DNA from: Phycisphaeraceae bacterium
GTDB lineage: Bacteria; Planctomycetota; Phycisphaerae; Phycisphaerales; Phycisphaeraceae
Direction: 5' to 3'
NCBI GenBank assembly: GCA_029260715.1
Contig: JAJDCS010000029.1
Location: forward strand, 1 to 64,000
Length of the DNA: 64,000 bases
In this document: piece by piece, positions 1 through 64,000 of the stretch
How the letters are laid out: each line of letters opens with the position of its first letter
How positions within the stretch are numbered: the stretch's first letter is position 1
The notes under the pieces: generated by a model
The model's input: only the letters and a program-made list of their open reading frames with translations
What the model was told of the DNA's origin: nothing
Database searches by the model: none
Made by a program: the position numbers and the translations under genes

Positions 1-67
1 TCACTGATGACCATGTTATCCCTTCGAAACAGAGTAGGAGAATGGTCACTATTGCCAACATATTTAT

Positions 68-1051
68 TCAGATATCACTCACAAACTGATCATAGAACGC
101 GGTGTAGTCTTCGGGGGTTTTGCCGGCGAGCCATTGCATGGCGGACCTGGGGTGGCGGTTGTATTTGCCGGTGAGGTTGTAGGCGACGTTGGGGCCCCAA
201 TCGACGTTCTTTTTCAGGGGCAGGACGTGCTGTTGGAGCATGTCGATGATGGGCTTGAGCTTGAACTTGGGGTTTTTCAGGAAGCCGATGAGTAGCTCGG
301 TGGGGCAGTTGCCTGCGCCTCGGCCGAAGCCGTCGAGTGTGGAGTCGGCGCGGTTACAGCCGAGGATGATGGCTTCGATCGTGTTGGCGAAGGCGAGTTG
401 CAAGTTGTTGTGGGCGTGGATGCCGATCTCTTTGCCGGTGCCTTCCAGGGCCTTTTCGTATTTGCGGTAGAGGTAGTCGATCTGCTCGCGGTAGAGCGAG
501 CCGAAGCTGTCGACGATGACGACGACCTGGGCGGGGCTGGGCACGAGTTCCTCGAGTGCCTGGTCGATCTCGGGCTCCTGTACGCTTGAGATGGCCATGA
601 TGTTGCAGCAGGTCTCGTAGCCCATCTCGTGGGCGTGCTGGATCATGTCGATGGCTTCGGGGATCTGGTGGACGTAGCAGGCGACGCGGATCATGCTCAG
701 GACGCTCTGGTCGGCTGGGATGATCTGGGTCTTCCAGTCGCTCTTGCCGGCGTCGGCCATGGCGGTGAGCTTCAGGCCGGTAGCTTCGGCATCGTGGTCG
801 CCGACGACGCGGCGCATGTCTTCTTCGTCGCAGAACTTCCAGGGCCCGAACTGGTCGCGCGAGAACTGCTTGGGCGAGTTCTTGTAGCCGATCTCCATGT
901 AGTCGATCCCGGCGTCGATGCAGGTCTGGTAGACGGCCTTGACGAAGGTGTCATCGAACTTGTGATCGTTCATCAGCCCGCCGTCGCGGACGGTGCAGTC
1001 GAGGACCTTGAGCTCGGGGCGGTAGGTGATCCAGGGGGCCTTGTCGGACAT
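68..1051 (-). CDS. HMGL-like (DRE-TIM) aldolase/metallolyase
   Basis: 327 residues. The N-terminal motif LDCTVRDGG matches the D-R-D/E signature of DRE-TIM metallolyases (HMG-CoA lyase, 4-hydroxy-2-oxovalerate aldolase, isopropylmalate synthase), and the later HAHNN supplies the metal-binding H-x-H pair; ADSTLDGFGRGAGN is the usual glycine-rich end of the barrel. These proteins cleave or condense a 2-oxo or hydroxy acid with a divalent metal in the cytoplasm. The family is certain, the substrate is not: closest in style to stand-alone aldolase-catalytic-domain proteins found beside sugar or polyketide genes. No partner dehydrogenase is adjacent. A GGAG ribosome-binding site lies just upstream of the ATG. 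The 67 bases before the gene end, up to the window edge, hold nothing recognisable. Confidence 0.8.
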   Translation of the reverse strand: MSDKAPWITYRPELKVLDCTVRDGGLMNDHKFDDTFVKAVYQTCIDAGIDYMEIGYKNSPKQFSRDQFGPWKFCDEEDMRRVVGDHDAEATGLKLTAMADAGKSDWKTQIIPADQSVLSMIRVACYVHQIPEAIDMIQHAHEMGYETCCNIMAISSVQEPEIDQALEELVPSPAQVVVIVDSFGSLYREQIDYLYRKYEKALEGTGKEIGIHAHNNLQLAFANTIEAIILGCNRADSTLDGFGRGAGNCPTELLIGFLKNPKFKLKPIIDMLQQHVLPLKKNVDWGPNVAYNLTGKYNRHPRSAMQWLAGKTPEDYTAFYDQFVSDI

Positions 1052-1141
1052 GTCGGCAAACTCCGTGTTGCGTGAAATAGAGCCCTATAGTGTGACGCGA
1101 AACCGGCCTGGAGGCAAGCGAGGCGGACGCGAAGGGCGGTA

Positions 1142-1170
1142 GAAAAAAACGCCGTCCCGGATGGGACGGC
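1142..1170 (-). terminator. Rho-independent terminator of the TPR/alpha-CTD gene
   Basis: On the minus strand an 8-bp GC stem (GCCGTCCC / GGGACGGC) with a 4-base loop is followed by a run of seven T. It starts 37 bases after the stop codon of the gene at 1207-2145. Confidence 0.9.
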
Positions 1171-1206
1171 GCTGGGGGGAATAGGCGGTTTAGAGCGTTC
1201 TGGGTG

Positions 1207-2145
1207 CTACTCGCCTTCGAGTTGACGCAGGCCCAGGCCCATGTCTTCCAGGCACTGCTTGATCTCGGTGAGGCTTGTCATGCCGAAGTTTTTGACGCCC
1301 ATCAATTCGGCCTCGGTCTTGAGGACCAGGTCGCCGATGGCGGTGACGTTCAGCAGCGCCAGCGCCTTGCGTGCCCGGACGGACAGGGCCATCTCGTTGA
1401 CGGATTTGCTGAGGATCTCCGAATCGCCCCCGGCGTCGGTGAGCTGGTCGTAGACCTGCTGCTTGACGGCCTCCTTCTGCTGCTCGGCGGTTTGCCCGAG
1501 CTTGAGGCTCTTCTGAGAAAGCATGGCCTTGATCTCGTCGAGGCTGGCGTCGCCGAAGTTCTTGAAGCTGCGCAGCTCGGCCTCGGTGACACGGAGCAGG
1601 TCGCCGAGCGTTCGGATGTTCATCTTACGCAGGGCGTTTCGCGTGCGGACGGAGAGCTCGAAGTCGGTGACCGGGGTGTCGAGCATCGCCGCGTGCTTCT
1701 CGAGGCGCTTCTCCTGCTCGTCATCGACGAGCATGGCCTTGCTCGCCAGGACGTCTTTGATGAACAGGCTGGCGCGAGGGTGGTTGGGATCGGTGGACAG
1801 GACCTGTCGCAGGCATCGTTCGGCCTGGGCGTACAGGCCTCGGTCTTCGTACAGGACGGCGAGGTTGATCAGGGCGTTGAGCGACGGGGTCTTGTCCCGG
1901 CCGGCCTCCTCGTAGAGGTGCAGGGCCTCGTCCTCTTCCCCGACCAGGTCCAGGTTGTACGCCAGGCGGAAGCAGACGCGCGGGTCGTCCGGGTCGGCGG
2001 CGTAGGCGGCCTCGTAGGCCTCGATCGCCTCGATGGTTTCGCCCTGTTGCTCCGCCTCGAAGCCCTTCTGGAAGAACTTCTGGCTGGTCGTGGTGTCGCG
2101 GATCTCATCTGCTTCCATCATGGCCGTGCTCTGGGCATCGCTCAT
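1207..2145 (-). CDS. TPR protein with two RNA polymerase alpha-CTD-like domains
   Basis: 312 residues from the ATG at 2145, which has an AAAGGTG ribosome-binding site; the frame stays open upstream but that stretch is not protein-like. Residues about 20-130 are tetratricopeptide repeats (for example AIEAYEAAYAADP). Two copies of the helix-hairpin-helix domain of the RNA polymerase alpha subunit follow, at about 145-207 (ELSVRTRNAL ... FGDASLDEIK) and about 233-305 (ALSVRARKAL ... FGMTSLTEIK). In alpha the domain binds UP-element DNA and activators; here it is detached from the polymerase-assembly domain and duplicated. Role unknown; DNA or polymerase binding through the pair, with TPRs for a protein partner, is an inference. 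It has its own terminator and is transcribed divergently from the VOC gene. Confidence 0.85.
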   Translation of the reverse strand: MSDAQSTAMMEADEIRDTTTSQKFFQKGFEAEQQGETIEAIEAYEAAYAADPDDPRVCFRLAYNLDLVGEEDEALHLYEEAGRDKTPSLNALINLAVLYEDRGLYAQAERCLRQVLSTDPNHPRASLFIKDVLASKAMLVDDEQEKRLEKHAAMLDTPVTDFELSVRTRNALRKMNIRTLGDLLRVTEAELRSFKNFGDASLDEIKAMLSQKSLKLGQTAEQQKEAVKQQVYDQLTDAGGDSEILSKSVNEMALSVRARKALALLNVTAIGDLVLKTEAELMGVKNFGMTSLTEIKQCLEDMGLGLRQLEGE

Positions 2146-2288
2146 CGCGGTGTCACCTTTATGGAGTAAACCGGGTAGGGTGGGAGGGTACGCTCTAACA
2201 GAACACCGTAGAATACCGTCCACCGAGGGGCTGGACAACCCGGCCCGGGGCAGGCGCGTGGGACGGTACCCACGGCAAGGAGACTGCG

Positions 2289-2726
2289 ATGGCAGGCAAG
2301 AACAAGGTCCTAGGCGGCGGCGGGTTCCACCATGTGGCGATCCACGCACGGGATTTCGACGGGACGGTGGATTTCTACACCCGGGTGCTGGGGTTCACCA
2401 CCAAGATTACCTGGCAGGAGGCTCCCAAACGGGCGGTCATGCTCGATGCCGGGGACGGCAACTACCTGGAGGTCTTCGAGGCCCCCCAGGCCAAGCCGGC
2501 GTCCGGGGACGGGCCGATCCTGCACTTTGCCTTGCGGACCGATGACTGCGACGCCGCGATCGAGCGTGCCCGGGAGGCGGGTTGTGAAGTCACGATGGAG
2601 CCGCAGGACATCGACATCCAGGCTCAAGGGGCTGATGCCCAGGCGCAGACCGTGCCCATCCGCATCGGCTTTTGCAAAGGCCCGGACGGCGAGTTGATCG
2701 AGTTCTTCCAGAACGAATTGATCTAA
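2289..2726 (+). CDS. VOC superfamily protein (glyoxalase/dioxygenase fold)
   Basis: 145 residues, AAGGAG ribosome-binding site. Two beta-alpha-beta-beta-beta modules are visible: HHVAIHARDFDGTVDFYTRV opens the first, and LHFALRTDDCDAAIERAR the second. The four metal-ligand positions typical of glyoxalase I are all filled: His near residue 15, Glu in YLEVF, His in ILHFAL and Glu in LIEFF, so a metal-dependent enzyme is likely. VOC proteins isomerise, cleave or sequester small organic molecules; the substrate cannot be read from sequence. It is convergent with the GHL10 lipoprotein gene and divergent from the TPR/alpha-CTD gene. Confidence 0.8.
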   Translation: MAGKNKVLGGGGFHHVAIHARDFDGTVDFYTRVLGFTTKITWQEAPKRAVMLDAGDGNYLEVFEAPQAKPASGDGPILHFALRTDDCDAAIERAREAGCEVTMEPQDIDIQAQGADAQAQTVPIRIGFCKGPDGELIEFFQNELI

Positions 2727-2738
2727 TGGCGGGTTCGG

Positions 2739-4415
2739 TTACTTCGAAACCGGGTCCTTCTGCGTTTCAGCGGTCGGTTCGTCTTCGGGCGCGTCCGCAG
2801 CATCGGGCGTGTCTGTGGCGGGCGGGTCCGTGGGGGCTGCTTGCTCGGGCTGCTCCGGGACCTCAGGCATAGGCGGTTTGGGCAGGTCAAGCGATCGGCC
2901 GACGCCCTGCACGCCGGTACGGCTCACCGCAGACACGATCACGCGGTCGACCTCTGCCTCGGCGTCGGGGAGCGTAACCGTCACCGCACGGTCCGTGGCG
3001 GGGACGATGGCGTAGACCCACGTGTCCGCTTGCTGGACCTGAACCACCCACCAGCGCACGCCGGCAAACATGTCGGGCTCCGCCTTCACGCGCACCGAAC
3101 CGTCGGCGATCTCAACCAACTCTGCGGTGAGCGCGGCGGGCGCTACCGAGCCCAGCCAGGGCGTCGCCGGGGGCAGCGCAGCCTTAGCGTACACCGTCTC
3201 GCGGATCTGTTTGGCCAGTTCCGAATCCGCATCCATGTACGACTGCATCGAGAAGTGCACCGTGCCCGGGCTCTTGGGCGTCATGATCCGCGTCCACTGG
3301 ATCTGGTACTTGATCTCGTTCTCGTCGAACTGCTTGCCCGTGCGGTACGGCGCGATGCCCGGCCAGAGGTGCCGGTGCTTCTTGTTCTGCTGCGCCCACC
3401 AGCCAAGCAGCGCGGTGAAGCTCTGGTCCGGCTTGGCGATCTCCCAGTAGAGTTGGGGGGTGAAGTAGTCGACCCAGCCCTTGACCAGCCATTTACGTGC
3501 GTCGGCGAACAACCCCTCGTACTGGTTGAACCCCTTGATCTGCGCGGGGTGGCCGGGCTTCCAGATCCCAAACGGCGAGATGCCCACCTGCACGTGCGGC
3601 TTCTCATCCTTCACGGACTCATACAGCCGCTGAATAAAGTCGTCCACGCTCTTGCGGCGCCAGTCGCTTCGGCCCAGTTTGCCGCCGGCTTCCTGATACG
3701 CCGACCAACTGCGGTCGTCGGGGAACTCGATTTCGTTGCCGTCGTCGTCCTTGACCTTGTAAGGGTAGAAGTAGTCGTCCAGGTGTATGCCGTCGATGTC
3801 GTATCGTCTAACCACATCCAGGATCACGTTCAGGGAGTGCCGCTGTACGGCCGGCTCGCTTGGGTCCATCCAGAGGTACGGGCCGTAGGCGTACACGACC
3901 TTCGGGTGGGTCTTGCTGATGTGGTTGTCGCTGACCTCGCCCTTGTAACTTGGGTGCAGCGCTCGGTAGGGGTTGAACCAGGCGTGCAACTCCAGCCCTC
4001 GCCGGTGCGCCTCACCCACCGCGAACGCCAGCGGGTCGTAGTACGGCCTGGGCGCTTCGCCCATCTCCCCGGTGAGGTAAGACGACCACGGCTCGAGGTC
4101 GCTTGCGTACAGCGCATCCGCCGCCGGGCGCACCTGCAATACCACCGCGTTGAAGTTCATCTGCACGCACTTGTCGAGGATGGCGATCAACTCGTCCTGC
4201 TGTTGCTGCACAGGCAGTCCCGGCTCGCTGGGCCAGTCGATGTTCGCCACCGTCGCCACCCACACGCCACGGAACTCGCGCGGCACGGCCGGGACGTCAG
4301 GCGGCTGACTCACTTTTTTCCCGACGCGGCTTGTCCCCGAGCAGCCCAGCAATGCGGTGAGCGCCAAGGCGATGATCGTGACGGCCAAGGTTACGTGTCG
4401 TGTCTGGCTGGTCAT
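2739..4415 (-). CDS. GHL10-type glycosyl hydrolase lipoprotein (DUF187)
   Basis: 558 residues from the ATG at 4415. The N-terminus is a lipoprotein signal with lipobox LLGC at about residues 22-25. The body starts RGVWVATVANIDWP, the hallmark of the GHL10/DUF187 TIM-barrel family, with VVLQVRPAADALY, LHAWFNPYRA and IHLDDYFYPY following. Characterised relatives include E. coli DigH, which hydrolyses denuded peptidoglycan glycan strands. The C-terminal ~70 residues are Pro/Glu/Ala/Asp-rich and probably disordered. An amidase lipoprotein and a SpoIID-like protein are encoded within 4 kb, which suggests peptidoglycan turnover, but a polysaccharide substrate is also possible. Confidence 0.85.
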   Translation of the reverse strand: MTSQTRHVTLAVTIIALALTALLGCSGTSRVGKKVSQPPDVPAVPREFRGVWVATVANIDWPSEPGLPVQQQQDELIAILDKCVQMNFNAVVLQVRPAADALYASDLEPWSSYLTGEMGEAPRPYYDPLAFAVGEAHRRGLELHAWFNPYRALHPSYKGEVSDNHISKTHPKVVYAYGPYLWMDPSEPAVQRHSLNVILDVVRRYDIDGIHLDDYFYPYKVKDDDGNEIEFPDDRSWSAYQEAGGKLGRSDWRRKSVDDFIQRLYESVKDEKPHVQVGISPFGIWKPGHPAQIKGFNQYEGLFADARKWLVKGWVDYFTPQLYWEIAKPDQSFTALLGWWAQQNKKHRHLWPGIAPYRTGKQFDENEIKYQIQWTRIMTPKSPGTVHFSMQSYMDADSELAKQIRETVYAKAALPPATPWLGSVAPAALTAELVEIADGSVRVKAEPDMFAGVRWWVVQVQQADTWVYAIVPATDRAVTVTLPDAEAEVDRVIVSAVSRTGVQGVGRSLDLPKPPMPEVPEQPEQAAPTDPPATDTPDAADAPEDEPTAETQKDPVSK

Positions 4416-4514
4416 GTGCTGCACCTGTTTTTGAGGGAATGTGAGAGGCGATACCACCCGTCCGGCAGCGCGTAGTATATAGCCAGTGGGCCAAGGTGTG
4501 GCTATGAGGGCGGT

Positions 4515-6140
4515 TCATATACGGCGCTGTCTTCGGTGACGGGTCTGGTTCAAGCCAAGTGCCAGCGAGAGGGCTGCAAGCGTCCCCGGTTCGGGGACCA
4601 GGGCCAGTACATCGCCCGGTGGGGCGCCCTGGTTCCAGTTCGTCAGCACGACGTTCAGGTCGGAAATCCCCACAAACCCGTCGCCGACACCTTCGACATC
4701 GCCCTGGGTCCAGTCGCCCTTGGGCACGGTCTGGTTCCAATGGCTGAGGATGATATTGATGTCCTGAATCCCGACGAACCCGTCGCTGTTGAGATCGCCG
4801 ACGATCGGCCCGCTGGTCGGGGGCGCATAGAAGATGTCGTCGAGGAAGATCAGGCTGTCCTGCCCGCCGGCGAACACGATCGAGTCGAGGCTGATGGTGT
4901 CGCCGAGTATGCCATCGCCGCCTTCCGCCGCCGACCAGAGCGCCGAGTTTTGAAGCGACCATGCGTACTGATGCCACTGCCCGTCGGCGATCACGCTTTG
5001 GCTTAGCCCCTGCTCGGTGCCGTTGTCTTCGTCGTCAAGTTTGACGGCGACGGTCAGGTCCGGCGACTGGGTCTTGAGCCAGAACCCGATCGATCCCAAA
5101 GACTGCACGGCGAGGTTGGCCTGTCGCTGGCCGGTGAACAGGCCGGTGGCGAACTCGGCGCCGGCGACGTGGTTAAAGAGGAAGTCGCCGCCGGCCGATT
5201 CGTCCAGATCGATGGCGATCTGCTGGCCCCGCGCCCCGCTGTGCGCCTCGGCCGCGGTGCTTTGGGCCAGTGTGGCCGCCCCAAGGTTCAGGTTAAGGCT
5301 TGAAAAGTGCTCGTCGTTGCCGAAATACCCGTCGTTCAGCTCGAAGTCGGTCAGGGCCTTGACGTGTTGCAGCGGCGGCTGGTCGAACGTGGGTGCGACG
5401 GTTTCGAGCTGGATGTCCGCGCCGTAGTAGAACTTGAGGATGTCGACGTAGCTGACGCCTTGCTGGCCAAGGAAGTTAGCGCCGTTTTGACTCTTAGCGC
5501 CGCGGTTGGGCCAATTGGGGTTGGTCGGCGTGCCCTGGAAGCCAAGCGGTGTGCCGGTATTGAATCCGCCAATCAACCCCTGCTCGAAAGTGTACGTGAC
5601 CCACTTCTCGGTGTTGGTCGGGTCGGAGTCGGTGGGCTTGGCGACGGCGCTTGGGCCCGAGGGGATCGCGCCGGCGACGTAGAACGAGGCGATCAGGATG
5701 TCGATGTTTGAGAAGTTCTTGATCGTCAGGATCTCGCCCTCTGTGGCGTCGGTGGCGTCGAAGTGGATCTGCCGGGCCCATCCGCGGTTGCTGTGGTAGA
5801 CCTGATCACTGGTGCCGTTGCGGATCGAACCGCCGGTGCGCATCTTGTAGTAGGCGAAAGTCCTTGCGGCGACGGCCTGGGCCTTGAGCGCTTCGAAGCT
5901 GGCGCCGCCGTTTTCGGAGAACACGACGTTTGGGACGTAGTCTGTCTCGGTGGGGATGTGGCCGAAGCCGACGACGTTGATGGTTTCCAACTGGTCGAAC
6001 GCGGCGCGGGCATCGACCGCCGCCAAAAGACTAAGCGCCACCACCGCGGCAAACGCTGTGGCGCGTAAGAGACCATGGTTGGGCACCCCGGCCGACTCAA
6101 CCTGCCGCAGGTGTAAGAGAAATCGTCCCCAGTGACTCAT
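4515..6140 (-). CDS. SpoIID/LytB-domain protein with dockerin and PEP-CTERM tail
   Basis: 541 residues from the ATG at 6140. Signal peptide to about residue 47 (cleavage after ARA). Residues about 60-245 are a SpoIID/LytB domain: FEALKAQAVAARTF carries the catalytic-type Glu at 83, and NRGAKSQNGANFL ... SYVDILKFYYG is the family's C-terminal block. SpoIID is a lytic transglycosylase acting on peptide-stripped peptidoglycan. Residues about 255-445 resemble a beta-sandwich carbohydrate-binding module. A type I dockerin follows at about 448-506 (GDLNSDGFVG and the degenerate repeat GDGFVGISDLN), then VPEPGT, a hydrophobic helix and a basic tail, the PEP-CTERM sorting signal. The predicted product is exported and processed by an exosortase, which is not encoded here. 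Confidence 0.85.
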   Translation of the reverse strand: MSHWGRFLLHLRQVESAGVPNHGLLRATAFAAVVALSLLAAVDARAAFDQLETINVVGFGHIPTETDYVPNVVFSENGGASFEALKAQAVAARTFAYYKMRTGGSIRNGTSDQVYHSNRGWARQIHFDATDATEGEILTIKNFSNIDILIASFYVAGAIPSGPSAVAKPTDSDPTNTEKWVTYTFEQGLIGGFNTGTPLGFQGTPTNPNWPNRGAKSQNGANFLGQQGVSYVDILKFYYGADIQLETVAPTFDQPPLQHVKALTDFELNDGYFGNDEHFSSLNLNLGAATLAQSTAAEAHSGARGQQIAIDLDESAGGDFLFNHVAGAEFATGLFTGQRQANLAVQSLGSIGFWLKTQSPDLTVAVKLDDEDNGTEQGLSQSVIADGQWHQYAWSLQNSALWSAAEGGDGILGDTISLDSIVFAGGQDSLIFLDDIFYAPPTSGPIVGDLNSDGFVGIQDINIILSHWNQTVPKGDWTQGDVEGVGDGFVGISDLNVVLTNWNQGAPPGDVLALVPEPGTLAALSLALGLNQTRHRRQRRI

Positions 6141-6619
6141 GGTTGTTCTCCACCCACCCAGGCACGGCCCGGGCGGCGAGTCGGATATCCCAGCCTTACT
6201 TTTTTGTCTTTGACGGCAGTGGCCTGCGCCACCCCCATTAAGGTAGCACCCTTTGTTGGGTACGTCACTCGAATTATAGAACAGGCGATGAAAATACCCT
6301 GTAAATCCTGATCTCCACCATCTTTTCATGTTAAACGCCTACATCTTAATCCGTCCCCGGGAGGGGTTGAAAGGGCAGCTTTTTATGGTCAAAACCAAAT
6401 AAGGTCCCCGGTATTTGCATGTTATTTTGCCCAATCGGGCTATTGGTTCTTGAAACCGGACGAGAGATGGGTTATATAATTGTGTGAGGCGCAGGCTTCG
6501 GTAGGAAGGGGAGAGAACACCTTTCAAAATCTACCGGTGATTCCTGCTAAGTGGTAGGTCGTTTTACATTCATTTAGTACGAGTACAGTTTCATCTCACT
6601 ATTTTTAGGAGGAGTGGTA
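6141..6619. promoter_or_regulatory. 479-bp divergent control region with two structured leaders
   Basis: No gene. On the minus strand a TATAAT -10 sits at 6273-6278 with no good -35, leaving a leader of about 130 nt to the SpoIID-like gene; that leader holds a GTGGC/GCCAC hairpin at 6219-6232. On the plus strand the promoter at 6450-6480 gives a leader of similar length to the small PEP-CTERM gene, with a 6-bp stem CGGTAG/CTACCG at 6499-6536. No known riboswitch class is recognised. The strong AGGAGG at 6607-6612 belongs to the plus-strand gene. Confidence 0.5.
6450..6480 (+). promoter_or_regulatory. Sigma-70-type promoter of the small PEP-CTERM gene
   Basis: TTGAAA at 6450-6455 and a perfect TATAAT at 6475-6480, spacer 19 bases (slightly long), in an AT-rich stretch upstream of the gene at 6620. 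Confidence 0.6.
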
Positions 6620-7324
6620 ATGAAGAAAACGATTTTAGGTCTGGGTTTCACCGCCGCGTTTTGCTTTGCCGCGTCCGCACAGGCTTCGTTTCTCATCGAC
6701 ATCGACACCGATGGCCTTGACGATGGACCGTGGACGCCGCACGCGAACTTCAGCTTCGGCGGTGACACCACCACGGCCAGCACCAGCATCAAGGCTACGG
6801 GTGTGGCGGGCCTTGCCGGTGCGGATAGCCTCTTTGGCGGCGACGCGAGCCTAGGCCCCGATACCTACCAGGTCACCTACAACCCGGGCCTGGATGGCGA
6901 CAACGCCAACCTAACGGGTGTCTCGCTCAACAGCGAAGGTGATATCGGTGGTCCGCTGGCCGGTGCCACGGGCGATTACAACATCTACGCCACCTGGCCC
7001 GCGACCAACAACGTCAACACCGCCAACAACGGGCTGGTCAACTTCACTGTCGATGACGGTGTCGGCACGGTGTTCACCGTTCAGCTCAGTCAGAACACCG
7101 TCCAGGACGACGACGGTGACGGCTTCGGCGGCAACGAGTGGATCTATCTCGGTACCGCCACGCTTGACGCCAGCACGACCTACACCCTCAAGCAGGAAGC
7201 CACCGGCAACAGCTTCGTCTCGATGCGTGCCGCGGGTTACCTGTTTGACGCCGTGCCCGAGCCGGCTTCCCTGGGCCTGATGGGCCTCGGTGGTTTGGCC
7301 ATGTTGAGCCGACAGCGCCGCTAA
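6620..7324 (+). CDS. Small PEP-CTERM surface protein
   Basis: 234 residues. The ATG at 6620 is placed 7 bases after a perfect AGGAGG; an in-frame GTG at 6614 lies inside that site and is less likely. A signal peptide ends near residue 22 (AQA/SF). The body is Gly/Asn/Asp/Thr-rich with beta-strand character and has no enzyme motif that I recognise. The C-terminus is VPEPAS, a short hydrophobic helix (GLMGLGGLAML) and SRQRR, a standard PEP-CTERM tail for exosortase-dependent anchoring. A strong promoter, perfect ribosome-binding site and strong terminator make it a free-standing, probably well-expressed unit. Confidence 0.85.
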   Translation: MKKTILGLGFTAAFCFAASAQASFLIDIDTDGLDDGPWTPHANFSFGGDTTTASTSIKATGVAGLAGADSLFGGDASLGPDTYQVTYNPGLDGDNANLTGVSLNSEGDIGGPLAGATGDYNIYATWPATNNVNTANNGLVNFTVDDGVGTVFTVQLSQNTVQDDDGDGFGGNEWIYLGTATLDASTTYTLKQEATGNSFVSMRAAGYLFDAVPEPASLGLMGLGGLAMLSRQRR

Positions 7325-7357
7325 GAGGCGATGCTGACTGACAGTCTGATTTCCTTA

Positions 7358-7388
7358 CCACCCCGGTCCTTGTGGCCGGGGTGTTTTT
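7358..7388 (+). terminator. Rho-independent terminator of the small PEP-CTERM gene
   Basis: Stem CACCCCGG / CCGGGGTG with a 9-base loop, followed by TTTTT; 34 bases after the stop codon. Confidence 0.9.
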
Positions 7389-7485
7389 GTACATTCAGGC
7401 CCAGGTCCAGGGAAATCAACCGGTCGGCTTGCTTCCCGCCTGTTATTTCGCAATAATCGGGTCTCATCTGATTTAGGAGACCACG

Positions 7486-8544
7486 ATGAACATCCGACCC
7501 CTTTTTTGCAGCCCCTGCTCTGCGCGTAAGCACGCTCTTTTTGCCTCGGCCTTGGCGGCTGTCCTGTTGATCACCGGCTGCGGGATCGTCAAGCCCATGT
7601 CCGGCTCACACGCCAAACGCACCGGCGATGAGATCGTCGTCGCCGGTCAGCTCTTCCACACCGGCACCCCCGTCGTCCTGTGGATGGACGAAGGCGGCTA
7701 CGACGCCTACCGCATCGAGAAGCGCTTCGTCCCCTACGACCAGTCGCTCTGGGAGGTCACCAAGGACGAGGTCGACTCGCCCAACCGCTACAACCTGCGA
7801 TACAAGGGCAAGCACTTCTCACCCGAGCAGCTCGAACAGATCAAGTCAGGCGGCTGGCCCCTGGACCTGCTTCAGGACACCGTCGATCAGTTCGTCATCC
7901 ACTACGACGTCTGCGGCACCAGCCGGCGATGCTTCAGCGTCCTGCACGACCACCGCACGCTCAGCGTCCACTTCATGCTCGACATCGACGGCACGATCTA
8001 CCAGACCCTGGACCTCAAGGAGCGCGCCTGGCACGCGGGCAAAGCCAACGATCGATCCGTCGGGATCGAGATCGCCAACATGGGCGCCTACCCGCTGGAT
8101 AACAGTAAGGTCCTTGACCAGTGGTATCAGCCCCAGCCCGACGGCAGCACACGCCTGACACTCCCGGAATCGCGCGGCGACGGCGGGGTCCGAAACCTCG
8201 ACGATGTCGTCGGGCCGATCCGCCCCGACCCGGTTGTTGGGACGATCAACGAACGCGAGCTCCGGCAGTACGATCTCACGCCCCAGCAGTACCAGGCCCT
8301 GATCAAACTCACCGCCGCGCTGACGCGGATCTTCCCCAAGATGGCCAACGACTACCCGCGTGACGACGAGGGCAACCTCATCCCCGGCCTGCTCACCGAC
8401 GAACAGTTCGCCGACTTCCAGGGCCTGATCGCTCACTACCACATCAAAACAAGCAAGGTCGACCCCGGGCCGGCCTTCCAGTGGGACTATCTTCTCGATC
8501 AGGTCGAAAAGGAAAAGCAGGCCTGGCGCTTCTGGCGCAGGTAA
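7486..8544 (+). CDS. N-acetylmuramoyl-L-alanine amidase lipoprotein (amidase_2/PGRP fold)
   Basis: 352 residues. The N-terminal hydrophobic stretch ends with lipobox LITGC near residue 27-29, so it is a predicted lipoprotein. The amidase_2 core runs from about residue 140 to 300: FVIHYDVCGTSRRCFSVL (first zinc His), HFMLDIDGTIYQTLDL, AWHAGKANDRSVGIEIAN (second zinc His). This family removes stem peptides from peptidoglycan glycan chains. Its product, peptide-free glycan, is the substrate class attacked by SpoIID-type and DigH-type enzymes, both of which have relatives encoded next to it. The basic start region MNIRPLFCSPC follows a weak AGGAG site. Confidence 0.88.
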   Translation: MNIRPLFCSPCSARKHALFASALAAVLLITGCGIVKPMSGSHAKRTGDEIVVAGQLFHTGTPVVLWMDEGGYDAYRIEKRFVPYDQSLWEVTKDEVDSPNRYNLRYKGKHFSPEQLEQIKSGGWPLDLLQDTVDQFVIHYDVCGTSRRCFSVLHDHRTLSVHFMLDIDGTIYQTLDLKERAWHAGKANDRSVGIEIANMGAYPLDNSKVLDQWYQPQPDGSTRLTLPESRGDGGVRNLDDVVGPIRPDPVVGTINERELRQYDLTPQQYQALIKLTAALTRIFPKMANDYPRDDEGNLIPGLLTDEQFADFQGLIAHYHIKTSKVDPGPAFQWDYLLDQVEKEKQAWRFWRR

Positions 8545-8590
8545 ACACCGAGGACGCCACAAACAGGTATCTCCAAAGAACCAATAAAAC

Positions 8591-8617
8591 AAGCCCACGG
8601 ATTCAATCCGTGGGCTT
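8591..8617. terminator. Bidirectional terminator between amidase gene and dapB
   Basis: Perfect 12-bp inverted repeat (AAGCCCACGGAT / ATCCGTGGGCTT) with a 3-base loop, T-rich on both sides, between two convergent genes. Confidence 0.9.
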
Positions 8618-8666
8618 TGTTTAATATCCGCAGCTTGATCATCGTTTCAAAAAATCGTTCTATCCG

Positions 8667-9461
8667 CTAACTCAGCCCCAGTACATCCGCCATGCCGTAC
8701 CGCCCCGCTTCTTTGCCCGCTAGCCACTTCGCTGCTTTGAGCGCCCCGCGCACGAATACGTCGCGCGTCGTGGCTACGTGGCGCAGCTCCAGCCGCTCGC
8801 CCAGCGCCGCGTAGCTGACCGTGTGCTCGCCCACCACGTCGCCCATGCGTAGTGCGTGCATGCCGATCTGCCCGCGCTTGCGCGTCACGTCGTCGCCGTG
8901 GCGGCCGTGGGTCACGTCCTTGGTCATGTCCTTGCCCGTGGCTTGGCAGATCGCTTTGGCGATGCCCACGGCTGTGCCCGACGGCGCGTCTTTCTTAAAG
9001 CGGTGGTGCGCCTCGGTGATCTCGATGTCGTAGTCGTCGCCAAGCTGCTTAGCCACTTGACCGGCCAGCGCGATCATCAGGTTTACGCCCAGGCTCATGT
9101 TCGGCGCCTGCAAGATGGCGACTGTTTTGGCTGCGTCGTCGATCGCGCGGTGGTCCTGATCGCTTAGCCCGGTGGTGCCGATGACCATCGCGGTCTTTGT
9201 CTTGACGCACGTTTCCAAGACCGCGCGCATGGCCGCCGGAATAGTGAAATCGATCAGCACGTCCGCCTGGCGGTCCAACTCCGCGGCCAGCGCCACGCCC
9301 GTCGGGCCGATCCCCGCGACGACGCCCGTGTCTTGGCCCAGTTGCAGGTGATCGATATGCTCCAACGCCCCCACCAACTCAAGCCCCTCCTGCTCCACGC
9401 ACAAAGCGACCAACCTCTGGCCCATGCGCCCCGCTGCCCCTTGAATCGCTATCTTGACCAT
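8667..9461 (-). CDS. dapB: 4-hydroxy-tetrahydrodipicolinate reductase
   Basis: 264 residues from the ATG at 9461; the longer open frame upstream is unlike the family. NAD(P)H-dependent reductase of the lysine/diaminopimelate pathway, cytoplasmic. IAIQGAAGRMGQ is the Rossmann nucleotide-binding loop, VLIDFTIPAA and IGTTGLSD are standard internal blocks, and EAHHRFKKDAPSGTA carries the catalytic His pair and Lys. Length is normal for DapB. It supplies diaminopimelate for peptidoglycan, in keeping with its wall-related neighbours. A 233-bp gap with no obvious gene separates it from the divergent TPR gene. Confidence 0.96.
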   Translation of the reverse strand: MVKIAIQGAAGRMGQRLVALCVEQEGLELVGALEHIDHLQLGQDTGVVAGIGPTGVALAAELDRQADVLIDFTIPAAMRAVLETCVKTKTAMVIGTTGLSDQDHRAIDDAAKTVAILQAPNMSLGVNLMIALAGQVAKQLGDDYDIEITEAHHRFKKDAPSGTAVGIAKAICQATGKDMTKDVTHGRHGDDVTRKRGQIGMHALRMGDVVGEHTVSYAALGERLELRHVATTRDVFVRGALKAAKWLAGKEAGRYGMADVLGLS

Positions 9462-9694
9462 CCTGTAACCCTTGCTCTTTAATGTGTTGCAGATACCGCC
9501 GTTCGCACCAGGCCAGACAATAAGCCGCATCATCTGTGACGACAACCCAGACACCCACTGTACGCAAACAACCCACCCCCGCCACTTGACAAACACAATC
9601 CCTGATTAGATAACAAATAACGATCGGATACGCGAAAGCAAGGCTTCCGGCGAACGAACTGATCGCCCCGATAGTCCCTTTAGTAGGCAATCGA

Positions 9695-11188
9695 TTGGCC
9701 CTATTCGGAAAGAGCAATGACGCAAAGCCCACGCCCCCTGCCCGGCGTGACCGGCAAAGGGCGCAGCGATTTTTTGAGCACGCCAAGCTCGCCGCGAACA
9801 CCCGCAACTACGAATACGCGATCGAGTGTTACATCGACGGGTTCCGTCAAGACCCGGGCAACCTGCCGATGCACGAAGCGATGCGCGAGGTCGCGCTGAA
9901 GCGGAAGCTAGCGGGCGGTAAGCCAGCCAAGCTGACCGACAAGCTCAAGAAAGGCGGGAAAGACACGATCGAGCGGCTGCTGCACGCCGAGATGCTCTCA
10001 GCCAAAGACCCGCTGAATGTATCGCTGCTGGTCGAGTTGATGGCCAGGGCGGTTGAAGCAGACACCCAAGAGCCCGACCTGCACCTAGCGGAGTTCGCGT
10101 ACTGGGTCGGCTGCATCGCCCTGGAAGCCAACCAAACCGCCAAGGCCCCCAGCAAGCAGGTCTACATCAAAGTGAAAGACCTATTCGCCGCGATCAAGAC
10201 TTTCGACAAGGCTGTCGAGGCGTGCCGCATGGCGCTGCACATGGAGCCGGAAAACACCAAGCTCCAACAGGACATGAAGAACCTCGAAGCCGAACGCACC
10301 ATGCAAGAAGGCGGGTTCGAAGACGCCACAGGCCAAGAGGGCGGCTTCCGCAAGCTGGTGCGCGACCCGCGGAAACAGAGGCAACTCGAGCAGCAAGACG
10401 CGATCACCAAAACCCGCACCGCGGTGGACGAGCAGATCGACCTCCACAGAACCGCGTACGACAAACAACCCGAAGACCTCAACCTGCTGGGCAAGCTGGT
10501 GACCGCCCTGATCGCCAAGGAAACAGACGAAGCCGAGAACGAAGCCGTCGCCCTGCTCAAAAAAGCATTCGACCAGACCGGCCAGTACGCGTACAAGACA
10601 CACATCGGCGACGTCCGTATCAAGCAGCTCAACCGCCGGCTAAGAGTGCTCCAAGCCCAATTGAAGAGCAAGCCAGACGACGCACAGCTCCGCGCCAAGT
10701 TCCAGCAACTGTCGCAGCAGAAGCTCAAGTTTGAGCATGACGAATACGCCGACCGTGTGAAGAACCACCCGACGGACATGGCCCTGCGCTTCGAGCTAGG
10801 CAGACGCCTGTTCGCGCTGAAGCAATACGACGAGGCCATCAGCGCGTTCCAGCAAGCCAAGGTGGCGCCCAAACACCGCGTGGCGTCGATGGAATACCTG
10901 GGCAGGTGCTACATGGCCCGAGGGTGGTTCGACGAAGCGGTGGACACGCTCCGCCAGGGCGTCGAGGCTTACGACCGCACGGACGACTCGTTGGCTTTGG
11001 ACATGCGCTACCACCTGATGCTGTCGCTCAAGCAGCTCGCCCAGAAAAACCAATCCGTGGAGCAGGCCAGGGAAGCCCAGAAAATCGCCTCGCAGGTGCT
11101 CCAGACCGACATCAACTACCGCGACATCCGCAAGCAGCTTGACGAGGTCCGAAAACTCGCGGACAGCTTGACGAAAGAGGTCGGGTGA
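9695..11188 (+). CDS. Tetratricopeptide-repeat protein
   Basis: 497 residues, TTG start at 9695; no in-frame ATG occurs before a conserved-looking TPR region, and the ribosome-binding site is weak, so the start is uncertain. The N-terminal part RAQRFFEHAKLAANTRNYEYAIECYIDGFRQDP is TPR-like; the middle (about 170-330) is rich in charged helices and probably coiled coil; further TPRs lie at about 350-470. No signal peptide or membrane helix, so probably a cytoplasmic scaffold. Function unknown. kdsB follows after 92 bases on the same strand. Confidence 0.75.
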   Translation: MALFGKSNDAKPTPPARRDRQRAQRFFEHAKLAANTRNYEYAIECYIDGFRQDPGNLPMHEAMREVALKRKLAGGKPAKLTDKLKKGGKDTIERLLHAEMLSAKDPLNVSLLVELMARAVEADTQEPDLHLAEFAYWVGCIALEANQTAKAPSKQVYIKVKDLFAAIKTFDKAVEACRMALHMEPENTKLQQDMKNLEAERTMQEGGFEDATGQEGGFRKLVRDPRKQRQLEQQDAITKTRTAVDEQIDLHRTAYDKQPEDLNLLGKLVTALIAKETDEAENEAVALLKKAFDQTGQYAYKTHIGDVRIKQLNRRLRVLQAQLKSKPDDAQLRAKFQQLSQQKLKFEHDEYADRVKNHPTDMALRFELGRRLFALKQYDEAISAFQQAKVAPKHRVASMEYLGRCYMARGWFDEAVDTLRQGVEAYDRTDDSLALDMRYHLMLSLKQLAQKNQSVEQAREAQKIASQVLQTDINYRDIRKQLDEVRKLADSLTKEVG

Positions 11189-11280
11189 GAAGCACGCCGA
11201 TTGCCGCGACGAGCATCGTAGGGTGGGCGGTGACCACCGTCTTTACTAACACCAAGCCCCCGCTGTGGTGTCGTTGAACC

Positions 11281-12087
11281 ATGAGCACGCCGCCCGTTAT
11301 CGCTGTGATCCCCGCCCGGTACGAGTCGAGCAGGTTCCCCGGCAAGCCGCTGGCTGACAAGACCGGTAAGCCGCTGATCCAACACGTGGTCGAGCAAGTG
11401 CGCCAGGCCAAGCGCGTGGGGCGGATTGTCGTGGCCACAGACGACCAACGGATTTTCGACGCGGTGCGCCGCTTCGGGTCTGACGCGGTCATGACACGCA
11501 CCGACCACCCCAACGGCACCAGCCGCATCGCCGAGGTGGTCGCAGGAATACCCGAAGACGAACTCGGCCCGGCAGGCGTTGTGGTGAACGTCCAAGGCGA
11601 CGAGCCGCAGATCGAGCCGCGCGTGATCGACGAACTAATCGACGGCTTGCTAGCCGAGCCGGCGGATGGCGGCGCGCCCATGGCCACCCTCGCAAGCCCC
11701 TTCGCGCCCGATGAAGACCCCGCCGACCCCAACATCGTCAAGCTCGTGGTGGGACACGTGGACGGCCGAGCCCGGGCGCTTTATTTCTCCCGCTCGGCGA
11801 TCCCCTACCACCGCGACGCGCCCCCGCCCCCGGAAGCACGCGATGCGCACAAGGGGTTGCTTAAGCATCCGGGGTTGTACGCCTACCGCCGTGCCTTTTT
11901 GCTTAAGTACGTCACGCTCCCGCCCACACCGCTCGAACAAGCAGAGCAACTCGAACAGCTCCGCGCCTTGGAGCACGGCTACCCCATCGCCGTGGTCAAG
12001 ACCCACACCCGCCACCACGGCATTGACACGCCCCAACAGTATGAAGCGTTTGTGGCGGCTTACAAAGAGAGTCTTGCGGGCAAATAG
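11281..12087 (+). CDS. kdsB: 3-deoxy-manno-octulosonate cytidylyltransferase
   Basis: 268 residues. Activates KDO to CMP-KDO for lipopolysaccharide core assembly. VIPARYESSRFPGKPLADKTGKPLI is the nucleotide-binding start (shown here only as family-typical pattern R-Y-x-S-x-R-x-P-G-K-P-L), followed by VATDDQRI, the DHPNGTSRIAEV block and VVNVQGDEPQI, all diagnostic of KdsB. Length is close to the usual 245-260. Together with gmhA, two genes downstream, it implies KDO/heptose-containing LPS. The original kdsB-gmhA vicinity is interrupted by an AT-richer gene. Confidence 0.95.
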   Translation: MSTPPVIAVIPARYESSRFPGKPLADKTGKPLIQHVVEQVRQAKRVGRIVVATDDQRIFDAVRRFGSDAVMTRTDHPNGTSRIAEVVAGIPEDELGPAGVVVNVQGDEPQIEPRVIDELIDGLLAEPADGGAPMATLASPFAPDEDPADPNIVKLVVGHVDGRARALYFSRSAIPYHRDAPPPPEARDAHKGLLKHPGLYAYRRAFLLKYVTLPPTPLEQAEQLEQLRALEHGYPIAVVKTHTRHHGIDTPQQYEAFVAAYKESLAGK

Positions 12088-12096
12088 ATTTTGTAG

Positions 12097-12153
12097 GTCC
12101 GGGCCTGCCCGGACACGATGACTGACTCTGGGGCACGCTTCGCTCAGCCCCAG
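12097..12153. repeat. Two adjacent REP-like palindromes after kdsB
   Basis: Perfect 7-bp hairpin GTCCGGG/CCCGGAC with a 4-base loop at 12097-12114, then CTGGGGC/GCCCCAG with a 12-base loop at 12128-12153, followed by GGCACCC. The first could also end kdsB transcription, but there is no T run. The rest of the 323-bp gap (12154-12410) shows nothing recognisable. Confidence 0.55.
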
Positions 12154-12410
12154 GCACCCGGCTATCCGCCCGACGATGGCGAAATAAGGCAACCCGGCCA
12201 AGCTTGAGGCAAGCTGGCGCAACCAAAACTGCGCCAACCAATCGCAGGAAAGGCAATACAAATACCCGATAAAATGCCTGGCCTCCCCGGCTAAGGCGGA
12301 CCCTTGGCACCCGGCGATGGTATCATCCGAGCCGGTGGCCAGCGGTGTTCGTTGGCCAAAGTCGAACTGGGAAATCTCGACTAGAGATTGAACCCACACG
12401 AAGCAGTCAA

Positions 12411-14351
12411 ATGTCCCAACTCCAAAGCAGCACCCTTACCAGCCTCGCAATGCTTAAGGTCAATCTCGATCAATCTAACGGTGATTATCTTGACTACCTT
12501 GTACCATTCGTCGTACATACTATTCGGACGCATAATATTGACCCTGTCACGGAACAAGCGGTTGGACACAATCTAAAGGATGATTTCGGTCTCGTAATCC
12601 CAGATCGAGTCGTGCAGATTATTCTTCGCCGTCTCGCAAAACACAATTTATTACAAAGGAAACATAGTGTCTTTCATGTCTGTGGTGACCTTCCTAACAA
12701 CGACATGGACGCAAGGCGCAATGAGGCAAGTCGGCATATTCAGAAGGTTTGCGACGCTCTGATCAAATATGCGTTGGAATCCAGTACTACCTGGTCTGAG
12801 GAAGATGCGACAAGAGCATTACTTAGTTTTATCGGTGAATTTTCGATTGAGTGCCTCAATGCTTATGCTCGCGGCACTACACTACTCGAACTCCCTCCTA
12901 ATGACTCCAAGAATCTTTATTTGGTTAGCCGATTCGTTAAAGATGCTCACGATTCTAACACCCAATTATTCGACGCCATCATAGTTGTAGTAAAGTGCCA
13001 TATGCTGGCAAACGCGCTGATTTGCCCTGATCTCGAATCAGTGCAACGCAAATTCAAACATGTTACTTTTTATTTTGATACACCACTGGTGTTAGGGCTG
13101 TTAGGGTTGCACGGCGAACACCAGAAGCAAGCAACAGATTCACTACTACGGCTTCTTAACAACCTGGAAGCAAAAACGGCTGTTTTTGAACATACCGCAC
13201 AAGAAGTCTATCGCGTTATAGAGTGGGCGGAGAATAATATAGAAAAGCCTGACAGTTATAATGCAACGATCATCAAAGAAATGCGTTGGTTACATAAAAA
13301 GAAAAGTGATCTTAGGCTTATTCGGCTGAAGCTTAATGACCACTTCGGGCGACTAGGTCTCGTACGGCATCGAAACCCTCCACACGACCGACAGTCTCAG
13401 ATCAACGAAGCTGATCTGCAAAGTACGTTATCTAAAACAGTGAAATATTCGACCGAACGAGCAGCCGCTTGCGATATTAATTCTATCCGTAACATTTACG
13501 CTCTTCGGAAGGGGATGTCGCCGTGCCGACTAGAGGACAGCGTTGCCGTGTTAGTTACTTCGAACACCGCCCTCGCTCGGGCGGCTTATCAGTTCGGTCA
13601 ATCGTGGGAGGAGATGCGTGAGGTTTCAAGTGTTATTACCGATTTCAGCCTCGCTAACGTAGCCTGGTTAAAAGCACCTCTTGGCGCTCCAGAACTCCCA
13701 GAGCGAGAAGTGCTGGCCATGTGCTATGCAGCAATGGAACCTAGAACGGAGCTTTGGAACAAGTATCTCGATGAAATTGATCGACTTAAGGAACAAGGCA
13801 ATATTACAGCTCAAGATCATGAATTGCTCCGAGTCTCACTCCGCGCGAATGACGAATTAATGGACCTAACACTCGGCAGTGAAGCGGCCTTCGACGGATC
13901 AACAGTGTCCACGATACTACAACGCGTCAAAGCGGATCTTGTCAAAGAGCAGGCTGACATTTTGGATGCCGAACAACAATCACATGAACAAACGCGAAGA
14001 GAACGGGATGAATTAATTAATCGAAACCAAAACATACAAGCACGTATTTTCTGGGTCTCCCGTTCTGCAGCAAAATGGATGACTCGGATACTCTTTGCAA
14101 TGATGGTTACTGTGATCGTAGTGGGCAGTTATTGGCCAGCCCATCAATTGCCAGATAGTGTTGGTGGCAATCGGTTGATATGGTGGTTGGGTTTCTTTTC
14201 GGTATTGATAACAACCATCTGGGGTATTTTCGGAAACATCTTCGGTTGGTCATTGATTCAGTGGAAAAATAGAATACACAACAAGCTGGAGCATTCTATT
14301 TACAATTGGCTATTAAGGATGTTAAATCTTTTAGACGGTCATACCGATTAG
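12411..14351 (+). CDS. PIN-like domain membrane protein of unknown function, AT-richer insert
   Basis: 646 residues from the ATG at 12411; an in-frame GTG at 12345 is possible. Not a family I can name. Residues about 45-90 look like a winged helix (LKDDFGLVIPDRVVQIILRR). Residues about 217-400 have the layout of a PIN-type nuclease: a strand then D223 (VTFYFDTPLVLGLLG), E260/E265 (VFEHTAQEV), D355 (CDINSIRN) and AVLVTSNTALARAA. A charged coiled coil covers about 505-550 and two membrane helices lie at about 566-582 and 598-615, with a basic C-terminus inside. Codon third positions are clearly AT-richer than in neighbours, and the gene splits kdsB from gmhA, which suggests transfer. A defence or toxin role is possible but unproven. 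Confidence 0.7.
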   Translation: MSQLQSSTLTSLAMLKVNLDQSNGDYLDYLVPFVVHTIRTHNIDPVTEQAVGHNLKDDFGLVIPDRVVQIILRRLAKHNLLQRKHSVFHVCGDLPNNDMDARRNEASRHIQKVCDALIKYALESSTTWSEEDATRALLSFIGEFSIECLNAYARGTTLLELPPNDSKNLYLVSRFVKDAHDSNTQLFDAIIVVVKCHMLANALICPDLESVQRKFKHVTFYFDTPLVLGLLGLHGEHQKQATDSLLRLLNNLEAKTAVFEHTAQEVYRVIEWAENNIEKPDSYNATIIKEMRWLHKKKSDLRLIRLKLNDHFGRLGLVRHRNPPHDRQSQINEADLQSTLSKTVKYSTERAAACDINSIRNIYALRKGMSPCRLEDSVAVLVTSNTALARAAYQFGQSWEEMREVSSVITDFSLANVAWLKAPLGAPELPEREVLAMCYAAMEPRTELWNKYLDEIDRLKEQGNITAQDHELLRVSLRANDELMDLTLGSEAAFDGSTVSTILQRVKADLVKEQADILDAEQQSHEQTRRERDELINRNQNIQARIFWVSRSAAKWMTRILFAMMVTVIVVGSYWPAHQLPDSVGGNRLIWWLGFFSVLITTIWGIFGNIFGWSLIQWKNRIHNKLEHSIYNWLLRMLNLLDGHTD

Positions 14352-14359
14352 GCAACGCC

Positions 14360-14401
14360 GGGTGCCACACTTTGCCGCTATGCGGTCAAGGTGCTGCACC
14401 C
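14360..14401. repeat. REP-like palindrome after the inserted gene
   Basis: GGGTGC / GCACCC outer arms with inner CCGC/GCGG and near-matching ACTTTG/CAAGGT arms. It lies 8 bases after the stop codon of the inserted gene and touches the end of gmhA; it may terminate transcription from both sides. Confidence 0.5.
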
Positions 14402-14403
14402 AG

Positions 14404-14964
14404 TTATCCCAAATCCCGCTCGACCATCTCACACAATACGTGGATCAGCACGCCGTGTGCTTCTTGGATACGCGCGGTGGTTTGGCTTGGCACGATCAGA
14501 TCGACCGTGGCGATGCCTTTGGCGGGGCCGCCGTCTCGGCCTAGGAAGGCGATGCTCGATAGGTTGGAGGTGCGGGCTTGTTCTAGGGCGCGTAGGACGT
14601 TTGGGGATTTTCCGCTGGTTGAGAAAGCGATAAGCACATCGCCTTTTTGGCCTAGGGCTTGGACCTGGCGGGCGAAGGTGTGGTCGAAGCCGTAGTCGTT
14701 GCCGGCTGCGGTGAGTGTGGAGCCCGACTCTGTCAGGGCGACGGCTGCGTAGGGGCGGCGGTCTTCGATGTATCGCACGACGAACTCGGTGACAAGGTGG
14801 GCTGCGTCTGCGGCGCTTCCGCCGTTGCCGCAGGCGAGGACTTTGTGGTTGTTCTTTAAGCAATCGACGATGAGCTTGACGGCTTGGTCGAGTTGGGGCT
14901 CCAGGGCTTGTAGTGACTGGATGGCGGCGGTGCTTGCGGTGATGGTGTCTTTGAGGGTGGTCAT
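14404..14964 (-). CDS. gmhA: Phosphoheptose isomerase (sedoheptulose 7-phosphate isomerase)
   Basis: 186 residues from the ATG at 14964 (usual length about 190). First step of ADP-heptose synthesis for LPS core or S-layer glycans. SIS-domain motifs are clear: ACGNGGSAADAAHLVTEFV near residue 55-75, LTESGSTLTAAGNDYG, then AFSTSGKSPNVLRAL. It lies opposite to kdsB. The longer upstream open frame overlaps a palindromic repeat and is unlikely to be translated. Confidence 0.93.
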   Translation of the reverse strand: MTTLKDTITASTAAIQSLQALEPQLDQAVKLIVDCLKNNHKVLACGNGGSAADAAHLVTEFVVRYIEDRRPYAAVALTESGSTLTAAGNDYGFDHTFARQVQALGQKGDVLIAFSTSGKSPNVLRALEQARTSNLSSIAFLGRDGGPAKGIATVDLIVPSQTTARIQEAHGVLIHVLCEMVERDLG

Positions 14965-15032
14965 GTGGGCGTGTTCCGGGTGAGGGTGCCCGGCGGGGTT
15001 CCTAGCGTGTTTCGATGGTGATGTCTGCGTTC

Positions 15033-15067
15033 GGCACGGCCGACTCGCTTCGCTCGCTGGCCGTGGC
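15033..15067. repeat. REP-like palindrome upstream of gmhA
   Basis: CACGGCC (15035-15041) pairs with GGCCGTG (15059-15065), with an inner GCGAAGCGAG-type palindrome and a GGCACCC edge. The edge resembles the ones at 12128-12160 and 14360-14401, so these may be one degenerate family. Confidence 0.55.
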
Positions 15068-15187
15068 ACCCGCCGCTACTGTCGCCGAGGCGAAGCGTTA
15101 ACGTAGCTGTGGCCCGGCTGGCTCGCAAGCCGACACTTTTTGCTTTTGAAAACGGTGTGGCTTTGGGTGCAACATTGCATACGCGGA

Positions 15188-15212
15188 CCGCTCCCTCACG
15201 GTCGCGGCTCGT
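15188..15212 (+). repeat. Copy 1 of a dispersed 25-bp repeat
   Basis: CCGCTCCCTCACGGTCGC then GGCTCGT. It matches the copies near 20.8 and 20.95 kb with one or two differences. It lies in the 313-bp gap between gmhA and pyrG. Confidence 0.75.
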
Positions 15213-15277
15213 CGTGGGGGGTCTATCCAAACAGTGGCGAGGCTTGAAATGGCGCGGTCGGCGCGATACGGTAAGAC

Positions 15278-17152
15278 ATGCCCACCACGCCTAAAGACCC
15301 TGCGACCGATCAGCGTCCCGAAGGTCATGCCCCCCCCAGCCTGCTCTCTGAAACCGGGCACAGCAGCCAAGAAACCGAGTTTTTCAACCCCACCCCGCCG
15401 GGCTACCGGAAGGGCCACCATAAGTATGTCGTGGTCCTGGGCACGGTCATGAGCGGGCTTGGCAAGGGCATCTTCTCCAGCTCCATCGCCAAGCTGCTCA
15501 AGGACAAGCGGCTGAGTGTGGCGCCGATCAAGATGGAGGGGTATCTGAACATCGACTCGGGCACGCTCAATCCGTACCGGCACGGCGAGGTGTTTGTGCT
15601 CGACGACGGCCTCGAGACGGACATGGACCTGGGCACGTACGAGCGCATGCTCGACCAGGCACTGACCCGCGACAGCTTCACCACCAGCGGACAGGTGTTC
15701 CGCAAGGTGCTGGATAAGGAGCGCCACGGCGGGTACCTGGGCAGGGACGTGCAGATGATCCCGCACGTCACGGGCGAGGTGAAGTACCAGCTTCGCCAGT
15801 TGGCCATGAAGCAGAACGCGGACGTGGTGTTCGTCGAGGTCGGCGGGACGGTGGGCGATTACGAAAACGCGTTTTACATTGAGGCGTTGCGTGAGTTGGC
15901 TTATGAAGAGGGGCCGAACAGCGTGTGCTTTGTGGCGCTGACGTATGTGATCGAGCCTCGCGCATTGGGCGAGCAGAAGTCGAAAGCTGCGCAGCTTGGC
16001 TTGAAGAAGCTGATGGAGACGGGGGTCCACCCGCACATCATCGCTTGCCGGGCGCGCAACCCGGTGACGGAGTCGGCGATCCAGAAGATCGCGATGTTCA
16101 GCAATGTGCCGGTGCAGCGTGTGTTTTCGATGCACGACCGCAAGTCGATCTACACGATCCCCGACGCGATGCGTGAAGCCGGTCTGGACCGCGAGATATT
16201 GAGTTTGCTTGAGTTACACAGCCGCGTGGACCAAGCCAACGAAGACCGCCAGCGTGAGAAGTGGCGGCAGTTCGTGACGAAGCTGACGGGTCCGCGTCGT
16301 TACAAGGTCCGCCTGGGTATCACGGGCAAGTACGCGATGTTGCGTGACGCGTATGCGTCGATTGAAAAGGCTTTGGAGCACGCGGCGGCGCATCTGTCGG
16401 CTGAGATCGATACCCAGTGGATCGACACGACCGAGCTCGATCCGTCGCAGAAACACGTTGGCGCGTTGATGCAAGGCCTACACGCGGTGATCGTGCCGGG
16501 CGGTTTCGGGCACCGGGGCACTGAGGGCAAGATCGCGGCGGTGCGCCACTGCCGCGAGCACGGCCTGCCGTATTTGGGCATCTGCTTGGGTTTTCAGATG
16601 GCTGTGGTGGATTACGCCCGCCACGTCTGCGGGCTTAGCGACGCCGGCAGCAGCGAGTTCAACCCGGACACGCCCCACCCCGTGATTGATCTGCTGCCCG
16701 AGCAGAAAAAGATCGAGGGCCTTGGCGGGAACATGAGGCTAGGCGGCAAGGACGTGAAGATCACGCCCGGCACACTGGCGGCGTTTCTGTTTGAAGGGGC
16801 GCCGCAGGTGCGTCAGCGGTTCCGCCATCGGTACGAGGTGGACCCCCGGTACATCGAGCGTCTCGAGCAGCACGGCTTGGTCTTCTCAGGGCGACACCCG
16901 GACCAGCCGATCATGCAAGTCTTGGAACTGCCCACCAAGCAGCATCCTTATTTTGTGGGCACGCAGTTCCACCCGGAGTTCACCAGTCGGCCGCTGGCCC
17001 CGTCGCCGCTGTTCATGGGGCTGGTCGCCGCGGCGATCCGCTTGGCGTATCCCGATGAGCCCCAAGACAACCTGCCGGCGCGGTGGCGCATCCCGGTCAT
17101 AGAGAATCCTAAACCGGTCGGCGCACCGCCCGACCTGACACCCGCACAATAA
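15278..17152 (+). CDS. pyrG: CTP synthase, divergent type
   Basis: 624 residues. Makes CTP from UTP, ATP and glutamine. The synthetase domain starts near residue 49 after a Pro-rich ~48-residue extension: GTVMSGLGKGIFSSS is the P-loop-like region, where most CTP synthases read GGVVSSLGKG, and IKMEGYLNIDSGTLNPY replaces the usual QKFDPYLNVDPGTMSPY. HGEVFVLDDG and VEVGGTVGDYEN are kept. The class I glutaminase domain (about 350-610) has Cys436 in YLGICLGFQ and His565/Glu567 in GTQFHPEF. All catalytic residues are present, so it should work, but the synthetase half is unusually diverged. Start uncertain because the ribosome-binding site is weak. Convergent with rho. Confidence 0.93.
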   Translation: MPTTPKDPATDQRPEGHAPPSLLSETGHSSQETEFFNPTPPGYRKGHHKYVVVLGTVMSGLGKGIFSSSIAKLLKDKRLSVAPIKMEGYLNIDSGTLNPYRHGEVFVLDDGLETDMDLGTYERMLDQALTRDSFTTSGQVFRKVLDKERHGGYLGRDVQMIPHVTGEVKYQLRQLAMKQNADVVFVEVGGTVGDYENAFYIEALRELAYEEGPNSVCFVALTYVIEPRALGEQKSKAAQLGLKKLMETGVHPHIIACRARNPVTESAIQKIAMFSNVPVQRVFSMHDRKSIYTIPDAMREAGLDREILSLLELHSRVDQANEDRQREKWRQFVTKLTGPRRYKVRLGITGKYAMLRDAYASIEKALEHAAAHLSAEIDTQWIDTTELDPSQKHVGALMQGLHAVIVPGGFGHRGTEGKIAAVRHCREHGLPYLGICLGFQMAVVDYARHVCGLSDAGSSEFNPDTPHPVIDLLPEQKKIEGLGGNMRLGGKDVKITPGTLAAFLFEGAPQVRQRFRHRYEVDPRYIERLEQHGLVFSGRHPDQPIMQVLELPTKQHPYFVGTQFHPEFTSRPLAPSPLFMGLVAAAIRLAYPDEPQDNLPARWRIPVIENPKPVGAPPDLTPAQ

Positions 17153-17172
17153 AAGAATTCATTGGAAACGGG

Positions 17173-18360
17173 TTAAGGCGATCCCACCAGCTCCGCGTTG
17201 CTGGAGAAGCGTTCGAGGGCTTTGAGTAGCTGCTCGGCTTGCGTCACGGGCGGCATGGTCAACAGCCTGCGGCGCAGCGCCGACATGGTTTGCATCTCAT
17301 GTGGGGTCAGCAGCCGTTCTTCTTTGCGTGTTCCCGATGCGGCCAGGTTGATCGCGGGGAACACGCGGTGTTCGGCGACCTTGCGGTCGAGGATGAGTTC
17401 CATATTGCCGGTGCCCTTGAACTCTTCGAAGATCACCTGATCGCCGCGGCTTCCGGTGTCGACAAGGGCGGTGGCGATGATGGTCAGCGAGCCGCCCTCT
17501 TCGAACTTGCGTGCGGCGCCGAAGAGTTGTTTGGGTATGGCCATCGCGCTGGCGTCGAGCCCGCCCGAGAGCGTGCGCCCCGACGACGCCTGGCCCGGCG
17601 CGGTGTTGAACGCACGGCCGATGCGGGTCAGCGAGTCGAGGAGGATCACCACGTCTTTGCCGGACTCGGCCATGCGCTTGGCACGCTCGATGGCCAGGAT
17701 CGCCAGCTTGACGTGACGGTCGGGTGTGTGGTCGTTGGAGCTGGCCAGCACCTTGCAAGGGGTGTTTCGGCGGAAGTCGGTGACTTCTTCTGGGCGTTCG
17801 TCGATCAGCAGGGCTGTGACTTCGATGTCGGGGTGGTTGTGGTGCAGGCCCAGAGCGATGTTGTGTAGCAGCGTGGTCTTGCCCGCCTTGGGCGGCGACA
17901 CGATCATGCCGCGCTGCCCGTACCCGATGGGGCAGAACAGGTCGATCAGCCTGCACGACGGCGGGCAGCCGGGGTATTCCAGCGTCAGGCGTGGCGCGGG
18001 GTCGATCGTGGTGAGGTCTTCAAACTTTCGGCTGTCTTTGTATTCGCCTGGGTCCGATCCTTCGATCTTGACCACGCCCCGCACCCAAGGCGCGTTGGGG
18101 GCGATGTCGCTGACCTTGTTCTTTTTATTTTTATTTTTTTTGTACTTGCCTCTTTGGGGCGCCCGCTGGTGGTTGTGCCCGTTGCCTTTGGGCTTACCAA
18201 GTTCAACTTCCAGTTCCAAGCCCGGCCGCAGGTGGTAGCGTTGAATGAGTTCGGGCGGCACGACGGGGTCAACGGGCAATGACACCAGCGTCTGGTCCAT
18301 GATGCGCAGCCGCCCGGGCGATTTGTTCGAGAACTCTAGAATCCCGACGTGTGAATGCAT
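17173..18360 (-). CDS. rho: Transcription termination factor Rho
   Basis: 395 residues from the ATG at 18360, which has AGGAT 9 bases upstream; an ATG 36 bases earlier is less likely. RNA-dependent ATPase/translocase that ends transcription. The motor domain is standard: SPPKAGKTTLLHNIA (Walker A), LLIDERPEEVTDF, LLDSLTRIGRAFN and GGSLTIIATALVDTGSRGD. The N-terminal half is odd: it starts directly with GILEF, lacks the usual N-terminal helical domain, shows SPGRLR where the RNA-binding fold normally has GFGFLR, and contains a Lys/Asn-rich insert (KYKKNKNKKNK) encoded by an A-rich tract. Confidence 0.94.
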   Translation of the reverse strand: MHSHVGILEFSNKSPGRLRIMDQTLVSLPVDPVVPPELIQRYHLRPGLELEVELGKPKGNGHNHQRAPQRGKYKKNKNKKNKVSDIAPNAPWVRGVVKIEGSDPGEYKDSRKFEDLTTIDPAPRLTLEYPGCPPSCRLIDLFCPIGYGQRGMIVSPPKAGKTTLLHNIALGLHHNHPDIEVTALLIDERPEEVTDFRRNTPCKVLASSNDHTPDRHVKLAILAIERAKRMAESGKDVVILLDSLTRIGRAFNTAPGQASSGRTLSGGLDASAMAIPKQLFGAARKFEEGGSLTIIATALVDTGSRGDQVIFEEFKGTGNMELILDRKVAEHRVFPAINLAASGTRKEERLLTPHEMQTMSALRRRLLTMPPVTQAEQLLKALERFSSNAELVGSP

Positions 18361-18982
18361 TATTAAAAAATCCTGCGTCGTGCTGCTTGGCCCCATGCGA
18401 CCCCTATGGATCGCCCGGTTCCACGCGGACTCACGAACGGTGTAATTGCCCGCCGTACGGCTTTAGATGTCAGCCGCAGCCTTACAACCTCATATCAGAC
18501 CCGGAAACCACTCGGGCTTGGCGATAGGGCAACGGCAGATGAAGTCCAGCGGCTCGGCGCCGCTGTTATCCGTCACTGGTTCCCCCGTATCGGCCGCTTT
18601 TTTTTCTAAAACCCTCCAAGCCATCAGGCCGGCTACGGCTTTTGAAAAGTGCGCCCCCGGGATTTTAGAAAGCCTTGCGACACGCGCCCGGGTTGCCCCG
18701 CTTGATCCACCAACATCGCTACGACATCGGTGGCGGCTTCGCATTGACAAAACTGGCGTTAGCTTTTCTTACCCTCGCTATTCAGCGATCTTTAGAAACC
18801 CGGCCCGCCTCAGGGCGGCCGCCGCGGTGATAATCGGATCTTGTTAGATGACAGAAGCGAATGTGCTTTTCCCGACCAAGTCCAGCCAGGCAACACCCCT
18901 GTTTTACTCTTTTCGGCTCTTTTGATCAAGGCCTATTTAAAAAAATTATAAATAAGCCGATTCCGGACGCTCCGGTATTATC
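18361..18982. other. 622-bp gap without a convincing gene
   Basis: Holds the rho 5' region (18361-18480) and, beyond it, overlapping short open frames on both strands with no family match; one on the minus strand at 18490-18750 ends in a Cys/Pro-rich stretch and could be a decayed gene end. The part next to the GH57 gene is AT-rich. Confidence 0.4.
18930..18975 (-). terminator. Possible terminator of the GH57 gene
   Basis: Just after the GH57 stop codon, on the minus strand, a CCGGA/TCCGG hairpin (18963-18975) is followed by a 10-bp AT-rich hairpin (arms 18930-18939 and 18949-18958, one G-U pair) whose loop is T-rich. The arrangement is not the classic stem plus T-run. Confidence 0.35.
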
Positions 18983-20692
18983 TTAGGTGTCCCACCAGCT
19001 CAGGTCCACCGTGGGGAAGATCACGTCGTGGATATCGGCGTCTTGGATCTCGAACCGCTCAACTTCGTTGAGTTGGCCCAGGTACCGTGAGTTGGCAGCC
19101 ACCTTCTCGGCCAGGTCGGCCAGGTTCTCGAACCGCGACACGTGCTGCATGAACCGCTTGATGCCGTAATCCACCGCCTGGCCGCGACGGATGACAAACG
19201 CCCAGTCGCTGGCCTGCATCAGCAGCAGCTCCCGCCCCGCCTTTTCCAGCAACTGGTGGACCTGCTTGTCTTGTCGCCAAGGCAGGTTGTACGTCAGCTT
19301 GCCGAAGATGCTCTCGCAGCGGTACTCGATCTCCCACATCCAGTTGACCTGCTCGTTGGTCCAGACGCGGTGGTCGCCCTCCTCGCCCCAAGACCCCTCG
19401 GGCAGCGCGGCGACCTTGTCCACGAAGTGGTTATCCATGAACCGCTGGGGGGTGGACAGCTCGACCTCCGGGTCGGCGTTGAGCGTCAGCAACACGTCTC
19501 GCAGGAACGTTGGGCCCTCGAACCACCAGTGCCCGAATAACTCGGCGTCGAAGCAGGCGGTGATGACGCCGTATCGCGCCGTCTGCTGGCGGTGCTCACG
19601 CAGCCGGTGCTTGATGTGGTTGCAGAAATGCGTGACGTGCTGGTGAATCTTCGCGGGCACGTCGTCGGGGTAGTACAGGTGTTTGTCGCCCAGGCCTGCC
19701 TTGGGGCTGGTAATCTTCCAGTACCTCAGGCCGCGACGCGGGCTCCATTTTTTGTGGAACTCGAGGTACTCGCCGGCTGCGGGGTAGCCGATCGTGCCGG
19801 ACCAGACCTTCTGGCAGACATCGGCGTCGCGTGCGAAGGCGGTGGCGCGGGCCAACCCGCTGCCGTCGCTGTTGACCCCGTGCGGTTCGAGCAGGCTTCG
19901 CCAGCCACGGCTGGGGTATTGCTTGGCTTCGTCCCAGTTGACTTTCCACCACTGCCCGTCGTTGAAGACCTGCTCGCTGCGGCAGTTTTGGATCAGGTGG
20001 CTCTCGACAAAGAAGTGCGTCAGTCCTTCGTCTGCGATCAGGTGCTCGATACCGGGGCGGTTGCGCGCGCCGCCCCAGACGATGGGTGGAGCCCAGTGCC
20101 CCGACGGGCGGTAAGCGCACTCGGGCAGCCATATCCCCGTGGGCCGGATGCCTAGGATTCGCCGCGTGCTGGCGATGCCCGCGCGGATCTGCGCGCGGAT
20201 GCTGGCGTCCTCCAGCAACAGCGGCAGGTAGCCGTGCGTCGCGCACGAGGTAAGGATTTCGATGTGACCGCTTTGTGCGAGTTGGGCGTAGGCGGCGGGT
20301 ATGTCGCGGTTCTTGGCGTGGAACTGCTCGCGCAGTTTTTCGTACCAACCCTCCCACCGCTGTGCCAGGTGGGCCATGTGCCCGTTGCCGACCTGATCAA
20401 ACTCGGTGCGGTCGGCTTGTGCGCGGTCGATGCGGTCGTCGAGGTAGCGGTCGAATCCGTCTTTGAAGACGTCGTGTGCCAGTTGTTCCAATAGCACGGG
20501 GGTTAGGCCGACGGTCAGGCGGGGGTTGCCGTTGAGGAACACACACTCCTCGATCATGGCCAATAGAGGCAGGTACGTCTCGGCCGCCGCTTCGTAGAGC
20601 CAGTCCTCGCCGTGGGGCCACGTCCCGTGACGCAGCACATACGGCAAATGCCCGTGCAGGACCAGGCAGAAGCTGCCTAAAGGCTCACTCAT
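18983..20692 (-). CDS. GH57 family 1,4-alpha-glucan branching enzyme-like protein
   Basis: 569 residues, near the usual length for AmyC-type GH57 (about 520-570). The start LVLHGHLPYV is the first GH57 conserved region; GIWLPECAYRP contains the nucleophile Glu; ACFDAELFGHWWFEG contains the acid/base Asp. A C-terminal helical domain with many aromatic residues (WSWGEEGDHRVW, QVNWMWEIE) completes the branching-enzyme layout. It forms alpha-1,6 branches in glycogen-type glucan in the cytoplasm. No other glycogen genes are in view. The ORF is preceded by a repeat-bearing divergent region shared with murC. Confidence 0.9.
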   Translation of the reverse strand: MSEPLGSFCLVLHGHLPYVLRHGTWPHGEDWLYEAAAETYLPLLAMIEECVFLNGNPRLTVGLTPVLLEQLAHDVFKDGFDRYLDDRIDRAQADRTEFDQVGNGHMAHLAQRWEGWYEKLREQFHAKNRDIPAAYAQLAQSGHIEILTSCATHGYLPLLLEDASIRAQIRAGIASTRRILGIRPTGIWLPECAYRPSGHWAPPIVWGGARNRPGIEHLIADEGLTHFFVESHLIQNCRSEQVFNDGQWWKVNWDEAKQYPSRGWRSLLEPHGVNSDGSGLARATAFARDADVCQKVWSGTIGYPAAGEYLEFHKKWSPRRGLRYWKITSPKAGLGDKHLYYPDDVPAKIHQHVTHFCNHIKHRLREHRQQTARYGVITACFDAELFGHWWFEGPTFLRDVLLTLNADPEVELSTPQRFMDNHFVDKVAALPEGSWGEEGDHRVWTNEQVNWMWEIEYRCESIFGKLTYNLPWRQDKQVHQLLEKAGRELLLMQASDWAFVIRRGQAVDYGIKRFMQHVSRFENLADLAEKVAANSRYLGQLNEVERFEIQDADIHDVIFPTVDLSWWDT

Positions 20693-20780
20693 AACCGCCT
20701 ATGGTAGCCGTATTCACGCCCCACGGCACACACCCTGTATGAAAGCGGGCATGGCGGTGGTACGATTGGATATGCGTCCG

Positions 20781-20807
20781 CTACGAGCCGCGACCGTAAG
20801 GGAGCGG
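20781..20807 (-). repeat. Copy 2 of the dispersed 25-bp repeat, inverted
   Basis: Reverse complement reads CCGCTCCCTTACGGTCGC then GGCTCGTAG. It is oriented opposite to the copy at 20948-20974, with 140 bases between them, all in the 320-bp GH57-murC gap (20693-21012). Confidence 0.8.
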
Positions 20808-20861
20808 TACGCCTGGCGGTGGCGCCCGGCCCATAAAGATAGTCGCCTCGCAATAAACGAT

Positions 20862-20892
20862 TTGAAAGACACTTTGGATCAGCGGGTATAAG
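20862..20892 (+). promoter_or_regulatory. Possible promoter of murC
   Basis: TTGAAA at 20862-20867 and TATAAG at 20887-20892, spacer 19. It lies between the two inverted repeat copies and would give a leader of about 115 nt that includes the downstream copy. Confidence 0.4.
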
Positions 20893-20947
20893 AAAATGCG
20901 CACTCACCGCCAGCCAGACTCCGCAATACTCGACAGCACCATCCGGC

Positions 20948-20974
20948 CCGCTCCCTTACGGCCGCGGCTCGTAG
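20948..20974 (+). repeat. Copy 3 of the dispersed 25-bp repeat
   Basis: CCGCTCCCTTACGGCCGC then GGCTCGTAG, facing the inverted copy at 20781-20807. It ends 38 bases before the murC start codon. Confidence 0.8.
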
Positions 20975-21012
20975 CGAACGATTTTATGATCCGTTAGGCA
21001 GGACGCCGTACT

Positions 21013-22506
21013 ATGACCGCCCCCCCCACAGCGAAACCAGCGCGGCAGCCCGTGGTCATCACCGCCGAACCATCACCCGCGTCGCTTCAAGGCAAACGGT
21101 TGCACTTCGTGGGCATCGGCGGCTGCGGCATGTCGGGCTTGGCCAAATTAGCGATGCAAGCCGGCGCAGCCTGCTCCGGCAGCGACATCGCCGCCACCCC
21201 CATCACCGACGCGCTCGACCAAGCGGGCATCGCAGTGACACTTGAGCAATCCGCCCAAAGCGTGCCCGACCCGTGCGACCTAGTGATCGCTTCGGCAGCT
21301 ATCAACCCGCAGCACCCGGAGATGGTCGAAGCGAACCGGCGCGGCGTGCCGGTGATCAAGTACGCCCAGATGCTCGGCAGGCTTATGGCTGGTCGCACCG
21401 GCGTCGCCATCGCCGGCACCCACGGCAAGTCCACCACCGCGTCGATGCTCGCGCACACGCTGATCGCCTGCGGCCTAGACACGTCGTTTATCATCGGCGC
21501 CACGTGCAAACAAATCGGCGGCGGGTCGCGCACGGGCGCAGCCAACGCGCCGCTGATCGCCGAGGCCTGTGAGTTCGACCGGTCGTTTCATCACCTTCAC
21601 CCCACGCACGCGGTCATTCTCAATGTCGAGGAAGACCACCTGGATATTTATGGCTCGATCGACGCGGTGGTCGAGGCGTTTGGCGTATTCGCCAAGCTGT
21701 TGCCCAAGCACGGGTCGCTGTTGATCAACCACGAGATGGCCCACCGTTTGGCGATCACCGCGGGGCTGGACTGCCCGGTTGAGACGATCGGCTTCGCCCC
21801 GCAAGCGGACTGGCGCATTGAAGTCGAGCCTTCCGACACTACCGGGCAAAACCAAGGCCGTGAAACGGTACGCCTGCACTACCACGGCAAGCCCGTGGCC
21901 GTGTGGCAGGCTGCCATACCCGGTGAGCATATGGCCTACAACGCCGCCGCCGCCGCCGTCACCGCCCACCGTTTGGGCGCGGCATGGGGTGGCGTTGCTC
22001 AAGCGTTGGCCGCGTTCCAAGGCTTGGACCGGCGCATGCAGTGCCTCGGTGTGCGTCCGCTCAACGGCGCGGGTCAAGACGGCCGGGGCGTTACCGTTCT
22101 CGACGACTACGGCCACCACCCCACCGAGATCGACACCACGCTGCGTGCCCTGCGTCGCCACTACAAGCCCAAGCGTTTGATCTGCGTGTTCCAGCCTCAC
22201 CAGCACAGCCGCACGCGGTTTCTGATGGAGCAGTTCGCCGCCAGCTTCAGCCAGGCCGACATCGTCATCGTCCCGCATATTTATTTTGTTCGCGACAGCG
22301 AGGTGGAGCGTCACGCCGTCAGCGCCGCCGACCTTGTCGACCGACTCCGCCAACGCGGCACCCAAGCGTTACACGTCTACCCGTTCGAGGCGATCGTTGA
22401 GCAGCTAGAGGTCATCGCCCAGCCCGGCGATTTGCTGGTGACGATGGGCGCGGGAGACGTGTGGAAAGTAGCCCGGCGGTTCTTGGAAAACGCTTCAGTA
22501 ATGTGA
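21013..22506 (+). CDS. murC: UDP-N-acetylmuramate--L-alanine ligase
   Basis: 497 residues. Adds L-alanine to UDP-MurNAc, the first stem-peptide step in the cytoplasm. HFVGIGGCGMSGLA is the N-terminal UDP-binding loop, AIAGTHGKSTTASML the ATP-binding P-loop, NVEEDHLDIYGS and VLDDYGHHPTEI the MurC-type signatures, and FQPHQHSRTRFL lies in the C-terminal domain. It stands alone, not in a mur/fts operon. With dapB and the wall hydrolases it shows that this organism makes peptidoglycan. Convergent with the beta-propeller PEP-CTERM gene. Confidence 0.96.
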   Translation: MTAPPTAKPARQPVVITAEPSPASLQGKRLHFVGIGGCGMSGLAKLAMQAGAACSGSDIAATPITDALDQAGIAVTLEQSAQSVPDPCDLVIASAAINPQHPEMVEANRRGVPVIKYAQMLGRLMAGRTGVAIAGTHGKSTTASMLAHTLIACGLDTSFIIGATCKQIGGGSRTGAANAPLIAEACEFDRSFHHLHPTHAVILNVEEDHLDIYGSIDAVVEAFGVFAKLLPKHGSLLINHEMAHRLAITAGLDCPVETIGFAPQADWRIEVEPSDTTGQNQGRETVRLHYHGKPVAVWQAAIPGEHMAYNAAAAAVTAHRLGAAWGGVAQALAAFQGLDRRMQCLGVRPLNGAGQDGRGVTVLDDYGHHPTEIDTTLRALRRHYKPKRLICVFQPHQHSRTRFLMEQFAASFSQADIVIVPHIYFVRDSEVERHAVSAADLVDRLRQRGTQALHVYPFEAIVEQLEVIAQPGDLLVTMGAGDVWKVARRFLENASVM

Positions 22507-22521
22507 AATTGGTGTAAGCGA

Positions 22522-23796
22522 TCAGCGCCGACGCCTAGTCTGCATCGCAAACAACCCCCCCACCGCCAGCAAGCCCGCCGTCCCCGGCTCGGGCACGTCG
22601 AACAGATACGCGGACCCGATCTCCAAGCCATTGCCGTCGGTCAGCGCGCCGATGATCGCGGTGCCGCCGGTGATGGCGACGGCGTTGCCGAAGGCGTCGC
22701 CGTTGGCTGCGTCGCGTGCTTTTAGCTTGGCGAGTTGTTGGCCTGTGGTCAGGTCGAAGAAGTACGCCGCCCCGGAAAAGTCGCCCCTCTCGTCGTCGCC
22801 GATGGCGCCGACGATCGCGATGTTGCCGTTGATCCCCACCGACCATCCGAACCGGTCGGCGGCGTTGGCATCGCCGGCGGTGAGCTTGAACAGTTGTTGG
22901 CCGGTGGCCACGTCGAACACATACACAGCCCCCGCGTCTTGGCCGCCGTCGTCGTCGAGGTACGCACCCACCACAGCCAATCCGCCGTCCACGGCCACCG
23001 CCGCGCCGAAGAAGTCGTTCGCCCCGCCGTCGTCAGATGTCAGCTTGTGCATCAACCGCCCCGTGGCTGTCTCGTACACGTAAGCAGCGCCGGCGTTTGA
23101 GCCCAGGTCGTCGTCGAAGTGCGCCCCGACAATCGCCGCGTTTCCGCCGACCGCCGCCGCGAACCCGAACAGGTCGTCTTTGGGCGTGGCGCTGCCGTTG
23201 GTGAGCTTGTGCAACTGCCGGCCGGTGGTGACGTCGAACAGGTAGGCTGCGCCCGACAGCACACCGGGCGCTTGGTCGGCACGTGCGCTGACGATGGCGG
23301 TGTTGCCGCTGATACCCACGGAGAAGCCGAACCGTGCGAACGCCCTGGCGTCGTCGGCGATCAGCGTGCCCACCCGCTGACCCGTGACCGTGTCGTACAC
23401 ATACACCGCGCCCGAGTCCCTGCCCGTGCCGTCTTCCTGGGGCACGCCGACGACCAAGCGTTTGCCGCTGACCGCGACGGCTTGGCCGAACCCATCGCCG
23501 TCGGTTGGGTCTGTCGCGGTCAGCTTGTGCAGCTGCTGGCCGGTCGCCACGTCGAATACGTACACCGCGCCGAAGTCGGAGTCTTCTTTCGCGCCGTCGT
23601 GCAGGGCAGCGCCGACCACGGCTGTTTGGCCGCTGATGCCCACCGCGTTGCCGAACTGATCGAACGCCTGCACGTCGTCGCCGTTGAGTTTGTGTGTCTG
23701 TAGAAATTCGGCGGCGGCGGGCGTTGCCGTGCTTAGCCACACCGCTACCAATAACACTGACACGAACGATGGACGCAAAACAAGTACGGGTATCAT
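22522..23796 (-). CDS. Seven-repeat FG-GAP-like beta-propeller PEP-CTERM protein
   Basis: 424 residues from the ATG at 23796, five bases after GGGAG. Signal peptide to about residue 28 (AAA/EF). Seven copies of a ~50-residue repeat each contain FGxxVxIxGxxAIVGA followed by GAAYVFDxxTGQQLxKL, which predicts a seven-bladed propeller; D-rich turns (for example DDDGGQD) suggest calcium sites as in FG-GAP/integrin repeats. The end VPEPGTAGLLAVGGLFAM plus RRRR is a PEP-CTERM tail. Probably an exported, exosortase-processed surface protein of binding function; no enzyme motif. The gene is the third PEP-CTERM member in the window. Confidence 0.85.
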   Translation of the reverse strand: MIPVLVLRPSFVSVLLVAVWLSTATPAAAEFLQTHKLNGDDVQAFDQFGNAVGISGQTAVVGAALHDGAKEDSDFGAVYVFDVATGQQLHKLTATDPTDGDGFGQAVAVSGKRLVVGVPQEDGTGRDSGAVYVYDTVTGQRVGTLIADDARAFARFGFSVGISGNTAIVSARADQAPGVLSGAAYLFDVTTGRQLHKLTNGSATPKDDLFGFAAAVGGNAAIVGAHFDDDLGSNAGAAYVYETATGRLMHKLTSDDGGANDFFGAAVAVDGGLAVVGAYLDDDGGQDAGAVYVFDVATGQQLFKLTAGDANAADRFGWSVGINGNIAIVGAIGDDERGDFSGAAYFFDLTTGQQLAKLKARDAANGDAFGNAVAITGGTAIIGALTDGNGLEIGSAYLFDVPEPGTAGLLAVGGLFAMQTRRRR

Positions 23797-23828
23797 TTTT
23801 TCTCCCAAACGTGTAAGGCTGATTGTGG

Positions 23829-23915
23829 GTTATTGACGTGGCGTAAGGCCGGCTTAGGGGCGCTCTAGTTCGTTAGCCCCGTCACGTTTTTGCCACGTGG
23901 GCATACGTCAATAAC
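23829..23915. repeat. 87-bp hairpin element with 11-bp inverted ends
   Basis: GTTATTGACGT (23829-23839) is perfectly inverted at 23905-23915. Inside, ACGTGGC/GCCACGT and GGGGC/GCCCC are also inverted. It occupies the 378-bp gap (23797-24174) between the propeller gene and parA and may be a mobile miniature element or a leader RNA structure. The rest of the gap shows no gene. Confidence 0.6.
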
Positions 23916-24174
23916 GGTCGTGGCCGATCGTCCGCCGACCGCCGGTAACACAGCGCTCTCCGCTCCCGTGTCTATTTACCAGCAAGATTGTTCCAAGCGC
24001 ATGTTTTACGGCATGCGCGCTGAGGGACAGCCATGTATTTTACCGTCCCGCTCAAGCTACACAAGAGGTTATCTAAAAAACCAACGCGTGTAGGCCGCCT
24101 CACGGCTGATCGCCGTAAGCCTTGCCTCATACGCACCGGCGGGCGGTACGGTTCTTTAGGATTTCCCTGCCCGC

Positions 24175-25188
24175 TCATCCCGCGTGTTGGCGTTGGTGGA
24201 TCAAGGCTTTAGCTAAATCGAGGTAGTCGCCCGCGCCGGGGCACTGGGGCGCGTAATCGAAGATGGTCTTGCCGAAGCTGGGACACTCGGCGAGCTTGAT
24301 GTTGCGTCGTATCGGTGGCTGGAGGACCTGGGCGTGGCTCCACGGCACGTCCTGGGCACGAGCGCCCTCAAAGAACGCCTGTAAGTCTGACAGGATCTCA
24401 CCGGCCAGGATCGTCTGCGCATCGTGCATGCACAGGACGATGCCCGTGACGGTTAAGCCTGGGTTGACCGCCTGCTTGATCAGCGTGACGGTTTCGAGCA
24501 GCTTGCTGAGGCCCTGCAACGCCAGGAAGTGTGCCTGCATGGGCACGATCACCTCGTTAGCCATGGCCAGCGCGTTGATGGTCAACAGCCCCAGGCTTGG
24601 TGGGCAGTCGATCAGGACGTAATCAAACGCGGGCTTGCTGTCCGCGTCTGCCAGCAAGGGCGCGCATTTTTCCGCCAACACGCGCTGTGCCCGGCCGGCC
24701 GCCGCCAACGGCGCCAGCTCCGAGTCGATCCCCGCCAGGTTCACTTCCGCGGGCAACACGACGAGGTTCTGCCCCGCCTGCTGGGCGATGTCCAACGCTG
24801 AAACGCCGGGGTCGGTCAGCAGGTCGTAAACTGTTTTGTGGTTTGGTCCGGCCTCGATCCCTAGGTGCAGCGTCAGGTGGGCCTGGGGGTCCATATCGAT
24901 TAGCAGCACACGCTGCCCCGCCCGCGCCAGGGCTGCGCCGAGGTTGACCGTTGTGGTCGTCTTGCCGACCCCGCCTTTCTGGTTCACAAAAGCGATGTAC
25001 CGCGTGTCAGGCTGGCGCGGTCTGTGTGCAGGCGGCGGTTGGGGAGCCGTCGGGCGGGGGCCAACAGCTTCGGACGGGGCGGCTTGGACGTGCACGGGCG
25101 TACGCGGGGGCGGCGCAACCTCAGACGCTGATTTTGTGAGCGTCTGGGAGTCGCTGTCGGGGCTGGTCTTGTCTGCGGGGTCTATCAA
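24175..25188 (-). CDS. parA: ParA/Soj-type ATPase
   Basis: 337 residues. A Pro-rich, low-complexity ~65-residue N-terminus precedes a complete ParA ATPase: FVNQKGGVGKTTTTVNLGAAL (deviant Walker A with the signature Lys), VLLIDMDPQAHLTLHLG, VLIDCPPSLGLLTINAL and IVPMQAHFLALQGL. These ATPases segregate chromosomes, plasmids or protein clusters on the nucleoid. No parB lies on either side, and no parS-like palindrome was seen, so it may be an orphan acting on another cargo or a chromosomal ParA whose partner is elsewhere. It lies about 9 kb from dnaA. Confidence 0.85.
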   Translation of the reverse strand: MIDPADKTSPDSDSQTLTKSASEVAPPPRTPVHVQAAPSEAVGPRPTAPQPPPAHRPRQPDTRYIAFVNQKGGVGKTTTTVNLGAALARAGQRVLLIDMDPQAHLTLHLGIEAGPNHKTVYDLLTDPGVSALDIAQQAGQNLVVLPAEVNLAGIDSELAPLAAAGRAQRVLAEKCAPLLADADSKPAFDYVLIDCPPSLGLLTINALAMANEVIVPMQAHFLALQGLSKLLETVTLIKQAVNPGLTVTGIVLCMHDAQTILAGEILSDLQAFFEGARAQDVPWSHAQVLQPPIRRNIKLAECPSFGKTIFDYAPQCPGAGDYLDLAKALIHQRQHAG

Positions 25189-25430
25189 CGGCGACGCCTC
25201 CTTGCGCCTTTTTACGCCCTTCTGGGTCAGGCTAACGCGGGTTTTAGTATATCAATCGCAGCCAAACCGGCAGAGCCGGCCTAATTGGCCCGGGGCCACG
25301 TCCCAATAACTAATGAAAAATCTTTTTGCACACCTATAGATTTTTACAAAATCAGAGGTATGATCATCGCGTTTGCATGCAGCCCCGCTTGTGGCGGGGT
25401 GACGGTTTCCCTCCTGGGACACAACCCTGT

Positions 25431-27068
25431 ATGGACGATCCCGACGGGCAGCGTGTCGGTCTTGCCCACATTGAACTGACCGACAAGCCTGTGTTCGACG
25501 GCGTGTACGCCCACCTGGCACAGCCGATATCCGACTACAGCTTTGCAGCCAATTACATCTGGGGCTCATGCCTCAAGCTCTACTGGTCGCGGATCGACCG
25601 GCACGTGTGCGTGTTCGCCAACGGCACGGGCGACTTGACCATGCTCACCCCGCCGATCCCCCAGCCCGGCGCCACCGAGAGCGACCTGCGCGACTGCGTG
25701 GGCAGGTGCTTTGAGGTCATGGACCGGTACAACGATCGGATCGCCGACCGGTCGCGTTCGCGTATCGAGTACGTCTCAGACGAGCTGCTCGAACGGTTCA
25801 GCGCCGCCCCAGGCCTGAGCCTCAGCGCGACGCCCATGAGCGGCGACTACCTCTACGACACGGCCCGGATGATCGACCTGGCCGGCGGGCCGCTCAAGAG
25901 CAAGCGCCACGCGCGGTCGAAGTTCATGAATAGCTGCCCCAACCACCGCACCGCGCCGCTGGACGATTCGCACGTGCCCGCCTGCCACGAGCTTCTTGAC
26001 CTGTGGTGCCGCGTGCGAGACCAAAGCCACGAAGGCGAGGTCAACACCGCCCAGGTCGGCTCGGACATCCTCCGCCACCACGACCTGATCGCCTCGCACA
26101 CCGCCCTGAGTCATTACAAGCAACTGGGCCTGCGCGGCATGGTGCTGCTCGACGGCGACAAGGTGATCGGCTTCACGTTCGGCGAGGCGTTGAGTCCCCA
26201 CCAAGCGTCGATCATGGTCGAGAAGACGCACCCGGATTACCCCGGCTCAGCCCAGTACATCTACAGCGAGTTCTGCCGCTTGTACTGGCAGGACTTCCCG
26301 CTGATCAACGCCGGTGACGACTGGGGCATACCGAGCTTGCGATTCACCAAGCAGAGCTACCGCCCGGTGCGGATTTTGAACAAGTATGTGCTGACGCGCC
26401 AGCCCGTGCCCGTGGTCTCTGGGTATTCCCCGCTGGACCTGCCGCAGGTTCAGCCGGCGCCGGGCCCGGTGTTGTCGACGCCGCTGACCAACCAAGACGC
26501 CACTCAAGCGCAGCCCCAAGCCATCGGCGTATTAACCACGCAAGCCGATAAACAGCCTGAACTGCGTCGTGCAGAGCTTGGCGATGTCGCGACGATTCTG
26601 GGTCTGGAGCGGGCGTGCTTCAAATCGCTTGAAGAGACATTCAACCGCAGGCAGATCAAGAACCTGATCCTCAACCCCCGCGCGACGGTCACGGCTGCGG
26701 TGCTGGACGGCCAAGTCGTGGGCTGGGCGGTGGGTCTGATCCGCCAACACCGCCACAGCCAGTCCGGCCGGCTCTACGCCGTCGCCGTGCACCCCGACCA
26801 CCGCGGCAAGCAGTTGGGCCGAGGCCTTGCCGAGCACGCCCTGCTGAGCCTGTCGCAATTGGGCATCAGCCGCGTGTTTTTGGAGGTGCGCAGCGACAAC
26901 CACACAGCCATCAACCTCTACCGCAAATTAGGCTTCATCGGCCACCGCTTCCTGCCCAAGTACTACGGGCAAGGCGGCCACGGGCTGCGCATGAAGCGGG
27001 TCACGGCGCAGGCGGCGGCCTCACCACCCCCGGTGCCGCAAGAAGCGGACGAGTGTGTGGCGGCGTGA
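25431..27068 (+). CDS. DUF2156 (LPG_synthase_C-like) domain fused to GNAT acetyltransferase
   Basis: 545 residues from the ATG at 25431. Residues about 20-310 match the DUF2156 fold: ISDYSFAANYIW near the start, SKRHARSKFMNSCPNH, LHLLR-type helices, VLLDGDKVIGFTFGEAL and a C-terminal NAGDDWGIPSLRFTKQSYRP. DUF2156 proteins are acyltransferase-like and related to the aminoacyl-phosphatidylglycerol synthase catalytic domain. After a Pro/Gln-rich linker, residues about 375-525 form a RimI-like GNAT domain: LGLERACFKS, GWAVGLIR, AVAVHPDHRGKQLGRGLAEHAL (acetyl-CoA loop) and NHTAINLYRKLGF. The substrate of either half is unknown. Upstream, GATTTT/AAAATC at 25339-25353 and TATGAT at 25359 may be control sites. 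Confidence 0.82.
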   Translation: MDDPDGQRVGLAHIELTDKPVFDGVYAHLAQPISDYSFAANYIWGSCLKLYWSRIDRHVCVFANGTGDLTMLTPPIPQPGATESDLRDCVGRCFEVMDRYNDRIADRSRSRIEYVSDELLERFSAAPGLSLSATPMSGDYLYDTARMIDLAGGPLKSKRHARSKFMNSCPNHRTAPLDDSHVPACHELLDLWCRVRDQSHEGEVNTAQVGSDILRHHDLIASHTALSHYKQLGLRGMVLLDGDKVIGFTFGEALSPHQASIMVEKTHPDYPGSAQYIYSEFCRLYWQDFPLINAGDDWGIPSLRFTKQSYRPVRILNKYVLTRQPVPVVSGYSPLDLPQVQPAPGPVLSTPLTNQDATQAQPQAIGVLTTQADKQPELRRAELGDVATILGLERACFKSLEETFNRRQIKNLILNPRATVTAAVLDGQVVGWAVGLIRQHRHSQSGRLYAVAVHPDHRGKQLGRGLAEHALLSLSQLGISRVFLEVRSDNHTAINLYRKLGFIGHRFLPKYYGQGGHGLRMKRVTAQAAASPPPVPQEADECVAA

Positions 27069-27163
27069 CAAGGGCTTAACTAGCCGCTCGCGCCGCTCAC
27101 GACGCCGTTACGCCTCTGATTTGGCAATCCCACAGCGGGCCACTATCCTTGTCACCCTGTTAA

Positions 27164-28720
<1,557 letters not shown>

Positions 28721-28748
28721 AGCGAAGGCAGCCACTACTAGCGTAGCG

Positions 28749-29615
28749 CTATTCTTCCTTTTTCTTCTTCGGCTCCAGTGCCTTGCCGATGCCTTCGAAG
28801 ACGTTATTCAAGCCCTTCTCGATGTCCTTACCGGCCTTTTCAACGGCTTCGCCGGTTTTCTTGATGGCTTGCTCTCCGGCTTGGCCCACGGCGGTGAGGC
28901 CTTGGCCTAGTCCCTTGATGATCGTGCCGGGGATCGCGTCGGCGCCGGCTTTGATCGTGGCTTCCAGGAAAGCTTTCATGAGTATCCCGACCAGCTTGGA
29001 CATGAGCACGCCCTTGTCCGAATCCGAACCGACGCGATCCAATCGCACCTCCGGGATCTTCAGCGTGGTCACGACGGGCTTCTTGCCCAGTGTGAAGACC
29101 GTGGCGTGGACCGTCACGTCCGTGATCACCACCTCTTCAATCATGAACTTCTTGCCGGGTTGCTGGTCTTTGGGAGCGTCTTTTTCGTCGCTCTGACCAT
29201 CGCCGCTGTCACCGGCATTTTTACCGCCCATGTTGTCGAGGATGACGTTGTAGTTGCCCTTGCCGTCTTTGCTCTCAAGGTTCAGCTCGATGCCGGATAG
29301 TTCCAGCTTTTGGAGCACGACGGTGTCTTTGAGGAGCGAGCCCAATGAGAGCGACACGCCGCCCTTGCCGAGCTTGAGGAAGTGCTCGTTGTCGAACTGT
29401 GGCGGGTTGGCGACTCGCAGCCCGGCCATGCCGAACCGGCCGGTGAATAGGCCGATGTCCGCGTCGTCGAGGTGAGTGTCGACGCCCAGGGCCTGTGTGG
29501 CGCCGATCTCGATGGCGTTTCGCGCGATCCAGTCGATGCCGATGATCACAGCCACGAAGCCCACCGCGGCTGCGACGGCGACGCCGATCAATATTTTTTT
29601 GGCCTTGGGTTTCAT
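28749..29615 (-). CDS. AsmA/DUF748-like membrane-anchored periplasmic protein
   Basis: 288 residues from the ATG at 29615 with an AAGGGG site. One N-terminal membrane helix (about residues 7-29) then a periplasmic beta-rich region: LDDADIGLFTGRFGMAGLRVANPP, LGSLLKDTVVLQKLELSGIELNLE and VVITDVTVHATV follow the AsmA-type pattern of repeats. AsmA-family proteins bridge membranes and are linked to lipid transport. The last ~60 residues are a charged, heptad-like helix ending in a Lys/Glu-rich tail. Convergent with atpD, divergent from ribD. Confidence 0.65.
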   Translation of the reverse strand: MKPKAKKILIGVAVAAAVGFVAVIIGIDWIARNAIEIGATQALGVDTHLDDADIGLFTGRFGMAGLRVANPPQFDNEHFLKLGKGGVSLSLGSLLKDTVVLQKLELSGIELNLESKDGKGNYNVILDNMGGKNAGDSGDGQSDEKDAPKDQQPGKKFMIEEVVITDVTVHATVFTLGKKPVVTTLKIPEVRLDRVGSDSDKGVLMSKLVGILMKAFLEATIKAGADAIPGTIIKGLGQGLTAVGQAGEQAIKKTGEAVEKAGKDIEKGLNNVFEGIGKALEPKKKKEE

Positions 29616-29707
29616 GTGTCCCCTTTTGTAAACCGGTCTATGATTCACCTTGTTGTAGACGCCGTGCGGGGCGCGGCGTGTGTTAGAAGCCGGGCGTTAA
29701 AAAAGCC

Positions 29708-30865
29708 ATGCAGCCACCCAACGGTGAACATTATATGCGGCTGGCGTTGAGCCTAGCCCGTCGCGGGCTGGGGCGGGTCGAGCCGAACCCGATGGTCGGG
29801 GCTGTGTTGGTGCGCGACGGGCGGGTGGTGGCCCAGGGGTGGCACCGTCGTTTCGGCGATGCGCACGCGGAGGCGAACGCGCTGCAACAGTGCCGCGACC
29901 GCGGCGTTGACCCGCGTGGCTGCGACCTGTACGTCACGCTCGAGCCGTGCAACCACCACGGCAAGACGCCGCCTTGCGCCGACGCGATCGTCGAAGCGGG
30001 CGTGGCGCGTGTGTTCATCGCGATGGCCGACCCGAACCGCGACGTGGCTGGGGGCGGTGCCGACAAGCTTCGCCAAGCCGACATCCCCGTCCACCTGGGC
30101 CTGTGCGAGCAAGCAGCCCGGCTGCTCAACGAGCCTTACATCAAGCGCGCCGCCACGGGTCTGCCCTGGGTGATCGCCAAGTGGGCCCAGACGCTCGACG
30201 GCTACATCGCCGCGCGCACGGGCCACAGCCAATGGATCAGCAACGACCGCAGCCGACGGGTTGTGCACCAGCTACGCGGGCGCGTCGATGCGGTCGTGGT
30301 TGGTGTGGGCACGGTGCTGGCTGACGACCCGCTGCTGACCGCGCGGGGCGTGCCCGTGCGTCGCATGGCCAGGCTCGTGGTCGTCGATCCAGATCTGCGA
30401 ATACCGCCCAACGCCAAGCTGCTCCGCTCGCTGGGCGCCGACCCACGCGCCGCGCCGGTGACAGTCGCGGTGAGTGATCAATTGCACGCCAGCCAACCGG
30501 GCAAGCTGGCTGATCTGATATCCCAGGGCGTTGAGGCGATCGCTCTGCCCCCGACCCAAACCGACCCCGGTCGGCTGAGCCTTCAGCCGCTGCTAACGCA
30601 CTTAGCCACAGTCCACAACGCGACCAACGTCTTGGTCGAAGGCGGGTCGAAGCTGGTTAGTAGTATGTTTGAGCAGCGGCTGGTCGATCAGGCGCTGGTG
30701 TTCGTGGCGCCTCGCCTGCTTGGCGACCACGAGGCCGTTGCGCCGTTGCAAGGCTTGGTTTCACAAGAAGCGGGCGATGGGTACGGCTTGACGCTGCTGC
30801 AGGCCAAAAAGCTGGACCACGACGTGATGTTGGATTACCGCATTGATATTGATAAAGCTAAGTGA
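29708..30865 (+). CDS. ribD: Bifunctional riboflavin deaminase-reductase
   Basis: 385 residues. Deaminase domain (about 1-145): HAEANAL and LEPCNHHGKTPPCADAI supply the zinc ligands His, Cys, Cys and the catalytic Glu. Reductase domain (about 150-380): WAQTLDGYIAARTGHSQWIS, VVVGVGTVLADDPLLTAR and VEGGSKLVSSMFEQRLVD. It performs steps two and three of riboflavin synthesis. It is followed 3 bases later by a pterin-synthase-family gene, so the two are cotranscribed; both pathways start from GTP, which makes the pairing sensible. Confidence 0.95.
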   Translation: MQPPNGEHYMRLALSLARRGLGRVEPNPMVGAVLVRDGRVVAQGWHRRFGDAHAEANALQQCRDRGVDPRGCDLYVTLEPCNHHGKTPPCADAIVEAGVARVFIAMADPNRDVAGGGADKLRQADIPVHLGLCEQAARLLNEPYIKRAATGLPWVIAKWAQTLDGYIAARTGHSQWISNDRSRRVVHQLRGRVDAVVVGVGTVLADDPLLTARGVPVRRMARLVVVDPDLRIPPNAKLLRSLGADPRAAPVTVAVSDQLHASQPGKLADLISQGVEAIALPPTQTDPGRLSLQPLLTHLATVHNATNVLVEGGSKLVSSMFEQRLVDQALVFVAPRLLGDHEAVAPLQGLVSQEAGDGYGLTLLQAKKLDHDVMLDYRIDIDKAK

Positions 30866-30868
30866 GCC

Positions 30869-31246
30869 ATGTACGAAGCCGCGATTACAAGGTCGTTTTC
30901 CGCCACGCACGCGATCCGCCTCGGCGACGGGTCGTGGGAGCCGTCACACGGGCACGACTGGCAGGTGAGCGTGACCGTCGCAGCCGACCGGCTCGACGAT
31001 ATAGAAACCGTCATGGACTTCCACGAGCTTGAGAATTTAGTCGATCAAATCATCGCCCAAGCCGACCGAAGCGACCTCAACCAGGTCGGCCCGTTCGCAG
31101 ATGGGCGCGTCAGCCCGACAGCCGAGCGCGTGGCGTGGTGGATCGGAGATAGTTTGAGCGGGTGTTTGCCTCAAGGCGTGTGCCTGGCTCGTGTGGCGGT
31201 GACCGAAGCGCCCGGGTGCGTAGCGGCCTACATCCCCAGCCCGTGA
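30869..31246 (+). CDS. 6-pyruvoyl-tetrahydropterin synthase family protein with PTPS-III-like motif
   Basis: 125 residues. Zinc ligands His14 (SATHAI), His27 and His29 (HGHDW) are present. The catalytic Cys of QueD-type enzymes (C-x-x-x-H-G-H) is absent; instead Glu24 gives E-P-S-H-G-H, the E-x-x-H-G-H pattern reported for PTPS-III, which releases 6-hydroxymethyldihydropterin for folate synthesis. The usual D-H of the catalytic triad appears as D-R (ADRSDLNQ), and Glu of the C-terminal TEAPGC is kept. Likely folate rather than queuosine, but the Arg makes even this uncertain. Cotranscribed with ribD. Confidence 0.8.
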   Translation: MYEAAITRSFSATHAIRLGDGSWEPSHGHDWQVSVTVAADRLDDIETVMDFHELENLVDQIIAQADRSDLNQVGPFADGRVSPTAERVAWWIGDSLSGCLPQGVCLARVAVTEAPGCVAAYIPSP

Positions 31247-31303
31247 CCGGTTTGCCGCTCATATCGAGCCTTTTCCAGCCGATACCCGATACCATGTAGG
31301 CCT

Positions 31304-32443
31304 ATGTTCATCCCGATCCGTACCGACCGAAGCCTCCGTCGCACCCCGTGGGTGAACTACAGCCTGATCGCGACGAATGTGGTCGTGTTTCTGGCGACGA
31401 TGAACGACGCGTCCAAGCACTCGCTGGCGCCGTATTGGCTTACGCCGACGCTGCCGCGGTTGTCTCAGTTCATCACCTACCAATTCCTCCACGCCGACCT
31501 GATGCACCTGCTGGGGAACATGCTGTTCTTGTACGTGTTCGGCAACAGCGTGGAGGACCGGCTGGGTAAGTTCGGCTACTTGTGCTTTTACTTGTCCAGC
31601 GGCGTGGTGGCGGGCCTGGGGCAGGCGCTGGTCGAGCCCAACCCGATCTTGGGCGCCAGCGGCGCGGTGGCGGGTGTTAGCGGGGCGTTCCTGGTGCTGT
31701 TCCCCATGACGAATATCACGATCGCGTACTTTTTTATCTTTATCGGCGCGTTCGAGGTGTCTGGGATGGTGCTGATTTTGTTTCAGATTGCCCAAGACGC
31801 TTTTATGTTCCTTGGCAGGTACGGCGGTGTGGCGTACTTGGCGCACCTGTCGGGCTATGCGTTTGGGATCGTGATCGCGGCTGTTTTTCTGTGGACCAAG
31901 CTTTTGCCGCACGAGCCTTACGACCTGCTGTCGATGATCCGCCACCGCCGGCGACGGGCGCAGTTCGCGGCGATGACGCGTGAAGGCTACCAGCCGTGGG
32001 ACCGCAGCCAGCCCACCGAGCCGAGCCAAGCAGCCAAACTCGAACCGCTAAGCCCGCTGCAGCAGCGTGTGCTGGAAATCCGGTCGCAGATCAACCAAGC
32101 CATCGACGCGCACAACCTCGACCAAGCAGCCGACCTGTACACCCAACTGACGGGTATCGACTCGGGCCAGGCGATGAACCAGCAGCAGCAACTGGATTTG
32201 GCCAACCACCTGATGTCCCAGCGCCGTTACGAGCAGGCAGCCAGCGCGTATGAGCTGTTCCTCAATACTTACACGGGTTACGCCCAGCGTGAGCAGATTC
32301 AGTTGATCCTGGGCCTGGTGTACGGCCGGTACCTCAACCGCCGCCAACGCGCCCGGGAGCTGCTGTCTGCTGCGCTGCCGCGCTTAAGCGACCCGGACCA
32401 GAAACAACTCGCCCAGCAGGTGCTTAACGAAACCTCCAATTAA
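31304..32443 (+). CDS. Rhomboid-family intramembrane serine protease with TPR tail
   Basis: 379 residues. About six or seven membrane helices span residues 18-220. Catalytic Ser is in GASGAVAG and catalytic His in YLAHLSGYAFG; QFLHADLMHLLGNMLFLYVFG carries the His/Asn oxyanion block. After an Arg-rich cytoplasmic linker (RHRRRRAQ), residues about 255-375 are helical TPR-like repeats (AIDAHNLDQAADLYTQL, LMSQRRYEQAASAYELFL). Rhomboids cut membrane proteins within the bilayer; the TPR part may bring substrates or partners. Both catalytic residues are present, so it should be active. Confidence 0.9.
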   Translation: MFIPIRTDRSLRRTPWVNYSLIATNVVVFLATMNDASKHSLAPYWLTPTLPRLSQFITYQFLHADLMHLLGNMLFLYVFGNSVEDRLGKFGYLCFYLSSGVVAGLGQALVEPNPILGASGAVAGVSGAFLVLFPMTNITIAYFFIFIGAFEVSGMVLILFQIAQDAFMFLGRYGGVAYLAHLSGYAFGIVIAAVFLWTKLLPHEPYDLLSMIRHRRRRAQFAAMTREGYQPWDRSQPTEPSQAAKLEPLSPLQQRVLEIRSQINQAIDAHNLDQAADLYTQLTGIDSGQAMNQQQQLDLANHLMSQRRYEQAASAYELFLNTYTGYAQREQIQLILGLVYGRYLNRRQRARELLSAALPRLSDPDQKQLAQQVLNETSN

Positions 32444-32574
32444 GCAGCCAGACTGCCCCACCCGGCACGCTTGGCGCCCGGATTGATGGCGGCGGGCTTT
32501 TGCCTAGAATGACCGTCTCAGGTTCCTCTCACCGGTGCGGATATAATCCCCCTTTTGAGCAACAAAGGCAGTCT

Positions 32575-33804
32575 ATGAATCAACAAATTATCAGCGGCAA
32601 CGCGGTCATCGGCCAGTCGGGCGGCCCCACGGCGGTGATCAACCAATCACTCGTGGGCGTTATCGAGCAGCTACGCACGCACCCGCAGATCGGTAAGATT
32701 CTCGGCTGCCTCCACGGCGTGCGCGGCATCATCGACGACCAGTTCATCGAGTTGCAGGACATCCCCCAGCAGCGCCTCGAGCGCATCGCCCAGACGCCAA
32801 GCGCATCGCTGGGTTCGACCCGCGACAAGCCCAACGCGGAGTACTGCCAGAAAATCTTTGACCACTTCGCCAAGCACGACGTGCGATACTTCTTCTACAT
32901 CGGTGGCAACGACAGCTCCGACACCTGCCGTATCGTTAACGAATTAGGCCAGAAATCAGGATACGAGCTGCGGTGCTTCCACGTGCCTAAAACCATCGAC
33001 AATGATCTGATGCACAACGACCACACGCCCGGGTATCCCTCGGCTGCGAACTTCGTCGCCCAGGCGTTTATGAGCGACGACCTGGACAACCGCGCCCTGC
33101 CGGGCATCAAGATCAACGTGGTCATGGGCCGCCACGCCGGCTTCCTGACCGCCGCCAGCGTCTTGGCCAGGCACAACGACGAAAGCGACGGCCCGCACCT
33201 GATCTACGTCCCCGAGGTCGCGTTCAACGTTGATAAGTTCAAACTCGACGTCGAGCGTATCTACGCCAAGCTGGGGCGGTGCCTGATCGCCGTGAGCGAG
33301 GGCATCCACCGTGAGGGCCACCACAAGCCGATCGCCGCCGAGCTGGCTGAGACGGCACGCGGCAGCGTGGAAACGGACGCCCACAACAACATCGCGCTGT
33401 CGGGCACCGGGGCGCTGGGCGACTACCTGTGCCAGGCGATCCGCGACCACATGGGCGCCGACACCCGCGTGCGGGCCGACACGTTCGGCTATATGCAACG
33501 CTGCTTTATCGGCTCCATCTCCCCCGTCGACGCCCAGGAAGCCAGGATGGCCGGGCGCAAAGCCGCCGACGCGGCGTTGTCCGGCAACCTCGACGGGTCG
33601 ATCGCCATCCAACGCGTCAGTGACTCGCCATACAACGTTGAGTATCAACTCATCGAGTTGTCCACCGTGGCCGGCAAGACCCGGACACTCGACCGCAAAT
33701 ACATTGTGGACGACAACAACATCACCGACGGGTTCAAGCAATACCTAGCCCCGCTGGTGGGCAACCTGCCCGTGGTCGAGTCGCTACGCGGGGGCATCGT
33801 GTAG
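32575..33804 (+). CDS. pfp: PPi-type 6-phosphofructokinase
   Basis: 409 residues from the ATG at 32575 (AAAGG site); the open frame upstream is not conserved. Phosphorylates fructose 6-phosphate. GQSGGPTAVINQSLVG is the N-terminal phosphate loop. The donor site reads GGNDSSDT, with Asn-Asp instead of Asp-Gly of ATP enzymes, and PKTIDNDL contains the Lys linked to pyrophosphate use, followed by MGRHAGFLTA. The enzyme is therefore predicted to be reversible and pyrophosphate-dependent. It stands alone upstream of dnaA. Confidence 0.9.
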   Translation: MNQQIISGNAVIGQSGGPTAVINQSLVGVIEQLRTHPQIGKILGCLHGVRGIIDDQFIELQDIPQQRLERIAQTPSASLGSTRDKPNAEYCQKIFDHFAKHDVRYFFYIGGNDSSDTCRIVNELGQKSGYELRCFHVPKTIDNDLMHNDHTPGYPSAANFVAQAFMSDDLDNRALPGIKINVVMGRHAGFLTAASVLARHNDESDGPHLIYVPEVAFNVDKFKLDVERIYAKLGRCLIAVSEGIHREGHHKPIAAELAETARGSVETDAHNNIALSGTGALGDYLCQAIRDHMGADTRVRADTFGYMQRCFIGSISPVDAQEARMAGRKAADAALSGNLDGSIAIQRVSDSPYNVEYQLIELSTVAGKTRTLDRKYIVDDNNITDGFKQYLAPLVGNLPVVESLRGGIV

Positions 33805-33887
33805 CCCGGAGCGGGTGTAGCGTAATCGCCCGTATGAACTTACAGACCCGGCGTGGGCACAGCGACGCCAGCGTGTGGAATTTTTAG

Positions 33888-33916
33888 TTGACACTACGAC
33901 CCCGACGATTTAGCTT
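33888..33916 (+). promoter_or_regulatory. Weak candidate promoter of dnaA
   Basis: Perfect TTGACA at 33888-33893 with TAGCTT 17 bases later at 33911-33916; the -10 is poor. The 237-bp gap before dnaA also contains GGCGT/ACGCC (33850-33869) and TGTGGAAT, a distant DnaA-box match. Confidence 0.3.
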
Positions 33917-34041
33917 TGATCATTGCGAGGCTGTAATCACAACCCAGCAGGCACGCACTTTAACAAGACGCGCTATGCATCATGCGGCGTCGGGTATGAT
34001 ATTGCGAACGCCCGTTTCCGGATCACAAAGCTAGATCACCC

Positions 34042-35457
34042 ATGGCCGAACTGGATTCAGCACTTTGGTCTGACATGATGGACTACCTGCGTCGGCGCCA
34101 CGCCTCGATCTGCAGGCAGTGGTTTGAGCAGCTCACGCCGCTGTGCCTCGACTCGGGCTTGCTGAAGATCCACACCAGCAACAGCGTGCAGCGGAACTAC
34201 CTCCAGCGCAAGTGCCTCGAGCAGTTCACCGAAGCGGCCCAGGCGTCCACCGGTGCGCTGGTGGCGGTGCGGTTCGTCGGCGATGAAGAAAAAGACGCGC
34301 CGCCCCCTGCGGACCAGTCGCCCAGCGGCACCAACCAGCCCTTCTTCGAGGCAGGCCGATCCGACGAGCACGAAACCCTCGCATACACCGCCACCGCCCA
34401 GGCCGTCGCCACCGAACACGACCCCAGCCTCGACCAGGTCGTGCTCAGCCCCGACTACCGTTTCGACAACTTCGTCACGGGCCCGGGCAACCACCTGGCG
34501 TACGCGGCGTCCGTGGCTGTGGCCAACCAGCCGGGCACCGCTTACAACCCCTTGTTCATCCACGGCGGCGTGGGCCTGGGCAAGACGCACCTGCTCCAGG
34601 CCATCTGCCAGACCATCCTCCAGAACAACCCCAGGATGCGGATCTGCTACCTGTCCTGCGACGCGTTCATCAACCAGTTCATTGATTGCGTCCAGCGTGG
34701 GCAGATGAGCCAGTTCCGCCACCGCTACCGCCATGTGGACGTGCTGGTCATCGACGACATCCACTTCCTGGCCAACCGCGAGCGCACGCAGGAAGAGTTC
34801 TTCCACACGTTCAACGCCCTGTACCAAGCCAACGGGCAGATTGTGCTTTCGAGCGACTCACCGCCAGCGGAGATCCCCCAGCTAGAGGAGCGTCTTGTTA
34901 GCCGCTTCCAGTGGGGCATGGTCACGCACGTCAGCAAGCCTGATTACGAGACCCGCATGGCCATCGTCTACGCCAAGGCCAGCCTGCGCGGCCTGCAGAT
35001 CCCCGACGAAGTCGTCCAGTTCATCGCCAAGCGTATTGAGTCCAACGCTCGTGAGTTGGAGGGCGCGATCACCACCATCCAGGGCCACGCCTCGCTGCAG
35101 AGCCGTCCGATTGATCTGATGCTGGCTCGCGAAGCCCTGGGTGAGCCCGCCGCCAAGCAGGGCAGCCCGCAGGTCACGCTCCAAGACATCATCGGGGCGG
35201 TCACTTCGTTCTACAACGTCAAGCTCAGCGACCTGCAGTCCAAACGCCGCCACAAGTCCATCGCCGGGCCGAGGCAGGTCTGCATGTGGCTGGCACGAAG
35301 ACGCACCCGCTTTAGCCTCGAAGAGATCGGCGGCTACTTCGGCGGCCGGGACCACACCACTGTCATGCACTCGATCAAGACCATCGACGACCGCATCGCC
35401 AAAGACACGGATATGGCCAAGCAAGTTGAGGCTCTAGAAACACTTATCGTTCAATAA
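34042..35457 (+). CDS. dnaA: Chromosomal replication initiator protein DnaA
   Basis: 471 residues. Domain I at about 1-75 (WSDMMDYLRRRHASICRQWF), a low-complexity linker to about 130, the AAA+ domain with HGGVGLGKTHLLQAI (Walker A) and VLVIDDIHFLANRERTQEE (Walker B), and domain IV with the DNA-binding signature GGRDHTTVMHSI near residue 430-445. It melts the origin. dnaN, recF and gyrB do not follow, unlike in many bacteria; an AT-rich non-coding stretch does. Confidence 0.97.
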   Translation: MAELDSALWSDMMDYLRRRHASICRQWFEQLTPLCLDSGLLKIHTSNSVQRNYLQRKCLEQFTEAAQASTGALVAVRFVGDEEKDAPPPADQSPSGTNQPFFEAGRSDEHETLAYTATAQAVATEHDPSLDQVVLSPDYRFDNFVTGPGNHLAYAASVAVANQPGTAYNPLFIHGGVGLGKTHLLQAICQTILQNNPRMRICYLSCDAFINQFIDCVQRGQMSQFRHRYRHVDVLVIDDIHFLANRERTQEEFFHTFNALYQANGQIVLSSDSPPAEIPQLEERLVSRFQWGMVTHVSKPDYETRMAIVYAKASLRGLQIPDEVVQFIAKRIESNARELEGAITTIQGHASLQSRPIDLMLAREALGEPAAKQGSPQVTLQDIIGAVTSFYNVKLSDLQSKRRHKSIAGPRQVCMWLARRRTRFSLEEIGGYFGGRDHTTVMHSIKTIDDRIAKDTDMAKQVEALETLIVQ

Positions 35458-35954
35458 GCCGACATTTACCCGCCTGTCGATATCTCTGTGAAAAAACTGT
35501 GGATTAGTTAGCATCTAGAGATGATCTACTGATGGTTCATGTCACAGCCCGTACGCACCTTTGCCATAGAAGGCCCCATTCCCTCGCAGGCTGATTCTCC
35601 GTCGACAGTTAACCAAGCCTAAAGACCCCCAACTAGACAACTTGCCAACAATTTCGCGTACACCATCAAACACCTTTGTATTCCCTGCTTATGTCTCATT
35701 ACGACCGGCTTTTACACATACCGCCACCACTACTACTGATACGACTATAAATAACTCTATTCTATTAATAGTAAGAGGGAGAGAGGGATACTGAAATGCT
35801 CAAGACTCGTTCCAAGACAAAGATTGTCTGTTGAATGATCCTGGAGGATTTACGGTGTAGGTAGAACGTCCGTATCCACGGTGACAGTGATATAGCGGTG
35901 CAATAAGAAGAATTCTTATGCCGTTGGACTTGATTCCGCTTCAAGAAAAGGAAA
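35458..35954. other. AT-rich non-coding stretch, candidate oriC
   Basis: About 500 bases without a credible gene, clearly AT-richer than the surroundings, directly after dnaA. Near-matches to the DnaA box (TTATnCACA) are TGTGAAAAA at 35487-35495 and TGTGGATTA at 35498-35506 on the minus strand, and TTTTACACA at 35710-35718 on the plus strand. An AT block at about 35740-35775 with CTATTAATAG could be the unwinding site. No box is perfect. Confidence 0.4.
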
Positions 35955-36028
35955 CGAGGGCGACGGGGCTCGAACCCGCAACCTCCGGATCGACAGTCCG
36001 GTGCTCTAACCAATTGAGCTACGCCCCC
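35955..36028 (-). tRNA. tRNA-Asp (anticodon GTC)
   Basis: 74 nt on the minus strand. Acceptor GGGGGCG pairs with CGCCCTC (one G-U); D arm GCTC...GAGC; anticodon stem CCGGA/TCCGG with loop CTGTCGA; T arm GCGGG-TTCGAGC-CCCGT; discriminator G, as expected for Asp. CCA is not encoded. Confidence 0.96.
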
Positions 36029-36068
36029 ACGGCTGTGGGGTCTTGATCCCTTTTTTAGCCAATTCGGC

Positions 36069-36096
36069 AGTGTAGGACGGCTTGGCCGGTTGTCAA
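36069..36096 (-). promoter_or_regulatory. Promoter of tRNA-Asp
   Basis: On the minus strand a perfect TTGACA (36091-36096) and TACACT (36069-36074) with a 16-base spacer, ending about 40 bases upstream of the tRNA. The rest of 36097-36259 shows nothing else. Confidence 0.75.
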
Positions 36097-36259
36097 CCAA
36101 CGGCCGCCAGGTTGGCCACAACGGCTTTCGTCAATAGGAGGGTCGGGTTTACCGCTGGCCTGAGCGCTTGCGTTAGAAGGGACAAGAGGCCCCGCATCCA
36201 TACGTTGTGCCAGTGAGTAAGCGGGTGGGGGGATTGACGCCCCTGGGTGGCCTGCTTGG

Positions 36260-36901
36260 CTAGTCGATTTTTCGAGGCCTTGTTGAGGCGATGATGCGTA
36301 TCGGGGTGCCGGGGGAGGCGCTGTTTAGCTCCAGGGTGGTGGCGGTGGCGGCGTCTGGGGTGACGGTGATGTCGAGCGTGCCGCGGTCTAACACGAAAAG
36401 CCCGTCGTCGTTCATCCTGCGTTCAAGGGAGAACTGTGCGGCGTTGACGCTGCCCATAAACGGCTGAGTCTGTACCGCCCCGCCACCTGCGGGCTGGGTG
36501 GTGAGCGTGAGTTGCTGGTTGGGCGCGTCGTAAGTGATGGTCAGGATATCGCCGTTGGTGGCCAACAACGAGATGAAGTTGCTGCTGAGGGTGTTGCCGT
36601 TAAGCGTGACGGGGGGTACGGCGGCTCCGTTCGGCTGCAATGGCCCGTGGGCGGTGCTGGTCCGTATGAGCGTCAGCAGCCTGTTGACCACCATGCGCGT
36701 GGCGGCTTGCGTGGTGGCCTGCTCGGCCGCGTTGGAGTAAGCCATGAAGCTGACGTTCGTCGCGACAACCGTGGCGGTGAGCAGTGCCGCTGAGATAGCT
36801 AAGGCGATCATCAGCTCGACGATGCTCAGACCGGCCTGACGTCGTAGGCGGGCGCGGTTGCGCGTGGGCGTCGGGGTTGTAACACTGTCGCGGGTTTTCA
36901 T
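36260..36901 (-). CDS. Prepilin-like protein (PilW/GspJ-type)
   Basis: 213 residues. A basic 22-residue leader ends in AG, followed by LSIVELMIALAISAALLTATVVA, the class III prepilin signal with Glu at +5, so a prepilin peptidase should cut after Gly. The rest is beta-rich and ends RIIASTRPRKID, giving a general pseudopilin appearance. It is last in the leftward pilus operon and its start overlaps the stop of the preceding gene by 4 bases (translational coupling). Confidence 0.8.
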   Translation of the reverse strand: MKTRDSVTTPTPTRNRARLRRQAGLSIVELMIALAISAALLTATVVATNVSFMAYSNAAEQATTQAATRMVVNRLLTLIRTSTAHGPLQPNGAAVPPVTLNGNTLSSNFISLLATNGDILTITYDAPNQQLTLTTQPAGGGAVQTQPFMGSVNAAQFSLERRMNDDGLFVLDRGTLDITVTPDAATATTLELNSASPGTPIRIIASTRPRKID

Positions 36902-39165
36902 TGGCCGCCCCCTTCGAAGTAGGTGCCGATGTTGGGTGTGAGGCTGATGGGGCTGTTGATGCCGTCGGGCAGCGCCAGTGATGGGTCGTAGCGAATTTGG
37001 ATGACGCCCACGCCGTTGCCGGGTAGCTCCGCTTCCATGTCGCCCTCAGCAGAACCGAAGTAGCCCAGCGTGGTATTGAACTGCGGGCTGGTGTCGCCGA
37101 TGACGGGTCCGGTGTTGCTCTGGGGCTCGAACGTGGTCAGGAGTGTTCCGTTGATCTTGACTTGGCCACGCATGTCCACCACGCCGGCGACGATCGTGCC
37201 CGATAGCTCGACCGTTTCGGTGGAGCTGGAGGCGTCGTCGTACGAGCCCATGTCAACCGAGTAGTGGGGTGCGAGGATGGTGCTTCGTTTGAACAGTCTT
37301 TTTTGGTCGTCGCTTAGGTTCTGAGAGTTGTCGATTTCGAACCGGGTGGTGCCGGTGAAGGATATTTTGTTGCGGACGTGTGTGTACTCGGTTGGCGCGT
37401 CGCTGACGACGGAGCCTTCAAAGGTGCAGCCGTCGAACCTGAGGTTGTTAGCCACGTCCTTGGTGTTGGGGACGGTCTGCCCGTTAACGTCCACAACAAG
37501 GTTGGGGTACTTTTCTGAGCCGTTGGACTCGGTCATACCGCTGTAGTTGAAATCGGGGTCGTCGTTGTCGGCCTCGGATTCGACGAAGGTCGCGCCGATG
37601 AACGTGCAGTTTTTGAATAAGGCGTTGGTGCCTTTCGGGATGGTGACGTTGGTAAAGGTCATGTTCTCGAAGACCGGTCGGTCGTAATAATCGTACGGGT
37701 GGGGGGAGCGGTACGGGACCTCCTCGCGGAGTGAGCCGGACAGGTCCATGTTGGGGGTGGTGGGGTCGCTGGGGTCGTTGGCGGCGAACTGCGTGGTCGC
37801 CTGGCCGGCCAGGTCGCCGTTGGCCATTGTGCGGAAACTGCTGACGTCGAAGTCTTGGGGTCCGAAGTCCCTCAGGACGTCGTCGGGGGTGTTGAACGTA
37901 AGCGGCACGTCGTCTTTCTTTGGCTGAATCGGCCCCTGGAGATACTCCTGGTAAGGCCCGCCCGCCGCGCCGGTTTCCCAGTCTTGCACGTCGGCCTTGA
38001 CCATGACCGAGCCGCGGATTTTGGTGTATCGGTCGTAGTGGTCGATCACGCCGTCGTTGTAGCCGGGGCGAGACGGGTCGCCGAAGGTGTCGATCATCTC
38101 CATGAGCTGGGCGGTGTTGATGTTGTTCACGGTGTCGAGTTCGGTGGCGCTGATCTGGCCGTTGGCGTTGGAGTCGAAGTGCTCGAGGAAAAAGTCGTAG
38201 TCGTCAACGTACCCGTCGTTGTTGGTATCCAGCAGCGCCGGGTTGGTCAGCCCGGAGACTTCGGCGGGGTTGGACAGGTTTAGCCTGTTGTCGCCGTTCT
38301 GGTCATTGGTGATGAGGTTAGCGAGGTGCTGATCCAGCGCGGTGTCCAGCGCGGAGTCGATGTTGCGGAAGTCGCTGACCACCTGGACGGGGTGCCCGTT
38401 GACAAGGTTGGTTTCCATGAACCGGCTGCCGATGGGCCCTTCGACCATGACGTTCCGCCCGATCATGATGCGGCTCTTGGACAGCACCGCGAATTTGATC
38501 TTCTTCTCGATGCGGAAGTCCATCTGTATGGAGCGGCGGACCAGGCCGTTGCCGCCGCCGTTAACGTTGACGTTGACGTTGCCGTTGACGTTGCCGAACC
38601 CGTCGTCGGCCTGGACGCGCACACGCACCCATGTGGCATTGAGCGGATCGGCAGCGGAGACAGGCGGGTTCATGGTGCTGTACGGGGGTCGGTTGTAGTA
38701 AGCGGAGTTGTAATCCTCACCCACGATCGGGTGGGGTGTGAACGTAGCGGTGAAGGTCGGCTGCCCATCATCTACATCGCCGAGACGGATCGGGCCTACC
38801 GTTAGGACATTTCCATTTGTCGCCGGCTCATCTTCATTGTGAGCTTCTAACTGGAATGAAAGCAACATGCCATTCTGCACTTGGTTCCACAGCGCGGGCG
38901 CGTTGGTTTCGTCGATCAGGCCGTCGGCTGTGGTCACGTTTTGTGTGACTTGGTTGACCCTTTGCATGACGAATCGCATACCCGTCTCGGCGGCGGCCAG
39001 TGAGCGGTTGATGCGCAGGTGTGTGTCCGCGGTCCTGAGGTTGCCCTGTGACACGATCGCCATCGCCCCCGCCAGTGACCCGAGGATCACCAGGAACATC
39101 ATGGACAGGATCGCGGCCACGCCGCGCTGCCTGTGGGTGTTGTGTCGAGTATTCTTTCGAGTCAT
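36898..39165 (-). CDS. Large PilX-like pilus protein with EF-hand-type inserts
   Basis: 755 residues from the ATG at 39165 (AGGAG site). RQRGVAAILSMMFLVILGSLAGAMAIVSQGNLRTADTHL is a PilX N-terminus: short basic leader, membrane helix, then the SLAAAETG block, without the usual Glu+5. Residues about 190-207 are a Gly/Asn/Val low-complexity tract. Residues about 288-378 hold calcium-loop motifs: DQNGDNRLN (288), DTNNDGYVDDYD (313), DSNANGQISATE (331) and DGVIDHYD (371). The C-terminal half looks like a parallel beta-helix (repeated FEN, FKNCTF, FDGCTF strands). It could be a minor pilin or tip adhesin whose assembly depends on calcium. Confidence 0.75.
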   Translation of the reverse strand: MTRKNTRHNTHRQRGVAAILSMMFLVILGSLAGAMAIVSQGNLRTADTHLRINRSLAAAETGMRFVMQRVNQVTQNVTTADGLIDETNAPALWNQVQNGMLLSFQLEAHNEDEPATNGNVLTVGPIRLGDVDDGQPTFTATFTPHPIVGEDYNSAYYNRPPYSTMNPPVSAADPLNATWVRVRVQADDGFGNVNGNVNVNVNGGGNGLVRRSIQMDFRIEKKIKFAVLSKSRIMIGRNVMVEGPIGSRFMETNLVNGHPVQVVSDFRNIDSALDTALDQHLANLITNDQNGDNRLNLSNPAEVSGLTNPALLDTNNDGYVDDYDFFLEHFDSNANGQISATELDTVNNINTAQLMEMIDTFGDPSRPGYNDGVIDHYDRYTKIRGSVMVKADVQDWETGAAGGPYQEYLQGPIQPKKDDVPLTFNTPDDVLRDFGPQDFDVSSFRTMANGDLAGQATTQFAANDPSDPTTPNMDLSGSLREEVPYRSPHPYDYYDRPVFENMTFTNVTIPKGTNALFKNCTFIGATFVESEADNDDPDFNYSGMTESNGSEKYPNLVVDVNGQTVPNTKDVANNLRFDGCTFEGSVVSDAPTEYTHVRNKISFTGTTRFEIDNSQNLSDDQKRLFKRSTILAPHYSVDMGSYDDASSSTETVELSGTIVAGVVDMRGQVKINGTLLTTFEPQSNTGPVIGDTSPQFNTTLGYFGSAEGDMEAELPGNGVGVIQIRYDPSLALPDGINSPISLTPNIGTYFEGGGQ

Positions 39166-39243
39166 GTCCCGTTCTCCTGACGCCTCACAGACTGTGTTTT
39201 TGCTTTTCATCACTTGGCTGACGTCGCCCCCGCGCCGCTGCGC

Positions 39244-39804
39244 TTACTGGACCCAGGTTAACCGCGTCACCTCGCTGGGCGCCGCGGCGTTGGGTGGTTG
39301 GTAGTTGACCATGACCGTGATTCGCACCGAATTGGTCGTGCCCAGCGGCTGCCCGACGCCCGTCTGGATCATGCCGATGTTGCTCTGCAAGACGTTGACC
39401 ACATCGATCGTCTGGCTCCAGCCGTTCATGTTCGCGATCGGCTGGCGGAGCGCGTTGATGGGCGGGTTGAAGGTGATGCCCGGGCCGAAGCCGGTGACGT
39501 CGACCGGGCCGGCGAAGTCGTCCAAGTCGTCGAAGGTGGTCACGTCGTTGACGTCTTCGTCGGCTTCGGGGCCGAGGTTGGCTGTGCCGGTGAACGGGTC
39601 GCTCAGGGGCATGTTCAGTGTCAGCTCACGCAGCTCGTTGGCTAAGAGCATGGCTGTGTCGGTGCGTTGTGCCCAGTCGTTTTTCTGGTGATAAGCCTGC
39701 TGCGCGGTAAGCATGGCCAACACGCCCACGCCGACGATGATCGTGGTCAGCGCCGCCTCGATAAGCGTGAAGCCTGCTGCGCGGTGTGGTCTGCTGTCTC
39801 GCAT
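39244..39804 (-). CDS. Prepilin-like protein (PilV/GspI-type)
   Basis: 186 residues from the ATG at 39804, which puts a short basic leader before AAGFTLIEAALTTIIVGVGVLAML, the prepilin cleavage and methylation site with Glu at +5. The frame remains open to an ATG at 39987, which would fill the gap to pilC but give a leader of about 70 residues, unusual for prepilins; both starts have fair ribosome-binding sites. Third gene of the pilus operon. Confidence 0.78.
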   Translation of the reverse strand: MRDSRPHRAAGFTLIEAALTTIIVGVGVLAMLTAQQAYHQKNDWAQRTDTAMLLANELRELTLNMPLSDPFTGTANLGPEADEDVNDVTTFDDLDDFAGPVDVTGFGPGITFNPPINALRQPIANMNGWSQTIDVVNVLQSNIGMIQTGVGQPLGTTNSVRITVMVNYQPPNAAAPSEVTRLTWVQ

Positions 39805-40017
39805 CGCTGCGTTACTCCCGGCCTCCGCTGGGTTGCCTGACAAACCGGTTCTTTCTCCCGCCCGCCCCGCTGTGACTCTGGACCTCATCAGGACGCTGCA
39901 AACCGGTTTTGTCTCTGCGATCGGCCCGCGTCGTGCGGCCCCTCCAGAGGCCGTCGCACGGCGCTTGGCCGTCTGTTTCGTATTCATCTCTCAACCCCCG
40001 TCCGCACCCCCCTTCCA

Positions 40018-41241
40018 CTACCCCACAAGCGTCGAGAGCTTGAAGATAGGCAGGATGATCGCCATGGCGATAAAGCCCACGAGGCTACCCATGATGATGA
40101 TCATGATCGGCTCGATCATCGACGTGACGGTCTTGATCGCTTCGCGTAGCTGCTTGGAGTAGAAGACACTGACCTCGTCGAGCACCTCGCCAAGCTTGCC
40201 CGACTCCTCGCCGGCGCCGATCATCTGCACCACGGATTTGGGCAGTAGCGCCGTCTTCTGCATCGGCTGGGTGATCTTCTTGCCCTCTTTCACCGACGTG
40301 TACACGCCGCGCCACAGCCGCCTGAAGAACCAGTTGCCGCTGATGTCGCCTGTGATGACCAGCGTGTCGAGCATGGGCACGCCGGCGTTGATCAGCTCGC
40401 CCATGGTCTGCAGCGACCGGCTGATGTACAGCGCGCGGAACATCTTCTTGAAGATCGGGAAGTTCAACTTGGTCTTGTCGAACCACTTCGAGCCTATGTC
40501 GGTACGGATGAACAGGGTGAACATCACGCCCAAGCCGATCAAGCCCAGCACGACGACCCACCACCAATCGACCATGAAGTTGCTAAGCGCCATGAGGAAT
40601 TTCGTGGGCCAGGGCATGGCCGCTTCCTTGCCGGCGAACACGCCTGCGAATTTCGGCAGCACGAACGTCAGCAAGAAGATGGTCACGCCGATCGACATGG
40701 TCGCGATCACGCCCGGGTAGATCATCGCGCCGATGACCATGGCGCGGGTCTCGATCTCCTGGGCCAGGTACGTGGCGATCCGGTCGAGCATTTTTGAGAA
40801 GCTGCCTGACATCTCCGAGGCGCGCACCATGTTGATATACAGCGGGCTGAAGAGCTTGGGGTGTTTGGCCAAGGCGTCGCTGAACTGCTTGCCCGACTCG
40901 ACGTCGGACTTGATCTCCATCAGCAGCTTCTTGAACTTGGGGTTTTCGGTCTGATCGGCGATGCCCTCAATCGCGGCGCGCAACGAGATGCCCGCGCGGA
41001 TCATCACCGCCAACTGGCTGGTAAAGTGCAGGATGTCGCGTGAGGATGGCCCGGAGGTTTGGTTCAGGGCCTTAAGCCGATCGACCAGCGATTTCGTGCT
41101 GCGGGTGGCGGGCGTGAGTTGGACGATCTGGTTGCCCTGCGAGCGCAGCATCTGCGCCGCGGCCACGGCATTCTCAGCCGACAGCACCCCGGCCATCATC
41201 TGGCCGGCCGGTGTCCTGGTTTGGTACTGGTAGTCAGGCAT
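40018..41241 (-). CDS. pilC: Type IV pilus/type II secretion inner-membrane platform protein
   Basis: 407 residues. GspF/PilC family: two repeated cytoplasmic helical domains and three membrane helices. The start MPDYQYQTRTPAGQMMAGVLSAENA, LHFTSQLAVMIRAGISLRAAIEGI, MIYPGVIATMSIGVTIFLLTFVLPKFAGVF and the C-terminal MIEPIMIIIMGSLVGFIAMAIILPIF are typical. It anchors the pilus motor ATPases. It follows pilT by 31 bases. Confidence 0.93.
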   Translation of the reverse strand: MPDYQYQTRTPAGQMMAGVLSAENAVAAAQMLRSQGNQIVQLTPATRSTKSLVDRLKALNQTSGPSSRDILHFTSQLAVMIRAGISLRAAIEGIADQTENPKFKKLLMEIKSDVESGKQFSDALAKHPKLFSPLYINMVRASEMSGSFSKMLDRIATYLAQEIETRAMVIGAMIYPGVIATMSIGVTIFLLTFVLPKFAGVFAGKEAAMPWPTKFLMALSNFMVDWWWVVVLGLIGLGVMFTLFIRTDIGSKWFDKTKLNFPIFKKMFRALYISRSLQTMGELINAGVPMLDTLVITGDISGNWFFRRLWRGVYTSVKEGKKITQPMQKTALLPKSVVQMIGAGEESGKLGEVLDEVSVFYSKQLREAIKTVTSMIEPIMIIIMGSLVGFIAMAIILPIFKLSTLVG

Positions 41242-41272
41242 CCTTCAGTTCTCTACCGTTACTCAACTCCGA

Positions 41273-42331
41273 TTAAGCAGCCAACATCCGCTCGAGCTTG
41301 TCCGGGTACGCGGCGTGGGCGATGGCGTCTTCCTTGCTGATCATCCCGTTGAAGTAGATCTCTGCGATGGCGTTGTCGAGGCTGTTCATGCCCATCGCGC
41401 GGTTGGTCTCGATCACGTTTGGTATTTCAAAGGTTCTGTTTTCGCGGATGAGGTTGCGCACGGCGGGCGTGCAGAGCATGATCTCCACGGCGGGCACCAT
41501 GCCCTTCTTGTCGCTGCGCTTGAACAGCGTCTGGCTGATCACCGCTTGTAGCGTGTTGGCCAACATCGACCGGATCTGGTTCTGCTGGTCGGCGGGGTAC
41601 ATGTCGATAATACGCTCGACGGTCTGCGAGGCGTTGACCGTGTGCAGCGTGGAGAAGACCAAGTGGCCGGTCTCAGCGGCGGTGATGGCGGCGGCGGTAG
41701 TTTCGAGGTCGCGCATCTCACCGACGAGGATGATGTCGGGGTCCTGACGCAGGATGTGCCTTAGCCCGCTGGCGAAGCTGGGCACGTCGTCGCCCAGCTC
41801 ACGCTGCTCGATGATGGACTTGCTCGAAATCATGCGGTATTCGATGGGGTCTTCCAGTGTGATGATGTGCTTGTGGTATCGCTCGTTCATCGACTGGATC
41901 ATCGCCGCCAGCGACGTGGACTTACCCGAACCGGTGTCGCCGGTGACGAGGATCAGCCCGCGTGGCAGGTAGGTCAGTTTTGTGATCACCTCCGGCAGGT
42001 TCAGGTCCGCCATCGGTGGGATGTCTTCCTTGATGGCACGCAGGGCGATCGCCACGGTCTGGCGCTGCATGTGCGCGTTGACACGGAAGCGGCCCACGCC
42101 GGGGATCTCGTACGAGAAGTCGGCGTCTTTGATCTTCTCGAACCGGGCGAGCAGCTGCTCGTTCTTCGTCATGTGCTGGAGCATGCGCTTGGCGCTCTCG
42201 GGCGTGATGACGGGGTAGTCCATCGGTGTCATCACGGTGTGCAGCCGTACCAGGGGGGGGTGGCCCGCGATCAGGTGGATGTCCGACGCGTTCAACTCGA
42301 CCGCCGTTTTGAGTATCGTGTCCAGGTCCAT
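41273..42331 (-). CDS. pilT: Type IV pilus twitching ATPase
   Basis: 352 residues from the ATG at 42331; the upstream open frame is not conserved. Hexameric ATPase that retracts pili. MDLDTILKTAVELNASDIHL is the N-terminal PilT start, VTGDTGSGKSTSLAAMI the Walker A, TLEDPIEYR the Asp box, ILVGEMRDLETTAAAITAAETGHLVFSTLHT the Walker B and His box. The PilT hallmark AIRNLIRE appears as AVRNLIRENRTFEIPN. Head of the leftward operon pilT-pilC-prepilins; no pilB or pilD here. Confidence 0.95.
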   Translation of the reverse strand: MDLDTILKTAVELNASDIHLIAGHPPLVRLHTVMTPMDYPVITPESAKRMLQHMTKNEQLLARFEKIKDADFSYEIPGVGRFRVNAHMQRQTVAIALRAIKEDIPPMADLNLPEVITKLTYLPRGLILVTGDTGSGKSTSLAAMIQSMNERYHKHIITLEDPIEYRMISSKSIIEQRELGDDVPSFASGLRHILRQDPDIILVGEMRDLETTAAAITAAETGHLVFSTLHTVNASQTVERIIDMYPADQQNQIRSMLANTLQAVISQTLFKRSDKKGMVPAVEIMLCTPAVRNLIRENRTFEIPNVIETNRAMGMNSLDNAIAEIYFNGMISKEDAIAHAAYPDKLERMLAA

Positions 42332-42685
42332 AAAAGAAAGCCTCGTTCGTTGTGCGTGGCTGTCACAAAACCCGTGAGTCACGGACCGCCGCGCCCACCG
42401 CGCAGCCCCATACCAGGGCATGCTGTCATGGAATATCGTCGTTGGCGTTGGCACCCATGAACCGCAGTAGCGGCGATTTCAGTCTTTTTGCCAAGCAGGG
42501 CCCGCACAAACCGCCGGATCGTTATCGCCCACCGCGGGCTATCACGCCGTGTCAAGGTGTTCGGTGTGTGCGGGTGCTGACGGCTGTAGGGTTTGAGCGG
42601 GTTGCCGAGCGGGTCCGGATAAGCTTTAACCGCCGCACTCACGCTTAAGCCTACGGGTTAGCCGCATCGCTATGATGTAGCAGCC
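42332..42685. other. 354-bp divergent intergenic region
   Basis: Between pilT and the methyltransferase gene. A TATGAT at 42671-42676 could be a -10 for the rightward gene, but it lacks a -35. No gene, RNA or repeat recognised. Confidence 0.4.
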
Positions 42686-43183
42686 ATGAGCGCTTCACCG
42701 GCCACGCAACCCCAACAAGGCGAACCCCCGGACCACGCCGGCGTGATCGCGCACCCGCCTGTGATTTACGCGGCCTCAATCGCCGTCGGCTTGGGTCTGC
42801 ACTACTTGTGGCCGACAAGCGTTGTGCCCGGTGCGTGGGGCGCGGTGATCGGGCCTGTGCTGGTCTTGTTCGCGGTGGTGGTGTTCGTCTCCGCGGTGCG
42901 TCAGATGCTCGCAGCGGGCACGCAGGTTCCCACGAACCGCCCGTCGGCGTGCGTCGTCACGGCTGGCCCCTACCGGTTCACGCGTAACCCGATCTACCTG
43001 TCGTTCACGGTGGCACACCTGGGCATCGCCGCGTGGGTGAACAGCCTGTGGCTGGTGGCGGTGTTGCCCGTAACGCTCGTGGTCATGTCACGCGGGGTGA
43101 TCGCGCGTGAAGAGCGGTACCTAGCAAAAAAATTTGGGCAAGCGTACCTAGGATACAAGTCGGCGGTGCGGCGTTGGCTGTGA
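42686..43183 (+). CDS. Isoprenylcysteine carboxylmethyltransferase/PEMT-like membrane methyltransferase
   Basis: 165 residues with about four membrane helices (around 27-45, 55-75, 105-125). The C-terminal signature VTAGPYRFTRNPIYLSF, then RGVIAREERYLAKKFGQAYLGYKSAVRRWL, is the SAM-binding part of the ICMT/phospholipid methyltransferase family. In bacteria the substrates are mostly unknown (lipids or small molecules). It precedes a Cys-rich exported peptide by 36 bases. Confidence 0.82.
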   Translation: MSASPATQPQQGEPPDHAGVIAHPPVIYAASIAVGLGLHYLWPTSVVPGAWGAVIGPVLVLFAVVVFVSAVRQMLAAGTQVPTNRPSACVVTAGPYRFTRNPIYLSFTVAHLGIAAWVNSLWLVAVLPVTLVVMSRGVIAREERYLAKKFGQAYLGYKSAVRRWL

Positions 43184-43219
43184 CTGAGAGACAAAGCCGG
43201 GGGATATGGAGCAAGCGTC

Positions 43220-43426
43220 ATGGTGTGGCAGAGGTTGTTAGCGGCGGCGTTGTTGATCGTCTTCGCGGTGTCTGCCGGGCCGCTCGCCGGCGCGGTGCCG
43301 GACGCGCCCCGGCCGGTTACGTTGGCCAAGTGCACCGGTTCGTCCACGTGTAAAGCGTGCAAAACTTGCAGCAGTTGCAAGCACTGCGCCAAAGACGGCC
43401 AAAGCTGCGGCGTGTGCCGCCGTTGA
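43220..43426 (+). CDS. Small cysteine-rich exported peptide
   Basis: 68 residues. Signal peptide about residues 1-25 (RLLAAALLIVFAVSAGPLAGA). The mature part of about 40 residues has eight Cys, arranged C-x5-C-x2-C-x2-C-x2-C-x2-C-x6-C-x2-C with Lys between. This could bind metal or form a disulfide-rich fold. I know no named family. Composition and GC fit the neighbours, and it sits in line with the genes on both sides. Confidence 0.6.
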   Translation: MVWQRLLAAALLIVFAVSAGPLAGAVPDAPRPVTLAKCTGSSTCKACKTCSSCKHCAKDGQSCGVCRR

Positions 43427-43474
43427 TAGCGGCGGTGCGGTGGTCGGCCCGATGCGCACGGTTCAAAGCGAGTC

Positions 43475-44131
43475 ATGCTTCAATCGACGTACCACTCTCT
43501 GTCGCGGAACATGGTCGACCAGCAGCTTCGCCGCCGGGGTATCCGCGATCAAGGGGTGCTATCAGCCATGGGCCGGGTGCCCCGGCATCTTTTCGTGTCG
43601 CATGTGGACCCCCGTGATGCGTACAGCGACCGTGCGCTGCCCACGTCGCAGGGCCAAACGATCAGCCAGCCCTATATGGTGGCCATGATGACCGAGTTGC
43701 TGCGCGTTACGCCTGGGCTACGCGTGCTGGAAGTCGGCACGGGCAGCGGGTACCAAACCGCGGTGCTGGCGCATATGGGCGCTCAAGTGGTGAGCATCGA
43801 GCGAAGCGAGGAGTTGGCCCAACAAGCCAGCCGGGCGATCGACGAGCAGGGCTGGTCGGACCGCGTGAAGATCGTCGAAGGCGACGGCACGCTGGGCTGG
43901 CCACGAGGCGGGCCTTACGACAGGGTTATTGTCACCGCCGGCGCGCCGCGTCTGCCGCGGGCGTACCAAGAGCAACTGGCCGACCGCGGGCGGGTTGTGA
44001 TACCCATCGGCGACAGCGAAACCCAACACATCTATCTTTTTGAGCGAGCCAGCGACCGCTGGGTTGAAACGCGTAGCATCGGTTGCAAGTTCGTGCCGCT
44101 GGTCGGCCAAGACGGTTGGCCGGACGCATGA
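43475..44131 (+). CDS. pcm: Protein-L-isoaspartate O-methyltransferase
   Basis: 218 residues. Repairs isoaspartyl residues in aged proteins using SAM. NMVDQQLRRRGIRDQGVLSAM, FVSHVDPRDAYSDRALPTSQGQTISQPYMVAMM and VLEVGTGSGYQTAVLA (SAM motif I) are diagnostic, and the C-terminus VIPIGDSETQ is usual. Length normal. Convergent with shc. Confidence 0.93.
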   Translation: MLQSTYHSLSRNMVDQQLRRRGIRDQGVLSAMGRVPRHLFVSHVDPRDAYSDRALPTSQGQTISQPYMVAMMTELLRVTPGLRVLEVGTGSGYQTAVLAHMGAQVVSIERSEELAQQASRAIDEQGWSDRVKIVEGDGTLGWPRGGPYDRVIVTAGAPRLPRAYQEQLADRGRVVIPIGDSETQHIYLFERASDRWVETRSIGCKFVPLVGQDGWPDA

Positions 44132-44149
44132 GGGGAGCGTTTAGCCCGC

Positions 44150-46123
44150 CTAGTCTACCAAGCGCAGGTACCGCCCGACGCACATCACGGGGAAGTACAG
44201 CCGGTAGAGGTGGTATCGCAGGTAGAACATGCGTGGGAAGCCGGTGCCTGTGAACCAATGCTCGTCCCAGGTGCCCGATTCGAGTTGCGTGTCACACAGC
44301 CAGCGTATCCCACGCTTCACGTCGGGGTCGTCGGGCCCGTAGATCGCCATGAGCCCCATGACGCCCCACGATGTTTGGCTGGGCGTTGACGGGCCTTGGC
44401 CTTTCAGGTCGGGGTCTTCGTAGGTGTCGGCCGATTCGCCGAAGCTGCCGTCTTCTTTCTGCACGCTCTTGAGCCACCGCCCGGCTTTGCGCACCCACGG
44501 TTCAGTCATATCCACGCCCACCACTTGTAGGCCGCAGACCACCTGCCACGTGCCGTAGACGTAGTTCACGCCCCACCTGCCGAACCAGCAGCCCTCTTCC
44601 TCTTGCTTGGATTTAAGGAACTGGACAGCTTTGATCACGTTTGGATCGGTCGGTTTGAACCCGTGGTACCCCAGGCATTCCAACGTACGCCCGGTGATGT
44701 CGGGGCAGGACGGGTCTTGTATGGCGTTGTGGTCGGCGAAGGGGATGTGCTCGAGGATCGGCCGGTTGATCGTCCGGTCGAACGCCGCCCACCCACCGTC
44801 GTCGTTCTGCATCGCCAGCATCCACGTCACGCCGCGCTTGGCCGACTCGACAGCTCGGCTGCCGCCTGCTTGCTTCAGCGCCATGGCCACCATGGCGGTG
44901 TCGTCCACGTCCGGGTAGTAAGCGTTGTTAAACTCGAAGTACCACCCGCTGGGCTCGACTTTGCCCCCGACGTTGGCTTTCCAGTCGCCCACCATCTTGC
45001 ACTCCTTGCTCACGAGCCAATCGACCGCCCGGGCCACGTCTTTGTGTTCCGTGTCGTATCCCGCGTCCGTCAGCGCGTAGGCCGCCAGCCCCGTGTCCCA
45101 GATCGGGCTAAAGCACGGCTGTATGCGGATCGTGTCGCCCTCTTCGATCATCAACTCATCAAGCTGGCGTTCGGCGCGCATCAGGTGCTTGTCGCTCTTG
45201 TCGTACCCCAGGCAGCGCAGCGCGATGATGATGTACACCATCGGCGGGAAGATCGCCCCCAGGCCGTCCGAGTGGCGCGTGTGTTTCAAGATCCAGTGCT
45301 CGATCCGCCGTAGCGCCGGACGCCGCAGCGGCATGAGCTTGGTCTTGTGCCAGACCTTCAAGAGCTTGTCGACCGCGAAGAACATGTTCTTCCAACTCAC
45401 CAGCCGCTTGTCGAACTCCACAAACGGGCGGTGCTGGTAGTCGTGGTTGGTGTAGAGCTCCATGATGCCCATGGGCTCGGGCAACTGCCGGATCGGGCGG
45501 TAGCTGGAGATGATCGCCAGGGGCATGATCATGGTGCGCGACCAGGCGGACACTTTGTCGAGGTGGAAGTAAAACCATTTTGGCAAGAGCACCATCTCCG
45601 GGGGGATGGTCGGCACCGCGTCGTAGTGCATCTGCCCAAGCGCGGCCAAGTAAAACTTTGTGTACGTGTTGCACCGCTCGGCGCCGCCCATCGACAGGAC
45701 AAGGGCCCTGGCTTTGGCCATGTGCGGCCCGTCGATGTCGTCACCCAAGAGCTTCAACGCGAAGTAGGCCTTGACCGTGGCGTTCAGGTCGGGCTTGGCG
45801 CCGGGGTACTGCACCCACGCCCCGGTGTCTGCACACTGTTGTCCACGCAGGTAGTTGGCGATCTTGGGTAGCCTGGGGTCGTCTTCATGCTCGATGATGT
45901 ACTTGAGCAGGATGTACTCGCTCTGCAGGATCGAGTCACCCTCCAACTCGCCGCACCAGTGCCCCTCGGGCGCCTGCTGGGCAAGCAGCGCCGCCACCGC
46001 TTTGTGGAGCGTTTTTTCAGCGTGTCCGTTCCGGTCGGCGTGGCTGTGCTTGGGGATGTGTGGGCGGTTGCGTAGCGGAGCGGGCTGCTCCTGTGTCTCG
46101 GCTGCAAATGTTCCCATGCTCAT
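44150..46123 (-). CDS. shc: Squalene-hopene cyclase
   Basis: 657 residues from the ATG at 46123; the open frame continues to a TTG but ATG is preferred. Membrane-associated cyclase that turns squalene into hopene for hopanoids. Catalytic DxDDTA is present as PDVDDTAMVAMAL. QW-type repeats recur (GHWCGELEGDSIL, DDGGWAAFDRTIN, EEGCWFGRWGVNYVYGTW, EDGSFGESADTY), and GVMGLMAIYG closes the fold. Length is normal (about 630-680). No other hopanoid genes are adjacent. Confidence 0.95.
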   Translation of the reverse strand: MSMGTFAAETQEQPAPLRNRPHIPKHSHADRNGHAEKTLHKAVAALLAQQAPEGHWCGELEGDSILQSEYILLKYIIEHEDDPRLPKIANYLRGQQCADTGAWVQYPGAKPDLNATVKAYFALKLLGDDIDGPHMAKARALVLSMGGAERCNTYTKFYLAALGQMHYDAVPTIPPEMVLLPKWFYFHLDKVSAWSRTMIMPLAIISSYRPIRQLPEPMGIMELYTNHDYQHRPFVEFDKRLVSWKNMFFAVDKLLKVWHKTKLMPLRRPALRRIEHWILKHTRHSDGLGAIFPPMVYIIIALRCLGYDKSDKHLMRAERQLDELMIEEGDTIRIQPCFSPIWDTGLAAYALTDAGYDTEHKDVARAVDWLVSKECKMVGDWKANVGGKVEPSGWYFEFNNAYYPDVDDTAMVAMALKQAGGSRAVESAKRGVTWMLAMQNDDGGWAAFDRTINRPILEHIPFADHNAIQDPSCPDITGRTLECLGYHGFKPTDPNVIKAVQFLKSKQEEEGCWFGRWGVNYVYGTWQVVCGLQVVGVDMTEPWVRKAGRWLKSVQKEDGSFGESADTYEDPDLKGQGPSTPSQTSWGVMGLMAIYGPDDPDVKRGIRWLCDTQLESGTWDEHWFTGTGFPRMFYLRYHLYRLYFPVMCVGRYLRLVD

Positions 46124-46335
46124 GCGGTTTGTCTCGATCTGCGATTCTAATTGAACGACGCGGGAACTACACAAAAGACAGTGGTGCGGTTCGCATGCCG
46201 TCCGGTTCTCTTAGGGCTTGTTTCAATATCGTTAACAACTAACCCGCGACGCTTTTTCTTAGCCGCCGCGTCATAGCTTCAAGATGACCGCCCCCCCAAC
46301 CAAATCACTGGTCTTTAGGCAGGGCCCACTAAGTT

Positions 46336-46364
46336 ATCATATACAGCCCCACATGAGCGGTCGA
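46336..46364 (-). promoter_or_regulatory. Candidate promoter of shc
   Basis: Minus strand: TCGACC (46359-46364, four of six) and TATGAT (46336-46341, five of six) with a 17-base spacer, about 205 bases upstream of the shc start codon. The remaining gap 46124-46335 and 46365-46417 shows no gene. Confidence 0.4.
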
Positions 46365-46417
46365 TAGGGTAGCGTCCAAGGGGCGTTGAGGCTGCCCGGC
46401 GCGTAAGTTGTTTTATG

Positions 46418-47362
46418 TCAATTTATTAAGCCGTGTATGGTCAACAGCCAATACCCCACGGGCGCCGCGAGGATCGGCGAATCGATCACGTCGAGCACAC
46501 CGCCGAAGCCCGGCACCGCTTGCCCCGCGTCTTTCAGGCCCGCGTCCCTTTTAAACAGGCTCACGGTCAGGTCGCCAAGCTGGCCTGTTAGACCTAACAC
46601 GATCCCTGACATTGCCGCGTACCCCAATGGGTAGCTCAACAGCGGGCCAACGCCGGCGTTGTCCGCCCACCAGCCCACGGCATAGCCGTTTTGACAAAAC
46701 GCTACCAAAGCCACACACACCGCCCCCGAGCAGAAGACACCCCCCAGCAGCCCCTCCCAAGTCTTGCCGGGGCTTAGCCAAACAATCAGCTTGTGCCTGC
46801 CGATCGCCCTGCCGGTGAAGTATGCCCCGATGTCACAGCTTTTTGTGACGGCGATAACCCCCGCCACGATCCACACGCTGTGCGACTGGCGAATCAGCAA
46901 GTAGAACGCGGGGCCGACACAGAGATAAAACGCCCCCAACAGCGTGCAAGCGCTGGCAATAACAGCGCCCTGTATGCGCCCGCCCCAGCTTAGCCGGATC
47001 ATCGCCACCCACAGGATCACCGCCAACCAAGACACCACGATCGCCATGGCCAGCCTGGTTGGTGAGGCTTCCGGTAGCAGGTAGATCAGCGTCGCGACCC
47101 CGCACGCGCCGGTTGTCATGGCCAAACCGTCCGTGCGGACCTGCTTGGCGCGGAGAACCCTGCCCCACTCGCGCCCCGCCAACACGATCAGCACCAAGAA
47201 CACCCCAAGCAGCAGAAGCCCGGGGGGTAGCGTCTGACGCCCTAGAAACCGCTCGAAGGCGGTGTCGGTCAAGTCGGCTTGATCCAGTTGCCCATCGAGA
47301 TACAGCACCGCCGCCAAAGCCGCGACCATCAAGGCGCTTGCGATGATTCTCATGTGTAGCAT
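46418..47362 (-). CDS. cdsA: Phosphatidate cytidylyltransferase
   Basis: 314 residues. Makes CDP-diacylglycerol. Seven to eight membrane helices. The CdsA signature is clear near the C-terminal third: KSCDIGAYFTGRAIGRHKL, then SPGKTWEGLLGG, and a C-terminal LKDAGQAVPGFGGVLDVIDS. Start ambiguous between 47362 and 47353 (two close ATGs). It is in line with and upstream of shc on the same strand. Confidence 0.92.
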   Translation of the reverse strand: MLHMRIIASALMVAALAAVLYLDGQLDQADLTDTAFERFLGRQTLPPGLLLLGVFLVLIVLAGREWGRVLRAKQVRTDGLAMTTGACGVATLIYLLPEASPTRLAMAIVVSWLAVILWVAMIRLSWGGRIQGAVIASACTLLGAFYLCVGPAFYLLIRQSHSVWIVAGVIAVTKSCDIGAYFTGRAIGRHKLIVWLSPGKTWEGLLGGVFCSGAVCVALVAFCQNGYAVGWWADNAGVGPLLSYPLGYAAMSGIVLGLTGQLGDLTVSLFKRDAGLKDAGQAVPGFGGVLDVIDSPILAAPVGYWLLTIHGLIN

Positions 47363-47494
47363 GCCGCCATCCTAACCCGTGATAACCATTGGCAAAACTC
47401 GATTGGGTGGTAGCGAGCCGCCACACAACCACGTCTGCAACCGGGGCGGTGCCGCGGCGATACCTGTTTGGCCAGGCAATAGCGATGCACTATC

Positions 47495-49294
47495 GTGTCG
47501 ATCGTGAAGGCTGTTAGTAACCGACGCTCAGTCCCGAATTTGCCCGCTAGCCGGCCACCCCGCCGGTGCTTGTGTGTCATACTGCTGCTGATCGGAGCGG
47601 CGCATGCGAGTCACAGCCCCACGCTAGCCGCCGCCACGCTGCCAGCCGCCGGCGACGACGATAACCTGTGGCTGCTGCGCCCCGACCCCCAGCGGCAAGG
47701 GTTTAAGGTTCTTCACCGCCGTACGCGCGACGACCTGCCCACGCTGCACCACCTGGCCTGGGTCCGGGGGCGTGTGGTGCCGGGCGGCATGGCCAGCGCC
47801 GATGACCGGCTTTGGCTGGTTTACGACGGCACAAAATCACAACCCAACATGGCGGTGCAATCGATCCGGGCCACCGGGTTCGCGCCGGACCTTATGACCG
47901 ATCAATGGCAAGACGAGCCGCTGCGATTTGAGCGGGCGCTGCCGCGCGGGGTGTTCCTCCGATCGTTCACCGCGAGCCGCTACGGCCCGTGGGCGCTGGT
48001 GCGCGTCGAAGACGCCGCCACCGTCCTGCAGATCGACGCGATCGCCCCGCCCCCAGCCGGTTCAGAATCGGGTGCGGGGGTTAAAGCAGACCCCGTGGCT
48101 CCTGGACCGGTGGCGGACGGTGTTGAAGCTCAAGGTGCATCGTCGCCCTCAGGCGCGTCGCCCCGCAGGCCCATCCGCGAGGACCGGCTGCTCCAACTCC
48201 AGGGCGATCAATGGGTGAAAATGGACCTGCCTGCGGACTGGCCTCAAGACACGCGGTGCTGGCTGATCGTGCGCCACCCGACCGATCGCTACCCCATGCT
48301 CGTCGCGCTAACCCCCGACCACAACAGTTGGGTCGTGTGGGTGTATGAATATAAGGACGACGGGTGGCAGCGTCAGCACTACAAGGCCCCGGCGGATCAG
48401 CTTGCGACACCTGTCGATCAAGCCCTTGCCGATACGAACCATCTCGATACACGCATGCCCGTTCTCCTGGTCGTGGACAATCAACTGGTGATGGGTCTCG
48501 CAAGCGGGCAAGCGAATCGGATCTCGGTGGATCTGTGGGTGTTTCGGCCGGGGGCCATCGCCCCGCTGGGCACGCTGGCCGTCGATGCCCCGCCCGCTAG
48601 GCCTTGGGCGCTGGTGCCCTATAGCCAAACCATCGCCTTGCTCGCGACAGACGCGCAGGACCGGCTGGTCTGGTCGCGCATGGACCTTCAAGCGAGGGTC
48701 ACACCCTCTAGCGTGCTGCCCGAATTTTCGCCTCGCTCGCTTACGCACGCAGCCGATTTCTTGATCTGGGTTGCCGGCGTCGTTGTCACGATGCTGGTGA
48801 TGTTCATCTTTTGGGTCCAGGAGCCTAGCCGCAACCAACTCAAGCTCCCACACGGCGTCGCGATCGCCGACTTGGGGTGGCGCGTGATTGCCTCGGTGAT
48901 AGACATGCTCCCGGCTGTGCTGGCGGCGGTGGTGATGTTCCGGATCGATCCCCGTGAGTTGTACAACGCCTGGCCGGGACGCAGCGGCGACTGGCACACG
49001 ATGCTCCCGAGCGTGACCGTGATTGGCGTGTTCGTGCTGCACACCACGCTCACCGAGCTTTTTACGGGCAAGACCATCGGCAAGGCCGTCACCGCCATGC
49101 GCGTGACCACGCTCGATGGCAAGCCGCCGCATATCTGGCAGGTGCTGGCCCGCAACTTCACCAAAGCGTTGGACCTGATCGTCTTGCTGACGCTGATCGT
49201 GCCGATGGTCACGCCCCACGGGCAGCGGCTAGGCGATCTGATGGCTAGGACGGTCGTGGTGACGGCCAAGAAGCAGAAAGCCGAGCCGACCTAG
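47495..49294 (+). CDS. RDD-domain membrane protein with large N-terminal extracytoplasmic region
   Basis: 599 residues, GTG start at 47495. A hydrophobic segment at about 27-40 looks like a signal sequence. Residues about 45-415 repeat DDNLWLLRPDP, DDRLWLVYDG and similar Trp/Asp strands, suggesting a beta-propeller-like fold. A membrane helix follows at about 425-445, then the RDD domain at about 455-590: IADLGWRVIASVIDMLPAVL (Arg and Asp), FTGKTIGKAVTAMRVTTLDG and QRLGDLMARTVVV (second Asp). RDD proteins are of mixed or unknown function, some in transport. Divergent from cdsA. Confidence 0.75.
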   Translation: MSIVKAVSNRRSVPNLPASRPPRRCLCVILLLIGAAHASHSPTLAAATLPAAGDDDNLWLLRPDPQRQGFKVLHRRTRDDLPTLHHLAWVRGRVVPGGMASADDRLWLVYDGTKSQPNMAVQSIRATGFAPDLMTDQWQDEPLRFERALPRGVFLRSFTASRYGPWALVRVEDAATVLQIDAIAPPPAGSESGAGVKADPVAPGPVADGVEAQGASSPSGASPRRPIREDRLLQLQGDQWVKMDLPADWPQDTRCWLIVRHPTDRYPMLVALTPDHNSWVVWVYEYKDDGWQRQHYKAPADQLATPVDQALADTNHLDTRMPVLLVVDNQLVMGLASGQANRISVDLWVFRPGAIAPLGTLAVDAPPARPWALVPYSQTIALLATDAQDRLVWSRMDLQARVTPSSVLPEFSPRSLTHAADFLIWVAGVVVTMLVMFIFWVQEPSRNQLKLPHGVAIADLGWRVIASVIDMLPAVLAAVVMFRIDPRELYNAWPGRSGDWHTMLPSVTVIGVFVLHTTLTELFTGKTIGKAVTAMRVTTLDGKPPHIWQVLARNFTKALDLIVLLTLIVPMVTPHGQRLGDLMARTVVVTAKKQKAEPT

Positions 49295-49337
49295 CGGGTT
49301 TCTGTTTAATTTCTTTTATTTCAATTAATAACGTATT

Positions 49338-49366
49338 TTGATCACGAGCGAGGTGCCCGATATTAA
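49338..49366 (+). promoter_or_regulatory. Promoter of the wHTH-HATPase-STAS-like gene
   Basis: TTGATC at 49338-49343 and TATTAA at 49361-49366 with an ideal 17-base spacer, in an AT-rich stretch. The predicted start near 49373 lies just before the triple repeat. Confidence 0.55.
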
Positions 49367-49386
49367 CACTGGGGATCTAAAGTCAC

Positions 49387-49439
49387 CCTTTACAATATGC
49401 CGATCATCCTTTACAATAATGGCCTTCACCCTTTACAAT
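49387..49439 (+). repeat. Three direct repeats, likely operator array
   Basis: CCTTTACAAT occurs exactly three times: 49387-49396, 49408-49417 and 49430-49439, pitch 21 and 22 bases, with a shared TCAC/TCAT left flank. A partial inverted match, ATTGTAAACA, lies at 49504-49513 inside the gene. The array ends 22 bases before the start codon, after the predicted transcription start. Confidence 0.85.
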
Positions 49440-49461
49440 GTGGTGGGCAAGGGGTTTCGTT

Positions 49462-50487
49462 ATGACGACTGTCCGAGAGCGTGGCGAGCGGATCCGTAAA
49501 TTTATTGTAAACAACGTCGGGGTTCATCCAGATGACATCGCAAAGGTTGCCGCCAAGAAATTCGGCGTTACCAGGCAGGCCATCCATAACCATCTGTCGC
49601 GGTTGGTAGACGAAAAAGTTTTACAAAGTCATGGAAATACTCGGAATCGCAGCTACTCGCTGTGCCCGTTGATGACTTGGCAGACCAGGTTCGCTGTTGA
49701 GAAAAATCTCGAAGAAGACGTCGTTTGGAATCGAAAAATTCTTTCTCGCTTAGAAAACTTGCCAGATAACGCACTGAATATTTGGCGACACGCATTTACC
49801 GAAATGTATAACAACGTAGTCGATCATTCGCAGGCAAAGCTAGCGAAGATCGAACTCACCAGAACCGCCACAACGACAGAACTGATACTCCGGGACAACG
49901 GCGTAGGCATCTTTAAGAAAATCCAAAATGCGTTGGGTCTGATCGATGAGAGACACGCCGTGCTTGAGCTTGCAAAAGGAAAGCTAACCACCGATCCAAA
50001 GCGTCACACCGGCGATGGGATCTTTTTTTCGTCGCGGATGTTTGATGAATTCGCGATTCTCTCCGGCAACACATTCTTCTCCCACGATTTTCACGAGGAC
50101 GATGACTGGATACTACAATCTCAAGGCAACACGGATGGGACAACCGTGGTAATGAAATTAGACAACCACACGGCCCGGACAACCAAGAAAGTATTTGATA
50201 GGTTCAGTGCCGGCGATGATTTTGTTTTTAACCGCACGGTTGTCCCTGTGCGCATGGCACAGTACGGCGACGACAAATTGATCTCTAGATCACAAGCAAA
50301 AAGAATGCTCACAAGAGTTGATCGGTTTAGCGTTGTCTTGTTTGACTTCCGAGGGGTTGAGGAAATCGGGCAGGCTTTTGCCGATGAAATATTCCGTGTT
50401 TTTGCCCATGAGCACCCTGAAATGCAACTGGAATATGTTCACGCTAACTCCGCAATTAAACGGATGATTGGCCGCGTGAAGCAATAG
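49462..50487 (+). CDS. Winged-helix / HATPase / DUF4325 STAS-like regulator
   Basis: 341 residues from the ATG at 49462 (AAGGGG 7 bases upstream); an earlier ATG overlaps the third repeat. Residues about 10-65 are a winged helix (DDIAKVAAKKFGVTRQAIHNHLSRLV). Residues about 105-235 are a GHKL ATP-binding fold: N box FTEMYNNVVDHS (Glu114, Asn118), G1 box RDNGVG (145-149), G2 box TGDGIFFSSR. Residues about 255-335 fit the DUF4325 STAS-like domain (VVLFDFRGVEEIGQAFADEIFR). No receiver, His-phosphorylation site or membrane helix. This puts DNA binding, an anti-sigma-kinase-like ATPase and an anti-anti-sigma-like fold in one chain. Codon use is AT-richer than in neighbours, hence probably acquired. 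Confidence 0.8.
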   Translation: MTTVRERGERIRKFIVNNVGVHPDDIAKVAAKKFGVTRQAIHNHLSRLVDEKVLQSHGNTRNRSYSLCPLMTWQTRFAVEKNLEEDVVWNRKILSRLENLPDNALNIWRHAFTEMYNNVVDHSQAKLAKIELTRTATTTELILRDNGVGIFKKIQNALGLIDERHAVLELAKGKLTTDPKRHTGDGIFFSSRMFDEFAILSGNTFFSHDFHEDDDWILQSQGNTDGTTVVMKLDNHTARTTKKVFDRFSAGDDFVFNRTVVPVRMAQYGDDKLISRSQAKRMLTRVDRFSVVLFDFRGVEEIGQAFADEIFRVFAHEHPEMQLEYVHANSAIKRMIGRVKQ

Positions 50488-50562
50488 CGATAAAGGTAAG
50501 TGCCCCGCGATAAAAACTGTGTCAGTACGAAGATTTGATAGCCGTCACTATTTTTCACACAC

Positions 50563-51315
50563 ATGGACCCTCAACGCAAAACCCTAGGCCCCGCGGTGGC
50601 GCTGCTCTCTGGCGGGCTCGACAGCGCCACCACCGTGGCCGCGGCCCGCGAGCGAGGCTACGCCATCCACGCCGTCACTTTTGATTACGGCCAGCGCCAC
50701 CGTGTCGAACTCCAAGCCGCCCAACGCATTGCCGAGTGTCTCGGTGTCGCCTCACACCGCTGTGTGAAGATCGACCTGCGGTCGATCGGCGGGTCGGCGC
50801 TCACAAGCGACATCGAAGTGCCCAAGGACCGCCAAGACCTCACCCAACCCAGCGAAGCACACGAGCACAACAAGCACATCCCCGTCACGTATGTGCCCGC
50901 CCGGAACACCATTTTTTTGTCCTACGCTTTAGCCATCGCCGAGGCCGTGGGCGCCGGGGATATTTTCATCGGCGCCAACGCGGTGGATTACTCGGGGTAC
51001 CCCGACTGCCGCCCTGATTACCTCCAAGCGTTTGAAGTCATGGCCAATCTGGCCACCAAGGCAGCCGTGCAGGGCAGGCAGATTAAAATCCACGCCCCGC
51101 TGATCGACCTGACCAAGACCCAGATTATCCAGGAAGCGCTGCGGTTGGGAGTGGACATCGCGGCGACGCATAGCTGCTACGACCCCGATGCGCAGGACCT
51201 GGCGTGTGGCCGGTGCGACGCGTGCGCGCTTCGCCGTGATGCGTTTGAGCAATTGGGCATGGCCGACCCGGCGCTGGAGCACCTCAAACCCGCGGCCAAG
51301 GCGGACCCCCTCTAG
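50563..51315 (+). CDS. queC: 7-cyano-7-deazaguanine synthase
   Basis: 250 residues. ATP-dependent synthesis of preQ0 from carboxydeazaguanine, for queuosine in t[23 protein letters not shown] is the PP-loop, [26 protein letters not shown] and [14 protein letters not shown] are QueC blocks, and [20 protein letters not shown] gives the four-Cys zinc site. Its stop codon overlaps that of the convergent cheB by 3 bases. tRNA-Asp (GTC) in this window is one of the queuosine target tRNAs. queD/queE are not adjacent. Confidence 0.96.
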
Positions 51316-52376
51316 CCCGCCAGTGCGGTCGGTTCCGCGGAGGCGCCGGCAAGCGTCAGCAGCGACTTGGCGATCTGTTGTGGCGCGAGGCTGGCGGCGA
51401 TCAGGGCGTTTTCGGTCACGGCCTTGGGCATGCCATAAACCACGCAGGTTTCTTGGTTCTGCGCCAAGATGGTGCCGTTACGCGCATGCAACGCGCGGGC
51501 GCCTTCCAGGCCGTCGTTGCCGATACCCGTCAGCACAACCGCCAGTGTGCGTGAACCGGTGTGCTTAGCGGCTGAGTAAAACAGCGCGTCCACGCTGGGC
51601 TTGTAGAGCGCGCCGGTGGGTTCGCCGTTGACTAACAGTTCCCATTTCGCCAAGCCGAGCTTGTTGAGGTGGATGTGCTGACCGCCCGGCGCGATGTAGA
51701 TCTTGCCCGATTCGAGCGGGGTGTGGTTCTCAGCGTGGACAACTTCCATGTTGCAATCCGACGCCAACCGCTCGCTCATGGACTTGGTAAACACCGCGGG
51801 CATGTGTTGAGCCACGACGATTGGTGTTTTCATGGTGGCGGGCAGCGCGGTGAGGATGGTTTCCAGCACGGGCGGTCCGCCTGTGCTGGAACCGATGCAG
51901 ACGACGTCGAACTGCCCCGGCCGGAACTTCGGGGGCGGATCGGGGCTGTCTTGTGGTGCGGCCGGCTTGCCCGCCCGCAGTTTCTTGGCATGGCCCAGCG
52001 CTTTGACACGCGTCACCAGGTCGTCCTTGATGCGGTTGATCGTCAGCGAGATCTGTGAGGCGTCTTTGGCCATGACGTCGGCGGCGCCGAGCTTCAACGC
52101 TTGCAGCGCCGCGTGCGAGCCTTCCGTGGTCAGCGAGCTGAACATGAGCACCTGTGTCGGGCACTCTCGCATGATCCGGCGCAGCGCGGTCAGGCCGTCC
52201 ATCTCCGGCATCTCGATATCCATCGTGATCACGTCGGGCTGAAGCTTTTTGGCTAACTCCAGCCCTTCTTTGCCGTTTTTGCCCGTGCCAACGATCTCAA
52301 TCTGAGGGTCGTCATCGAGCATCTGCGTCACGGCCCGCCGCATGAACGCCGAATCATCAACAACCAGAACTTTCAT
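51312..52376 (-). CDS. cheB: Chemotaxis protein-glutamate methylesterase
   Basis: 354 residues. N-terminal receiver with phosphoacceptor Asp53 ([11 protein letters not shown]) and Lys in [11 protein letters not shown] region; C-terminal methylesterase with active Ser in [13 protein letters not shown], His in [14 protein letters not shown] and Asp in [15 protein letters not shown]. It removes methyl groups from, or deamidates, chemoreceptors. Last gene of the leftward che operon. Confidence 0.95.
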
Positions 52377-52411
52377 AGGGTCTATACTCCTGGCATTGTC
52401 ATGCCGCCCGT

Positions 52412-53902
52412 TTATTTAGCAGGCGCCGCCTTGAGCTCCGCCACCGTGGTCAGCGGGGTGGGCAGGGCGCCGTCTCGGCAATAAACAACTTCTCTGTTCT
52501 CTACAAGAATTCTGACCGGGCCCTTCAGGTCTTTGTTCATCACAAAGGACTGCTTGCCCACCGTGATCGTCACGCCGGTGAAGAGCTTGTTGTTGATTTT
52601 TAAATTCACGGTGCGCAGTTGTTGTATCCGCTCGATGACAGCTGCGTGCGCCGCCTGGCCTTCGTTGTGCTTGGTCGACGCGGTCTGGTGCTCGAACATC
52701 AACTCGGTCTGCCGTTCTTTGTCGGTGTTGGTCATCATGCTGGGTTTTTTCTTGCCCATGAGCTTTTGCTCGTACTCGATCTTCTCTCGCTTGGTAGCAA
52801 GTTGTTCGATCAAGCGTTCGAGTTGTTGGGCGATGGGTTCGAGGTGGGGGACGGTGCCTAGGATGATCTCGGTGGCGACAAACGCGCCGCTGCCCAAGGC
52901 GGCGACCTCGGCGGGGCCGGTGATGACGGTCTTGCCGCCGATGACGGTGCCCTGTGGCGACTTGATCTCGCCGTGAATCAACAGGTCACAGTTGATGACC
53001 TCTCGCCAGATCTCCATGTCGCCCCGGACCTCGGCTTGGATGTTGTCGAGGTATTTGGCGGTCAAGTTCCCGCCGACTTTCGCGAATCCCCGCTCCCGTC
53101 CGGCCATGCCGCCTTGCGCGGTGAGGCTGCCGCCGCACTCGATGGTGGCCGCTTCGATCAGTCCCCGCACCTCGACGCTCCCGGTGGCTTTGACCACAAA
53201 GCAATCCCGCACGCCTTTGCGCACGACCACGCTGCCGGTGAAGTCGATATTCCCCGTGGAGAAGTCGACATAGTCGGGCACCTCGATAAGCTGGCAGACG
53301 GCGACGGAATCGGGCGTGCGGTTCAGCACGCCGTCTGCCTGGGCGATGAGCTGGTCGGCGCCATCGCGGAGGATGGTCTCGTCGTTTTTGATAAAGATCG
53401 GCCTACCGGGTATGGCGGCGATGGTTTTGCCCAGCACGTCGCGTCCGTCCGCCCCGGCGGTGGGCTCGATGACGCGCCCGACCACATCACCGGGCTTGAC
53501 GACGATGTAGGCGCTGCGGTCGTAGTGTGAGACCTCTTCTCCGTTATCGGCATCTTCCTTTTGTTTTTCTTTTTGACCGTCTTGGCCCGTTTGGGGCTCT
53601 TTCGTTTGATCGGGCTCGCTGACGAGCCACTGGACGTAGCCGTGGTCGCCGTGCTGGGCGGGGGTGGCGGTGGCGAGGACTTGCTGCTGCTCTTGCCCCG
53701 TCTCTGGCGGGGTTGCGAGCATCTGCTTGACCGCTTCGGTGACTTGCTCGGTGATTTCCACGCCCGACTGCTGGAGCAGGTTCAGGCAGGTCTGCTCGGT
53801 GAGTGTGTCACGCGGGAAGTCCGCGGGGATGAGCAATTCCGCGGTCATATGATCCTTGGGGATGATGACCCGGATTGTGTCTTGATCGACCGTCGTCGAC
53901 AT
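52412..53902 (-). CDS. fapA: FapA/DUF342 family protein
   Basis: 496 residues. The FapA family has a beta-helix core seen here at about 200-345 (VDFSTGNIDFTGSVVVRKGVRDCFVVKATGSVEVRGLIEAA, GGSLTAQGGMAG, GNLTAKYL, ADVRGDMEI-like strands), followed by a coiled coil at about 360-430. DUF342 proteins are annotated as flagellar assembly protein A and often sit beside motility genes; the exact job is unclear. An acidic low-complexity stretch occurs near residues 95-125. It lies between cheY and cheB. Confidence 0.8.
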   Translation of the reverse strand: MSTTVDQDTIRVIIPKDHMTAELLIPADFPRDTLTEQTCLNLLQQSGVEITEQVTEAVKQMLATPPETGQEQQQVLATATPAQHGDHGYVQWLVSEPDQTKEPQTGQDGQKEKQKEDADNGEEVSHYDRSAYIVVKPGDVVGRVIEPTAGADGRDVLGKTIAAIPGRPIFIKNDETILRDGADQLIAQADGVLNRTPDSVAVCQLIEVPDYVDFSTGNIDFTGSVVVRKGVRDCFVVKATGSVEVRGLIEAATIECGGSLTAQGGMAGRERGFAKVGGNLTAKYLDNIQAEVRGDMEIWREVINCDLLIHGEIKSPQGTVIGGKTVITGPAEVAALGSGAFVATEIILGTVPHLEPIAQQLERLIEQLATKREKIEYEQKLMGKKKPSMMTNTDKERQTELMFEHQTASTKHNEGQAAHAAVIERIQQLRTVNLKINNKLFTGVTITVGKQSFVMNKDLKGPVRILVENREVVYCRDGALPTPLTTVAELKAAPAK

Positions 53903-53960
53903 GGCTCTCCCCTGCGCAAGTGGCCAAACGATAGCCCCTTTCCCTCAAAAAACAGCCGTG

Positions 53961-54332
53961 TTACGCAGCGGCTGTGCGGTCCAAGGTTTCCTTGATTCGC
54001 TGGCTGAGGCTGTCGGGCGTAAAGGGCTTGACGACGTAGTTGTTGACGCCCGCCTTGATGGCCTCGACCACGCGCGACTTTTCGGCCTCGGTGGTGACCA
54101 TGATAATCGGGGCCTTGGAGCCCTTGGCGCGGAATTGCTTGACGAAGGTCAGCCCGTCCATGTTGGGCATGTTCCAGTCCACCAGCAGCAGGTCCGGCTG
54201 GAAGGCGCCGACCTTGCTCAGCGCGTCGAGCCCGTCGCACGCCTCCTCGATATCGGTGTACCCCAACTGGGTGAGGATCCCTTTCTGGATGTTCCGCATG
54301 GTCTTTGAATCGTCGACTAAGAGAACTTTCAT
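53961..54332 (-). CDS. cheY: Chemotaxis response regulator CheY
   Basis: 123 residues, single receiver domain. Acidic pocket DD at 7-8, phosphoacceptor Asp52 (LLVDWNMPNMDG), Thr in MVTTEAEKS and Lys in VVKPFT. The sequence DWNMPNMDG is typical of CheY rather than of transcription-type receivers. Adjacent to cheX, a CheY-P phosphatase. Confidence 0.93.
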   Translation of the reverse strand: MKVLLVDDSKTMRNIQKGILTQLGYTDIEEACDGLDALSKVGAFQPDLLLVDWNMPNMDGLTFVKQFRAKGSKAPIIMVTTEAEKSRVVEAIKAGVNNYVVKPFTPDSLSQRIKETLDRTAAA

Positions 54333-54361
54333 TGTTAACAGCTCCTTACCTTAACGTGTCG

Positions 54362-54877
54362 TTAGGACGCCTGGCCTGTGGCCGCGTCGGTGGATGCCTG
54401 TGCGTCAGCCGCGCCGCCCGATTGTTTACGGATCGAAATCTCAACGCAGAAATCACCACAATCGGACTCGCAAGGGATCAGTATGCAGACCACGTCTTTG
54501 CGTCCGAACACCACGTGGTCGCTACCGACGACCACCGATGGGCAGCTAATATTTACGTCTTTGCCGGTGAACTTGGCCTTGGCGCCGCCGGTGATCATGT
54601 TGATCAACTCGCCGATGGCGTCGGGGAAGTCCTCGTGGGTATGGGCCAGTTCCATGCCTGTAAACAGGCTGACCACACGCTCAGCCGTGGTGGTCGGGAA
54701 GCTCAGGACCACGCTGCCCTCGACGTCGCCGGACATGCCGATGATGCCCGACACGTCATAGGCCGGGTCGCCCGAGCGTTTCATCACCGGCTCGCCGACC
54801 TTCACGGGCAGTTGGAGCATGGTCTCGAAGACGGACTCAACCGAATTCACAAACGGAATGATGTAGCTACTATCCAC
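54362..54877 (-). CDS. cheX: CheX-type CheY-P phosphatase
   Basis: 171 residues. CheX/CheC-family core at about 5-150 with the phosphatase motif E-x-x-N in GELINMITGGAKAKF near residue 85-100; VSGIIGMSGDVEGSVVLSF and NISCPSVVVGSDH are the usual strands. It would dephosphorylate CheY-P. The last ~25 residues are Ala/Ser-rich and probably disordered. Confidence 0.9.
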   Translation of the reverse strand: MDSSYIIPFVNSVESVFETMLQLPVKVGEPVMKRSGDPAYDVSGIIGMSGDVEGSVVLSFPTTTAERVVSLFTGMELAHTHEDFPDAIGELINMITGGAKAKFTGKDVNISCPSVVVGSDHVVFGRKDVVCILIPCESDCGDFCVEISIRKQSGGAADAQASTDAATGQAS

Positions 54878-54903
54878 AACGAACCTCCTGGTTAGGCACT
54901 GGC

Positions 54904-57156
54904 TCAGGCGGCGGCACGCTCGGGTGTTTGTGCCTGCCGTATGAGCTGGATTACATCGAGTATTAAGCTAACGTCGCCGTCTTCCCGGATCGTGGCGCCG
55001 CTGAATGGGCCGCCCTGGGTGTAACGGTCGTCCAAGGGTTTGATGACTACTTCTTGCTGGCCGATCAGGCGGTCGACCACCAGGCCGGCTCGCTGCTGGC
55101 CCACGGCGATCATGACCGCGAATTTATTCTTGGGCTCGTCCCCGGATTCCTGAAGAATCCGCCTCATGTTCAGCAGCGGCAGCACCGTGTCGCGCAGCCT
55201 CATCACCGGCTGACCGCTGACGGTATAGACCATGTTCTGTTCTGGCCTAACAATCTCGGTGATGCTCGTGAGCGGTATCGCGTACAAGTGCCGCCCCACG
55301 CCTACCATCATCGCGGGCATGATCGCGACCGTCAGCGGGATAAGGATTTCGATCGTCGTGCCCTTACCTTTGGCGGAGCTAATATTGATCGCGCCGTTGA
55401 TCTTGGCGATGTTGGTCCGCACCACGTCCATGCCCACACCGCGTCCCGACAAGTCGCTGACCTTCTCCGCGGTGGAGAACCCGGGGGCGAAGATGAACCG
55501 GAAGACCTCTTCATCGCTGAGCATAGCCAGTTGTTCGGGGGTCACCAGGCCGCGTTCGACGGCCTTTTTTCCGAGCATCTCTCGGTGCAGACCCTTGCCG
55601 TTGTCGGCGATCTCAACACGCACGTGGCTGCCCTGGTGCTCCGCGGTGAGGCGGATGGTGCCCGTCTCGGGCTTGCCCGCGGCGGTGCGGATGTCCGGTG
55701 TTTCAACGCCGTGGTCGGCGCTGTTGCGCAGGATGTGTACCAGCGGGTCGGCCAGCACCTCCAGCACCGATTTGTCGACCTCGGTCTCTTTGCCGGCGAT
55801 CTCCAGGTCGATCTTCTTGTCGGTCATGCGCGCGATGTCGCGGATAACTCGTGGGTAGCGGTCGAACAGCTTGGCCAGCGGCTGCATGCGCGTGCGCATC
55901 ACGCCAAGTTGGAGCTCGCCGGTGAGCTGGTCCAAGTCGCTGGCCGCGGCGGCGAATTGCTCTTCAACTTCGTATGGCAGGTCGTGCTCGCGCACCTTGC
56001 GGGTCATCCCCAGCACTCGGTTTTTGTTGAGCACCAGCCGTCCCACCAGGTTCAGCAGCGACTCAAGCCGGTGGACTTCCACGCGGATGGTCTGCTCACC
56101 GACCGAGCCGCGCGCGGTCGGGGCGTCGCCGCCTTTCTTGGCTGCGGCGCGTGCCTGGTCGGCGGGCGTTGTGGATTCATTCGACCCCTCGGTGCTGCTT
56201 GCTACCGGCGCCTTAAGCACGCCGTCTAACACCAGAACCTGCGCCGCGTCGTTGTTGTGCTTGCCGGTGACGTCTTTGTCCAGCGGGTTGCCGGTCGTCA
56301 CCTGCTCTAGTCTTTGGAGGAAGGTGTCCAACGGCCAGCTCAGCGCGATCGATTTGCATAGCGCTTCGGTCTGCTGCTTGATCAGCGTCTGCGCCGCGGC
56401 GACCCGGACGAGGACTTCGCCCAGTACGTCATCGGGTACATCCGCGAGGTGGTCGGCGACGGCTTCGAGGGCTTTGGCCACCTTGCTCATGTCGTCGAGC
56501 TCGAAGAAGTAGCCGGTCTTGTACGTGTTCTCCGCCAACTCAGCCAGGTGTTGTGCGGCGTCTTGGCGGGTGGCCGTTACCCGGGCCTGCTCGATGCATT
56601 GGGTCAGTTGGCCCACAACCTCCTCTAAGTCGCTGACCATGAAGTCCAACAGGTCGACTTTCTGTGGCGGCAGTTCGAGCTTGGTCTGCCCTTCTTCGAG
56701 TTTCACTTCAGGCTGAGCCTGGGTTTGTTTTTCAGTGTCGGGCTTTGCGGGGGCGTCATTGCCCACCAGCGCGTGCAGTTGGCCCAGCAGGTCGTCGGGC
56801 GCGGGCGTGATCTCTTCGGACGCGTTGATCTCTTCAAGCATGCTCCGTAGCACGTCCACGCTGCGCAGAAGCACGTCCATGACTTCGGAGGTGACTTCGA
56901 TCTCGCCCTTTCGCATGCGGTTGAGCGCGTCTTCCGCGGCGTGGGCGAAGGTGATCAGCGTGGTCAGGCCCAGGAAGCTGGCCGCGCCTTTGATCGTGTG
57001 CAACGCGCGGAAGATGCTGTTGAGAAGCTCCTTCTGCTCATCGCCTTCAGCCACACTCTCCAGGGTGACCAAGTCGACGTCGAGCTTCTCGATCAGCTCG
57101 CTCGATTCGGTCAGGAAGTCCTGAAGCAGGCTCGGGTCCATGTCTTGAGCGCCCAT
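54904..57156 (-). CDS. cheA: Chemotaxis histidine kinase CheA
   Basis: 750 residues. Hpt domain with phospho-His53 in ALHTIKGAASFLG. A helical middle region follows, then dimerisation helices near 355-420, HATPase with N box LVHILRNSADHGVETP, G1 IADNGKGL and G2 SGRGVGMDVVRTNI, and a C-terminal CheW-like domain (PLTSITEIVRPEQ ... VLPLLNMRR). It phosphorylates CheY and CheB. Its ATG directly abuts the cheR stop codon. Confidence 0.96.
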   Translation of the reverse strand: MGAQDMDPSLLQDFLTESSELIEKLDVDLVTLESVAEGDEQKELLNSIFRALHTIKGAASFLGLTTLITFAHAAEDALNRMRKGEIEVTSEVMDVLLRSVDVLRSMLEEINASEEITPAPDDLLGQLHALVGNDAPAKPDTEKQTQAQPEVKLEEGQTKLELPPQKVDLLDFMVSDLEEVVGQLTQCIEQARVTATRQDAAQHLAELAENTYKTGYFFELDDMSKVAKALEAVADHLADVPDDVLGEVLVRVAAAQTLIKQQTEALCKSIALSWPLDTFLQRLEQVTTGNPLDKDVTGKHNNDAAQVLVLDGVLKAPVASSTEGSNESTTPADQARAAAKKGGDAPTARGSVGEQTIRVEVHRLESLLNLVGRLVLNKNRVLGMTRKVREHDLPYEVEEQFAAAASDLDQLTGELQLGVMRTRMQPLAKLFDRYPRVIRDIARMTDKKIDLEIAGKETEVDKSVLEVLADPLVHILRNSADHGVETPDIRTAAGKPETGTIRLTAEHQGSHVRVEIADNGKGLHREMLGKKAVERGLVTPEQLAMLSDEEVFRFIFAPGFSTAEKVSDLSGRGVGMDVVRTNIAKINGAINISSAKGKGTTIEILIPLTVAIMPAMMVGVGRHLYAIPLTSITEIVRPEQNMVYTVSGQPVMRLRDTVLPLLNMRRILQESGDEPKNKFAVMIAVGQQRAGLVVDRLIGQQEVVIKPLDDRYTQGGPFSGATIREDGDVSLILDVIQLIRQAQTPERAAA

Positions 57157-58023
57157 TTAAGCTTCTCCTTTCCCGGTTCCGTCCGCTTTCTTGTAGGCGA
57201 AAGCGTGTGGGACCGGGATCGGCTCGAACGGTACATCGATGTTCCGAAGCGTCTCGCTGTGGCCGATGAACAGCGCCCCGTCTTTGGCCAACTGGTCGTA
57301 GAACAGCTTGGTGCAGTGTGTCTTCATCTGGTCGTCGAAGTAGATCATCACGTTCCGGCAAAAGATCACGTCCCAGGTGCCGAACCGTCTGGCTGAGATT
57401 GCGTCTTTGAGGTTCAACAACTCAAACCGGACCATGCTTTTGATCGTGGGGTCGAGGGCGTAGGTGCCTTTTTCTTCGGTAAAATACCGCTTCAAGATCA
57501 GCGGGTTCAGGGTGCGGATGCTGTACGAGGGGTAGACGCCCGACTGAGCGGTCATCAGCACTTTCTCGCTGATGTCGGTCCCGAGGATCTCCACGTGCCA
57601 GTCGGGCAGCCGCACGCCCAGGGTGCGGTGGATCTGGATCGCCAGGGTGTAAGGCTCTTCGCCTGTCGAGGACGCGCTGGACCAGATGCGCAGCCTCTTG
57701 GTGTCCTTGCGCGCTTCGAGTACTTCGGGCAGGATCTCCTTTTCGAAGACTTCGAGCTGCGGCTCGTTGCGGAAGAAGCTCGTCTCGTTGATCGTGATCC
57801 GGTTGAACATCTCCTGAAATTCGTCCGTCTGGTACGGCCCGGCTGTGAGGAACATCAGGTACTGGTCGAAATTCTCGAAGTTCATCTCTTCAAGCCGCCG
57901 CGAAAGACGGCTCTCTAAGACGTATTTTTTGGAGTCCTGGAAGTGGATACCGCTGCGCTCGTACACGATCTTGCGCAGCGTGTTGAACTGGGCCTCGGAC
58001 ATGGTGATGCTGGCTGTTGCCAT
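57157..58023 (-). CDS. cheR: Chemotaxis protein methyltransferase
   Basis: 288 residues. SAM-dependent methylation of chemoreceptor glutamates. ITINETSFFRNEPQLEVFE, RIWSSASSTGEEPYTLAI (SAM motif I), EILGTDISEKVL, YFTEEKGTY and DVIFCRNVMIYFDDQ are all CheR landmarks. Length normal. No chemoreceptor gene is in the window. Confidence 0.96.
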   Translation of the reverse strand: MATASITMSEAQFNTLRKIVYERSGIHFQDSKKYVLESRLSRRLEEMNFENFDQYLMFLTAGPYQTDEFQEMFNRITINETSFFRNEPQLEVFEKEILPEVLEARKDTKRLRIWSSASSTGEEPYTLAIQIHRTLGVRLPDWHVEILGTDISEKVLMTAQSGVYPSYSIRTLNPLILKRYFTEEKGTYALDPTIKSMVRFELLNLKDAISARRFGTWDVIFCRNVMIYFDDQMKTHCTKLFYDQLAKDGALFIGHSETLRNIDVPFEPIPVPHAFAYKKADGTGKGEA

Positions 58024-58062
58024 CTAGCCTTCCTCCCCGGCTGACCCCTCGGACTTCCCGAT

Positions 58063-58620
58063 TCAAGCGGACGCGGCGTTTGCGGTTTGCTCCAACTGGT
58101 CTAAGTCTTCGTCGCTAAACAAGCGTTCCAGGTCCAGGAGGATCAGCAATCTGTCTTCGAGTTTGCCGACGCCTTGGACGTATTCGCTGTCAACGCCCGT
58201 GACCAGCGAGGGCGGCGGCTCCACGATGCCGGCGTCGACCCGCAGGACCTCGTTGACGCGGTCAACGGTGAAGCCGATCACACGGTTGGACACCTCCACC
58301 ACGATGATCCGCGAGTCGCTGGTGTCTTCGAGTGCCTGATCGCCGAAGCGCTTACGCAGGTCCATCACCGGGATAATCTTGCCACGCAGGTTGATCACGC
58401 CCTCGATGAATTCGGGGCTCTGGGGCACGCGTGTGATCTGCATCATGCGGTTGATTTCTCTGACGCTGAGGATCGGGATGGCGAACTCTTCGGTGCCCAC
58501 GACAAATGTGACCAGTTGCAGCAGCTCGCCGTCGCCCTGGCGCGTGCCGGTCGACTGTTCATCTCCTGGGTCAATTCCTGGTGTTGCTGTCGTCGGGGTT
58601 TTCGCGGTGGCCGTAGACAT
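58063..58620 (-). CDS. cheW: Chemotaxis coupling protein CheW
   Basis: 185 residues from the ATG at 58620 (AAAGGAG site). A Thr/Pro-rich ~35-residue start is followed by the CheW fold: QLVTFVVGTEEFAIPILSVREINRM, RVPQSPEFIEGVINLRGKIIPVMDLRKRFG and DSRIIVVEV. It links receptors to CheA. First gene of the operon; the 247-bp gap upstream (58621-58867) should hold its promoter but none is clear, and no flagellar-type sigma-28 site was found. Confidence 0.94.
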   Translation of the reverse strand: MSTATAKTPTTATPGIDPGDEQSTGTRQGDGELLQLVTFVVGTEEFAIPILSVREINRMMQITRVPQSPEFIEGVINLRGKIIPVMDLRKRFGDQALEDTSDSRIIVVEVSNRVIGFTVDRVNEVLRVDAGIVEPPPSLVTGVDSEYVQGVGKLEDRLLILLDLERLFSDEDLDQLEQTANAASA

Positions 58621-58867
58621 GTCTGTACTCCTTTTCTCAAACCCTCGATGCACTACGCATCGTCGTATCGATGCACAAAGCTGCTCACCCCCAAGAGCGG
58701 GTGGGTATGGCGGTCGGGGCGAGTCGTTTGCCGGCCCCTTGCCGAACACGTGGTTCACGCCAATACCGAGGCCGACCCGCTGGTTCGATAACGTGACTGT
58801 GTGCCAAACGTTAGCGAATTAGGGGCCTAAGCCTTGCTTTATCTCATCGGCAGGATCGGAGAAGCAG

Positions 58868-59317
58868 TCAAGTGGCTTTAATACGAGAATACGAGGCAGG
58901 CGAAACATAGAGGGGTTCGTCTTGGAGCAGGTCCGCGACGGTTGTTTTCTGAAGTTGTTGGCGGATTTGCTTAGCCACGTGGTCACAAGCATTTTGCAGC
59001 ATCTTCAGGTTGTGATCGAGATGCCCCTGGGCGTTCACAGCGGGCAGAGCGGCGGTTACCGGACCGTCGATCGCTTCGATGATTTGTAGCAGCGTGACCA
59101 GTTTGGGCGATGCGGTGAGCCGGTAACCACCGGAGCGGCCAAGGCGGCTCTCGATCAGCCCGTGCTGCACCAAGGCCTGGAGGATCTTAAGAGCGCTGTC
59201 GGTGGGGATGCGGAGGTGTTCAGCCACTTGGCGGGCTTGGATAAACCCTTGGTCCTGCTTGGTGGCCAGGTAGACGGTGGCGAGGGCAGCTTGCGCGGAG
59301 GTCTTGCTTAGTTTCAT
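58868..59317 (-). CDS. Rrf2-family transcriptional regulator without Fe-S cysteines
   Basis: 149 residues. MKLSKTSAQAALATVYLA and a winged helix with IQARQVAEHLRIPTDSALKILQALVQHGLIESRLGRSGGYRL match Rrf2/IscR-type regulators. IscR, NsrR and RsrR use a three-Cys cluster in the C-terminal part; here only one Cys (NACDHV) is present, so [Fe-S] sensing is unlikely. Target genes unknown; palindromes at 59910-59925 and 59940-60011 are possible sites. Confidence 0.82.
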   Translation of the reverse strand: MKLSKTSAQAALATVYLATKQDQGFIQARQVAEHLRIPTDSALKILQALVQHGLIESRLGRSGGYRLTASPKLVTLLQIIEAIDGPVTAALPAVNAQGHLDHNLKMLQNACDHVAKQIRQQLQKTTVADLLQDEPLYVSPASYSRIKAT

Positions 59318-59372
59318 TGCCCCCCCTTTCTGCGAATGAAGTGATTAACACAAGATGTCGCCCGCCGTTTTA

Positions 59373-59750
59373 TCACGGGCCAGTTGATTTGGGCACGCCG
59401 GCAATTTCTAACAACAGGTGTTTCCACGACGAGTCGATCTCAATTCCCATTTTTTCTAGCGGCATCAAGCAGACGTTAAGCTTCTCCGGAGCTTGACGCG
59501 ACCACATCACCATGCCGGCGATACCAAGGTCGTAATCCGGGTCGACGGGCCTGCACAACTGCTCCTGATTCTTGTCCGTTGCCACGAGTTGCCACAACCG
59601 AGTGTTCCATACGGGCAATACCTTAGGCCAGTGGGCCTGCTTATTACAAACGGTTAGCTGATGCAGTATTTGCCCGCATGAACTGCTAGCCCAAACAACG
59701 TAGCCGTCTTCGTCTATACAAAAAAAGCCCAATCCCTCTGCCGAAACCAT
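59373..59750 (-). CDS. Unrecognised small protein
   Basis: 125 residues from the ATG at 59750. The frame extends to a TTG at 59927 (184 residues), but that extension is Pro/Asn/Arg-rich and unlike a folded domain; the AAGGAG touching the ATG at 59750 is too close to be ideal, so the start is open. FFCIDEDGYVVWASSSCGQILHQL resembles the opening of a PAS or GAF-like sensor, but this is weak. Four Cys, several Trp. AT-richer than neighbours. It is upstream of the Rrf2-type gene on the same strand, 55 bases apart, so the two may be cotranscribed. Confidence 0.45.
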   Translation of the reverse strand: MVSAEGLGFFCIDEDGYVVWASSSCGQILHQLTVCNKQAHWPKVLPVWNTRLWQLVATDKNQEQLCRPVDPDYDLGIAGMVMWSRQAPEKLNVCLMPLEKMGIEIDSSWKHLLLEIAGVPKSTGP

Positions 59751-59909
59751 CTCCTTACGCCCCGGATTGAGTATTGGGTTTTGACCGGGCCCGTTTGTGT
59801 CGGGGTTCCGGTTTTTCGCAGCACAGCCTGTTAGCCTATCCTTTGACGGCAGGCGTGGTTCTTGTTTCACCAATGGGTCCTCGGACCCACCCCTGTTAAT
59901 GACTTTTTC

Positions 59910-59925
59910 GGTTGGAGTACCAACC
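59910..59925. repeat. 16-bp palindrome
   Basis: GGTTGG-agta-CCAACC, perfect arms. It lies just inside or before the unrecognised gene's 5' end and 15 bases from the large hairpin; could be a regulator site. Confidence 0.5.
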
Positions 59926-59939
59926 AAGCTTTAAGTTTT

Positions 59940-60011
59940 ATAGAGATAAAGCACGTAACAAAGAGCATTTAATTCCGCGATAAATGCTTCATTTGCCTGC
60001 TTTGTCTCTAT
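59940..60011. repeat. 72-bp three-tier hairpin between two divergent genes
   Basis: ATAGAGATAAAGCA (59940-59953) pairs with 59998-60011 with one mismatch; CAAA/TTTG forms a middle step; AGCATTTA (59964-59971) pairs perfectly with TAAATGCT (59981-59988) around a 9-base loop. It lies between the unrecognised gene and nuoA. Confidence 0.75.
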
Positions 60012-60076
60012 TGCCAAATCATACGATTGGCGCTCGGTAGCGCGTGTTGAAACCGACTCGCATCGGCCATCCTGAT

Positions 60077-60104
60077 TTGTGGGACAGGGTGGAATGGCTA
60101 TGAT
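60077..60104 (+). promoter_or_regulatory. Candidate promoter of nuoA
   Basis: TTGTGG at 60077-60082 and TATGAT at 60099-60104, spacer 16, 37 bases upstream of the start codon. Confidence 0.5.
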
Positions 60105-60141
60105 ATACTCCGATTTCTAGAGACCTTACGGAGTTTGTGTC

Positions 60142-60591
60142 TTGGAACAACTGCTTTCTGTTTTGATCTTCCTGGGTTTTGGGCTTGGTTTTGTTTTGAT
60201 CAACTTGCTCGTTGGCAAGGTCGTCAGGCCGTCACTGCCGAACACTGAAAAGCAAGCGATTTATGAGTGCGGAGAGCCGACGATCGGGACCAGTTGGGTC
60301 CAGTTCGACCTGCGGTTCTATATCGTCGCGCTGTTCTATCTGATCTTCGATGTTGAGGTCGCGCTGATCTACCCTTGGGCGGTGATCTACCGGCAATACT
60401 CAGAGCCCGCGTTGGTGTGGGGCATCCCCTTTCTTGGGATCATCATTATTGGCTACGCCTATGAGTGGTATTCGGGCAGCCTCGACTGGGTGCGCAGCAG
60501 CGTGAATACGACGGCACCGGTGGTAGACAAGGCCGGGTTGGCTGCGTTGGCGAGGATAGACCCGGAAGTGCTCGAAGAGCGGAACAGCTAA
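60142..60591 (+). CDS. nuoA: NADH-quinone oxidoreductase subunit A
   Basis: 149 residues with a TTG start at 60142 and a GGAG ribosome-binding site 9 bases before it. Three membrane helices (about 5-25, 62-85, 92-112). YECGEPTIGTSWVQFDLRFYIVALFYLIFDVEVALIYPWA-type core is the NuoA hallmark, with the conserved Cys of the ECG loop and Asp/Glu of the second helix. Normally nuoA heads a nuo operon; here an adenylate kinase-like gene follows and no nuoB is present. Confidence 0.93.
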   Translation: MEQLLSVLIFLGFGLGFVLINLLVGKVVRPSLPNTEKQAIYECGEPTIGTSWVQFDLRFYIVALFYLIFDVEVALIYPWAVIYRQYSEPALVWGIPFLGIIIIGYAYEWYSGSLDWVRSSVNTTAPVVDKAGLAALARIDPEVLEERNS

Positions 60592-60666
60592 AGCCCCAAG
60601 GGAGAATGCCGCGAAGGATGACGGCCCTATCGCGAAGGGCCGATACGGGGAGGGTGGCTGACGCTT

Positions 60667-61284
60667 ATGGCAGACCTGTATAAAACCGTCTTGTTATTTG
60701 GTGCTCCCGGAGCGGGGAAGGGCACTCAAGGCAGGGTCTTGGGGACCATCCCGGGGTTCTTCCATTTCGCCTGCGGCGACGTGTTCAGGCAGATCGATAT
60801 CAACAGCGAGTTGGGCAAGATCTTTTACGACTACAGCTCTCGCGGGGAATTGGTGCCCGACGACGTGACCGTCAAGATGTGGGCTGAATCCATACGCGCC
60901 CACACCATCTTGCAGGATTTCAAGCCCCAAGCCGACATCCTGATTCTCGACGGCATCCCCCGCACGCTCGAACAGGCGAAGATCATGGATGCCCACATCC
61001 AAGTGATGAAAGTGATCCACTTGATGTGTGACAACCAGGAAGCGATGTTCGAGCGTCTGAGGCGGCGCGCGCTCAAAGAAAACAGGTTTGACGACGCCGA
61101 CGAAAAGGTCATCCGCCACCGCTGGTCTGTATATGAACAGCAGACCCAACCCGTGCTCGAGCACTACCCGGCGGGTTCCGTTGTGGAGATCAACTCGGTC
61201 GGCTCCCCGGCCTTGGTCTTGCGGGACATCCTGGACGTGGTCGCCCCGCTGCAAAACCAGCATTTTTCCGCATTTGACGGTTAG
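60667..61284 (+). CDS. adk: Adenylate kinase-family nucleoside monophosphate kinase
   Basis: 205 residues. LLFGAPGAGKGTQGRVLG is the adenylate kinase P-loop; FFHFACGDVFRQ, SRGELVPDDVTVKMW and LDGIPRTLEQA are the AMP-binding and core blocks (usual DGFPRT reads DGIPRT). The LID is short, without zinc Cys (RALKENRFDDADEKVIRHR). It makes ADP from AMP and ATP. Slightly diverged; other NMP specificity cannot be excluded. 75 bases after nuoA. Confidence 0.85.
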   Translation: MADLYKTVLLFGAPGAGKGTQGRVLGTIPGFFHFACGDVFRQIDINSELGKIFYDYSSRGELVPDDVTVKMWAESIRAHTILQDFKPQADILILDGIPRTLEQAKIMDAHIQVMKVIHLMCDNQEAMFERLRRRALKENRFDDADEKVIRHRWSVYEQQTQPVLEHYPAGSVVEINSVGSPALVLRDILDVVAPLQNQHFSAFDG

Positions 61285-61423
61285 ACCCCGAGCCGGACCC
61301 TCCTCAGGTCTGTGGTTTTCTGGGTTTACCCAAATACTTTTCCTAAATTAACATACGCGGTTTGGCTGTACGTAACTGGTAATATAGGCAATGCCTTAAA
61401 AAATTTGAGGCTTGGATTATGGG

Positions 61424-61451
61424 TTGACAGACCCGTAAAATGAGGTAAATT
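61424..61451 (+). promoter_or_regulatory. Promoter of the exopolysaccharide operon
   Basis: Perfect TTGACA at 61424-61429 and TAAATT at 61446-61451, spacer 16. The stretch 61285-61423 before it is AT-rich and empty. Confidence 0.65.
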
Positions 61452-61457
61452 GAAGGC

Positions 61458-61668
61458 AAGTAGTCGACGTTAGGCGGTTGGTGGACCGCCGGCGGGTAGC
61501 GAGAAAGATGCTACTTAGAGAAGGATTGGAGCAGGCCGGTCATTTCAAATAGCACGCTGTGGGGGAATCAGTGCTTTCCTCACCGGCTGATGAGAGACGG
61601 GCCTAGAGGTAGAGTTGAGAGTCCATTCAATTTGAAGCGGTGAACGCTTACGAGGGGGATTAAAGCAT
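61458..61668 (+). ncRNA. Structured 5' leader of the exopolysaccharide operon, unknown class
   Basis: About 210 nt between the promoter and the first gene. Stems: GGCGGT/ACCGCC (61473-61490), GTAGC/GCTAC (61496-61514), and a nested pair GCCGGT (61535-61540) with ACCGGC (61582-61587) enclosing AGCAC (61551-61555) with GTGCT (61571-61575). It does not match the c-di-GMP-I consensus that I know. A regulatory RNA is inferred. Confidence 0.4.
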
Positions 61669-62328
61669 ATGCCAGAACCAATGACCATGGTAATGGTTGG
61701 AGCGGGCGGTGGTAGTTTATTTTTAGAGCTAGCTCGCAGGCAGTTCAAGATTTTTAAGGAACTGCTGGATATGGTCGGTGCGACGGCGGCCTTTGTGTTG
61801 TTTTTGCCGGTGATGCTGCTGTGTGCCGCGTTGATCAAGATTTCCGACCCGGCTGGGCCGGTGCTGTACCGCCAGGTACGGGTAGGCCTCAACGGCCGGC
61901 TTTTCACAATCTACAAACTCCGCACGATGTATGTGGACGCCGAAGCCCACGGCTGTGTGCAGCGGGCCGGCAAGGACGACCCCCGCGTGATCCCTGTGTG
62001 CCGGTGGATGCGTAAGAGCCACGTCGATGAATTGCCCCAGTTGTTCAATATTCTCAGAGGTGAAATGAGCCTGGTCGGCCCTCGCCCGGAGCGGCCTGAA
62101 CTGTTCGAGGAACTCAGCAGGGAGATGCCCGATTTCGAGAGGCGCCTTGCGGTGAAGCCCGGCCTGACCGGCTTGGCCCAGATCAAGAACGGCTACGACG
62201 TGGACACCGAATCGGTCCGCCGCAAGCTGCAACTGGATCTGGAGTACATCGAGAACATGGGGTTGGGCATGGAGCTGAAGCTGCTGCTGGCGACTTTTGC
62301 CAAGTTCAACGACACAGGGGCCCGATAA
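61669..62328 (+). CDS. Sugar transferase (initiating phosphoglycosyl transferase)
   Basis: 219 residues, GAGGGGG ribosome-binding site. Short PglC-type monotopic phosphoglycosyl transferase: one reentrant hydrophobic helix (about 35-60), then ISDPAGPVLYRQVRVG, FTIYKLRTM, KSHVDELPQLFNILRGEMSLVGPRPERPE and VKPGLTGLAQIKNGYD. The Asp-Glu pair in HVDELPQ is catalytic in the family. It loads the first sugar phosphate on undecaprenyl phosphate. It lacks the N-terminal four-helix extension of WcaJ-type enzymes. First gene of the exopolysaccharide operon. Confidence 0.92.
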   Translation: MPEPMTMVMVGAGGGSLFLELARRQFKIFKELLDMVGATAAFVLFLPVMLLCAALIKISDPAGPVLYRQVRVGLNGRLFTIYKLRTMYVDAEAHGCVQRAGKDDPRVIPVCRWMRKSHVDELPQLFNILRGEMSLVGPRPERPELFEELSREMPDFERRLAVKPGLTGLAQIKNGYDVDTESVRRKLQLDLEYIENMGLGMELKLLLATFAKFNDTGAR

Positions 62329-62512
62329 TTGACCCGGCGGGCCTAGCCCACGCACTCTTTTGATCTGCACGGGGTGGCTTCCGCTGCCCAGCGATGTAGA
62401 ATTCCAATATATTTAGCCGACTTCAGATAGAGGTATGCCCAACCGAATTACCCTATGGGTTCATGTGGGTTCATGCAGGGCTGCACAATCCTTCATATGG
62501 AGCGACCTATTG

Positions 62513-63259
62513 ATGCGTGTTGAACGACTACTGCCAAATCTGAAAGCCGCCGGCTTTCTGTCGGTTATAGGTGTCCTGTGGCTGAGCGGCTTGGGTTGCG
62601 CCCCCCCTCAGTACACCGACTACGCCGCTTTTATCAAGATCCCTAAGCCGATCGTCGGTGGTAAGCCGTACGTGATCGAACCGCCTGATTCGATCTCAAT
62701 CGTCGCGCCCGGTGCCCCCGAGATCGACCGCCAGGGTGGCCGCCTCAGGCCTGATGGGTACATCACGCTTCACTTGCTTGGGGACGTGTTCGCCGCCGGC
62801 AAGACCCCTACCCAACTGGCTGCCGAGATCGAAGAGAAGATCCTGCGCTACTACCAGGATATCTCCGTCCAGGTTCAGGTTACGGGCTTCAATTCAAAGA
62901 AGTACTACATGGCTGGCGAGACCAGCCCCGGCCCCCGGCCCTACACGGGTAACGACACCGTGCTCGACGCGGTGCTCGGCGCCGGCATCGCCAGGACCGC
63001 TTGGCCCGAATACCTCACGGTGTTGCGCCCCAACGAGCAAGGCGACTTGATCCGCCGCATGACCGTTAACATAAAAGACATGTACGAAAAAGGGGACCTG
63101 CAGTATAATGCCGTGTTAGAGGAGGGCGACATTGTGTTTATGCCGATCAATCCTTTCGCGGCTGTGGGCGTGGCGGTTCAAAACCTGCTGGCGCCGGTAC
63201 AACCACTGTTGCAAGCCGCGGGCACACCGGCTTCTGTGACCTCGGTCCCAACGCCCTGA
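62513..63259 (+). CDS. Polysaccharide export lipoprotein (Wza-like)
   Basis: 248 residues from the ATG at 62513 (GGAG 10 bases upstream); an ATG at 62435 is possible. Lipobox LGC near residue 27-29 in WLSGLGCAPP. Poly_export domain at about 50-125 (YVIEPPDSISIVAPGAPEIDRQGGRLRPDGYITLHLLGDVFAAGKTPTQL) and an SLBB-like domain at about 130-225 (YYMAGETSPGPRPYTGNDTVLDAVLGAG). It forms the outer-membrane export channel of exopolysaccharide. Confidence 0.9.
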   Translation: MRVERLLPNLKAAGFLSVIGVLWLSGLGCAPPQYTDYAAFIKIPKPIVGGKPYVIEPPDSISIVAPGAPEIDRQGGRLRPDGYITLHLLGDVFAAGKTPTQLAAEIEEKILRYYQDISVQVQVTGFNSKKYYMAGETSPGPRPYTGNDTVLDAVLGAGIARTAWPEYLTVLRPNEQGDLIRRMTVNIKDMYEKGDLQYNAVLEEGDIVFMPINPFAAVGVAVQNLLAPVQPLLQAAGTPASVTSVPTP

Positions 63260-63324
63260 TGCGAGGAAGGCGGACGCTCTAGCGTAAGAGGATACGGCTC
63301 GGGTGGTGAGCGAGAACTCAAGAT

Positions 63325-64000
63325 ATGGCCTGGCGACAACCAACCAACCTTCGTGAATGGCTGGCGATTGTATATCGCCACAAGAAGAAGCTGTTCTTCC
63401 CTTCCATCGTCGTGATGATCGTCGTGGTGATTGCGAGCCACTGGATCCCGCGTGAGTACCGCGCCACGGCCATGTTTGAACGCATCAACGACGCGGCTTT
63501 GGAGCAGATGGGCAGCAGCACGATCGACCGGAACCTGCGGCCGATCCGCCAAGGGCTTACCCAAGATATCAAGGGCAGGCCCTCGATCGAGCAATTGATC
63601 GAAGACATGCACCTGATGCGCGACCTGCCCCACACCGCCGACGGCGAGCTGACGCAGGAAGGGCAGATCGCCAAATTCGACTTGATCAACAAGCTTACCG
63701 ACAGGATCGAGATCCGCCTGCGCATCAGGTCGGACCACCTGGACCAGATCGTGGTGTCGTACAACGACCCCGACCGTGAGCTGGCGCCCAAGGTCGTCAA
63801 CAAGCTGGTGGAAAACTACATCCGGAACACCAGGAAGCAACTCGACGAGATGCTGCTCAACGCCAAGTCCTTCTTTGAACGCGAGGTGTCCCGCTACCGA
63901 GCGAAGATCACCGAGTTGGACAGCAAGAAGCTGCGGTTCGAGTTGGAGCACCCAGGCCTGTCGCCCGACGACCCCACCAGCGTGGAAACCGAGCTGGTAA
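63325..64000 (+). CDS. Chain-length determinant (Wzz/GumC-like) protein, 3' end outside the window
   Basis: Open from the ATG at 63325 to the window end (225 codons seen). LREWLAIVYRHKKKLFFPSIVVMIVVVIA is the cytoplasmic start and first membrane helix of Wzz-type proteins; EYRATAMFERIN follows, and QIVVSYNDPDRELAPKVVNKLVENYIRNTRKQLDE is the typical periplasmic coiled coil. It controls polysaccharide length with the Wza-like partner 65 bases upstream. Whether it ends in a tyrosine-kinase domain cannot be seen. Confidence 0.85.
   Translation, partial: MAWRQPTNLREWLAIVYRHKKKLFFPSIVVMIVVVIASHWIPREYRATAMFERINDAALEQMGSSTIDRNLRPIRQGLTQDIKGRPSIEQLIEDMHLMRDLPHTADGELTQEGQIAKFDLINKLTDRIEIRLRIRSDHLDQIVVSYNDPDRELAPKVVNKLVENYIRNTRKQLDEMLLNAKSFFEREVSRYRAKITELDSKKLRFELEHPGLSPDDPTSVETELV

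Follow-up and report, generated by a model that had tools for sequence, protein, structure and literature searches.

The 64-kb stretch of DNA analysed here (the window) carries a gene for a 341-amino acid protein in which a winged helix-turn-helix (wHTH) domain is followed by a GHKL ATPase domain and a DUF4325 STAS-like domain, and which is preceded by three exact copies of the repeat CCTTTACAAT. On balance, we regard this as a stand-alone, horizontally mobile and self-repressing gene, with the GHKL-STAS core of its product serving as both sensor and output. The array of repeats is almost certainly a genuine operator and promoter. Coordinates are collected in Table 1.

Table 1. Features of the gene, its upstream region and its neighbours in the window.
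Feature	Position	Strand	Basis and remarks
Left neighbour, 599-aa gene	47495..49294	+	Adjoins queC in relatives; bounds the empty site on the left
Promoter proposed in the earlier note, TTGATC-N17-TATTAA	49338..49366	+	Sequence present; weaker score; unconserved
Operator copy 1, CCTTTACAAT	49387..49396	+	Exact repeat; kept in homologues; probably supplies -35 TTTACA (49389-49394)
Operator copy 2, CCTTTACAAT	49408..49417	+	Exact repeat; probably supplies -10 TACAAT (49412-49417); terminal T most conserved here
Operator copy 3, CCTTTACAAT	49430..49439	+	Exact repeat; third copy kept in homologues; just 3' of the inferred transcription start
Shine-Dalgarno-like AAGGGG	49449..49454	+	Sequence; 7 nt 5' of ATG 49462
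Whole gene, wHTH-GHKL-DUF4325, 341 aa	49462..50487	+	Domains; start common to homologues; AlphaFold2 model
Winged-helix domain, approximately residues 1-78, recognition helix TRQAIHNHLSRLV	49462..49695	+	Weak MarR_2 match; fold
GHKL ATPase/kinase domain, approximately residues 85-238, SpoIIAB-like	49714..50175	+	HATPase_c_2; 1til; invariant residues
DUF4325 STAS-like domain, residues 278-341, Q304 near the phospho-serine position	50293..50484	+	PF14213; conservation of G303/Q304/A305
Right neighbour, presumably QueC-like	50563..51315	+	Right edge of the empty site

The three repeats are spaced 21 and then 22 bp apart, exactly as an earlier note on this DNA had described, and these are the only sites at which CCTTTACAAT is found across the whole 64-kb window. 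When the 163-bp intergenic region was shuffled with dinucleotide composition preserved, an exact 10-mer was present three or more times in 7 of 5000 shuffles. The pattern TTTACAAT-N11..16-TTTACAAT has two matches in the entire 3.3-Mb genome, both at the array. An inverted TTTACAAT at approximately 49504-49511, within the gene, is out of register with the array and was rejected as a coding coincidence.

The earlier note assigned the promoter to TTGATC-N17-TATTAA and placed the repeats between the transcription start and the ATG. The first of these sequences does exist, but both its role as the promoter and the resulting placement of the repeats are probably wrong, because copies 1 and 2 themselves make a higher-scoring site and because conservation (42 aligned arrays of 21/22 geometry) is confined to the three repeats, with none upstream of copy 1. 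Using a sigma70 matrix built from general consensus frequencies, TTTACA-N17-TACAAT (copies 1 and 2) scores 12.05 versus 6.82 for TTGATC/TATTAA and is the best sigma70 site of this region in the window. Across the family, the copy 1/copy 2 site ranks first among several hundred sigma70 candidates in 45 of 68 arrays and is one of the best three in 63 of 68; for canonical arrays, this test is partly circular, because a TTGACA-like motif had been used to choose them. At some loci with diverged motifs, a separate promoter is embedded in the array (for example, TTGATA-N16-TATAAT). The geometry is asymmetric: the first gap measures 21 bp in 48/68 arrays, the second measures 22 bp in 59/68, and use of the 21-bp spacing differs between the two gaps (Fisher p 2e-12). 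The final T of the repeat is retained in 60/68 arrays at copy 2, compared to 47/68 at copy 1 (p 0.011) and 34/68 at copy 3 (p 2e-6; both p values versus copy 2). These gap sizes and the terminal T of copy 2 fit an arrangement in which copy 1 is the -35 element and copy 2 the -10 element with a 17-bp spacer. Copies 1 and 2 probably form the promoter, in which case a bound protein would block RNA polymerase.

The array is a recurrent trait of the family, as found in the search of other genomes that the earlier note had proposed. With no motif assumed, 10-bp words recur at a spacing of 21 in 66 and at a spacing of 22 in 82 of 110 regions upstream of homologues; the expectation from shuffling at these two spacings is 3.8-4.8 loci, and other spacings from 12 to 39 give 2-13 loci. 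In most homologues inspected, the repeats lie immediately 5' of the start. Homologues without upstream repeats, which the earlier note would have counted against its reading, are a minority: when triple repeats were tested locus by locus in a set chosen with less selection, 11 of the 18 testable loci were significant (p<=0.05) and the other seven were not, and one more locus (L004) has a clear 21-bp pair. By these counts, the array is common in the family, not universal. In seven arrays, some copies read TTGTCAA and not TTGACAA, so the unit repeated may be TTGWCAA, which is nearly palindromic and readable in either direction.

The letters of the operator vary with the recognition helix of the wHTH (examples include TTTAAGAAA, CTGTCTAT and TTGTCGA); the spacing stays at approximately 21-22 bp. 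Distance between motifs correlates with distance between wHTH domains beyond that of the core (partial Mantel r=0.24, p=0.0005), with R38, F34 and N43 as the wHTH positions most strongly correlated with the motif. The converse partial correlation, of motif with core, is nearly equal (r 0.22, p 0.002), so the motif-wHTH correlation partly reflects shared descent and is modest evidence by itself; the partial Mantel test fails to separate wHTH and core cleanly. Natural variants of the protein bear on the same question. One homologue (L005:1468-2319) has no wHTH; it follows purH immediately, and the array is missing. Two others carry a different DNA-binding domain on the same GHKL-DUF4325 core, XRE-like in L113:3297-4400 and MerR-like in L179 (reverse strand), and neither has such an array upstream as judged by eye, showing what appears to be modular swapping of this domain. 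A relative is also found behind purH and is frameshifted. Four family members on viral contigs have a different recognition helix; upstream of two of these, a TTTACA-N17-TATAGT promoter lies near inverted TTAAC-type repeats and the 21/22 array is absent.

The array is conserved at the promoter of the gene itself and is missing where the wHTH has been lost or replaced, which favours the earlier note's reading of the protein as an autorepressor. From these comparisons, we consider it very likely that the array is bound by the protein's own wHTH, and only slightly less so that the protein represses through it; autorepression is well supported at the level of sequence. An alternative is that the repeats are an element of a host promoter, or arose by chance tandem duplication, and are read by a regulator of the host in place of this protein. 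Their sigma70-like appearance (TTGACA/TACAAT) would fit this alternative, and recognition by a host factor is conceivable in principle. That the same array accompanies the gene in many phyla, that its motif changes with the wHTH at constant spacing, and that it is lost along with the wHTH make this explanation very improbable. Because the core is kept where the wHTH has been lost or exchanged, it presumably has a role beyond feedback at its own promoter.

Across 33 genomes, the array was not found convincingly at any other gene. Of 110 canonical array pairs in the flanking sequences retrieved, 105 precede the gene's own start; among the remaining five, three come from these same regions read on the opposite strand. 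In these genomes, searched for paired and triplet sites, strong triplets (read by eye) occur essentially at the gene alone, and relaxed-pattern pairs elsewhere are few, near control counts. The relaxed pattern proved too noisy to define a regulon genome-wide, and many low-complexity TTTACGATT-type matches in two genomes were set aside. One genome (G323) has identical arrays on contigs C201 and C297, which suggests that the contig is duplicated or that the gene is present twice. Ordinary regulators typically combine a wHTH with autoregulation, and this counts in favour of a transcription factor for distant genes whose array is merely an autoregulatory site. We judge such a regulator unlikely, given that the strict array pattern is unique in its own genome, that the 33 genomes show the distribution described above, and that a version of the protein persists with no wHTH (L005). 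A conserved partner is likewise not apparent: no partner family was found among 548 neighbouring open reading frames (ORFs), the largest group being integrase-like (6 loci). Immediate neighbours of homologues are mostly unrelated metabolic genes with a few that are defence-like, and PADLOC analysis of neighbours identified a few defence families with one match each, for which we claim no enrichment.

The domain architecture that the earlier note had recognized, a winged helix joined to a GHKL ATPase with intact N/G1/G2 boxes and to DUF4325, is borne out by domain matches and residues. The listed ORF begins at ATG 49438; as homologue alignments begin at ATG 49462, the latter is the best start. 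DUF4325 (PF14213) is matched with E=2.9e-12 (46.5 bits versus a Pfam cut-off of 23) and HATPase_c_2 with E=3.2e-6. The wHTH has a weak MarR-type match and matches MarR/ArsR-family PDB chains at weak E-values; in the AlphaFold2 model, it folds as helix-helix-helix-wing. This model, a check that the earlier note had suggested, was built with 60 homologues and has a mean pLDDT of 91.7 and a pTM of 0.86. Its ATPase domain aligns with SpoIIAB (1til) over 133 residues (Z 15.3, rmsd 2.2), and both the fold and the catalytic Glu...Asn, DxGxG and GxG motifs are those of a SpoIIAB-type GHKL protein. When PADLOC was run on the protein itself, only weak, sub-threshold matches were returned.

Ten residues of the GHKL core (E114, N118, H122, D145, G147, G149, G173, T176, G184 and G186) are invariant in 125/125 homologues, suggesting that ATP binding is kept and that catalysis is probably kept. 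The STAS position corresponding to the SpoIIAA phospho-serine, matched by motif position, is G303-Q304-A305, with Q in 118/125 homologues and A or G at 305 in 121/125. With G-Q-A/G at this position, classical STAS phosphorylation in cis is unlikely: judged by these residues, the STAS domain of the fusion is no classical phospho-acceptor, and a kinase and antagonist acting as a simple switch within one chain are improbable.

The family is widespread and sparse. An alignment-based search identified homologues in at least 475 GTDB species representatives from many phyla; a query of genome contigs with the single protein gave no match, and the alignment query succeeded. Homologues are present in 12 of 294 genomes of the window organism's phylum, and in 7/398, 3/292 and 4/301 genomes of the phyla of a Paraburkholderia, a Synechococcus and an Anaerolineae carrier, respectively, so that carriers make up approximately 1-4% of the genomes sampled per phylum. 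No homologue was matched in plasmid and phage collections at E 1e-5. The atypical base composition reported in the earlier note is evident (gene 47.8% GC, window 60.7%), and third-position GC is 0.54 in the gene versus 0.79 in the next gene. In a tree of 79 proteins, phyla are mixed, with 27 label changes versus a minimum of 13. In eight relatives, the gene is missing from this site and its left neighbour lies next to the QueC-like gene; one of these empty-site genomes has its own homologue on a different contig. The empty site, composition and tree together support the horizontal transfer that the earlier note had proposed, and gene and array most likely came in together, as a single unit of approximately 1.2 kb.

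The mechanism that we favour is as follows. The wHTH would bind the three TT[G/T]ACAA(T) copies, which double as the -35, -10 and start regions, and would exclude RNA polymerase such that the level of the protein stays low. Sensor and output alike would be the GHKL-STAS core, whose residues are those of an ATP-binding, kinase-competent protein: a stress ligand would alter its nucleotide state or oligomeric form, the array would be released, and a burst of core would follow that could then act on a host or phage target. We give an even chance to control of operator release by the ATP/STAS state. Single-stranded DNA (ssDNA), by analogy with CapK (below), is the leading guess for the ligand, and a doubtful one. 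A tentative extension, which we hold slightly more readily than the ssDNA signal, is that the gene may be a one-gene stress or immune device whose regulon is itself and whose effector is its own GHKL-STAS core, and not a downstream operon. A kinase-repressor switch seems to be compressed into one gene in which promoter and operator are the same element. Should the core prove to be the effector, this would point to a widespread class of single-gene response. Because the operator is evident from sequence, binding, de-repression and signal are testable together in a laboratory strain.

Open literature on DUF4325 is almost nil, and literature searches on the operator sequence or the architecture brought up a single relevant study (PMC13373217, EMBO J 2026). 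Several known systems share parts of this design. SpoIIAB-SpoIIAA and RsbW-RsbV have the GHKL fold, the conserved Glu/Asn catalytic pair and a STAS-type domain; in contrast, the window protein is fused with a wHTH, its STAS serine is replaced, and no sigma factor partner is seen. CapW/BrxR and CapH+CapP are, as cited in PMC13373217, DNA-binding repressors that answer DNA damage and control adjacent immune operons; the likeness is in being DNA-binding repressors, and their domains (WYL, peptidase) are unrelated. VapKSC, a three-gene toxin-antitoxin operon with predicted ssDNA sensing (PMC13373217), also has a GHKL kinase with a STAS domain, but no toxin or VapS-like gene is conserved beside the window family.

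The closest known system is CapK/CapS. CapK is an ssDNA-activated kinase with the domain order HTH-STAS-GHKL, and CapS is an autoregulated STAS-wHTH repressor with a MarR-like wHTH, a conserved phospho-Ser54 and palindromic TTAA operators; capS directly follows the CapK gene in 443/443 cases, and an immune operon then follows in 348/443 (PMC13373217). The earlier note's statement that HATPase kinases and STAS proteins act as separate partners is fair as a generality, but the two are combined in CapK (PMC13373217). HTH, STAS and SpoIIAB-like GHKL domains are common to both systems, as is autoregulated repression at a promoter, which in the window family is predicted. It is conceivable, if rather unlikely, that the window gene is a one-chain version of this DNA-damage switch, in which the ssDNA-activated GHKL domain would phosphorylate its own chain or a neighbouring protomer and DNA would be released. 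The three shared domain types, the ssDNA activation of CapK and the autoregulation of CapS (PMC13373217) speak for such a switch, as does W89, near-invariant (114/125) at the start of the GHKL region and not equated here with CapK W68. It is opposed by the G-Q-A/G in nearly all homologues at the position where CapS has its phospho-serine, by the different domain order (wHTH-GHKL-DUF4325 in one chain, versus two proteins), and by the lack of a linked CapS or immune operon: the window gene is followed by the QueC-like gene, and the family has no conserved partner. The operators also differ, palindromic TTAA in CapS versus three TT[GT]ACAA(T) copies at 21/22 bp in the window. We find no support for counting the window family as CapK or CapS, with CapK compared by its published description; in outline, the family may nonetheless work like a CapK/CapS-type switch. 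As read from sequence, it is a stand-alone, one-chain variant whose sole visible target is itself.
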